The notes beneath the pieces were generated by a model, which saw nothing but the letters and a program-made list of their open reading frames with translations, did no database searches and had not been told where the DNA came from. Shown here piece by piece: positions 1-35,610 of a stretch of DNA of 35,610 nucleotides (the first letter of the stretch is position 1; the number at the start of each line of letters is the position of its first letter). Source of the stretch: Chloroflexota bacterium (GTDB lineage: Bacteria > Chloroflexota > Dehalococcoidia > UBA2247 > RBG-13-53-26); NCBI GenBank assembly GCA_016876035.1, contig VGOE01000021.1, forward strand, positions 1-35,610, written 5' to 3'. The translations under genes were made by a program, and so were the position numbers.

Positions 1-480
1 TACGGCATCTTCCCACTGGGCTAGCCTGGCTTCAGCTTCTGCCCGGTCAATGACCTCCTGCGCGGGGCCATAGAAACCCTCTCTCGCAGTTTCGATACCA
101 TCATCGTTGATGGGGAGGCCGGCCTGGAGCAACTGAACAGGCAAGTCATGCGCCGCGTGGATACCCTGGTCATCGTCAGCGACGCCACATCCAGAGGCCT
201 GCGCACCGCAGCCCTGATAAAAGGAATGGTGCAGAACGACGGCGTGATACAATGTGAGAAAATGGGCCTGGTCTTCAACAGGGTGCAGGGCAGCGAGGCA
301 CTATTACAACAATTCACCCAGGAAACAGGCCTGCCTGTTTTCGGCTACATCCCTTACGATGAGAACATCGCTTACCACGACCTCCTGGGGAAACCGTTGA
401 CTGAGATCCCCACCTCACCAGCCCTGACCGCAGTCCGCGACATCGTCCAGAAACGCCTCTTCAGCGAGCGCTTCGGCTAG
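1..480 (+). pseudogene. CooC/MinD-like P-loop ATPase, 3' part, interrupted by in-frame TAG
   Basis: The frame that ends with TAG at 478-480 is open leftwards to an in-frame TAG at 22-24, and continues to the window edge beyond it. The segment after the TAG contains CPVNDLLRGAIETL, then FDTIIVDGEAGLEQLNRQV and VDTLVIVSDATSRGLRTA. These are the switch II and downstream elements of the CooC-type (nickel-insertion, carbon monoxide dehydrogenase maturation) branch of the NifH/MinD ATPases. The P-loop half would lie left of the window. The first ATG after the TAG is at 148; starting there would give a 110-aa product without most of the conserved core, so it is not a credible complete gene. The residues just before CPVND match the usual GCxC-type segment poorly. 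Either the gene carries a nonsense mutation, or there is a base-calling error, or the codon is read through. The family call is fairly firm; the state of the gene is inferred. Confidence 0.6.
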
Positions 481-520
481 TGCTCCTTAACACAAGACCC
501 TGATCCATCCCTTCAGGAAG

Positions 521-638
521 GATCAGCGTGACAGCGTCCATAGGTGTCATTCTGATCCGCCCGCCTGAGGCGGGAGAAGAATCTCGGTTGTTATGCGCCA
601 CTAGGACAGCTCAGAAGACAGCTCACGCTGTCCTGATC
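521..638. repeat. MITE-like inverted-repeat element with internal hairpin
   Basis: The ends form an imperfect inverted repeat: GATCA and GACAGCGT at 521-537 are mirrored by ACGCTGTC and TGATC at 625-638. Inside lies TGTCATTCTGA, then a perfect hairpin (CCCGCC-TGA-GGCGGG), then GAAGAATCTCGG. The TGTCATTCTGA...GAAGAATCT pairing resembles a dispersed palindromic repeat seen in many environmental Chloroflexota and deltaproteobacterial genomes (from memory, not searched). The right end overlaps the last codons of the membrane protein gene at 623-1033. No transposase is present. Confidence 0.5.
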
Positions 639-1033
639 TCGGCTTTCTTTCGTCTATCCCTCCACCATGCTACCAGATGCAGGGCACCACCAGCGAACAA
701 TGCTACGAGGAGTGATATTGGGAGAGCACCTGTCCCATCTAGCTCAGAGTAGTTGAAGGCAATGAGGACAATGACAAGGCCAGACTGAAGCATAAGGAGT
801 AGACCACCGACAAGAGGCCACCACCAGGCAATCACACCAGGGCCTACGTACCAGAGGAGAGTAAGCATGAAGAATGGCAGAAACTCAGAGACTGGTAGAG
901 GAAGCTCTGAGTTGGTTCTATCGGCAATGATTTGGACCAAAAACCATATGCAAATGCCAACCCCAGCACCCAAAGAGAGTACCCTGGCTGTCCAGCAGAG
1001 CCAGTCCTTATTCCGTCGTGACTGGACACTCAC
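623..1033 (-). CDS. Small multi-spanning membrane protein of unknown function
   Basis: This encodes 136 aa, starting with GTG at 1033-1031; GGAGG lies 5 nt upstream, which supports the start. The sequence shows about four hydrophobic segments: residues ~15-37, ~50-67, ~70-95 and ~103-122. The N-terminus is basic (SVQSRRNK) and the C-terminus is strongly basic (WWRDRRKKAE), suggesting that both ends are cytoplasmic. No catalytic or binding motif is visible and I do not recognise the family. It stands alone and is divergent from the crotonase genes. The shared intergenic region carries an inverted repeat (1164-1201), so the two sides could be co-regulated. The 3' end runs into the palindromic element at 521-638. 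Confidence 0.6.
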   Translation of the reverse strand: MSVQSRRNKDWLCWTARVLSLGAGVGICIWFLVQIIADRTNSELPLPVSEFLPFFMLTLLWYVGPGVIAWWWPLVGGLLLMLQSGLVIVLIAFNYSELDGTGALPISLLVALFAGGALHLVAWWRDRRKKAEIRTA

Positions 1034-1163
1034 AACCGCCTCCTCGATGGGACAAAGTGTTCGTGCTCAACACAAAGCTAGTGCACATACGCCTCAGAGG
1101 CATAGTCGTTGTCTGCTGAGCATAACGTGTACTGAAGACAAACAACGGCCGTAATATAACCCC

Positions 1164-1201
1164 ACAACGTATGCCATTCTATCATATACGTCATACGTTG
1201 T
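1164..1201. promoter_or_regulatory. Operator-like inverted repeat between divergent genes
   Basis: ACAACGTATG (1164-1173) and CATACGTTGT (1192-1201) are a perfect 10-bp inverted repeat with an 18-bp spacer. The repeat sits 18 bp upstream of the -35 box of the crotonase promoter and inside the divergent intergenic region. The geometry fits a dimeric regulator site. Its function is inferred. Confidence 0.4.
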
Positions 1202-1219
1202 CAAGTACCTGCACCCGAA

Positions 1220-1249
1220 TTGACACTCCCCGTCCGAAAAACGTAAAAT
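1220..1249 (+). promoter_or_regulatory. Sigma-A-type promoter for the crotonase genes
   Basis: TTGACA at 1220-1225 is a perfect -35 box. TAAAAT at 1244-1249 matches five of six -10 positions, with an 18-bp spacer. It lies about 70 bp upstream of the GTG start at 1322. Confidence 0.6.
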
Positions 1250-1321
1250 TGCCACTGTCCGCCTGCCACAGGAGCAGCCGCGGTGTGCCCAACGCCACGA
1301 CAGCGAAGGAGGAGAAAACTG

Positions 1322-2107
1322 GTGCAATATAAGAACATCATCTTCGAGAAGAAGAACGGGATAGCCAAGATCACCCTGAATCGTCCCAAGGAACTGAATT
1401 CCATTGATATGGATACCCACCTGGAATTGCAGGCGGCACTAACGGATAGCGAAAAAGACCCAGAAATCCGTGTAGTGGTCATCACTGGTGCTGGCCGGGC
1501 CTTTTGCGCTGGCGCGGACCTCAAGTCCGCCGTGGCGCTGAATGATAAGCCGCAGGAACTGGCTGCCTTCGGTCAACTCTTCTATGACACCTATAACATG
1601 ATCGAAAACCTGAGCAAGCCGGTAATAGCAGCCGTGAACGGTATAGCTCTTGCTGGCGGAATCGAGCTGGTCGAAGCGTGCGATATTGCCATCGCGGCCG
1701 AGGATGCCCGCCTAGGCGATCAACATGCTAGCTTCGGGCTTATCCCCGGCGGCGGCGGTACACAAAGGCTTCCCCGGCAAATACCGCTGAAGAAGGCCAA
1801 AGAGCTTCTGCTTACCGGAGACTGGGTAACAGCCAAAGAAGCAGAGGCGCTGGGGATGGTAAACAAGGTGGTCCCGGCTGATAAGCTTGAGGAAGCCACC
1901 ATGGAAATGGCACAGAAGCTGGCACAACGAAGCCCCATGGCGTCGAAAGCTATTAAGATGCTGGTAAACCGGGGGATGCAGGTTGACCTGTACACCGGTT
2001 TGTTGCTGGAAAAGGGAGCTTCGGCAGCCCACGCCTCAACCGAAGACATCCGAGAAGGCTTCAATGCCTTCATGGAGAAAAGGAAGCCTGATTTCCCGGG
2101 TAGATAG
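1322..2107 (+). CDS. Enoyl-CoA hydratase/isomerase family protein (crotonase), copy 1
   Basis: A 261-aa crotonase-fold protein, usual length for the family, acting on acyl-CoA thioesters. GTG at 1322 is chosen because AAGGAGG ends 9 nt upstream and because the product then starts exactly like the next gene; an ATG at 1283 would add 13 basic residues. CAGADL (residues 62-67) and NGIALAGG form the oxyanion hole. E115 in GGIELVEACD matches the first catalytic Glu of rat mitochondrial enoyl-CoA hydratase (E144). The position of the second catalytic Glu (E164) is H135, in GDQHASFG, so simple hydratase chemistry should not be assumed; isomerase, hydrolase or another crotonase reaction is possible. 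It is the first of a tandem pair, about 150 bp before its paralogue. The precise substrate cannot be told from sequence. Confidence 0.9.
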   Translation: MQYKNIIFEKKNGIAKITLNRPKELNSIDMDTHLELQAALTDSEKDPEIRVVVITGAGRAFCAGADLKSAVALNDKPQELAAFGQLFYDTYNMIENLSKPVIAAVNGIALAGGIELVEACDIAIAAEDARLGDQHASFGLIPGGGGTQRLPRQIPLKKAKELLLTGDWVTAKEAEALGMVNKVVPADKLEEATMEMAQKLAQRSPMASKAIKMLVNRGMQVDLYTGLLLEKGASAAHASTEDIREGFNAFMEKRKPDFPGR

Positions 2108-2256
2108 CTCGGGTAAGGGGATGGTTTCCCGCTACTTCAGAGACTGGCTGGTTTCATCCGACAACGTTCAGCGTGGTGCCATGCCACCCACGCACCCGAG
2201 AGACAGTCTGAGAGCAACAAGACGACACCGGCTAAGGTACTAAAGGAGGCTAATCA

Positions 2257-3051
2257 ATGCAATACGGGCCATACGAACACCTCATTCTTGAAAAAAAAGG
2301 GGGGATAGCCAGGATTACCATCAACCGTCCGGATTCACTGAATGCTTTGCATCCCGACACCCACAGACAATTGCAGGATGTGCTCCAGAAGCTAGACTTG
2401 GATCCAGAAGTGAAGGTGATAATTATCACTGGCAAAGGCAGGGCCTTCTGCACCGGGGCAGACCTGAAGCACATAAGCACCCTGGTGGGGAAGCCAGCGG
2501 AGATAGTGGCCTATGGCCAACTCTTCCACGATACCAACTACCTCATTGAACACATGAACAAGGTGGTGATAGCCATGGTAAATGGTCTTTGCCTGGCTGG
2601 CGGTATCGAAGTGATGGAGGCCTGTGATCTGGCCTATGCCTCCGAGGATGCCCGGATAGGCGACCAGCATGCGGCCTTCGGACTCGTCCCCACGGGCGGC
2701 GGATCGCAACGGCTTCCCCGGCTGATACCGCTAAGAAAAGCAAAAGAGCTTCTCTTAACTGGTGACTGGCTAACAGCTAAAGAGGCGGAACAGTGGGGCT
2801 TGGTAAACAAGGCTGTGCCGGCGGATAAGCTGGAGGAAACAGTCATGGCGGTGGCCAACAAGCTGAAGGAACGAAGTCTCATGGCCTCCAAGTTCATTAA
2901 GTACGAGGTAAACCGGGGGATGCAGGTTGATCTGTATACTGGGGTGGAGCTGGAGAAGGCAGCTTCCATGGCCCACTTCCAGACGGAAGACTCTAAGGAA
3001 GGGATAGCGGCTTTCATGGAAAAGAGAAAGCCCAACTTCCCTGGAAGATGA
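2257..3051 (+). CDS. Enoyl-CoA hydratase/isomerase family protein (crotonase), copy 2
   Basis: A 264-aa paralogue of the preceding gene, co-linear over its whole length and clearly derived by tandem duplication. ATG at 2257 follows AAGGAGG with a 7-8 nt gap. CTGADL (residues 66-70) and NGLCLAGG supply the oxyanion hole, and E118 is the first catalytic Glu. The second position is again His (H138 in GDQHAAFG). Retention of that replacement in both copies argues that it is functional and not drift. The C-terminal tail MEKRKPxFPGR is shared by both copies. The two products may form a mixed oligomer or handle different chain types; this is inference. The gene ends about 70 bp before the isoleucyl-tRNA synthetase start region. 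Confidence 0.9.
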   Translation: MQYGPYEHLILEKKGGIARITINRPDSLNALHPDTHRQLQDVLQKLDLDPEVKVIIITGKGRAFCTGADLKHISTLVGKPAEIVAYGQLFHDTNYLIEHMNKVVIAMVNGLCLAGGIEVMEACDLAYASEDARIGDQHAAFGLVPTGGGSQRLPRLIPLRKAKELLLTGDWLTAKEAEQWGLVNKAVPADKLEETVMAVANKLKERSLMASKFIKYEVNRGMQVDLYTGVELEKAASMAHFQTEDSKEGIAAFMEKRKPNFPGR

Positions 3052-3087
3052 AGTTGACAAAGACGATCCTGGTTGATTAGATTGATG

Positions 3088-3123
3088 ATGAGTCCCTTTC
3101 CCTGGCCAGGGAGGGGGACTCAT
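3088..3123 (+). promoter_or_regulatory. Perfectly folding 18-bp hairpin covering the ileS start region
   Basis: ATGAGTCCCTTTCCCTGG (3088-3105) pairs with the adjacent bases 3106-3123 along all 18 positions in RNA, with two G-U pairs. The second arm contains GGAGGGGG and the first two bases of the ATG at 3122, so both would be buried. No T-run follows, so it is not a classical terminator. Confidence 0.5.
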
Positions 3124-6100
3124 GACATTAGGCCAAGAGGAGTGTATGTTCAAGCCGGTTAGCAGCAAGGTGAGCTTTCCTGAGATAGAAAAGGGAGTAT
3201 TGCGTTTCTGGAAGGAACAGCGTATCCTCCAGAAGACCACCCAGCTTCGCAGCGGCGCGCCTCAGTTTACCCTTTATGATGGGCCTCCTACCGTCAACGG
3301 TAACCCGGGTATTCATCACGTTCTCTCCCGGGTATACAAAGATGTTATTCCGCGCTACAAGACTATGAAGGGCTTCTGCGTTTTCCGTAAGGCAGGCTGG
3401 GATACCCACGGCCTGCCGGTGGAGCTGGAGGTGGAAAAGGAGCTGGGGTTCAGCAATAAGGCCCAAATCGAAGAGTACGGGGTCGGTCGGTTCAACGCCC
3501 GCTGCCGTGAAAACGTTCTCAAATACCTCAAAGGTTGGATAGAGCTTACCGAGCGCATAGGTTTCTGGCTGGACATGGATCATCCTTACATTACCTTCGA
3601 CAACAGCTATATCGAGTCCTGCTGGTGGATCATAAAGACGCTCTGGGACAGGGGCTTGATCTACCAGGGATACCGCGTGACGCCTCACTGCCCCCGCTGC
3701 GGCACCTCCCTCAGCTCCCATGAGGTAGCCCTGGGCTATGAGGAGGTCGAAGACCCGTCAATATACATTCGCTTCCGGCTGAGGCGTGACCTTCAGCCAG
3801 CCGAGGCCAGGGCGCTGCCCCTGCTGGGGTATGACTCTCAAAAGGGCCAGTGGAAAGGGGAAAGGCCCTCTATTCTGGCCTGGACTACCACTCCCTGGAC
3901 GCTGACGGGCAACGTGGCCCTGGCTGTAGCTCCTGAGGCTGACTACGTGCTGGTGCAGTCGCGAACCTCACAGGGAATCACAGAAAACCTTATTCTGGCG
4001 AAGGCCCTTCTTGACCAGGCCCTGGGTGCTGGGAACTGGGAAATAGTGGCGGAGTTTCCAGGCAGGGATCTGGCTGGCCTCCACTACGAGCGCCTCTACG
4101 AGCCGAAGGAGTCTTTCGTGGTCGGCGACCGGAAGGTGCTCCAGCACAACTGGGTGGTGACCGCCGATTTCGTCTCCATGGAAGATGGCACAGGGGTAGT
4201 GCACATCGCCCCTGCCTTCGGGGAAGAGGACTACGACTTGGGGAAGGCGGAAGATTTGCCCATGGTACAGAGCGTAGACCTGGATGGCAAGATGATACCT
4301 AATGATAAGCCCTGGGACGGCAGGTTTGTGAAAGAAGCCGATCCCATGATCCTGAAGGACCTGGAGCAGCAAAATCTCCTGCACCACCAGCAGACAATCA
4401 CCCACACCTATCCCTTCTGCTGGCGGTGCGATACGCCGCTACTCTACTATGCCAAACCGTCGTGGTACATCAAGACAACGGCGCTCAAGAAGGAACTCCT
4501 CTCCGGCAACGAGCAAATCAACTGGTATCCCGAATACATCAAGCACGGGCGATTCGGCGAGTGGCTGGAGAACAATGTGGACTGGGCCCTTTCCAGGGAG
4601 AGGTTCTGGGGAACTCCTTTGCCCATCTGGCGGTGTGAGCAATGTCATCAGCCAGAAGCCATAGGCAGTATCGCTGAGCTTCAGAGCCCGCCAGACCTGA
4701 AAGGAATGGCTGAGCCTCTCGATCTGCATCGCCCCTTTGTAGACCAGATAACCTTCCGGTGTTCGAAGTGCGGCGGGACGATGAAGCGTGTCGCTGAAGT
4801 ACTGGACGCCTGGTTTGATTCAGGAGCCATGCCTGTAGCCCAATTCCACTATCCTTTTGAAAACCAGCAGCAGTTCGACAAGAGCTTCCCGGCTGACTAC
4901 ATCTGTGAGGCGGTAGATCAGACCAGAGGCTGGTTCTATACTTTGCACGCCCTGTCCACCCTGCTGCACAAGAAGCCTTGCTTCAAGAATGTCATCTGCC
5001 TGGGACACATCCTGGACGCCAAAGGCGAAAAGATGAGCAAGGCAAAAGGAAACGTGGTTGACCCGTGGACGATCATCAATAATCAAGGAGCAGATGCCTT
5101 ACGCTGGTACATGTTCACTTCCACCCCAGCAGGCAATGTGAAACGCTTTTCCCGTGACCAGGTGACAGAGGTCTCACGGCGCTTCCTTTCCACTCTGTGG
5201 AATACCTATTCCTTCTTCGTACTATATGCCAACATTGACCGCTTTGATCCGGCCACAGCCCAGGTGCCTCAATACTCCTCTGACCTGGACCGATGGATCA
5301 CGTCTGAACTTAATCAGCTCATCCTCGACGTCGGCCACGAACTGGACAACTACAATCCCGCGGACGCCGGTAGGAGGATCGAGGAATTTGTGGAACGCCT
5401 CTCCAACTGGTACGTCAGGAGGAGCCGGCGACGCTTCTGGAAGAGCGAGAACGATGCCGACAAACTGTCCGCCTATTTCACCCTTTACCACTGCCTGGTC
5501 ACCTTGTCAGAGCTCCTGGCTCCCCTCACACCCTTCATCGCCGAGGAAATCTATCAGAACCTGGTACGATCGGTGAACCCACAGGCGGAGGAAAGCGTAC
5601 ACCTCTGCGCCTTCCCGCAGGCAGACCCGTCCCTGATAGACGAACTTCTGGATGCCAATACGCGGTTGGCCATGAAGGTCTGTAGCCTGGGGAGAGCCGC
5701 CCGTAGCAAAGCCGGTATCAAGGTGCGCCAGCCTCTGCCCGTGCTACTGGTCAAGACCAGATCGAACAGTGAACGGGACGGGCTGGAGAGAATCGCTTCT
5801 CAAATACTGGAGGAGCTCAACGTAAAACGAATGGAATTTGTCAAAGACGAGAGCGAGCTAGTTGATAAGCCAGGTTACTCCTTAGCCGCCGAGGGTGATC
5901 ATGTCGTGGCTCTATCTACAGAAGTCCCTAGCGAGCTCATAGAGGAAGGGCTGGCGCGGGAGGTAGTGCACCGCTTGCAGACGATGCGCCGCAGTGCTGG
6001 CTTTGATATTGCCGACTACATCATAACGCGTTACCAGGCAGAGCCGCCTCTCCTACAGGCTGTCCAAAACCAGTCCGATTACATCCAGCAGGAAACGTTG

Positions 6101-6205
6101 TCCCGTCAACTCCTATGCCAAGCGCCGCAAGAAGGCGACTATACAGAGAAGCACCGCATCGATGGCCGCGATATAACGTTAGGGGTAAGAAGAGTGGAAC
6201 CGTAG
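3122..6205 (+). CDS. ileS: Isoleucyl-tRNA synthetase, type 2 (eukaryote-like)
   Basis: This 1027-aa class I enzyme charges tRNA-Ile with isoleucine in the cytoplasm. DGPPTVNGNPGIHH (residues ~53-66) carries the HIGH-type ATP site and GEKMSKAKGN (KMSK at 637-640) the second signature. Between them is the CP1 editing domain, with AWTTTPWTL and the GTGVVHIAPAFGEEDY motif. C-terminal anticodon-binding helices follow (LDRWITSELNQL, RRFWKSE). The N-terminal FKPV...FPEIEKGVLRFWKE and GWDTHGLPVELEVEKELG are typical of the type-2 branch, known to be less sensitive to mupirocin. ATG 3122 has GGAGG 7 nt upstream but lies in a hairpin. ATG 3146 starts exactly where many homologues start (MFKPV) and has AGGAG only 3 nt upstream. 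Either start is possible. It runs in the same direction as the crotonases. Confidence 0.96.
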   Translation: MTLGQEECMFKPVSSKVSFPEIEKGVLRFWKEQRILQKTTQLRSGAPQFTLYDGPPTVNGNPGIHHVLSRVYKDVIPRYKTMKGFCVFRKAGWDTHGLPVELEVEKELGFSNKAQIEEYGVGRFNARCRENVLKYLKGWIELTERIGFWLDMDHPYITFDNSYIESCWWIIKTLWDRGLIYQGYRVTPHCPRCGTSLSSHEVALGYEEVEDPSIYIRFRLRRDLQPAEARALPLLGYDSQKGQWKGERPSILAWTTTPWTLTGNVALAVAPEADYVLVQSRTSQGITENLILAKALLDQALGAGNWEIVAEFPGRDLAGLHYERLYEPKESFVVGDRKVLQHNWVVTADFVSMEDGTGVVHIAPAFGEEDYDLGKAEDLPMVQSVDLDGKMIPNDKPWDGRFVKEADPMILKDLEQQNLLHHQQTITHTYPFCWRCDTPLLYYAKPSWYIKTTALKKELLSGNEQINWYPEYIKHGRFGEWLENNVDWALSRERFWGTPLPIWRCEQCHQPEAIGSIAELQSPPDLKGMAEPLDLHRPFVDQITFRCSKCGGTMKRVAEVLDAWFDSGAMPVAQFHYPFENQQQFDKSFPADYICEAVDQTRGWFYTLHALSTLLHKKPCFKNVICLGHILDAKGEKMSKAKGNVVDPWTIINNQGADALRWYMFTSTPAGNVKRFSRDQVTEVSRRFLSTLWNTYSFFVLYANIDRFDPATAQVPQYSSDLDRWITSELNQLILDVGHELDNYNPADAGRRIEEFVERLSNWYVRRSRRRFWKSENDADKLSAYFTLYHCLVTLSELLAPLTPFIAEEIYQNLVRSVNPQAEESVHLCAFPQADPSLIDELLDANTRLAMKVCSLGRAARSKAGIKVRQPLPVLLVKTRSNSERDGLERIASQILEELNVKRMEFVKDESELVDKPGYSLAAEGDHVVALSTEVPSELIEEGLAREVVHRLQTMRRSAGFDIADYIITRYQAEPPLLQAVQNQSDYIQQETLSRQLLCQAPQEGDYTEKHRIDGRDITLGVRRVEP

Positions 6206-6269
6206 CGGCTGACGTGGAGTAGCACTAAGTCGCCTGTCTATCCAAATACTGCGATATCCCTCTTCGCTC

Positions 6270-7712
6270 TCAGTTCTGTGCTCGAAAACGCCAATACCTA
6301 TTCACATTACTGATGGCTTTCGCCAGCCTTTCAATGCTGGGAAAAACTGGCACGCCTGCCCGAGCCAGACTGTGCTCGCTTTCCAAGCGTCGCCTCTCCG
6401 CCGGGCCTAATGGCAAGACAACCGCTACCGGCTTGCTGCACTTCTGGCTAAAGTCCACCATAGTGCCGGTCAGCGCGTCGGTCACCTCACTGGAGAAAGA
6501 GTCCAGAATCACGCCGCCATTCTGGTACACCACTACGAGGTCAATATGAGGCTCGGCAGCTAACAACTGCATAACCTGTCTGAGAACCCCTGCATCCCTG
6601 TGCCGCTGACTCAAATCTACCGGGTTGCACAGGACAGTGCCTACCTCACCCAGAAGACTGGCCAGTTCCTGCTTCGTTCCTTCCCTCAAAGCTGGCACAT
6701 CAATTCCCACGGCAGCACAGGCGTCCGAAATCAGCACGGCTTCCCCACCACCCCCATCGGTCACCCCGCAGATAACGCCAAGGTTGCTGCGCGGCAGTAC
6801 CCCCAGCTTCTCAAAGACTAGGATGGTATCCATCAGCTCGTCCAGCCCCCCAACCTCCACTGCGCCTGCTTGCTTCAGCGCCGCCGACCATACGGCATCA
6901 GCGGCTGCCATGGCCCCAGTATGAGAAGCTGCCGCCCTGGCGCCGGCGGCACTTCTACCGCCTTTCCATACCACCACAGGTTTCACCTGGCAGGCAGCGC
7001 GCATTACCTCTAAGAGGCGGCGGCTATCTCGCGGCCCCTCTACATAAACTCCGATGATGCTGGTCTTGGCATCCACGGCCAGGTACTCCAATACTTCAGC
7101 ACCGCCCAGGTCAGAGGCGTTCCCTATGCTGATGGCTTTACTAAAGCCTACGCCGCGCATCAGCCCAAACTCAAGAACCTTTCCTAAATGTCCACTACTC
7201 TGAGATATGAAACCCACCTTACCCACCGCCGTCCGTATAGCGAACGGGCCATAGGGTATTCCGTGCTCTGGAGAATAGACGCCGAAGCAGTTGGGACCAA
7301 TGATCCTGAAACCACCTTGTCGTGCCCGTCTGGCCATCTCCTCCTCCACCAGGGCCCACCTCGCATCGCCGCTCTCACTGAACCCAGCAGTGAAGAAATA
7401 GGCTGCCTTTATCCCCTTGTCAGCACAATCCCTCAGGAGATCAAGCACGGCAGCACGGGGGATGCACGTTATGACCAAGTCTACAGGTCCTGGAATTGAC
7501 CCCAAGTTACGGTAAATCTTCAAACCGAAGACTTCGCCGCCTTTTGGGTTGACGGGGTATAGTCCACCCTCAAAACCACATGAAATCAGTCCTTTCAGCC
7601 ACTGTGAGCCTATAGCTTCCTCGTCTCTGGAAGCACCAACCACGGCAATGGAACGCGGGTAGAAGATAAGCTCCAATTCCTTCAGTTTCCGCGAATTCAA
7701 ATCGGCCTGCAC
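6270..7712 (-). CDS. ADP-forming acyl-CoA synthetase, alpha subunit (CoA-binding)
   Basis: This 480-aa protein is the alpha subunit, or alpha-like part, of NDP-forming acetyl/acyl-CoA synthetases, which interconvert acyl-CoA plus ADP and phosphate with acid, ATP and CoA. Residues ~14-110 are a CoA-binding Rossmann domain (IFYPRSIAVVGAS, YPVNPKGGEVFG). IIGPNCFGVY, FISQSSGHLG and ISIGNASDLGGAEVLEYLA follow in the succinyl-CoA-ligase-like domain. H264 in ASHTGAMA matches the phosphorylated His of the family. GTG at 7712 follows GGAG at 8 nt. The ATP-grasp beta domain is absent from this protein and from its neighbours, so it would need a partner encoded elsewhere; alternatively it acts as a CoA-binding protein only. 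It is convergent with ileS, with only 64 bp between. Confidence 0.85.
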   Translation of the reverse strand: MQADLNSRKLKELELIFYPRSIAVVGASRDEEAIGSQWLKGLISCGFEGGLYPVNPKGGEVFGLKIYRNLGSIPGPVDLVITCIPRAAVLDLLRDCADKGIKAAYFFTAGFSESGDARWALVEEEMARRARQGGFRIIGPNCFGVYSPEHGIPYGPFAIRTAVGKVGFISQSSGHLGKVLEFGLMRGVGFSKAISIGNASDLGGAEVLEYLAVDAKTSIIGVYVEGPRDSRRLLEVMRAACQVKPVVVWKGGRSAAGARAAASHTGAMAAADAVWSAALKQAGAVEVGGLDELMDTILVFEKLGVLPRSNLGVICGVTDGGGGEAVLISDACAAVGIDVPALREGTKQELASLLGEVGTVLCNPVDLSQRHRDAGVLRQVMQLLAAEPHIDLVVVYQNGGVILDSFSSEVTDALTGTMVDFSQKCSKPVAVVLPLGPAERRRLESEHSLARAGVPVFPSIERLAKAISNVNRYWRFRAQN

Positions 7713-7974
7713 CTATGCATCTCCACACACCCTCGGCTTCACTTCAGAGAATTTGCTGTCCAGGAAAGTCTGAAACAGAACACAGCATCGCAGATTCAAG
7801 AAATTGGAGCAAGGAATGGCATAGGGTGTTTCACCAAAGGCCTTGTATGACCTAAACCCCACCGAAGAAAGAAAACGCGCCGCGCCGAACGCACCGATCG
7901 GTAATCTGAACAGATTTCCCTCATTCACATACCGAAGGCGATGCCAGCGCGAAGCCAGGCGCACCACGGCTACA
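7713..7974. other. Intergenic stretch with no recognisable gene
   Basis: About 260 bases separate the acyl-CoA synthetase start from the HtrA stop. I see no convincing gene, hairpin terminator or strong promoter. A minus-strand open frame crossing it overlaps the end of the protease gene out of frame and lacks family features. Confidence 0.4.
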
Positions 7975-9069
7975 TCAGGAGGAGGGGCGTTGGGCCAGCG
8001 TAACTTCCACTTGCATCTGCTCGCTTCCACGCCAGAAAGTGATTGGCACAGTGTCTCCTGGATCGCGGCTTCGGATGGCCTCTACCAGTTTGCCATTCGT
8101 TTTGATTTCCACACCACCAAAGCCGACGATGACATCGCCACTCTTCAACCCCGCCTCAGCTGCTGGACCACCAGTGGCCACTTCTACCACCAGCGCTCCC
8201 GAATCAACAGAAAGCCCGTACTGGGCCTTTAAGGCCGGAGTGACCGTAAGGATGCTGACTCCAAGCCAGGCAGCACCCACACGTTCTCTCCTAATCAAAC
8301 TGCTCACCACTGGGATAGCCGTATCTGTGCTTATGGCAAAGCCAATGTTCTCCGCCTTAGCCGCAATTGCCGTATTGATGCCCACTACCTGGCCTGCAAG
8401 ATTAACCAGCGGCCCGCCGCTGTTCCCTGGATTAATAGCGGCATCGGTCTGGATAATGTCATGGAGGACGACGTCATCCGATATTCGAATAGAACGTCCC
8501 AGATTGCTTACCACTCCTTTTGTCCAGGTAGGGCCTCCCGACAAAGCGAGAGCATTGCCAACAGCCACTACATCCTCAAGCACTTCGAGCTTCTCCAGCG
8601 AATTGCGCAGAAAATGGGCAAAGGGAAGACTCTCCGTGCCCGGATCAATCCGTACCACTGCCAGATCAGTCCAGGGGTCTGTCACCCATTTTGTAGCATT
8701 GAAGGTCCGCCCATCGCTCAGCGTCACCTTAATATTCCTGGCACCTTCAACCACATGGCTGTTGGTCACAACGTAGCCATGAGGGTCGATGAGAACCCCA
8801 CTTCCAGCACCTCTCTTCGGCACAGGCTGGAAGAATATGTCGCGATCCACCCACTCCGTAACAATAGACACTACCGTTGGCGCGACCTTTTCCACTAATT
8901 GGCTTGTCGTCAGCGTATCCGCTACCGCTTCATCGATATAGATAGGGCTCCAGTTCGGGTCAATAGGCCCGCTGGATGCCTTTGACGCACCATCACGGCC
9001 TAGACAGCCTGAGCTGACTAGCAAGCCCACAACCAGCAAAACAAGCAGGATATGTCTCAGTTTACCCAT
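7975..9069 (-). CDS. HtrA/DegP-type serine protease, lipoprotein with one PDZ domain
   Basis: A 364-aa trypsin-fold protease that would act outside the membrane in protein quality control. The N-terminus is a hydrophobic signal (residues 6-20) followed by SSGC, with C22 as the likely lipidated residue. The catalytic triad is visible: H105 in VVTNSHVVEG, D135 in TDLAVVRID and S217 in NPGNSGGPLVN. One PDZ domain follows from ~residue 268 (AAWLGVSI...AGLKSGDVIVGFGG), as in bacterial HtrA proteins that have a single C-terminal PDZ. ATG at 9069 has GGAGG about 7 nt upstream and a good extended -10 promoter just before that. It seems to be a single-gene transcription unit downstream of the nuo operon, on the same strand. 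Confidence 0.93.
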   Translation of the reverse strand: MGKLRHILLVLLVVGLLVSSGCLGRDGASKASSGPIDPNWSPIYIDEAVADTLTTSQLVEKVAPTVVSIVTEWVDRDIFFQPVPKRGAGSGVLIDPHGYVVTNSHVVEGARNIKVTLSDGRTFNATKWVTDPWTDLAVVRIDPGTESLPFAHFLRNSLEKLEVLEDVVAVGNALALSGGPTWTKGVVSNLGRSIRISDDVVLHDIIQTDAAINPGNSGGPLVNLAGQVVGINTAIAAKAENIGFAISTDTAIPVVSSLIRRERVGAAWLGVSILTVTPALKAQYGLSVDSGALVVEVATGGPAAEAGLKSGDVIVGFGGVEIKTNGKLVEAIRSRDPGDTVPITFWRGSEQMQVEVTLAQRPSS

Positions 9070-9086
9070 CTTCCACCTCCAACCAA

Positions 9087-9095
9087 ATTATAGCA
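9087..9095 (-). promoter_or_regulatory. Extended -10 promoter for the HtrA gene
   Basis: On the minus strand the sequence reads TGCTATAAT, a perfect -10 hexamer with the TGn extension. The -35 region is poor, as is usual for extended -10 promoters. The predicted transcript would start only about 10 nt before the ATG, just at the ribosome binding site. Confidence 0.45.
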
Positions 9096-9152
9096 TCTTT
9101 GTTTGATAAGGGAAGTGAACCTGTCGACCACAAGCAGAAAGCTGTCGCTGGC

Positions 9153-10628
9153 TTAGGGGAAAAGGATAACTGGCCCAGCTATTACCCTGGCCGCATCTCT
9201 GGAGATATCAAGCAACGGTGACGGATGGAAGAAAAGGACAATCACACCCAGACAGGCAATAGCCAGAGCAAACCTTAGGGGCCAACTCGAGGGAACGGTC
9301 TCGCTCGACGCTGGTGGCACAAACCAGCTTACTCTGATCACCCTGAAGTAATAGTACGCTGATATCGCTGTGTTAATGACGGCGATGACTACCAGCCAGG
9401 TCAGGCCCTGGTGCACCGCAGCATTGAAAAGGTAGAACTTCGCCAGGAATCCAGCGGTGGGCGGAAGGCCAGTAAGAGAGACGAGGCAGAGAGTCAAGGC
9501 CAGTGCTAGAAGCGGGGCACGGGCGCCTACCCCTGCGTAGTCCTGAATCATGTCACTCTTAACCTTGTTGGAGATGGCAATCACGGCGAAGAAGACACCC
9601 AGATTAGCCACGGCATAGCAGCCGATGAAGAACATAAGTCCTGTGGGACCGAACATGACGGTATCACCAGTCTCCGCCAGCCTGCTCACTGCCGCCAGAC
9701 CTACCATCAGGTAACCCGCCTGAGCGATGCTGCTGTAGGCCAGCATGCGCTTGATATTGGTCTGAGAGATAGCCACTATATTGCCGACGGTCATAGAAAT
9801 GGCGGCCAGGACGGCGAAGATCATGGCCCAATCGGAAAGTATCTGCTCTGCTCCAAAAGCTTCGAAGAATACCCGCAGGATAACCACAAAGCCGACTGCC
9901 TTGCTGGCCACAGAAAGGAAAGCTGTCACCGGAGTAGGGGCGCCTTCGTAGACATCGGGCACCCACATCTGGAAGGGGATCGTAGCGATCTTGAAACCGA
10001 ACCCGCCGATCAAAAAGACCAGTCCCAGAAGCAGCGCGGGGTTATCTCCCAAACTCATTCCCGACAGCGCCGTGCGAATAGCTCCGAGTTGTGTCTCACC
10101 ACTGATCCCAAAGATAAGACCCATGCCAAAAACGAGCATAGCAGAGGCAATCGCCCCCAGGAGCAGGTACTTCAGCCCCGCTTCCGTGGACTTGGAGTCC
10201 TTCAAGAAGGCAGCCAGGGAGTAGAGGGATATGCTGGTCAGCTCCAGCGAAACATAGATGGCGATCAAGTCCCTGGAGGCCGCCATGACCATCATCCCAA
10301 CCACGGAAAGAAGAATTAGAGCATAGTACTCTCCCTGGAACCGCGCGAACTTAGCAACATAGTCTCTGGAAGCCAGGATAACCAAAATAGCCGCTCCAGC
10401 AAAGATGAACTTGAAGAAGATGGCAAGCTCGTCTATTGCCAGCATGCCACCAAAGAGAGAGTCAGGCGACTCCCGCCACAAAGCGGCACTGCAACCCAAA
10501 GCCCCCAGCAGACCGACTACGCTAACAACCGCCAGCACGGTCTTCTGGCGCACAAACAGGTCGAGCAGAACTACTGCTACGGCAAAGCCGACCACAATGA
10601 GCTCTGGAGTCATCAGATAGTAATTCAA
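9153..10628 (-). CDS. nuoN: NADH-quinone oxidoreductase-like subunit N
   Basis: This 491-aa antiporter-like membrane subunit of respiratory complex I takes part in proton pumping. It is almost entirely hydrophobic, with about 14 predicted helices. The signature FQMWVPDVYEGAPTPVTAFLSV is followed by SKAVGF, and later come KRMLAYSSIAQAGYLM and LTGLPPTAGFLAKFYLF, as in NuoN/ND2. The chosen start is TTG at 10628, which overlaps the Nudix stop (TTGA); an ATG at 10613 is an alternative with no better ribosome site. It is the last gene of the nuo operon, as in the canonical order, except that a Nudix gene separates it from nuoM. Confidence 0.95.
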   Translation of the reverse strand: MNYYLMTPELIVVGFAVAVVLLDLFVRQKTVLAVVSVVGLLGALGCSAALWRESPDSLFGGMLAIDELAIFFKFIFAGAAILVILASRDYVAKFARFQGEYYALILLSVVGMMVMAASRDLIAIYVSLELTSISLYSLAAFLKDSKSTEAGLKYLLLGAIASAMLVFGMGLIFGISGETQLGAIRTALSGMSLGDNPALLLGLVFLIGGFGFKIATIPFQMWVPDVYEGAPTPVTAFLSVASKAVGFVVILRVFFEAFGAEQILSDWAMIFAVLAAISMTVGNIVAISQTNIKRMLAYSSIAQAGYLMVGLAAVSRLAETGDTVMFGPTGLMFFIGCYAVANLGVFFAVIAISNKVKSDMIQDYAGVGARAPLLALALTLCLVSLTGLPPTAGFLAKFYLFNAAVHQGLTWLVVIAVINTAISAYYYFRVIRVSWFVPPASSETVPSSWPLRFALAIACLGVIVLFFHPSPLLDISRDAARVIAGPVILFP

Positions 10629-11062
10629 TTGCCACCTACCGAGACCATACCGGCTATTTCAAGCAACCTCTTGGTATCGTCATGCAACTCAGCCCAAATT
10701 GCTGGCACTTGTTCCTTCGGGACCCAGATAGCCTGCCCGACATCACTAGCCGGCTTCAGCTCCCCTCCCACCAGCTTGGCCAGATAATCGATGTAAACAA
10801 CGTGCAACTTTGTCTCTTCCCCTTCTTTCACTACCCTGTCAAAGGGAACCAGCGGGGCAACCAGCTTTATTTGCAGATTGGTTTCCTCTAGCACTTCCCT
10901 CTCGATTCCTTCTTCAATCCTTTCACCCAACTGCAGCTTACCGCCGGGACAAATCCATTTTCCCTTCCAGAAGCCACCTTTTTCATCAACATGCTTCACT
11001 AGCAGTATTCTCCCCTCATCGTCCTCAATAACCGCTCCCACAGCCACCATCATTTCCACCAC
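10625..11062 (-). CDS. Nudix hydrolase inside the nuo operon
   Basis: A 145-aa protein of the usual length. The Nudix box runs over residues 41-63: G41, then E47, R55, E56, E59 and E60 (GKLQLGE, then REVLEET). Such enzymes hydrolyse nucleoside diphosphates linked to another moiety (NTPs, NADH, ADP-sugars); the substrate cannot be told here. ICPGGKL before the box resembles (d)NTP or 8-oxo-dGTP pyrophosphatases. The start is ambiguous: GTG at 11062 or 11059, or ATG at 11053. A purine-rich stretch AAAGAGGA directly before the GTG codons favours the ATG. It lies between nuoM and nuoN with start/stop overlap to nuoN, so it is co-translated with complex I subunits. It is not a known complex I component. 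Confidence 0.88.
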   Translation of the reverse strand: MVEMMVAVGAVIEDDEGRILLVKHVDEKGGFWKGKWICPGGKLQLGERIEEGIEREVLEETNLQIKLVAPLVPFDRVVKEGEETKLHVVYIDYLAKLVGGELKPASDVGQAIWVPKEQVPAIWAELHDDTKRLLEIAGMVSVGGN

Positions 11063-11097
11063 GTCCTCTTTGCTACTCCCACGCCAGATCGCCTCTG

Positions 11098-12612
11098 TTA
11101 AGGCACTAACCTTGCCACAGTATCAGTCCCGACGCTTATGACATCGGTCAGGACCCTGGGATAGATACCAACCACCATGATCGCTACCACCAAAGAAAAG
11201 GTAGAGAGCTTTTCCACCAGATCGGCGTCCTTGGCATGCTCATATTCCGCCTTCGGCTCACGGTAGAAGACCTTTTCTATCATCCACAAGATGTAGCCAG
11301 CAGTAAGAACAACGCCGAGCAGACCCACAATGGTATAGATTCTTATGCCTTCCACAGCAGTGCTACGAAAAGCCCCCAGGAAAGTCAAGAACTCCGCGGC
11401 AAACCCTGCGGTCCCCGGTAGCCCCAAGGAAGCCAACCCAGCCACCGTGAAAACCACCACAATAACGGGCATGTTGCGGGCTAACCCGCCGAGGGAAGGG
11501 ATATGACGGGTATGAACCTTCTCATAGACCAGACCACACATGGCAAAGAGGAGACCAGTAATTATCCCGTGGGCAAACATCTGTAGGGTAGCTCCGGTGA
11601 GGCTGAGATGCCCCAGGGCAAAGATACCCAATAGTACGTAGCCCATGTGGCTGACGCTGCTGTAGGCAATCAGCCTCTTTAGATCCGTTTGCCGCAATGT
11701 TATCGCCGCTCCATATAACACGCCAATTACTGCAAAAACGATGATTACGGGGGCAAAATCTTTGGCCACCCCCGGGAAGATGCTGACACAGGCCCGGATC
11801 ATGCCATAGCCGCCCATCTTCAGCAGCGAACCAGCCAGCATGACGCTCACCGCCGTTGGCGCATCAGTATGCGCATCGGGCAGCCAGGTATGGAACGGCA
11901 CAACAGGCAGTTTTACTGCAAAGCCAACCAGTAACAACGCAAAAGCGACGGACAAGAATGGTATGAGGTCCGCATTAAGGCCGGCATCGCGCAAGGCTAT
12001 CATGTCGAACGCCGACGCTCCAGCAGGAAGTACCGGTGATGCTTTGAAATAAAGTAGCAATATCCCGGCCAGCATCATGGCGCTGCCGAAGATAGTGTAG
12101 ATCAGGTACTTCATGGCAGAGTAGTCTTTTCTGCCATAGCCCCAGCGGGAGATAAGGAAGTACATCGGGATGAGCTCAATCTCCCAGAAGAGGAAGAACA
12201 GCAGGAAATCAAGGGAGAGGAACACACCCAGGATGCTGGTTTCCAGAATCAATAGATAGGCGAAGTACTCCTTCGGCCTCAATGTGACCTTCCACGATAT
12301 TAGGACAGCTATGAAGCCGAGGAAGCTGGTCAGCAACACCATGGGGAGGTTCAGGCCGTCAGCGCCCAAGTAGTAGTGAACGTTTATCTGAGAGATCCAG
12401 GAATACTTCTCTACAAACTGGATCCCCGCATCCGCACTCCTATCGAACAGGCCATAAGCAATTGCCGCCAGAACAAAACTGGCAAAAGTGAAGCCAGCCG
12501 CAATCCACCTGATGGTGCGAACATCAGGCCGCCGCAAAAGGGCAATGATGATTGCCCCTAGCGCAGGCAGGAAGATAATAAGAGACAAAGGACGGATATC
12601 GGCAAACTCCAA
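11098..12612 (-). CDS. nuoM: NADH-quinone oxidoreductase-like subunit M
   Basis: This 504-aa antiporter-like subunit of complex I is in the cytoplasmic membrane. FLFWEIELIPMYFLI carries the conserved essential Glu on helix 5. VKLPVVPFHTWLPDAHTDAPTAVSVMLAGSLLKMGGYG is diagnostic for NuoM/ND4, as is DLKRLIAYSSVSHMGYVLLG. The start is TTG at 12612, with AGGAG 7 nt upstream. The nuoL stop lies 54 bp before it, one of the wider gaps in the operon. The gene is followed closely by the Nudix gene. Confidence 0.97.
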   Translation of the reverse strand: MEFADIRPLSLIIFLPALGAIIIALLRRPDVRTIRWIAAGFTFASFVLAAIAYGLFDRSADAGIQFVEKYSWISQINVHYYLGADGLNLPMVLLTSFLGFIAVLISWKVTLRPKEYFAYLLILETSILGVFLSLDFLLFFLFWEIELIPMYFLISRWGYGRKDYSAMKYLIYTIFGSAMMLAGILLLYFKASPVLPAGASAFDMIALRDAGLNADLIPFLSVAFALLLVGFAVKLPVVPFHTWLPDAHTDAPTAVSVMLAGSLLKMGGYGMIRACVSIFPGVAKDFAPVIIVFAVIGVLYGAAITLRQTDLKRLIAYSSVSHMGYVLLGIFALGHLSLTGATLQMFAHGIITGLLFAMCGLVYEKVHTRHIPSLGGLARNMPVIVVVFTVAGLASLGLPGTAGFAAEFLTFLGAFRSTAVEGIRIYTIVGLLGVVLTAGYILWMIEKVFYREPKAEYEHAKDADLVEKLSTFSLVVAIMVVGIYPRVLTDVISVGTDTVARLVP

Positions 12613-12666
12613 ACCTTAACTCCTCATACCCTTTTTATCCCTGGGATACCTCTCATTCCTTCACAC

Positions 12667-14673
12667 CTATGTAAACAGGTAAACGAACCCCACAATAGCC
12701 ACGATTCCGATAAGCATGACCGTGCCGTAAACCTGAAAGCGTCCTGTCTGGGCTTTCCTGAGAATCCGGCCGCCAGCTAATGTTCCCCAGGCTACCCCGT
12801 TAACCAGGCCATCGATGACGTAAGTATCAAACAACTGGAACAATCGAAACAGACCATTGATCAGCACCTTAACGACGAACACCTTTTCATAAAGCTCATC
12901 CATCCAGTACTTCCGCGAAAACACCTTATACGGCACCGGAAATAATCGGCCTATTGCCTCACCCGTCGGCTGTCGGCGGATATAGATTGTATAGGCCAGC
13001 CCAACCCCCAGAAGAGCTATTATGAACGATGCAATGGGAAGATAACCATGCGAGGAAACATTGAATACACTGAAGACGAAGTGCCAGGATTGTTCGATAT
13101 GCTCACCAAAGAAACGACCAAACCAGCCGTTGACGTTGATCCAACCTGAGCCGATGGCCAGCGCCGTCAGGATAAACATGGGAATGAGCATCACCTTGGG
13201 CGACTCATGGAGACCGCCGTGTCCCCCGTGTCCGCCGTGCCCGGAAGCTTTGTTGCCCCGGTACTTTCCATGGAAGGTCATAAAAACCGTCCTGAACATG
13301 TACAGAGCTGTCATAAATACCGTTATCATAGCCAGGTAAAAGAGGACGGCGCGAGCATCGCCCAGGTCTGAAGCCACATGTAGAATCTCATCCTTGCTCC
13401 AGAAGCAGGCTAGTGGCCAGATACCGGCTATACTCACCATACCAATAAGATAGGCCACATATGTCCAGGGCATGTGCCTGCGTAACCCGCCCATCTCCCG
13501 CATATCGAAGGTTCCCGTCGCATGATTCACACTTCCTGATGCCAAAAAGAGGAGAGCTTTGGCAAAGGCGTGGTTAAACAGATGAAATATGGCCAGAAAG
13601 GTAACAGCATTAGCAGCATGCAAGGCAGCATGGGAATCGCCGCCCTCATGAGCCAGCTTAGGAAACAGCACCAGCCCCACTACCCCCAAACCAAGCACCA
13701 TGTAGCCCAACTGGCTCACAGTGCAGTAGGCCAGTACACGCTTGATATCATTGGCCACCAAAGCCATAGAAGCAGCAAAGATTGCCGTAAAACCACCGAT
13801 GGCTGCCACCAGCGTCAGAGCTGTTTCCGACCCGGTAAACAAGGGAAAGGTGCGCGCCACCAAAAAGACACCAGCAGTCACCATAGTGGAAGAGTGGATC
13901 AAGGCACTGACTGGCGTGGGACCTTCCATAGCATCAGGTAACCATACGTGGAGCGGGAACTGGGCGGACTTGCCCACCGCCCCAGAAAAAATGCCTATCG
14001 CTGCCCATGTCAGCACACCCGTTGACAGCAGCCCCGCTATTGCCATCCCATGCAGCACACCAATATCGGCAGTGCCCGTCTTGAAAAAGAGATAAAGGAC
14101 AGCCGCCAGCAACCCGAAGTCACCCACACGGGTAACCAGGAACGCCTTTTTCGCCGCTGCGGCCGCTGACGGCCTGTGGAACCAGAATCCAATGAGCAGG
14201 TAGGAACACAACCCCACTAGTTCCCAGAAGACGAATAGTTGAATCAGATTGTCGGCCACAACCAGGCCCAGCATGGATCCGGTGAACAGTGACATGAAAG
14301 CATAGTATCGGCAATACCCAGCATCCCCATGCATATAGCCCTGGGAGTAAATCTGGACCATAAGGCTACAGAGGGTGACCACTACCACCATGATGCCGGT
14401 CAGCGAGTCCACCATGATTCCCATTCTGATGGTGGTGTCGCCAATGATAGCCCATTCATGTGGTTCAAAGGATAGTGCCCCTCCCTCATGATGCACGCTA
14501 AGCAAAGTCCACAGAGCCAGAGCCAGCGATATGCCTATGGAGCCAATAGTAACGTAGCCTGCATAGAGGGCTTTGTGGTTGAAAAAGGGGCGGATTATAG
14601 CCGCAATAATAACAAAGGAAAGGATAGGCAAGAGGAAGATTAACCAGACGCCAACCTCAGGAATGTTGGTCAT
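12667..14673 (-). CDS. nuoL: NADH-quinone oxidoreductase-like subunit L
   Basis: A 668-aa subunit, the distal antiporter-like part of complex I with the long lateral helix at its C-terminus. FWELVGLCSYLLIGFWF, AVGKSAQFPLHVWLPDAMEGPTPVSALIHSSTMVTAG and NDIKRVLAYCTVSQLGYM are typical NuoL/ND5 signatures. A Gly/His-rich loop (GHGGHGGHGG) precedes the C-terminal part; such loops vary among homologues and could bind metal, but this is only a possibility. ATG at 14673 overlaps the TGA of the preceding small gene (ATGA), with GAGGAAGG 4 nt upstream. Confidence 0.97.
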   Translation of the reverse strand: MTNIPEVGVWLIFLLPILSFVIIAAIIRPFFNHKALYAGYVTIGSIGISLALALWTLLSVHHEGGALSFEPHEWAIIGDTTIRMGIMVDSLTGIMVVVVTLCSLMVQIYSQGYMHGDAGYCRYYAFMSLFTGSMLGLVVADNLIQLFVFWELVGLCSYLLIGFWFHRPSAAAAAKKAFLVTRVGDFGLLAAVLYLFFKTGTADIGVLHGMAIAGLLSTGVLTWAAIGIFSGAVGKSAQFPLHVWLPDAMEGPTPVSALIHSSTMVTAGVFLVARTFPLFTGSETALTLVAAIGGFTAIFAASMALVANDIKRVLAYCTVSQLGYMVLGLGVVGLVLFPKLAHEGGDSHAALHAANAVTFLAIFHLFNHAFAKALLFLASGSVNHATGTFDMREMGGLRRHMPWTYVAYLIGMVSIAGIWPLACFWSKDEILHVASDLGDARAVLFYLAMITVFMTALYMFRTVFMTFHGKYRGNKASGHGGHGGHGGLHESPKVMLIPMFILTALAIGSGWINVNGWFGRFFGEHIEQSWHFVFSVFNVSSHGYLPIASFIIALLGVGLAYTIYIRRQPTGEAIGRLFPVPYKVFSRKYWMDELYEKVFVVKVLINGLFRLFQLFDTYVIDGLVNGVAWGTLAGGRILRKAQTGRFQVYGTVMLIGIVAIVGFVYLFT

Positions 14674-14867
14674 CAGGCCTTCCTCAAAATCTCCTGCACC
14701 ACATGGTCTTTTTCCTCAGGAATAAGAATGCGATAAGTAGCCGCTTCGCCACTGGTCGGGCTTTCAGGGTCAACCAGGAGGCGAGTGGGGATCCCCTCTC
14801 CCTCAAAGAACTCCTTCCACATCTCGGCTATCATCAGACTGGGAGCCGTCTTAATCTGAACCCACAT
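14673..14867 (-). CDS. Small DUF2007-like protein between nuoK and nuoL
   Basis: A 64-aa soluble protein, starting at ATG 14867 two nt after the nuoK stop, with AAGGGA 5 nt upstream. The pattern (IKTAPSLMIAEMWKEFFEGEGIPTRLL, later YRILIPEEKDHVVQEIL) resembles the putative signal-transducing DUF2007 proteins: a small ferredoxin-like fold that binds nothing known with certainty. The stop overlaps the nuoL start, so it is translationally coupled to complex I. It might be an assembly or regulatory factor, but this rests only on position. The DUF2007 likeness is by eye. Confidence 0.75.
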   Translation of the reverse strand: MWVQIKTAPSLMIAEMWKEFFEGEGIPTRLLVDPESPTSGEAATYRILIPEEKDHVVQEILRKA

Positions 14868-14869
14868 TT

Positions 14870-15187
14870 CTATCCCTTCATTAGGTCAATATCGTCGGAG
14901 TCCACCGTCTTCCGGTTGCGATAGAGAGCCATGATTATGGCCAGGCCTACTGCCGCCTCCGCCGCAGCCACCACCACGACAAAGATGACGAATATCTGCC
15001 CAGAGATCAACACCGTATCCTTGGCCAGGTATTTCGAGAAGGCCACCAGAGCAATATTTGCCGCGTTGAGCATCAGTTCGATGCACATCAGAATCACTAC
15101 CGTATTCCGCTTGGTCAGCGCACCATAGAACCCGATACAGAAGATGATTGACGCCAGGACTAGATAGTGCTCCAAACCTACCGACAT
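14870..15187 (-). CDS. nuoK: NADH-quinone oxidoreductase-like subunit K
   Basis: A 105-aa, three-helix membrane subunit of complex I. The conserved membrane Glu residues are present in [17 protein letters not shown] and in [18 protein letters not shown]; both are part of the proton path in E. coli NuoK. ATG at 15187 follows the nuoJ stop directly. The length is as expected. Confidence 0.96.
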
Positions 15188-15697
15188 CTACTTCTCCCTC
15201 ATTATGACTATAGCCCCCAAGACTGCTGCCAGAAGCATCACTCCGGCAATCTCCAGGGGTAGGACAAAGCCATCCTTGCTGAAAAGCGCCTCTCCGATTC
15301 TACCAGTGAGGCCAGTGCCACTTTCTTGCAAGCCTGGCAAACCCGGATTCGCAGCCACCCCCCAGTCAGTGGCTGTCATGGTGTAGATCATGATCCCCAG
15401 GAGCGCTGCCGCAAACACCAGCGCCGGCATTTTCAGCCGGTTGAACAGGCTGCCACGCCTCGCTTCCCTGGTAAACATGATAGCGAAGAGAAGCAGTATC
15501 CCCACAGCCCCAACATATATCAGCACCTGCACTGCAGCCAGAAAATCAGCGTCGAGGGTCACATATATGCCGGCCACAGTAAAGAAACCCAGAACCAGAA
15601 ACAGTGCAGCCCGAAACACGTCCCTCAGAAATACCACCGCCACTGCTGATCCTACACCCACTACCGCCAGAATCCAGAAAGCAGCATCTAGTCCCAT
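15188..15697 (-). CDS. nuoJ: NADH-quinone oxidoreductase-like subunit J
   Basis: A 169-aa membrane subunit of complex I with five hydrophobic segments. YVGAVGILLLFAIMF holds the pi-bulge helix and the conserved Tyr of the NuoJ/ND6 family. ATG at 15697 lies within the last codons of nuoI (10-nt overlap), and the stop abuts the nuoK start. Confidence 0.95.
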   Translation of the reverse strand: MGLDAAFWILAVVGVGSAVAVVFLRDVFRAALFLVLGFFTVAGIYVTLDADFLAAVQVLIYVGAVGILLLFAIMFTREARRGSLFNRLKMPALVFAAALLGIMIYTMTATDWGVAANPGLPGLQESGTGLTGRIGEALFSKDGFVLPLEIAGVMLLAAVLGAIVIMREK

Positions 15698-16206
15698 AAC
15701 GACTGACTCCTCCTCCCAGCCTTATCTAGCAGAAGCGTCTGGGCTGGCAAATTCTCTTCAATTTCTGGGTGAAAGTAAGCACTCAACTCTTTGCCTTCTG
15801 TACGCTTTTGCTGATCCCTGGACAACACTAGATCACTCCTACGATAAGTGCTGCATTCGTATTCGCGGCTGTAGAATAGCGCATCGTAGGGACAGGCTTC
15901 AACACATAGGCCACAGAAGATGCAGCGCCCGGTATCGACCTCGAACTTCTCCACTACATACCTGTTCTCATCTCTTTTTGTAGAGGTTACGATTTCGATG
16001 TTGCCCTGAGGACAGCTCTTCGCACAGGTAGCACATCCGGTACACCGCTCCTCATCCCAAACCATCCGATAGCCTCGAAACCGCTTCGAGACGCTAAGCC
16101 TCTCTTCGGGATATTGGGTGGTAATACGGTGGCGCAAGACGTGTCTGAAGGTTACCCCCAACCCCTTGGCCAACCCCTTCCCATAATGCTCAAGCTTTAA
16201 CTTCAA
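15688..16206 (-). CDS. nuoI: NADH-quinone oxidoreductase-like subunit I (2x[4Fe-4S])
   Basis: A 172-aa peripheral subunit that carries clusters N6a and N6b between the electron input and NuoB. Both ferredoxin motifs are complete: C55, C58, C61, C65 (CTGCATCAKSCP) and C95, C98, C101, C105 (CIFCGLCVEACP). The start is TTG at 16206, inside the end of nuoH with a 17-nt overlap. Because nuoE, nuoF and nuoG are absent, this subunit is the likely docking site for the unknown donor. Confidence 0.96.
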   Translation of the reverse strand: MKLKLEHYGKGLAKGLGVTFRHVLRHRITTQYPEERLSVSKRFRGYRMVWDEERCTGCATCAKSCPQGNIEIVTSTKRDENRYVVEKFEVDTGRCIFCGLCVEACPYDALFYSREYECSTYRRSDLVLSRDQQKRTEGKELSAYFHPEIEENLPAQTLLLDKAGRRSQSLWD

Positions 16207-17281
16207 CTCTCCCCTCTCCCAACCTGTAGGCCCTGGAGAACACCAGCACTAGGACAATGGTCACAGCCCAGTTCACAAACAGCATCCACCACGGAATATC
16301 TCCATCAAAACCGACCATCTCACCAGCAATGATGAACAGGTTGATCAATGCCAGTGGGAACAGGAACTTCCAGGCGAATCCCATCAACTGGTCAATGCGC
16401 AGCCGTGGGAAGGCAACCCTCAACCAGATCATCAAGCCGAACACAAACACTATCTTGACCAGAAACCATAGAATCCCGATATACTGCCCGCCCGGCCCTT
16501 CCCAACCCCGGAAAAAGAGCGTGGCTGCAATGGCTGACATGGCCAAAGCATGACCGTATTCAGCCAGATAAAACATGGCAAACTTCATCCCCGAATACTC
16601 AACATGAAAGCCAGCAACGATCTCTGAATCAGCCTCCAGCAAGTCGAAAGGCCCGCGGTTGATCTCTGCCATAGCACTTGCCAGGAAAACCAAAAAACCC
16701 AGAGGCGTCAACAGGAACAACGGAATATCATGTGCCTGAACGATGCCATTCATCGACAGCGACCCTGCTATGGCTACGACACCCAGAATCGAAAGCACCA
16801 GCGGTATTTCATAGCTTACCATCGCCGCCATAGCTCGCATGGCACCGATAAGCGAATACTTATTGTTTGAGGCCCATCCTGCCATGAATACTCCCACCAC
16901 ACCCACCGAACTTATGGCCACTACGTAAAGAATACCCACGTTTAGATCAGGAATAAGCCCGTGTCCTTCATGAAAAGGTACCACGGCGAAAATCAGTAGT
17001 ACTGGCAAGAAACCAACCACCGGCGCCAAGAAATGCACCACTTTGTCTGCCACATCAGGAACAATATCCTCTTTCAACAATACCTTGATAGCGTCGGCTA
17101 TTGGCTGAAAGAGTCCCCAGGGGCCAGCCCGGTTAGGCCCCATCCGCATCTGAAACAGTCCGAAACCGCGCCGTTCAATATAAATGAACGCCATCACCCC
17201 CGCTATGACAAAGAGCAAAACAACAACGGCAAATACCCCAAAATGTGCCCAGTAGTTATCAAAGGGATAGAGATTATTCAT
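16190..17281 (-). CDS. nuoH: NADH-quinone oxidoreductase-like subunit H
   Basis: A 363-aa membrane subunit that forms the quinone chamber with NuoB and NuoD. ERRGFGLFQMRMGPNRAGPWG and LFQPIADAIKVLLKED are the classical NuoH/ND1 signatures, as is NRGPFDLLEADSEIVAGFHVEYSGMKF, which carries the acidic residues near the quinone entry. Eight hydrophobic helices are expected. ATG at 17281 overlaps the nuoD stop (ATGA). Confidence 0.97.
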   Translation of the reverse strand: MNNLYPFDNYWAHFGVFAVVVLLFVIAGVMAFIYIERRGFGLFQMRMGPNRAGPWGLFQPIADAIKVLLKEDIVPDVADKVVHFLAPVVGFLPVLLIFAVVPFHEGHGLIPDLNVGILYVVAISSVGVVGVFMAGWASNNKYSLIGAMRAMAAMVSYEIPLVLSILGVVAIAGSLSMNGIVQAHDIPLFLLTPLGFLVFLASAMAEINRGPFDLLEADSEIVAGFHVEYSGMKFAMFYLAEYGHALAMSAIAATLFFRGWEGPGGQYIGILWFLVKIVFVFGLMIWLRVAFPRLRIDQLMGFAWKFLFPLALINLFIIAGEMVGFDGDIPWWMLFVNWAVTIVLVLVFSRAYRLGEGRVEVKA

Positions 17282-18387
17282 CGGTCTATCTCACCCAGGC
17301 AAACGTCAATACTGCCGAACGTAGTAACGATATCGGCCACCTTCCAGCCGATAACCATCTCCCGCAAAGCTGTAAGATTGATAAGCGTTGGCGCCCTGAT
17401 GTGGAGACGGTAGGGTGCAATGGAGTTGTCCGAGACCAGGTAGAAGCCCAGCTCTCCCTGGGGGCTTTCGACATGTCCGTAGGCTTCACCCTTCGGAGGG
17501 TGCAAGAAATGAGGCACCGCAGCATTCATCTGGTCACTCTTCGGCATCTGCTCTATAGCTTGATTCAAAATCCTCAAGCTCTGTCGCATCTCCTGCATCC
17601 TCACCCAGTAGCGGTCGTAGTTGTCACCCGTCTCGCCAGTCGGGATATCAAACTCAAAGCGATCGTACACAGAGTAAGGGTCGGCCTTGCGGATATCCCA
17701 CTTCACGCCGGTAGAGCGCAGCACCGGGCCACTAATAGAAGCATTGATAGCCAGTTCCCGGGGCAGAATACCGACCCCCTTCGTCCTCGCCAGCAGAATC
17801 TCGTTCTCAGCCAGAAGGTCTTCATACTCTTCTAGATAGGCAGGCATCTCTGCTACAAAGCGCTTCAGGGCAGGCAAGAACTCAGAGGGGAAGTCGTGGC
17901 TTAGTCCACCAATACGCATATAGTTGTAAAGAAGGCGCTGACCACAGACCATCTCAAACAAGTCCAGGAGCTTCTCCCTCTCCCGGTACATGTACAGAAG
18001 CGGAGTGAACACGGAAGCCCCCAGATCATTCAGAAAGAAGCCTATAGCTGCCAGGTGATTGGAAATACGCATCATCTCATCCATGATCACTCGCATATAT
18101 TCGCCGCGCTCCGGCACAGTGATGCCAGCGAGCTTTTCCACCGCCAGAACATAAGCATGATTGTTGGTCATGGAACTCAAATAGGACAACCGGTCGGTGA
18201 GAGAGATAATCTGGGTATAAGTGCGTGTCTCAGCCAGCTTCTCTATCCCCCGATGCAGATACCCGAACTTTGGCTCCAAATCCATCACTACTTCGCCATC
18301 CAGGGTCACTCGCATGCGAAAAACTCCATGCGTCGAGGGATGCTGCGGTCCCATATTCAACACAAAACGCTCGGTCTTAACTTCCAT
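17278..18387 (-). CDS. nuoD: NADH-quinone oxidoreductase-like subunit D (49 kDa)
   Basis: A 369-aa subunit, homologous to the large subunit of NiFe hydrogenases, that forms the quinone-binding site with NuoB. MGPQHPSTHGVFRMRVTLDGE, GYLHRGIEKLAE and the catalytic-pocket segment LSYLSSMTNNHAYV are conserved. The C-terminus ends in the usual FGSIDVCLGEIDR. No Ni-binding Cys pairs are present, so this is a complex I subunit and not a group 4 hydrogenase. ATG at 18387 starts 13 nt after the radical SAM stop. NuoC and NuoD are separate proteins here. Confidence 0.97.
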   Translation of the reverse strand: MEVKTERFVLNMGPQHPSTHGVFRMRVTLDGEVVMDLEPKFGYLHRGIEKLAETRTYTQIISLTDRLSYLSSMTNNHAYVLAVEKLAGITVPERGEYMRVIMDEMMRISNHLAAIGFFLNDLGASVFTPLLYMYREREKLLDLFEMVCGQRLLYNYMRIGGLSHDFPSEFLPALKRFVAEMPAYLEEYEDLLAENEILLARTKGVGILPRELAINASISGPVLRSTGVKWDIRKADPYSVYDRFEFDIPTGETGDNYDRYWVRMQEMRQSLRILNQAIEQMPKSDQMNAAVPHFLHPPKGEAYGHVESPQGELGFYLVSDNSIAPYRLHIRAPTLINLTALREMVIGWKVADIVTTFGSIDVCLGEIDR

Positions 18388-18400
18388 AGCCCAAGCCTAG

Positions 18401-20092
18401 CTAATTCCTACATAGATTCCACAGTATCCTGGGCACGCTGCGGAGAAACGACCGGGCTGGCCACTCCAGCTCCCTTTTTGAAATCGTGGCTGCCAAGCAC
18501 AGCGCGCCCTCCTCCCCACCCAGAGGAGCCTCACCATACTCCCCTATGTGGCGGTCGAGCTGGTTGATCAGATTCCTATCCCTCTTGATCCTGGTTTCTA
18601 CTTCCTGCGCCTCTCCAGAGCTAATTAGCCCCGCCATCTTCTTCGATTCATTGAGAGCTAGCGCCGCTTCATAGGTAACGTCAGCTATCTCACTGCGGCT
18701 AAGCCATTCTGTTTCGTAGCTCAGTGTGCGCGTCCAAGCCGGAGCCAGAAGCGCTTGTCGATGCTGCTCCAGGGTGTGGCAGAACAATCGGTATCCGAAC
18801 TCCTCAGGCCGGTCGAAAACCTGGCTCCCCGGATCAATGAACGGAGCCAGCGGCGAGATATGAGGGTGCACCCTGGCCTGGTGGTCGAACTCTTTGTGCA
18901 GCCGCCCGAGATAGTCAACCGTATCCATCACCGAGCGATAGCCCTGCTTCGGCAAACCGATCATGTAGAAGAGGTCAAACCTCTGGCAATCGTTTTCCAG
19001 AGCCGCCTTGATAGTCTCCTCAATATCCACATTCCGCCACCGTTTCCCAAAGGCATATCGTACCTCTTCATCATGCGACTCCGGGGATATCTGGACATTG
19101 TAGTGCGGGATAGCATCCCTCACCCTTTTGAAGAAATTGGCGCCTGCTGGGGCAAAAAGTTCCAATACAATCGGTCCCTTGGCTCCCTTTCGCCTGATTG
19201 CCCGAAGGAGAGAGTCAGCATACTCTTCACCGGACTGGCGAATGTCACCTATTATGAAAACCGGGCCACGGAGATAACGCTGGATGCTGTAGATATCATC
19301 CGCTATAAGGGCCGGACTGCGATAGGCCACCGCCCCACGATTGCACATCCGCCTGAAAGCGTAACTAGAACCGCCGCAGGTGCGGCAGTTCATAGTGCAA
19401 CCCCGGCAGGTGAAGACGGCGGTAAGAGGATAATCCATCCAATTGCTGAACGGCAGCACTCCAGAAAGAGACCGATATTTGATAACCGACCTTACCGGGT
19501 AACCATAATCCAGAGGGATGTCGTCAAGGCCCGACGGCACCCAGGAAAGATCATTGTGATGAGCCACACCATCCTTACCTTTCCAACTTAGGTTGGGCAC
19601 ATCCTCCACCCCAGCCCCTCCCTTAATAGCGCGCATGAGCTTGAGTATCGGCCCTTCAGCAGAATCACCACGTATCACAAAATCAACCTGCGGATAGCCA
19701 ATCAGTTCCTCATAGAAAAAAGTGGCTGACAGTCCGCCGAAGATGATGGGTATCGACGGATGAAGATTCTTAACGATTCGGGCTAATTCCAAACTGCCTT
19801 GCGCATGAGGAAGCCAGTGAAGGTCAACCCCGAAAGCCTTGGGATTAAGACCACTCAGGAATTTCTCCACATCAAATCGAGGCTCACTGAGCATCCGATT
19901 GGCAATATTGACAATCCTGGTTGGCACCCCATTCTTCTCCAGGTAACCAGCAATGCTTATAAACCCGATGGGATACATTTCAAAGATAGGCGACGAGGGG
20001 ATGACGTCACTTATCGGGCCATAGATTATGCGCCTTTCCCTGAAGTCGTAGTTGCTGGGCGCGTGCAGAAGTACAAGATCGGGCATGCTCAC
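18401..20092 (-). CDS. B12-binding-domain radical SAM protein embedded in the nuo operon
   Basis: This 563-aa enzyme has an N-terminal Rossmann-like cobalamin-binding-type domain (residues ~1-150) and a radical SAM barrel. The SAM cluster motif is C232-TMN-C236-RT-C239, with an extra Cys at 229. The B12 His motif is degenerate (DLHWLPH at ~90-96), so cobalamin may bind base-off without the His or not at all. GTG at 20092 is chosen: AAGGAGG lies 8 nt upstream and it overlaps the nuoC stop (GTGA). An ATG 6 nt downstream is possible; a longer frame from 20134 would run into nuoC. It sits between nuoC and nuoD with no break, so it is translated with complex I. The substrate is unknown; a methyl transfer or other modification of a protein, lipid or cofactor is possible. 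Confidence 0.85.
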   Translation of the reverse strand: MSMPDLVLLHAPSNYDFRERRIIYGPISDVIPSSPIFEMYPIGFISIAGYLEKNGVPTRIVNIANRMLSEPRFDVEKFLSGLNPKAFGVDLHWLPHAQGSLELARIVKNLHPSIPIIFGGLSATFFYEELIGYPQVDFVIRGDSAEGPILKLMRAIKGGAGVEDVPNLSWKGKDGVAHHNDLSWVPSGLDDIPLDYGYPVRSVIKYRSLSGVLPFSNWMDYPLTAVFTCRGCTMNCRTCGGSSYAFRRMCNRGAVAYRSPALIADDIYSIQRYLRGPVFIIGDIRQSGEEYADSLLRAIRRKGAKGPIVLELFAPAGANFFKRVRDAIPHYNVQISPESHDEEVRYAFGKRWRNVDIEETIKAALENDCQRFDLFYMIGLPKQGYRSVMDTVDYLGRLHKEFDHQARVHPHISPLAPFIDPGSQVFDRPEEFGYRLFCHTLEQHRQALLAPAWTRTLSYETEWLSRSEIADVTYEAALALNESKKMAGLISSGEAQEVETRIKRDRNLINQLDRHIGEYGEAPLGGEEGALCLAATISKRELEWPARSFLRSVPRILWNLCRN

Positions 20093-20532
20093 AGGTAATC
20101 CCTCCTTAGAGGGTAGCCCTTGAATCCCTCCCACATGAAGATTCGCTTCAAGTTGGGGTGCCCCACGAAGGTAATGCCCAGAAGGTCAAAGATTTCCCTT
20201 TCCTGCAAGTCAGCTCCACACCACACGCTGACGACAGAAGGCACTTCCGGCTTCTCCCGGCTGCAGCGCACCTTTAGAACCAGGCTGTGGGTGCGCTCCA
20301 GCGACGTCAGATGATAGACCACCTCCAGATAATCTAGATAGTCAACACCGGTAACGCAATTCAGGTAATTGAAATCAAAACCGGGCGTAGCCTTAAGGAA
20401 CTGGACTACCTGCAAGAGAAGATCGGGCTTGATAACGACCCAGGCATCGTTGGCTTCAACGACAGCCTGAGGTATGTGCTTTGCTATTTGCTCAGCGATA
20501 CTCTGACCAACAAGCGCCTTTGTCATGCCCAA
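20089..20532 (-). CDS. nuoC: NADH-quinone oxidoreductase-like subunit C (30 kDa)
   Basis: A 147-aa peripheral arm subunit without cofactors that holds NuoB, NuoD and NuoI together. It ends with the family signature EREIFDLLGITFVGHPNLKR...GYPLRRDYL, and has CVTGVDYLDYLEVVYHL upstream. TTG at 20532 directly follows the nuoB stop and has AAGGA 5 nt upstream; ATG at 20526 is an alternative. The length is near the short end for the family. Confidence 0.95.
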   Translation of the reverse strand: MGMTKALVGQSIAEQIAKHIPQAVVEANDAWVVIKPDLLLQVVQFLKATPGFDFNYLNCVTGVDYLDYLEVVYHLTSLERTHSLVLKVRCSREKPEVPSVVSVWCGADLQEREIFDLLGITFVGHPNLKRIFMWEGFKGYPLRRDYL

Positions 20533-21177
20533 CTAGTTCCTTTTGCTCCTGCCTGGCACTATCTTTCTCAAATCAGCCAGAATAAACTCGTCCCGAACGC
20601 TCCGCCTTTCGATCTTCTGGTGCAACTGCATGAACCCGTAAAGCAAAGCCTCCGGACGCGGAGGACATCCCGGGACATAGACATCCACGGGGATAACCCG
20701 ATTCACACCTGGCACCACACTATAGGAATGAGCGAACGTGCCGCCACTTATGGCACAGGCACCCATAGCCACTACCCACTTCGGCTCAGCCATCTGATCA
20801 TAGAGCAGCTTAAGAGCTCTAGCCATCTTCCAGGTCAAAGTCCCAGCCACAATCAACAAATCCGCCTGCCGGGGTGAGGCACGAAAGATTTCCATACCGA
20901 AGCGCGCTTGATCAAAACGCGAAGCTGCGGTAGGCACCATCTCCATTGCACAACAGGCAAGCCCAGAACCGAAGGGCCATGTGGAATAGTGTCGTCCCCA
21001 GTTGAAGACCTTGTCTATGGTCGTCACCAGCAGATTGGGCCTCGGCCCTGGCTCCAGCCATTCAACCTGGTCCGGAAGTGGATGCTGCGATCGGGCAATA
21101 AGCTCCTCGATTTCCTTGCCCTCAGCTTGATCCATCTCCTCTAAGAAGAGATCAAATCTCGGTTTCTCTACTTCCAT
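20533..21177 (-). CDS. nuoB: NADH-quinone oxidoreductase-like subunit B (cluster N2)
   Basis: A 214-aa subunit that carries the terminal [4Fe-4S] cluster N2, which reduces quinone. The ligands C75, C76, C141 and C171 are all present ([27 protein letters not shown]). ATG at 21177 is chosen: GGGAG lies 7 nt upstream and it overlaps the nuoA stop by 10 nt, whereas a start at 21288 would bury most of nuoA's end. An N-terminal extension of about 45 charged residues precedes the conserved core; it is longer than in E. coli NuoB. Confidence 0.96.
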
Positions 21178-21542
21178 CGCATGACTCCCTTTTTCCAGGC
21201 ATAGATGTAAGCCATAACGATAATAGAAAGCAAAATGGCTACAGCGGCCAGGCCGAAACCAGCCAGCCGGTTGATATTCACCGCCCACGGATAGAGAAAA
21301 ACGGTCAAAACGTCAAAAGCAACAAATAGTATGGCAAAGAAGTAGAAACGGAAGTTGAACTGCACCCACGCTTTGCCCACGGGCGTCATGCCACACTCAT
21401 AGGTGGAGTTCTTCACTGGATCCGGCTTGTTCTTTGAAGCAAGACCAAGAAAACGAAGAATCATAGGGATGAGGAGGAACATGAAGCTGACCAAGACAGC
21501 TATTATGAAGAATAACCCAAGAAGTCCGAAGTCCGCTAGCAA
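21168..21542 (-). CDS. nuoA: NADH-quinone oxidoreductase-like subunit A
   Basis: A 124-aa, three-helix membrane subunit of complex I and first gene of the operon. [42 protein letters not shown] is the family hallmark region (residues ~46-87) and is intact, including the Cys on the mobile loop. The only start consistent with the conserved N-terminus is TTG at 21542, preceded by GGGGGAGGGAT; the spacing is short. It is transcribed divergently from the CorA gene. Confidence 0.95.
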
Positions 21543-21570
21543 ATCCCTCCCCCTCTATTTGCTGGCCAAT

Positions 21571-21600
21571 AATATAGCACATGAAATTCTGGCAAATCAA
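21571..21600 (-). promoter_or_regulatory. Candidate promoter of the nuo operon
   Basis: On the minus strand TTGATT (complement of 21595-21600) and TATATT (complement of 21571-21576) are 18 bp apart, about 30 bp upstream of the nuoA start. The -35 box matches four of six bases and the -10 five of six. Confidence 0.4.
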
Positions 21601-21752
21601 ATCATAATCGGCAGCCGGCCAACGAGCGAAATGCACCCCTCGGAAATAGAGCCATCTCCTGTTATACAGTTAGCCGACAGGTTGCCGCTGCCTAGCAGTT
21701 CGATGCAGCATGTGCGACGTTCCAGGGACAGGTTCCCTAAATCACTCCGAAC

Positions 21753-21782
21753 TTGCCTACAGACTGTCTCTTGTGGTATAAA
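21753..21782 (+). promoter_or_regulatory. Candidate promoter of the CorA-type gene
   Basis: TTGCCT (21753-21758) and TATAAA (21777-21782) are separated by 18 bp, about 30 bp upstream of the ATG at 21814. It diverges from the nuo promoter, leaving about 150 bp between the two. Confidence 0.4.
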
Positions 21783-21813
21783 AACCTGGGCAGTTCTATA
21801 AAGAAGTGGTGCG

Positions 21814-22770
21814 ATGGCAAGGCCTATAGCTGTCGAGGAAAAAAGGGAACGCAACATAGAGCAGATCACCTGGAACGGCCTGATCTGGGTAAATATCGAG
21901 AGACCGACTAATACGGAAATCACGTACCTGGCTCGGGAATACCACTTCCATCCCTTAGACCTGGACGACTGCCTCAGCCGCAGGCAGCGCCCCAAGATGG
22001 ATGAATATGAAGACTACCTGTTCATCGTGCTCCATTTCCCCGTGTTCAACAAGGAAGCTGGGGTAACCGTCCCTAGCCAGGTATCCATCTTCATCGGCAA
22101 GAACTATCTAGTTACCGTACACCAGGGGGCCCTCAAGCCCCTCGTGAAGCTGTTTAAGGACTGCCAGTTGGACGAGGAGGCACGCCAGAAGAATATGAGG
22201 AGCTCCGGCTATCTCCTCTACCACCTCATTGACATATTAGTCGATTATTGCTTTCCCATCGCCGACAAGATTATGGAGAACCTGGAGAAAGTGGAGGACG
22301 ATCTCTTTGACCCCACAACACCTGATCCGATAGAGGCACTTGCCGGACTCCGACGGGACATCATTTCCTACCGTCGCATTTTCTGGCCCATGAGGACACT
22401 TATTAGCAGTTTAGGCCCCAAGACAAAGCGCTTCACTAAGGAAGACCTGGAGGTCTACTGGGGAGACGTAACGGACCATGCTGAAAAGATTTGGGATACT
22501 CTGGACGAGTGCAAAGAGACAATCGAAGGGCTGAATGACACTGGTTCCATACTCGCCTCACATCATCTCAATGTGGTGATACGCATCTTCACTGTTGTTG
22601 CAGTAGTCTTGCTAATTCCCACAATAATCGTCGGCGCCTACGGAATGAACATAGGCCTACCCGGGGGCTATGACGAAGATAGCCTCATCACTTTTTCCAT
22701 CATAATGGTGGTGATGATCGGCATTATCGGTTTCGTACTATACCTTTTCCGCCGCCGCCGCTGGATTTGA
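21814..22770 (+). CDS. corA: CorA-family divalent cation transporter
   Basis: A 318-aa channel protein for magnesium or related divalent cations in the cytoplasmic membrane. The large N-terminal cytoplasmic domain (residues 1-255) includes the DCLSRRQRPKMDEYEDYLFIVLH segment. Two C-terminal helices follow (VVIRIFTVVAVVLLIPTIIVG and FSIIMVVMIGIIGFVLYLF), with the selectivity motif YGMNIG between them and a basic tail RRRRW. These are the complete CorA features, and the length is normal. It is a single gene divergent from nuo. Whether it carries Mg, Co or Zn cannot be told. Confidence 0.92.
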   Translation: MARPIAVEEKRERNIEQITWNGLIWVNIERPTNTEITYLAREYHFHPLDLDDCLSRRQRPKMDEYEDYLFIVLHFPVFNKEAGVTVPSQVSIFIGKNYLVTVHQGALKPLVKLFKDCQLDEEARQKNMRSSGYLLYHLIDILVDYCFPIADKIMENLEKVEDDLFDPTTPDPIEALAGLRRDIISYRRIFWPMRTLISSLGPKTKRFTKEDLEVYWGDVTDHAEKIWDTLDECKETIEGLNDTGSILASHHLNVVIRIFTVVAVVLLIPTIIVGAYGMNIGLPGGYDEDSLITFSIIMVVMIGIIGFVLYLFRRRRWI

Positions 22771-22831
22771 TGCACTGAAACGAGCTGCTTGTCACCCATT
22801 CTATTCTATGTATTGATCTCAAAGAGGTGTT

Positions 22832-23599
22832 ATGCGTATTGAAATCCTTGGAGCTCATATGACAGAGATAGTTAGTATCAGGCCCACAGCACTGCTTGTC
22901 GATGATGTTCTAGCTCTCGACGCTGGTAGCCTTTGCTCCAGCCTGTCTCTCCCCGCTCAGCAAAAACTGAAGGCCATCCTGCTGACTCATCACCACTATG
23001 ACCACATCAGGGATATCCCCCTCCTGGCCATGAACCTCTCACCAGAACGCTCGATTGAGATCTATTCTATCGCCGCCGCGTTCGAAGTTCTTTCCACCCA
23101 TCTCCTTGATGGTGCCATGTATCCCAACTTTCTAAGGTGGCCCGAGCATAATCCGGCGGTAAAGTTTACTAGTATAGCGCCTTATGAACCTACCGATATA
23201 GCTGGATACAGTGTTCTGGCCATCCCCGTGCCTCACGCTGTGCCCACAATCGGTTTTCAGGTTGCCTCTGGTGAAGGTAAGAAAGCATTCTACACCGGGG
23301 ATACCGGGGCTGGTCTGTCTGCCTGCTGGCAACACGTTTCCCCGGACTTGCTGATCACCGAGCTCAGCCTGCCCCAAAAGAGGGAGCAGTGGGCCAGGAC
23401 GACAGGGCATTTCACTCCACAACTGCTCAAAGCCGAACTGGTGCAATTCCGCAACCTGAAAGGGTATATCCCTCCCACCATCCTGATCCACATTAACCCC
23501 TCCTGGGAGAGCCAGATTGAACGGGAAGTGGCTGACGTGGCTCGAGAACTCGGAGCCAGTATCACACTGGGATACGAAGGCATGAAAATTGATCTTTGA
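22832..23599 (+). CDS. Metallo-beta-lactamase-fold hydrolase (PDE class II/RNase Z-like)
   Basis: A 255-aa protein with the metal motif H53-H-H55-Y-D57-H58 (LTHHHYDHIRD), a downstream GDTG Asp and a late IHINP His. The architecture (LLVDDVLALDAGS, then LLTHHHYDHIRDIPLLAMNL, then IPVPHAVPTIGFQV) resembles class II cyclic nucleotide phosphodiesterases and RNase Z-like members, which usually bind two zinc ions. The substrate is not determined. ATG at 22832 has AGAGGTG just upstream. It follows the CorA gene by 61 bp in the same direction and might be cotranscribed. Downstream is a repeat-rich region. Confidence 0.82.
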   Translation: MRIEILGAHMTEIVSIRPTALLVDDVLALDAGSLCSSLSLPAQQKLKAILLTHHHYDHIRDIPLLAMNLSPERSIEIYSIAAAFEVLSTHLLDGAMYPNFLRWPEHNPAVKFTSIAPYEPTDIAGYSVLAIPVPHAVPTIGFQVASGEGKKAFYTGDTGAGLSACWQHVSPDLLITELSLPQKREQWARTTGHFTPQLLKAELVQFRNLKGYIPPTILIHINPSWESQIEREVADVARELGASITLGYEGMKIDL

Positions 23600-23965
23600 G
23601 AACGGAGAGCCTTTATTTGTCATTGCGAGGGGAGGCTGTCTGAGAACTTGCAAAAACGGGTAGCCTGGAGCAGATGCTCCAACCTTCCCTGACATTAGGG
23701 CAGGCTGTCCGAAATGTCATTCCGTACTTGATACGGAATCCAGGTGGGGTGGAGTAACTGGATTCCCGTCTGCGCGGGAATGACATCTTTATCCTTTTCC
23801 GACAGCCTCGACGGAGCTTAAGAGGTGGTTTATCAACGCCCCTATGTCATTGCGAGCTCGCCGCAGGCGAGCGTGGCAATCCCAGGGCGGTGGGGAGTTA
23901 ATGACACTACTAAACCTCCTTAATGATATTGCTTTCGCCTTCCCGCGGAAAGATAATGGACTCAA
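23600..23965. repeat. Gene-free nest of palindromic dispersed repeats
   Basis: At least four elements lie in 366 bases with no gene. TGGAGCA-GA-TGCTCCA is a hairpin at 23666-23681. A 105-bp element at 23703-23807 has 11-bp ends with one mismatch (GGCTGTCCGAA against GGCTGTCGGAA in complement) and internal TGTCATTCCG and CGGGAATGACA arms. TGTCATTGCGAG...GGCAATCC at 23845-23883 encloses GCTCGCC-GCA-GGCGAGC. A partial copy of that last type (GTCATTGCGAGG) is at 23619-23630. These look like REP/MITE-type repeats. Confidence 0.65.
23703..23807. repeat. 105-bp MITE-like element with terminal inverted repeats
   Basis: The near-perfect 11-bp terminal repeats enclose a second palindrome of TGTCATTCCG and CGGGAATGACA, plus the small hairpins TCCGTA/TACGGA and ATTCCCG/CGGGAAT. 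The element has no coding capacity and would fold on itself as RNA. Confidence 0.55.
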
Positions 23966-24481
23966 ATGCCCTCAATAACCGATCGCGCTGTGGAAATCCG
24001 TTTCTTGGTCGATAGTAACGCTGGCAAGCTCGCCCGATGGCTGAGAATGATGGGCTATGACGCCCTCTTCTTCAACAACATCGACGATTCGGTGCTGGTG
24101 GATATGGCGTTCAAAGAGGGAAGAGTGATTCTGACCAAGGACACCCAGATCGTAAGAAGACGGCTGGTCACCAACGGACAACTCAAGGTTATCCTTACCC
24201 AGAGCGATGACCCTAAAGAACAATTACGCCAGGTGGTGAAGGAACTGAAACTGGACTGCCGTCTCAAGCAGTTCACCCGCTGCCTGGAGTGCAATCAAAC
24301 CCTGGTGCCCCGGAGCAGAGAAGAGGTGAAGGAACTGGTGCCGCCCTATGTTTTCCGCACTCATGTTCAGTATATGCAGTGTCCCGCCTGTCTCCGGGTC
24401 TACTGGCGCGGCACACACTGGCAGCGCATGAAGAAGGAACTGGAGGCCTTCGCCCGTGATTACGCTGGAGAGCAAAAGTGA
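23966..24481 (+). CDS. Mut7-C RNase domain protein (PIN-like fold with zinc ribbon)
   Basis: This 171-aa protein matches the Mut7-C family of predicted RNases. Residues 11-75 show the PIN-like core: RFLVDSNAGKLARWLRMMGYDA with D16, then VILTKD with D59, the acidic residues expected to hold metal. The C-terminal half has a zinc ribbon with C106-x2-C109 and C139-x2-C142 (RCLECN, QCPAC), then YWRGTHWQRM, which is typical of the family. The likely role is RNA cleavage in tRNA or mRNA turnover, but no target is known. It stands alone between repeat-rich DNA and the unknown cassette. Confidence 0.85.
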   Translation: MPSITDRAVEIRFLVDSNAGKLARWLRMMGYDALFFNNIDDSVLVDMAFKEGRVILTKDTQIVRRRLVTNGQLKVILTQSDDPKEQLRQVVKELKLDCRLKQFTRCLECNQTLVPRSREEVKELVPPYVFRTHVQYMQCPACLRVYWRGTHWQRMKKELEAFARDYAGEQK

Positions 24482-24524
24482 GCTTCACAGGGGTTGTGTG
24501 CCAGGCGCAATAGGCCAATGTAGG

Positions 24525-24544
24525 GACAGACCTTCAGGTCTGTC
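24525..24544. repeat. Perfect palindromic hairpin GACAGACCT-TC-AGGTCTGTC
   Basis: A 9-bp perfect stem with a 2-nt loop lies 44 bp after the Mut7-C stop. No T-run follows, so it is more likely a dispersed palindromic repeat than a terminator, though it could still stabilise the mRNA end. Confidence 0.5.
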
Positions 24545-24669
24545 TCCACCCAAGGGACTTCTCGGACAGGTGTATAATAGGTCGTCCCAGGACAAGTGAA
24601 CCCCACTCATATTATGTGATTGTCTGACCGACGAGGAGCTATGATACAAGCAATTAAGAAGTCTCGGAC

Positions 24670-24765
24670 ATGGTGCGAGATATTGATAGAATTAGAGCAT
24701 TGTGTCATAATTTGCCACAGTATGCTAGATTCATGAGTCTGAGCTTGTGGGAGACATCAAGATGA
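24670..24765 (+). CDS. Possible 31-aa leader peptide of the unknown cassette
   Basis: A short frame starts with ATG at 24670 and ends with TGA at 24763-24765, which overlaps the ATG of the next gene (ATGA). The product is charged at the N-terminus (MVRDIDRIRALCHNLPQYA) and reads like a real protein fragment. There is no clear ribosome site before it. It may be a coupled leader, or the tail of a larger decayed gene. A rival 31-codon frame at 24641-24736 has a better ribosome site (GAGGAG) but no overlap. Confidence 0.25.
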   Translation: MVRDIDRIRALCHNLPQYARFMSLSLWETSR

Positions 24766-25364
24766 GGCTTCCAACCACAGCAAATGTCGTTATCCTTGCC
24801 TCAAACTACAATCCGTCCATTGTGTCTAGGGAATGGCTGCATCGGAAAGGAGTGTTTACCGAGACAGTAAAAAACTTTGTCTTTACCCCAGTATTCTCCC
24901 TGGTGGAGAATGAGCAATGCAGTCTCACCGTCGATGAGGCTAGGTTGCAGTACACGGTGAAGACGGTGACGCAAGAAAACTTGGCTTTGTTGGAACTTAT
25001 TCCCCGACGTTTTGTGGAGGCTCTCCCTGAAACTCCTTACAAGGCTCTGGGCTTCAACTACATCTATGTGGTTCCTGAAGAGAAGTGCAACCTCGAGAGC
25101 CTACTATCGCCGAAGCGGCGCCGACTGGCCCAATTGCTATCGCCATCCTACCAGTTAGGTATAACGGCAGTGTTCGAATTCCACCAGTTCATCGTGCACT
25201 TGACAATTTCGCCTTCGTTTGGCAAGGCCAAACAGACCGGAATCAGTCTAAACTTCCATGCAGATGTACAGCAGACAAGTGATATCGTGAGTAGGTTGGC
25301 CTTGCACGCCGAAACGGTCAAGAAAGCCGAGTCGGTTGTTCAGGGGGTTTGCACCAATGGTTAA
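24762..25364 (+). CDS. Unknown protein, first large gene of a small accessory cassette
   Basis: A 200-aa soluble protein that I do not recognise. ATG at 24762 is preferred over the GTG at 24747 because GGGAG lies 8 nt upstream. The sequence alternates beta-type and helical stretches: ANVVILASNYNPSI, NFVFTPVFSLVENEQCSLTVDEARLQYTV, then ALLELIPRRFVEALPETPYKALGFNYIYVV, and later AVFEFHQFIVHLTI. The middle faintly recalls TIGR04255-type proteins, but this is only a visual impression. It has no signal peptide or membrane segment. The end overlaps the next gene by 8 nt (ATGGTTAA), so the two are translationally coupled. Codon use looks less GC-rich at third positions than in the housekeeping genes, hinting at an accessory origin. 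Confidence 0.7.
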   Translation: MRLPTTANVVILASNYNPSIVSREWLHRKGVFTETVKNFVFTPVFSLVENEQCSLTVDEARLQYTVKTVTQENLALLELIPRRFVEALPETPYKALGFNYIYVVPEEKCNLESLLSPKRRRLAQLLSPSYQLGITAVFEFHQFIVHLTISPSFGKAKQTGISLNFHADVQQTSDIVSRLALHAETVKKAESVVQGVCTNG

Positions 25365-25911
25365 GGAGAAGTTTGGTGTGTCTACCCACGGAAAAAGCGA
25401 GCTGGCGTCGATACGCGCGTTGTTTTCTCCCGCACAAACGCAGCGATACCGTATCGATACATTAGCTGGCGACCCAATTATGGAGTTTGGCATGCAGGCT
25501 GAACCGACGGGAACGATTTCCGAAGAAGCTCTGAGGTTAACAGTGCTGCTTGCCTGCTCCGGCGCAATCTCAGCACAGCGGGATTGGAGAGAGAGCAGTC
25601 TTATCAGTCAACTCGATGCCGAGAACACGTCACTCAGGGTTGAGAATAGGCTCTTGCAACAGAGGCTTGAAATGATCGAGCAGCGGTTGGCGAATCTGGA
25701 GGCCTCGATGCCCAAGGAACACGTTGTCATGCTTAGAGAGATCACGGAACAACAGGCTAGGCAAGAGATACGCCAGCTATTTGCCGGTGGCGAGACGCTG
25801 TATTATTCAGATATTGCAGAAAGGCTTGGGCTTCGACTAGATCTCGTCGTGAGGATTTGCCAGGAATTGCAGGATGCAGGGGAGATAGAAGTCGATGGCA
25901 AAAGAGTATAA
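25357..25911 (+). CDS. Coiled-coil protein with C-terminal winged helix
   Basis: This 184-aa protein starts at ATG 25357, which overlaps the end of the previous gene; GGGGG precedes it by 9 nt. The N-terminal ~85 residues are of unknown fold. Residues ~88-120 form a heptad-patterned coiled coil (LISQLDAENTSLRVENRLLQ, then RLEMIEQRLANLEASM). The last ~45 residues look like a winged helix-turn-helix (YYSDIAERLGLRLDLVVRICQELQDAGEIEVDGK). A dimeric DNA-binding regulator or adaptor is the natural reading. An earlier in-frame ATG at 25336 would lie deeper inside the previous gene. The family is not recognised. Confidence 0.7.
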   Translation: MVKEKFGVSTHGKSELASIRALFSPAQTQRYRIDTLAGDPIMEFGMQAEPTGTISEEALRLTVLLACSGAISAQRDWRESSLISQLDAENTSLRVENRLLQQRLEMIEQRLANLEASMPKEHVVMLREITEQQARQEIRQLFAGGETLYYSDIAERLGLRLDLVVRICQELQDAGEIEVDGKRV

Positions 25912-26092
25912 TGATGCAGGTGATGCATTAAGAGGGGAGCGTATCGCAGTCGAAGCGCGGGACATTGACAAGATCCGCTACAAAGAAGGGGGATCTGGTA
26001 AACACGGAATACAATTCACAAAACTGAGGGACTCAGCCTACTGTGTCATTGAGATACCTTTAAAGGCTGTAAGGGAAAGGAAGTCGAAGTGA
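25895..26092 (+). CDS. 65-aa protein, third gene of the accessory cassette
   Basis: A small basic, hydrophilic protein. ATG at 25895 lies inside the end of the previous gene (17-nt overlap) with GGGGAG 10 nt upstream. The product has an alternating pattern (IAVEARDIDKIRY, then AYCVIEIPLKAVRERKSK) that suggests one small beta-sheet. No known motif is seen. Its stop overlaps the GTG of the next short frame (GTGA). It belongs to the same coupled cassette; its function is unknown. Confidence 0.6.
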   Translation: MAKEYNDAGDALRGERIAVEARDIDKIRYKEGGSGKHGIQFTKLRDSAYCVIEIPLKAVRERKSK

Positions 26093-26316
26093 CGCGTAGT
26101 AAATCGGACTCGAAGATCTTCGCCCAAATGTACGCAAAACAGCCAACACCGGAGATCCTGTTCTTAAATTAGCCTCCATATTTCATTGAGGGATATTTCC
26201 CCAGCCCCGACACAATCACAGAAGCGCGAGCCAGCTTTTTCGAACTCGCCGGCAGGACATTGATCAAAAGGAGGGAAAGGGCTCGACCAACCAATTTCGA
26301 CCTGCCAGCGACGTAA
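26089..26316 (+). pseudogene. Short gene with in-frame TAG (75 codons if read through)
   Basis: GTG at 26089 overlaps the previous stop (GTGA) and has AGGAAG about 5 nt upstream. The frame runs 27 codons to TAG at 26170-26172, then stays open for 47 more codons to TAA at 26314-26316. The part after the TAG reads like protein (PPYFIEGYFPSPDTITEARA, then FFELAGRTLIKRRERARP). The full product would be a 75-aa basic protein. It could be a gene broken by a nonsense mutation, a genuine 27-aa peptide followed by chance-open sequence, or readthrough. The CCA-adding enzyme starts 30 nt later. Confidence 0.35.
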
Positions 26317-26346
26317 CTATGACAATAGTATGTAGGTCTCAGAAAG

Positions 26347-27594
26347 ATGGCCAGTAATCTAGCCTCCCAGCTCAATCAGCGTCTCTCTCCGGAGATCAGG
26401 CAACTGCTCCGCATAGCAGGTGAAATGGCTCTGGAACGGGGGCAGGGTCTATACTTGGTGGGCGGGGTGGTGCGTGACCTTCTTCTGGAGCGGGCGAACC
26501 TCGACCTGGACCTGGTGGTGGAAAGAGATGCCCCACAGCTCGCCAGCCTGCTGGCGGACAGGATAGGCGGGAAGGTGGTCATTCACCAGCGCTTCGGCAC
26601 CGCCAAACTTCGCCATCAGAATCTGACTATTGACCTGGCGACAGCGCGCGCCGAGACCTACTCCCATCCTGGTGCTTTGCCCACCGTGCAGCCTGGCTCC
26701 ATCACCGATGACCTGGCCAGGCGCGATTTCACTATCAATGCTATGGCTATCCGCCTCGACCCGGACAACTTCGGCCAACTGGTCGATCCCTTCCAGGGAG
26801 AAAAGGATCTGGCACATAAGCTCATCCGTGTCCTTCACCCGAGAAGTTTCATCGACGACGCCACCCGTATGTTGCGGGCTGTCCGCTATGAGCAAAGGTT
26901 CGACTTTCGATTGGAGGCGACTACAGAGGAGTTGTTAAAGCGAGACCTGTCCATGATTCACACTATCAGCGGCGACAGGATACGGCACGAGCTGGAACTG
27001 ATCTTCAAGGAAGCACGTCCCGAGAAACCGCTGCGGCGGGCCGCAGAGCTAGGTCTGCTCCAGGAAATACATCCCGCCCTCAAAGGCAACGGGTGGATAA
27101 CGAAGGCCTTTGAGCAGGCCAGATCAACCGCTAACCCGCCATCCCTGGGTCTCTATCTCTCCCTCGCCGTTCACCACTTCAGCCAGGACGAGGCCGAAGA
27201 CTTCATCATCAATTTGAACATACCGAAGGCAACAGCACGGGTTATCCAGGATACCATCGGCCTCAAGGAAAATCTGGCCTCCCTGGAAGCGCCTCAGTTA
27301 TCACCCAGCGCTATCTATCGCCTCCTCCAAGACTATTCGCCGACATCAATTTCGGCCTGGGCCATCGCTTCCGAATCGCCCCTGATTCAACACAGACTCC
27401 ACTTATATCTTGATAAACTACGTTATGTAAAGTCATCGCTCCACGGCCAGGACTTGCAAGATATGGGCTTACCGCCCGGCCCACGAATGGGTCAAATGCT
27501 GAAGGCGCTGCATGAAGCCAAGCTTGACCAGAAAGTCAAGACCCGCGCGGAGGAAGTAGCCCTGGTGCGTCGCTGGTTTCTACAGGAGGAATGA
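26347..27594 (+). CDS. CCA-adding enzyme/poly(A) polymerase-type nucleotidyltransferase
   Basis: This 415-aa class II nucleotidyltransferase would add CCA, or part of it, to tRNA 3' ends. YLVGGVVRDLLL (residues 37-48) is the GG/R motif, and NLDLDLVV carries the catalytic D53 and D55. RRDFTINAMAIRLDP, the LIRVLHPRSFIDDATRMLRAVRYEQRF segment and GDRIRHELELIF are the further conserved motifs of the class. The C-terminal part is helical without an HD domain signature. In organisms with two such enzymes, the work is split between CC-adding and A-adding forms; sequence alone does not separate them here. ATG at 26347 has no strong ribosome site. Confidence 0.9.
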   Translation: MASNLASQLNQRLSPEIRQLLRIAGEMALERGQGLYLVGGVVRDLLLERANLDLDLVVERDAPQLASLLADRIGGKVVIHQRFGTAKLRHQNLTIDLATARAETYSHPGALPTVQPGSITDDLARRDFTINAMAIRLDPDNFGQLVDPFQGEKDLAHKLIRVLHPRSFIDDATRMLRAVRYEQRFDFRLEATTEELLKRDLSMIHTISGDRIRHELELIFKEARPEKPLRRAAELGLLQEIHPALKGNGWITKAFEQARSTANPPSLGLYLSLAVHHFSQDEAEDFIINLNIPKATARVIQDTIGLKENLASLEAPQLSPSAIYRLLQDYSPTSISAWAIASESPLIQHRLHLYLDKLRYVKSSLHGQDLQDMGLPPGPRMGQMLKALHEAKLDQKVKTRAEEVALVRRWFLQEE

Positions 27595-27595
27595 A

Positions 27596-27820
27596 TTGGA
27601 TCAGACATGCTGTGTTTGCAGTGAACCCTTAGACCCTGAAAATACGTCTCGATGCAGCCTTTGTGGCGGCAGCTTTCACATGGCCTGGTCAACCAAGGTG
27701 CACATGAAGGAGTGCGGGCACTATTGGCTCAATCAAGAGACCTGCGGCCTGGTTTTCCTTTGCTCTCTCTGCCAGGCAGAGCCTCCTGGCTACCAGCCGT
27801 CAATCTCCCAACCACTCTAA
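27596..27820 (+). CDS. Cys/His-rich mini-protein, zinc cross-brace-like
   Basis: A 74-aa protein that starts with TTG at 27596; AGGAGG 6 nt upstream makes this start convincing despite the rare codon. Cys and His are arranged as C5-x2-C8 (C6 extra), C20-x2-C23, H28, H36, C40, H42, C50 and C56-x2-C59. Two zinc ions in a RING- or PHD-like cross-brace arrangement would fit, although the family is not recognised. It starts one base after the stop of the CCA-type gene and is likely cotranslated. Its 3' end overlaps the convergent helicase gene by 21 bp. Confidence 0.65.
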   Translation: MDQTCCVCSEPLDPENTSRCSLCGGSFHMAWSTKVHMKECGHYWLNQETCGLVFLCSLCQAEPPGYQPSISQPL

Positions 27821-30607
27821 TACTTCTTGAGGCATCTGTTGCAGTTTCCCTGTCCTGACCGTGCAGTTTGGCAGTGATTCCAGAAACACCTTACCGTAGG
27901 ACTTTGTCTGCAAGCGCTTGTCAAGAAGGATCACCACCCCACGATCAGAACGGCTGCGGATAAGACGCCCAAACCCTTGCTTGAACTTCAGCACCGCCTG
28001 AGGGACCAGATATTCATTGAAAGGATCATCGAATAGTGCGGCACGGGCGGAGAAGACAGGGTCGGTGGGCACACTGAAAGGCAGTCGGGCGATAACCAGC
28101 ACGCTGAGTCCCCTCCCCACCACATCTACCCCCTCCCAAAGCGCAGCAGCGCCCAGAAGCACGGAATTCTGGTTCGCCTTAAAGTTGTTGAGCACCTTCT
28201 TGGGGCTGCCGTCTATCCCCTGCCCCAGGACCAGGATACCTTCTTCCTCCAGCGGCGGCTGGACAGCAGCATAAGCGCTGCGAAGAGCAGCGTGCGAGGT
28301 GAATAGCGCCAGGGTACGGCCGCGGGTGCCCCGGCACACTTCCACCAGTGTCTGCCCCACCCCTCGCTGGTAGGCAGCTTTGTCTGGCTCACTGATATCG
28401 CCAGGAAGATAGATCAGAGTAGAACTCATGTAATCAAAAGGGGCTTCTATCATCAACTCATCAGCCTCTTCCAGACCCAGGCAGCCCTTGATATATTCAA
28501 AACTCCCTCCAGTAGTGAGAGTGGCACTAGTAAGCACAACGCAATCCTTGCGGGAGAATAGCAGCTTCTCTAGCAACTTGCCTACCTGCAGTGGAGCGGC
28601 TTGGAGATAGACGTCGTCCTGCCAGGTAATCCCAGCCCAGCAGATAGTATCAGCGTCAGGCTTGGCTATGACCGCATCCATCCGAGAACGCAGACCAGAG
28701 ATCCGCTGCCGCAGAGAAGATATCTCAGACAGACAGCTATTCAAGTCCGGGTTTCTCTTGTCAGGGAGTTCTTCTATCATCATGCAAAGCTCACCCAACC
28801 CCTTGTCAACGCTGCCAAGCTCAAGGTCGAGGTTTTCCCAGGAGAGTTCCACCCCTGACCAAAGGGCGTGGCGGCGAACCTCTCTGGTGAACCGCAGGTT
28901 GCGCTCATATTCCGCTTGCTCTCCCAGCAGAAGATTCACCAGGTACTTGATTACTCCAAGAAGCTCAGCCACGCTGGCTCGCACCACCTTCCCCTTTCCC
29001 AGCAGGTCATCAACCTTCTGCTCTATCTCCCTTCGCCTCAGCGAAGCTACCGAAGCAGCGCGTAGGTAGCTGCGAAGATGGAACAGAAAACCTCCTTTGT
29101 CCCCTAAAGGCTCCAGACATCCATAAATGTCTCGGCTGCCGATTCGGTACCCCAGTTGCTCCGTTGCCTCCCCCTCTAGATGATGAGCCTCGTCTATCAC
29201 TAGATAACTGTATTCAGGCAGTATACCCCGACTCTTGGCCAGGTCAGACAGCAGCAGAGCGTGGTTGACCACTATCAGGTGAGCACCCTCTGTCTTCTGC
29301 CGGGCACGATAGAGAAAGCAGCCCGCAGGATAATAGGAGCAGCGCTCCGTCACGCAGTTGTCCTCAGAAGCACAAACCCTATCCCATAGGTAGGTCTCGT
29401 TGCCAACGAGATTCAACTCAGCCCGATCGCCACTGTTGGTAGAGGATAACCATAGCAGTAAACGCAAGAGGAACCTGGTCTCTTCCCAGGGCAATTCAGG
29501 GGTCTTACGCCAGGAATTCCATTTCCTGAGACAGAGGTAGTTGGTGCGTCCTTTAAGCTGAGCAACACGCAGATCGGAGCTTATGTCCTGATCCTCAACT
29601 CTGCCGAGAGTTGCCAGCAGGTCAGGAATATCCTTGTTCATCAATTGTTCCTGAAGATTGATAGTATTGGTGGAGATAACAACGGGAGCACTGTTTCGGA
29701 AAGCAAAGAAAACGGATGGCAACAGATAGGCCACGGACTTGCCAATTCCGGTACCCGCCTCAACTATCAGATGCCGCCCACTATTCATAGCTTCGGCCAC
29801 CCACCGCATCATGGAAACTTGCCCGGGCCTGTACTCAAAGCCTGGGAACGCCTGGGACATAGGGCCACCCTCACCCAGAATAGCTGCCAGCCGATCTATG
29901 TCCAGGGGTTCAAGAACACTCTCGCGGACAAGCGGCCGGCACTGAGCTAAGTCCATTGTGCCTGGAGTGAAGTCTGCTTCCCAGGCTTCTCTATCCCAAA
30001 GAGAGACCCCACCTGCCTTGATCCTCTCAGCTTCCAGAAAGAAAGGACGCCACGGCCACGCGCTTGCCATAGTCATGCGATTGACCTCAGCTACCACAGG
30101 AAGATCAAGACCGGCAACCCTGTCCAGCAGGGCCAGAAATACCCCTTTGGCTGTCGCCGCATCGTCCAGGGCCCGATGGCAGACAGGGCAGGGTATGCCC
30201 AGTTGCCGCGCCAGCGCCTGAAGGCTATAGTCATCCAACCACGGAAACAGGATATTGGCTAGCTCATAGACGTCGTAGGCGGTGTTAGAGAAGCTCAAGC
30301 CCGCGGCGCGCAGGAAATCAAGATCAAATCCAATGTTTTGCCCTACAATAGGGTGATCCCCGACAAAGGAAAGAAGCTGGCCAGCCACAGACGAAAAGAC
30401 GGGCGCTGACTCCAGTTCTTCGGCTGTGATGCCGGTGATCAGGCGCACGCGGTTTGGCAGAGGACGTTGCGGATTGACCAAGGTGTGAAAGGTCTCAAGG
30501 CATTCGTTTCCCAAAAAAAATTTTACCGCCCCTATCTCAATAATCCGATCACTCTCCGGATCCAGTCCGGTAGTCTCCAGATCTAGCGCCACACAAATCT
30601 GGATCAC
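27800..30607 (-). CDS. dinG: DnaQ-type exonuclease fused to DinG-type helicase
   Basis: A 935-aa fusion. Residues 1-170 are a DEDDh 3'-5' exonuclease: D9 and E11 in ALDLETTG, then NIGFDLDFL and H144/D149 in CHRALDDA. The rest is a DinG/XPD-type superfamily 2 helicase: Walker A EAGTGIGKS at 283-291, IDEAHHLE box, and late motifs LLGAAALWEGVDVVG and KQGFGRLIRSRSDRG. Four Cys in VCASEDNCVTERCSYYPAGC between the motifs match the Fe-S cluster position of DinG. The same fusion is known in Firmicutes (DinG of B. subtilis and S. aureus). Likely roles are in DNA repair and R-loop or fork processing. The start is GTG at 30607, with no strong ribosome site. Confidence 0.93.
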   Translation of the reverse strand: MIQICVALDLETTGLDPESDRIIEIGAVKFFLGNECLETFHTLVNPQRPLPNRVRLITGITAEELESAPVFSSVAGQLLSFVGDHPIVGQNIGFDLDFLRAAGLSFSNTAYDVYELANILFPWLDDYSLQALARQLGIPCPVCHRALDDAATAKGVFLALLDRVAGLDLPVVAEVNRMTMASAWPWRPFFLEAERIKAGGVSLWDREAWEADFTPGTMDLAQCRPLVRESVLEPLDIDRLAAILGEGGPMSQAFPGFEYRPGQVSMMRWVAEAMNSGRHLIVEAGTGIGKSVAYLLPSVFFAFRNSAPVVISTNTINLQEQLMNKDIPDLLATLGRVEDQDISSDLRVAQLKGRTNYLCLRKWNSWRKTPELPWEETRFLLRLLLWLSSTNSGDRAELNLVGNETYLWDRVCASEDNCVTERCSYYPAGCFLYRARQKTEGAHLIVVNHALLLSDLAKSRGILPEYSYLVIDEAHHLEGEATEQLGYRIGSRDIYGCLEPLGDKGGFLFHLRSYLRAASVASLRRREIEQKVDDLLGKGKVVRASVAELLGVIKYLVNLLLGEQAEYERNLRFTREVRRHALWSGVELSWENLDLELGSVDKGLGELCMMIEELPDKRNPDLNSCLSEISSLRQRISGLRSRMDAVIAKPDADTICWAGITWQDDVYLQAAPLQVGKLLEKLLFSRKDCVVLTSATLTTGGSFEYIKGCLGLEEADELMIEAPFDYMSSTLIYLPGDISEPDKAAYQRGVGQTLVEVCRGTRGRTLALFTSHAALRSAYAAVQPPLEEEGILVLGQGIDGSPKKVLNNFKANQNSVLLGAAALWEGVDVVGRGLSVLVIARLPFSVPTDPVFSARAALFDDPFNEYLVPQAVLKFKQGFGRLIRSRSDRGVVILLDKRLQTKSYGKVFLESLPNCTVRTGKLQQMPQEVLEWLGD

Positions 30608-30660
30608 GTTGAAGGAACCTCGCCCAGTTCACTAATGAATTCAGTAAGCTTCACCTTGTC

Positions 30661-31317
30661 TTAGCCTCCGGAAGCCTGCTGTAAGTAATGGCCACTCATC
30701 CAACGGGGTAGATGCGTCAGGATATGCTCAAACGCCCAAGTATAGAAGTAAATCTCAAGGAAAGCCCGAGGTAAGCGACCCAGATAGCAAAAGAAAAGAA
30801 AGCGACGTAAGGGCATTTTGAAAGCCCCAGCAGCAATGCCTACAAAGTCAAAGAAGAATAGAGGCAGAAAAGCAAAAAGAGCAACAGCAAAGTCAGCACG
30901 GCGTCTCACCCATTTCTCTGCCGCTTTGTACCTGCTGAAGCGCTCCAGATTGAACAGACTCTTCCCGCCGTAGCCAACGTAATAAGCCGTGATTTCCCCC
31001 AGAGTACTACCAAGGCTGGCCAGTATTGCCACTGCGACCACGTTTCCTGAAGCAGCCACAACCACACTCAAGGCCTGGCCCGGCAGAAACAGATGGGCTG
31101 GAATGATAACGCTCAGGCTGGGTAACAGATTCGCCAGAAAGACACCAAGATAGCCAAACCTCTCAAATTCAGCCGGAGGCACGAAGTGGGACACCAGCAA
31201 CAGAAGCACAACAGCCAGAAGAAAAGCAGCTACCATAATCAAGAGAGCTGTCAACCTTCTGGCAGTAAGCCGAGGAATAACCTCTTGCAGGTCGGATACC
31301 CATTCAGCCATTTTCAT
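30661..31317 (-). CDS. DedA-like (VTT/SNARE-associated) membrane protein
   Basis: A 218-aa inner-membrane protein with about five hydrophobic segments. FGYLGVFLANLLPSLSVIIPAHLFLPG and ASLGSTLGEITAYYVGYGGKSLF match the DedA/VTT pattern, including the G-x-x-x-G-E-x-x-x-Y motif. RRADFAVALFAFLPLFFFDFVGIAAGAFKMPLRRFL is the typical C-terminal motif. Members help in lipid (undecaprenyl phosphate and phospholipid) scrambling; this exact role is not shown here. ATG at 31317 is two nt after the ispE stop, so it is in one operon with ispE and rsmA. Confidence 0.85.
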   Translation of the reverse strand: MKMAEWVSDLQEVIPRLTARRLTALLIMVAAFLLAVVLLLLVSHFVPPAEFERFGYLGVFLANLLPSLSVIIPAHLFLPGQALSVVVAASGNVVAVAILASLGSTLGEITAYYVGYGGKSLFNLERFSRYKAAEKWVRRRADFAVALFAFLPLFFFDFVGIAAGAFKMPLRRFLFFCYLGRLPRAFLEIYFYTWAFEHILTHLPRWMSGHYLQQASGG

Positions 31318-31319
31318 GT

Positions 31320-32189
31320 TCAGATGGTCTCTGCCAAATACACCTCTACCTTGTCATGCTTCAAGCGGCGATATATGTCCTCGCCTTGAGCCTTATCCGC
31401 CACTAGCGAAAAAAGGGCAGGGCCAGAGCCAGCCAAATGAACCTGGGAGGCACCAGCAGCCAGAAACCGAAGCCGATACTCGTCAAGTCCAGGCAAACAA
31501 GCGAAGGCGATATCATCAAAGACATTGTGGCACATCTCCACCTTGACCGCCTTTCTTTTCTTTATCATCTCAACCATCCTGCGGGTGTACCCACCATCAG
31601 AAAAATGAGACTGCCTAAGCCTGGCATACATTTCCCTTGTTTTGTTGGCTATCTCGATAGGCGGCTTTACAATTGCAACCCAGGTTTTAACCAGGCGCGG
31701 CAGCCTGGCTATCTTTTCACCCCGTCCCTGCAACAAGGCTGTAGTTCCATCACAGAGAAAGAAGGGAACATCAGAGCCCAGGCTAGTAGCCAGGTCTCGT
31801 AGCTTATCACGGCTGAGATTCAGTTTCCAAAGCTCATTAACAGCTTGCAGGGTTAACGCAGCGTCGCTGCTACCACCCCCTAACCCACTGGCGGGCGGAA
31901 TATTTTTTTTTAGGGAAACGAATACCCCCAGCCGCGAACCAGTGGCATCCTGCAGCATTCTGATAGCCTTAAAGACCAGATTGTGCGGAGAAACGAACTG
32001 GGGAACGTCGGAGGCTAAGCAGATACTCTCTTCCAGTTGGAAATGGAGAGTATCGCACAGGTCGATAGCCTGCATCACGCTGGCTATTTCATGATAGCCA
32101 TCGTCGCGCCTGCCCAAGACTTCCAGGGTGAGGTTAATCTTGGCACAAGCCTTCTCCAATCTAGCCCTAGGGCTCTGCATCCTTGGCAT
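31320..32189 (-). CDS. ispE: 4-diphosphocytidyl-2-C-methyl-D-erythritol kinase
   Basis: A 289-aa GHMP kinase of the MEP pathway that phosphorylates CDP-ME during synthesis of isoprenoid precursors. KINLTLEVLGRRDDGYHEIASVM (residues 17-39) is the N-terminal signature. PPASGLGGGSSDAA (98-111) is the ATP-binding loop with the catalytic Asp. The C-terminal GSGPALFSL is conserved. ATG at 32189 overlaps the rsmA stop by 23 nt; ATG at 32180 is an alternative. Adjacent ksgA/rsmA and ispE are a widespread arrangement. Confidence 0.95.
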   Translation of the reverse strand: MPRMQSPRARLEKACAKINLTLEVLGRRDDGYHEIASVMQAIDLCDTLHFQLEESICLASDVPQFVSPHNLVFKAIRMLQDATGSRLGVFVSLKKNIPPASGLGGGSSDAALTLQAVNELWKLNLSRDKLRDLATSLGSDVPFFLCDGTTALLQGRGEKIARLPRLVKTWVAIVKPPIEIANKTREMYARLRQSHFSDGGYTRRMVEMIKKRKAVKVEMCHNVFDDIAFACLPGLDEYRLRFLAAGASQVHLAGSGPALFSLVADKAQGEDIYRRLKHDKVEVYLAETI

Positions 32190-33036
32190 TTATTTCTTCA
32201 GATAATCTTGCCCATTCATCGAGGCCCAGAGTCTCAGCACGGCGCTTTGGGTCTATCATCGCCCTACCCAAGATACCAGCCGCCTCCTGCGGCGATACTC
32301 CCAAGCCCTGAGCTAAGGAATTACGTAACTGCTTCCGGGGTGCGCTGAAACCAGCCCGCACAACAGTGAAGAACATGTCAGTTTGGGATACCTTGATCGG
32401 GGGTTCTTTGTGAAGCCTGATCCGCAGGATAACGGAGTCAACCTTTGGAGGCGGATAGAAACTTCGAGACGGGACACGTCCAACAATAACCGGTCTACCA
32501 TAGAACTGGACGCTAACAGCCAGTATACTCATCTTCCCAGGCTCAGCCGCAATAGCTTCTCCCACTTCCTTCTGTACCATAACCACCATCACGGACGGCT
32601 TGACAGACGCCTCCAGAAAATGGCGCAGGATGGGCGAAGTAATATAGTACGGAATATTGGCCACCACTTTGTAACCATGGGAAGTGCCTTCAGGTCCAGC
32701 AGTGGCCAGAAGCAAGGTGGGATCTGTTTGAAGGATATCGGACTCAACTATGCTAACGTTAGCCATCTGAGAGAGCATTTCTCTCACCGCTGAGGCCAGC
32801 CCGCTGTCTGCCTCAACTGCTATAACCTTCCGGACACGCTTGGCAAGCTCTCGAGTCAAGATGCCCAGCCCCGGACCGACTTCTACTACCGTGTCCTCTG
32901 ACGTCACCTCTGCTGCTGACACTATGCGGTGTAAGACCCGCCTATCAATAAGGAAATGTTGCCCCAGGCTCTTCTTTGCCCGCAGCCCGAACCGACTAAT
33001 CAAGCCCCTTGTCTCAGCAGCAAGCGACCTAGACAT
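32167..33036 (-). CDS. rsmA: 16S rRNA dimethyladenosine transferase
   Basis: This SAM-dependent enzyme dimethylates two adjacent adenines near the 3' end of 16S rRNA. From ATG 33036 it is 289 aa. KKSLGQHFLID and VEVGPGLGILTREL form the N-terminal and SAM-binding motifs, VANIPYYITSPIL is the NxPY catalytic motif, and SRSFYPPPKVDSVILRI and FSAPRKQLRNSL follow. The frame is open to 33084, but an upstream start would lie within the SRP RNA gene, so ATG 33036 is preferred. The gene follows the SRP RNA closely and overlaps ispE downstream. Confidence 0.95.
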   Translation of the reverse strand: MSRSLAAETRGLISRFGLRAKKSLGQHFLIDRRVLHRIVSAAEVTSEDTVVEVGPGLGILTRELAKRVRKVIAVEADSGLASAVREMLSQMANVSIVESDILQTDPTLLLATAGPEGTSHGYKVVANIPYYITSPILRHFLEASVKPSVMVVMVQKEVGEAIAAEPGKMSILAVSVQFYGRPVIVGRVPSRSFYPPPKVDSVILRIRLHKEPPIKVSQTDMFFTVVRAGFSAPRKQLRNSLAQGLGVSPQEAAGILGRAMIDPKRRAETLGLDEWARLSEEINAKDAEP

Positions 33037-33055
33037 CCACAATACAGTGCACAAG

Positions 33056-33060
33056 AAAAA
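33056..33060 (-). terminator. T-run after the SRP RNA
   Basis: On the minus strand TTTTT follows directly after GCACGACCC, the 3' strand of the closing helix. The T-run at the end of the RNA gives intrinsic termination, or partial read-through into rsmA. Confidence 0.5.
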
Positions 33061-33330
33061 GGGTCGTGCACCCACTTTCGACACTGCCTTGCGGCTTTCC
33101 CTTACCTAGCAGCTCCGACCAGGTAAATCTGTGGCACCCAGACGCTGCTATTTACCGCTGCTTCCTTCCGGACCTGACGGGGTTCATAGTGTTCTGCCGC
33201 ACAGGGCCCAGTCTTCAACACCGCCCAATAAGGGCAGTCCCACAAGCTCAGGAGCCTGGAGTGGGAATTCGGCCCCGCTATAGCGGATCTCGGGTACAGG
33301 GCACCGCTAACTCCCCGCCTAGCACGACCC
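33061..33330 (-). ncRNA. ffs: Signal recognition particle RNA, long bacterial form with Alu domain
   Basis: The RNA of about 270 nt has the invariant SRP domain helix 8, GTCAGGTCCGGAAGGAAGCA, read on the minus strand over 33158-33178, with its GGAA tetraloop. The 5' part, GTGCTAGGCGGGGAGTTAGC and GGTGCCCTGTACCCG, corresponds to the Alu domain of the Bacillus subtilis scRNA, and the 3' part ends GGTGCACGACCC. The outer ends GGGTCGTGC and GCACGACCC are perfectly complementary. It forms the RNA core of the ribonucleoprotein with Ffh that targets membrane proteins. It has its own promoter (33338-33367) and a T-run at the end. The long form with the Alu domain is known in Firmicutes and in some other deep branches. 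Confidence 0.95.
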
Positions 33331-33337
33331 AAGAGCA

Positions 33338-33367
33338 ATGGTAATCCGACCTGCCCGCTTCTGTCAA
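33338..33367 (-). promoter_or_regulatory. ffs: Promoter of the SRP RNA gene
   Basis: On the minus strand a perfect TTGACA (complement of 33362-33367) is 18 bp from TACCAT (complement of 33338-33343). The RNA's paired 5' end at 33330 is 8 nt downstream, at the normal start distance. Confidence 0.6.
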
Positions 33368-33442
33368 CGTTACTAATTGTCTTGTGGTAGTCTGTATAGT
33401 GTGTATGGCAAAGACTGGTTGTAGTGTCATGCAAGCGCCGAT

Positions 33443-33464
33443 GGTCGGGTTAGGAAACCCGACC
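33443..33464. repeat. Palindromic hairpin GGTCGGGTT-AGGA-AACCCGACC
   Basis: A perfect 9-bp stem with a 4-nt loop lies in the 246-bp gap between the SRP RNA and the hydrolase gene. Repeats of this appearance are common dispersed palindromes. It is about 110 bp beyond the hydrolase stop and lacks a T-run, so I do not call it a terminator. The rest of the gap shows only the SRP RNA promoter. Confidence 0.5.
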
Positions 33465-33576
33465 TACAAGCACTGTCAATGCGAAATCAAAGTTAACAAG
33501 CAGGGTTAGAGAGGAATTTGCCAAAGCAAGGCCTCAACATCAAAGAAAGGAACCAGAGCACCATTCCGCAGAAAGG

Positions 33577-34422
33577 CTACTTTTCGAGGAAGAGCCCGCG
33601 AACACCATCGGCTTTGAAGGGGCCACCATGGCCGGAAAGGAAAGTGGTCGGTGCATAATCGAGTAGCTTTCTGATGCTCTCTCTTGCTTGATGCTCGTCC
33701 TTGACCCAGAAGGGATATGCCGGTCTTTTCAGAGCATTAAACCTGCCAACAACCAGGTCTCCAACTAGGGCGGCCTCCCCTGGCAGAGCTATCGAGACTG
33801 ACCCGTCTGTGTGGCCAGGCGTTCTGACCCATTTAGCCGCTATTCCGTACTGTTCCAAATCTCCTTCGTCCCCCTTGAGAAGAACATCTGGCTCGAAACC
33901 TCGCGTCCTGGTCTTGCTGGCAAAGAAACCCAAGACCTTTTCGAAGGTATTCCTGGGATGCAGCGGCATATTGCGTCCCTTCCGGGGGGCCTCAGCATCT
34001 AACTCGTGAATGGCAATGGGCGCTCCGGTCCTGGCCTTCAGGCGCAAAGCGTTACCAAAATGGTCGATGTGACCGTGGGTTAGCAAGATCAACCTGATTT
34101 TACTAAGGTCGATCCCCTGCCTCTCAAGTCGCCTGACCAGCCTTGGTCCATTCCAGGGGGAAGAGGTGTCCGCCAGAACCCAACCGTCCTTCCCCTGAAT
34201 CAAGTAGGCCCTACCACTTATGAAAGTGAGGGCAACTATCGATTGGTTATTCAATTTCCTTCCTTTAACTCGGCAACGCAGGGCCAGCCCGAGAACTGCG
34301 CTCGCTAGTACCATAAACTCAGCTATTGGGTAGCCCGGCGAGCGGTGTGGAATGTGCAGGTAGAAGCAAGAATACACTTTGCGGACGGGAAGATCGGGCG
34401 GAACTGTCAGGGTGCCATTCAC
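33577..34422 (-). CDS. Metallo-beta-lactamase-fold hydrolase (glyoxalase II-like)
   Basis: A 281-aa protein of the glyoxalase II-like branch. The metal motif is H116-G-H118-I-D120-H121 (LTHGHIDHFG), followed by VRTPGHTDGSVSI, GDLVVG and the C-terminal SGHGGPF, so all ligands for a binuclear zinc site are present. The substrate is unknown. The N-terminal ~55 residues before the fold are unusual and hydrophobic at 35-50 (FMVLASAVLGLALRC); a single membrane anchor is possible if GTG 34422 or ATG 34314 is the start. Neither has a good ribosome site. It begins 7 nt after the stop of the HEPN gene and may be cotranscribed with it. Confidence 0.85.
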   Translation of the reverse strand: MNGTLTVPPDLPVRKVYSCFYLHIPHRSPGYPIAEFMVLASAVLGLALRCRVKGRKLNNQSIVALTFISGRAYLIQGKDGWVLADTSSPWNGPRLVRRLERQGIDLSKIRLILLTHGHIDHFGNALRLKARTGAPIAIHELDAEAPRKGRNMPLHPRNTFEKVLGFFASKTRTRGFEPDVLLKGDEGDLEQYGIAAKWVRTPGHTDGSVSIALPGEAALVGDLVVGRFNALKRPAYPFWVKDEHQARESIRKLLDYAPTTFLSGHGGPFKADGVRGLFLEK

Positions 34423-34429
34423 ACGACGC

Positions 34430-35509
34430 TTAGCCTGTCAGCTTCTTCTCCAGCCAACCCCATGTCTCTTTCAAGAACTCATATTCGTCTTCAGTTATTG
34501 TGTCCCGCTGAGGGTGAGAATACCTTTGCCTCACCGCATTGAGCTTATTTAGCCACAAGAGCTTCTTTTCTCGCTTGACGTTTTCCATACCTGGTGGAGT
34601 GAAATAGGTACCGAGCAACGACCAATTGCCTGTGATGATGGAGTCATAGTGGATCGTATTGAGAAAGTTCCAATCAGGTTCTGCTGCACCTGCTTCTATT
34701 CTGGCGGCAGAACACTTTATTTGAATGTCTTTTGGGACTCCTTCGATCCACCATGACTTGTCCCCATATTCCATCCTCAGTTTCGACGTAATGAAACTGT
34801 GAATCAGTGGCTCAATGCATTTGTGGCCAAGCTCCCATGAGGGAGAATTGAAGACTCCAGTATGCTCCTTTATCCACTGATCAAGACCTGCTGGCTTGAA
34901 CTGAGGAAATTCGTTGTTGATTGCATGAAGAAACTCCATGAGGACCTTCTCCGTTGCACCGCTTCCAAAGTAACTCCTAAGCTTTTTGACACCATCACTG
35001 TCCAACTTCCTAACGAATTCGGTGACTGGAAGCAGATACGGAAACACTTTCTCCGCTAGGTCTTCAGCAGTCATATCCTCTGGGTGCAGATTTTCAAACT
35101 TAACCAGGTGATCAATGATGTGGTCCACAGTTTTGATGGTTGCAGAGACTCCTACGTTCATCGCTATGAAGCCACCTAGGCCACTCCCAGCGCTCCATTG
35201 GGCTTCCAGTTCCTGCTCGATGAAGCCAAAAACACGATTGAAGAACAAAATGGACTTCTCAAGCATTGCTTCATAGCTGACATCTGTCAGATAGCCGCTC
35301 TTGACTAATCTTCTGCCTTTGGCTTTCCCAAAGAAACCAACCTTCTCGCTGAATCCCCACTTCAGAAGCGTCTCAAGAGTCAAGCATCTAGTATCTGTCC
35401 GCTTCTCTTGTGCCAAGACAATTCTGCCGTAAAAGGGACTGCTGTCATCCCTATTCAAATCAGTAAGTAAGCGTGTCTTTAGGGCTGACAGTGCAGTGTT
35501 GTGCTTCAA
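34430..35509 (-). CDS. Swt1-type HEPN domain protein, possibly N-terminally truncated
   Basis: A 359-aa frame from a TTG at 35509. Residues 1-220 (ALSALKTRLLTDLNRDDSSP, later GSGLGGFIAMNVGVSATIKTVDHIIDHL) resemble the C-terminal half of DGQHR-type (DndB/ParB-like) proteins, by memory only. The last ~130 residues match the Swt1-like HEPN domain: LIHSFITSKLRMEYGDKSWW, GVPKDI, then R327-x4-H332 in LNAVRQRYSHPQRD, the RxxxxH motif of HEPN RNases. Such proteins are common in phage-defence and stress systems. No clear ribosome site precedes the TTG, and an in-frame TAA lies 11 codons upstream with plausible protein sequence between. This suggests that the N-terminal domain has been lost. Confidence 0.65.
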   Translation of the reverse strand: MKHNTALSALKTRLLTDLNRDDSSPFYGRIVLAQEKRTDTRCLTLETLLKWGFSEKVGFFGKAKGRRLVKSGYLTDVSYEAMLEKSILFFNRVFGFIEQELEAQWSAGSGLGGFIAMNVGVSATIKTVDHIIDHLVKFENLHPEDMTAEDLAEKVFPYLLPVTEFVRKLDSDGVKKLRSYFGSGATEKVLMEFLHAINNEFPQFKPAGLDQWIKEHTGVFNSPSWELGHKCIEPLIHSFITSKLRMEYGDKSWWIEGVPKDIQIKCSAARIEAGAAEPDWNFLNTIHYDSIITGNWSLLGTYFTPPGMENVKREKKLLWLNKLNAVRQRYSHPQRDTITEDEYEFLKETWGWLEKKLTG

Positions 35510-35561
35510 TGGAAGTCGGACAATCAGCTTTGAGGAAAAATGTTAGGCCCTCCTGGGGAAG

Positions 35562-35567
35562 TATAAT
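35562..35567 (+). promoter_or_regulatory. Perfect -10 box upstream of the right-edge gene
   Basis: TATAAT lies 24 bp before the GTG at 35591, with no clear -35 box. AGGAGGG at 35576-35582 would be at the very 5' end of the transcript. Confidence 0.3.
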
Positions 35568-35590
35568 GATCGATAGGAGGGAGTAATACT

Positions 35591-35610
35591 GTGGAGAGAA
35601 GTCAAGGTAG
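35591..35610 (+). CDS. Possible gene start cut by the right edge
   Basis: GTG at 35591 is preceded by AGGAGGG with a suitable gap of 8 nt and by a TATAAT box. Only six codons are visible (MERSQG), so no product can be named. It would diverge from the HEPN gene. Confidence 0.3.

Follow-up and report, generated by a model that had tools for sequence, protein, structure and literature searches.

A three-gene cassette in a Chloroflexota bacterium and its relatives suggests a toxin-antitoxin-like module with one constant protein and exchangeable gene pairs

What does a run of small, overlapping genes encode when it lies between housekeeping genes and resembles no known family? We asked this of a locus in a Chloroflexota bacterium of the class Dehalococcoidia, using as our window the whole stretch of 35,610 nucleotides that forms contig C21 of a 2.53 Mb assembly. 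The original prediction described an acquired cassette of four or five coupled frames overlapping one another by 4-17 nt, and offered a defence, toxin-antitoxin or regulatory role as inference only. The features of the locus, in window coordinates, are as follows:

23966-24481, + strand, flanking Mut7-C RNase-domain gene (PF01927, E 2.1e-48)
24482-26346, no strand, inserted stretch, lacking between these flanking genes in four relatives of the family
24520-24549, no strand, inverted repeat upstream of the module (14-nt arms, 86% complementary)
24683-24711, + strand, promoter-like site TTGATA-17-CATAAT (consensus scan only)
24762-25364, + strand, g1, 200 aa, motif NPSIxSxxWL, predicted two-repeat TBP-like fold
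25357-25911, + strand, g2, 184 aa, putative antitoxin-like bridging protein
about 25357-25600, + strand, N-terminal extension of g2
about 25600-25710, + strand, coiled coil of g2
about 25747-25899, + strand, C-terminal winged-helix-like domain of g2
25895-26092, + strand, g3, 65 aa, candidate effector (toxin-like)
26347-27594, + strand, flanking CCA/poly(A) polymerase-type nucleotidyltransferase gene (PF01743, E 1.8e-29)

Each of g1, g2 and g3 has homologues with conserved residues, and close pairs of related operons gave dN/dS values of 0.12-0.59, which indicate purifying selection. Thus, the coding of the three frames is beyond chance. The original prediction had named absence of co-occurrence or of codon-level selection as grounds for dropping the idea of a system; the three genes co-occur and are under selection. 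The frames overlap by 8 nt between g1 and g2 (ATGGTTAA) and by 17 nt between g2 and g3, and a purine-rich Shine-Dalgarno-like stretch precedes each of the three starts, in agreement with the predicted ribosome sites. The two other frames of the predicted cassette, a 31-aa frame (24641-24736) and an interrupted frame (26089-26316, + strand), had no homologue in any fetched locus and were rejected as parts of the cassette; the interrupted frame also had no match in Pfam, NCBIfam, PADLOC or PHROGs, and a search of the genome for a second copy of the stretch 26093-26340 found none. The cassette is therefore a real and conserved one of three genes, rather than four or five, and g1, g2 and g3 very probably form one functional module. 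The promoter-like site lies 50 nt upstream of g1 and has TG before its second hexamer; the consensus scan found 2 such sites against 1.3 expected. As the original prediction had suspected, none of the cassette proteins had a match above cut-off in Pfam, NCBIfam, PADLOC or PHROGs.

The surroundings of the cassette indicate how it came to lie where it does. The Mut7-C and CCA/poly(A) polymerase genes adjoin in L108, L109, L112 and L116, four genomes from the same family, with a spacing from about 100 nt down to an overlap, whereas in the window they are 1865 bp apart. Since these relatives have the flanking genes adjacent and no cassette, the cassette is an insertion here. Related operons have other surroundings: in L028 and L029 the operon is flanked by gyrB-like and hisS-like genes, in L030 it follows a DnaC-like gene, and in L031 a CCA-polymerase-like gene precedes it, all of these neighbours being named by eye. 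Such co-occurrence in different neighbourhoods bears out the predicted acquired module of co-transcribed genes, and by its distribution among the compared genomes the cassette is best described as a small acquired module. The expected palindromic flank is present upstream (24520-24549), and housekeeping genes flank the cassette on both sides rather than on one only. Palindromic, repeat-like intergenic sequences occur on this upstream flank at 23850-23900 and 24520-24549 (CATTGCGAGCTCGCCGCAGGCGAG... and GTAGGGACAGACCT/AGGTCTGTCTCCAC).

The first gene, g1, encodes the constant protein of the system. It matched no Pfam or NCBIfam family at E up to 1, and its profile matched no PDB sequence at E up to 5. 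The AF2 model of g1 (pLDDT 92.7, pTM 0.88) has two similar halves, each roughly strand-helix-strands-helix. In fold comparisons, AdoMetDC (best, Z 8.9), TBP and guanidino kinases (both Z about 7) ranked first among the matches listed. The TBP match extends over 148 residues with an rmsd of 5.2 A, and a Z below 8 can mean just a common arrangement. We took the matches to AdoMetDC, TBP and guanidino kinases as such common arrangements and not as kin of g1. SecB was rejected as the identity of g1 for want of sequence support, and it is not among the matches listed. In the model, g1 is predicted to be a two-repeat, saddle-like arrangement, which we call 'TBP-like' in part after the general features of that fold, a label that implies no kinship.

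Homologues of g1 were found at 21 loci on genome contigs, from Chloroflexota, Omnitrophota, Thermodesulfobacteriota, Methylomirabilota and several archaeal groups including methanogen/ANME archaea, as well as on three IMG/VR contigs and one Picosynechococcus plasmid. The most divergent members are backed by profile searches, the weakest being L127 (E 3e-7, hhalign 74%). The gene is patchily distributed, occurring in 5 of the 393 genomes of the window's own class, 7 of 149 in the class of a Syntrophaceae host and 10 of 58 in the class of a Methanophagales host. Single-sequence scans of viral contigs with the g1 and g2 of the window found no relatives, and tblastn with this g1 found none in plasmids and phages, the plasmid being reached only with a more distant g1. 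That plasmid (L072, Picosynechococcus sp. PCC 8807, NZ_CP016487.1) carries a g1-g2-g3 operon annotated as three 'hypothetical proteins', located between the type I restriction genes for subunits R and S (hsdR and hsdS), with HepT/nucleotidyltransferase and VapC genes close by.

The second protein, g2, had been described as a coiled-coil protein with a winged helix in the middle. The coiled coil stands. The winged helix, which HMM searches alone support weakly (best Pfam E 0.016, below cut-off), lies C-terminal of the coiled coil, at about residues 131-181, and not in the middle. The N part of g2 is the more variable (pairwise identity 33%, against 62% for the C part). Homologues of g2 occur in 10 of the 393 genomes of the window's class, and its profile found relatives in 30 of 150 genomes of Methanosarcinia (the GTDB class of Methanohalophilus), at up to seven places per genome, and none on viral contigs. 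The archaeal g2 proteins that we read have a common C-terminal domain, and most carry an N-terminal ribbon-helix-helix domain, as in L100, where the antitoxin-type PF17723 (RHH_8) is above cut-off (E 7.1e-7).

A g3 profile built from Chloroflexota alone found an adjacent g3 beside most archaeal g2 genes; in L103 the two genes are 1.2 kb apart, and no g3 was found in L105 and L016 or at the marginal g2 matches L051 and L052. Because this profile recovers the neighbours of archaeal g2 genes, the pairing of g2 with g3 is conserved in both bacteria and archaea. In Chloroflexota the pair occurs both with g1 (the window and L028-L031) and without it (L010, L013, L014 and L015). A run of N affects the upstream gene of L023. 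The order g1-g2-g3 recurs in other Dehalococcoidia and, in more divergent form, in one archaeon. Type II systems are recognised by two small, overlapping genes that stay together in unrelated genomes, as g2 and g3 do, and judged from gene order and domains the make-up of g2-g3 is that of a type II toxin-antitoxin pair. At two loci of the class Methanosarcinia (L098:748-1434 and L099:734-1384), another protein of 216-228 aa occupies the position of g1 before g2-g3. These two proteins are 38% identical to each other and have no sequence similarity to g1, and as distant g1 members they were rejected on sequence (hhalign probability 0.4%); perhaps they represent a second, unrelated accessory protein for the pair.

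Neither a fold nor a catalytic motif was recognised in the window's g3, and its model, built from 5 sequences, reached a pLDDT of 42 and gave no fold. It could be a regulator rather than a toxin. Behind other g1 genes, different proteins take its place. Wherever the contig allows, the g1 operons that we read have g1, g2 and g3 in this order on the same strand, and g1 and g2 overlap by 8, 4 or 11 nt in 20 of 22 operons (13, 5 and 2 operons, respectively). The third gene encodes a HEPN protein in some operons: a profile of seven such g3 proteins matched the PDB HEPN protein 9xbd (E 1.4e-7), in keeping with homology to HEPN-domain proteins with the conserved R..DY motif, Pfam HEPN models were matched below cut-off only, and L069, L119, L186 and L187 were assigned by eye. 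Others encode a metallo-beta-lactamase-fold protein (PF00753, over cut-off) or a clan AA protease (TIGR03698 at E 3.8e-10, short of the cut-off for that model) whose partner g2 carries DUF5678. A further type in L047, L071 and L072 was grouped by eye. The PIN-like assignment in L127 is weak, its two halves, searched apart and unjoined, each matching its proper part of the PIN model (E 0.26 and 0.034). A HicA-like g3 in archaeal relatives is also weak (hhalign against 18 sequences of the class, probability 13%, E 0.002, controls 0.1-0.2%, with at least one of the 18 sequences apparently misextracted) and had no Pfam match.

The g1 tree, which has some very long terminal branches, calls for at least 11 changes of effector type, where 6 would be the fewest possible; the effector class of some loci and several neighbours were read by eye. 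The invariant residues of g1 in the alignment are kept across all effector types. This placing of g1 before varied toxin-like pairs, compared by sequence, suggests an undescribed control of interchangeable toxin-antitoxin modules. A search confined to the open-access literature found nothing relevant on such a three-gene system, on DUF5678 or on TIGR04255. Several single loci add to the picture. One genome (G745, with L037, L092 and L093) carries three g1 operons whose third genes all differ, encoding a clan AA protease, an unassigned 161-aa protein and a metallo-beta-lactamase-fold protein. In L127, where g1 is very divergent, the PIN-like third gene (1938-2291 and 4174-4377) is split by a transposase-like gene (2415-4064). 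In many Dehalococcoidia (L132-L158), DUF5678 proteins of about 64-120 aa directly precede a D[ST]G aspartic-protease-like gene as a conserved two-gene pair.

If g1 acts on such pairs, its point of contact may be the N-terminus of g2. Window-type g2 proteins are 166-184 aa long with g1 and 94-128 aa without it (p 0.0097, from small samples uncorrected for descent). The same holds for DUF5678-type g2 proteins, at 148-229 aa with g1 and mostly 64-119 aa without it (p 0.007, again from small samples uncorrected for descent); two long g1-less DUF5678 frames of 253 and 342 aa are exceptions and are possibly extended into other sequence. The g1-less DUF5678 genes, together with an extra g1 operon (L144), came from a search made without g1. 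One pair of loci, L035 and L185, points to the same segment: their g1 proteins are sisters (75% identity, support 100/100), but their effectors differ. The DNA of the two loci is about 85% identical to the end of g1, 61-67% identical across roughly the first 240 nt of g2, and no more alike than by chance from there on; the alignment of the two g2 N-terminal segments beats all 300 shuffles. The g2 and g3 of L185 are distant from those of the window (E 5e-11 and 6e-5 in a two-sequence test). An exchange point inside g2, seen in this one pair of loci, is what is expected if g2 is tied to g1 by its N-terminus and to g3 by its C-terminus. On these grounds, we lean slightly towards the view that g1 conditions g2 via the g2 N-terminus.

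The module as a whole is probably toxin-antitoxin-like, and the guess of such a role in the original prediction now has comparative evidence behind it. The best explanation, which we hold with moderate confidence, is a tripartite toxin-antitoxin-like module of a constant g1 and an exchangeable g2-g3 pair. In such a module, g3 would be the toxin-like effector, and the conserved C-terminal domain of g2 would neutralize it. As part of a DNA-binding-type protein, g2 would probably also autoregulate the operon. The two-repeat TBP-like g1 would hold the N-terminal extension of g2 as a chaperone-like conditioner, such that g2, binding both partners, functions only as long as g1 stays attached; were g1 lost or the extension let go, through stress or an invader, g3 would be freed. 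In other organisms, one g1 family would serve several unrelated effector types. The adaptor role first suggested for the coiled-coil/winged-helix protein fits this scheme well.

The module could also serve defence, which we consider unlikely though a serious possibility. In one such reading, itself unlikely, the system would be of an abortive-infection type, with g1 sensing an invader product, altering its hold on g2 and so activating the encoded effector. The plasmid operon between annotated hsdR and hsdS, the HsdM-like, HsdR-like or methylase-like neighbours in L043, L094 and L044 (by eye), and the g1 copies on IMG/VR contigs are consistent with this; nuclease and protease effectors are found in other defence systems, the invariant residues of g1 across all effector types are as for a common ligand, and CmdTAC, a system of the toxin-antitoxin-chaperone (TAC) type, is reported to be antiviral (PMC11618068). 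However, the cassette proteins had no PADLOC match, the neighbours in the window itself are housekeeping genes, and the context at most loci was judged by eye with no background rate. Metallo-beta-lactamase-fold proteins and proteases are not toxins of the classical kind, and as partners they would suit a mobile three-protein enzyme or regulatory complex outside the toxin-antitoxin world, with g3-type proteins as interchangeable catalytic subunits in cell metabolism. We find this improbable, since the patchy distribution (5 of 393 class genomes), the up to 7 g2 places per genome, the antitoxin-type g2 N-termini, the HEPN and PIN-like partners and the PIN-like copy broken by a transposase gene have the look of addiction or defence modules.

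Could g1 instead be a separate, DNA-binding (TBP-like) regulator of the operon of a two-gene toxin-antitoxin pair, with no direct contact with g2? In favour, the g1 model has TBP as one of its structural matches (Z about 7, 148 residues), and g1 comes first in the operon. The weakness of that match, already noted for its rmsd and a Z that may reflect mere common arrangement, makes this very improbable, and such a regulator would leave unexplained both the g1-linked extension of g2 and the common g1 and g2 N-terminus of L035 and L185.

Returning to the tripartite reading, a bolder form of it can be put forward tentatively. A TBP-like-fold protein unrelated to SecB might condition exchangeable antitoxins via a graftable N-terminal segment, an undescribed control in bacteria and archaea that would bring nucleases, proteases and metallo-hydrolases under a single switch. 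Its use would probably be in defence, and the 65-aa g3 would be a new family of toxins. TAC modules, compared below, show that a chaperone can render an antitoxin conditional. If g1, an unrelated protein found in bacteria and archaea with unrelated effectors, acts likewise, conditional antitoxins have evolved more than once. In that case, a g1 with its matching g2 N-terminus would make up a portable switch, for which a trigger can be looked for, and g1, the DUF5678 partners and the 65-aa g3, all families of unknown function, would gain a lead to their function.

Among known systems, g2-g3 alone resembles type II pairs with an RHH antitoxin (PF17723, RHH_8, as in archaeal g2), being two small overlapping genes; in the archaeal pair, g2 has a DNA-binding domain, g3 is 57-73 aa and many copies occur per genome (Methanosarcinia). 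In the window, a coiled coil and an extension replace the RHH domain and a third gene is added. DUF5678 (PF18929) paired with a clan AA aspartic protease (TIGR03698-like) and standing alone is frequently met in the class; with g1, the DUF5678 protein is extended, in parallel to the module of the window, although the effector and the g2 domain are different. In the logic of its organization, the cassette family resembles TAC, a SecB-like chaperone with HigBA, MqsRA or HicAB. In TAC, the SecB-like chaperone binds a C-terminal addiction sequence of the antitoxin that is absent from chaperone-independent antitoxins, and the chaperone/addiction-sequence pair is transferable to other toxin-antitoxin families (PMC5105189). 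The TAC-type system CmdTAC is reported to have a role in antiviral defence (PMC11618068). Both TAC and the cassette family combine a constant third protein with exchangeable toxin-antitoxin families; in both, the antitoxin, putative in the cassette family, has an extension that goes with the third protein and is missing from stand-alone pairs, and the extension seems to travel with the third protein. Unlike TAC, g1 has no detectable SecB similarity and is the first gene of the operon, the g2 extension is N-terminal rather than C-terminal, the effectors of the g1 family include HEPN, protease and metallo-beta-lactamase-fold proteins, and the family also occurs in archaea. Thus, with an accessory protein that is not SecB by sequence and an extension that is N-terminal, the cassette is not a member of TAC; by analogy, it may nevertheless work like one.
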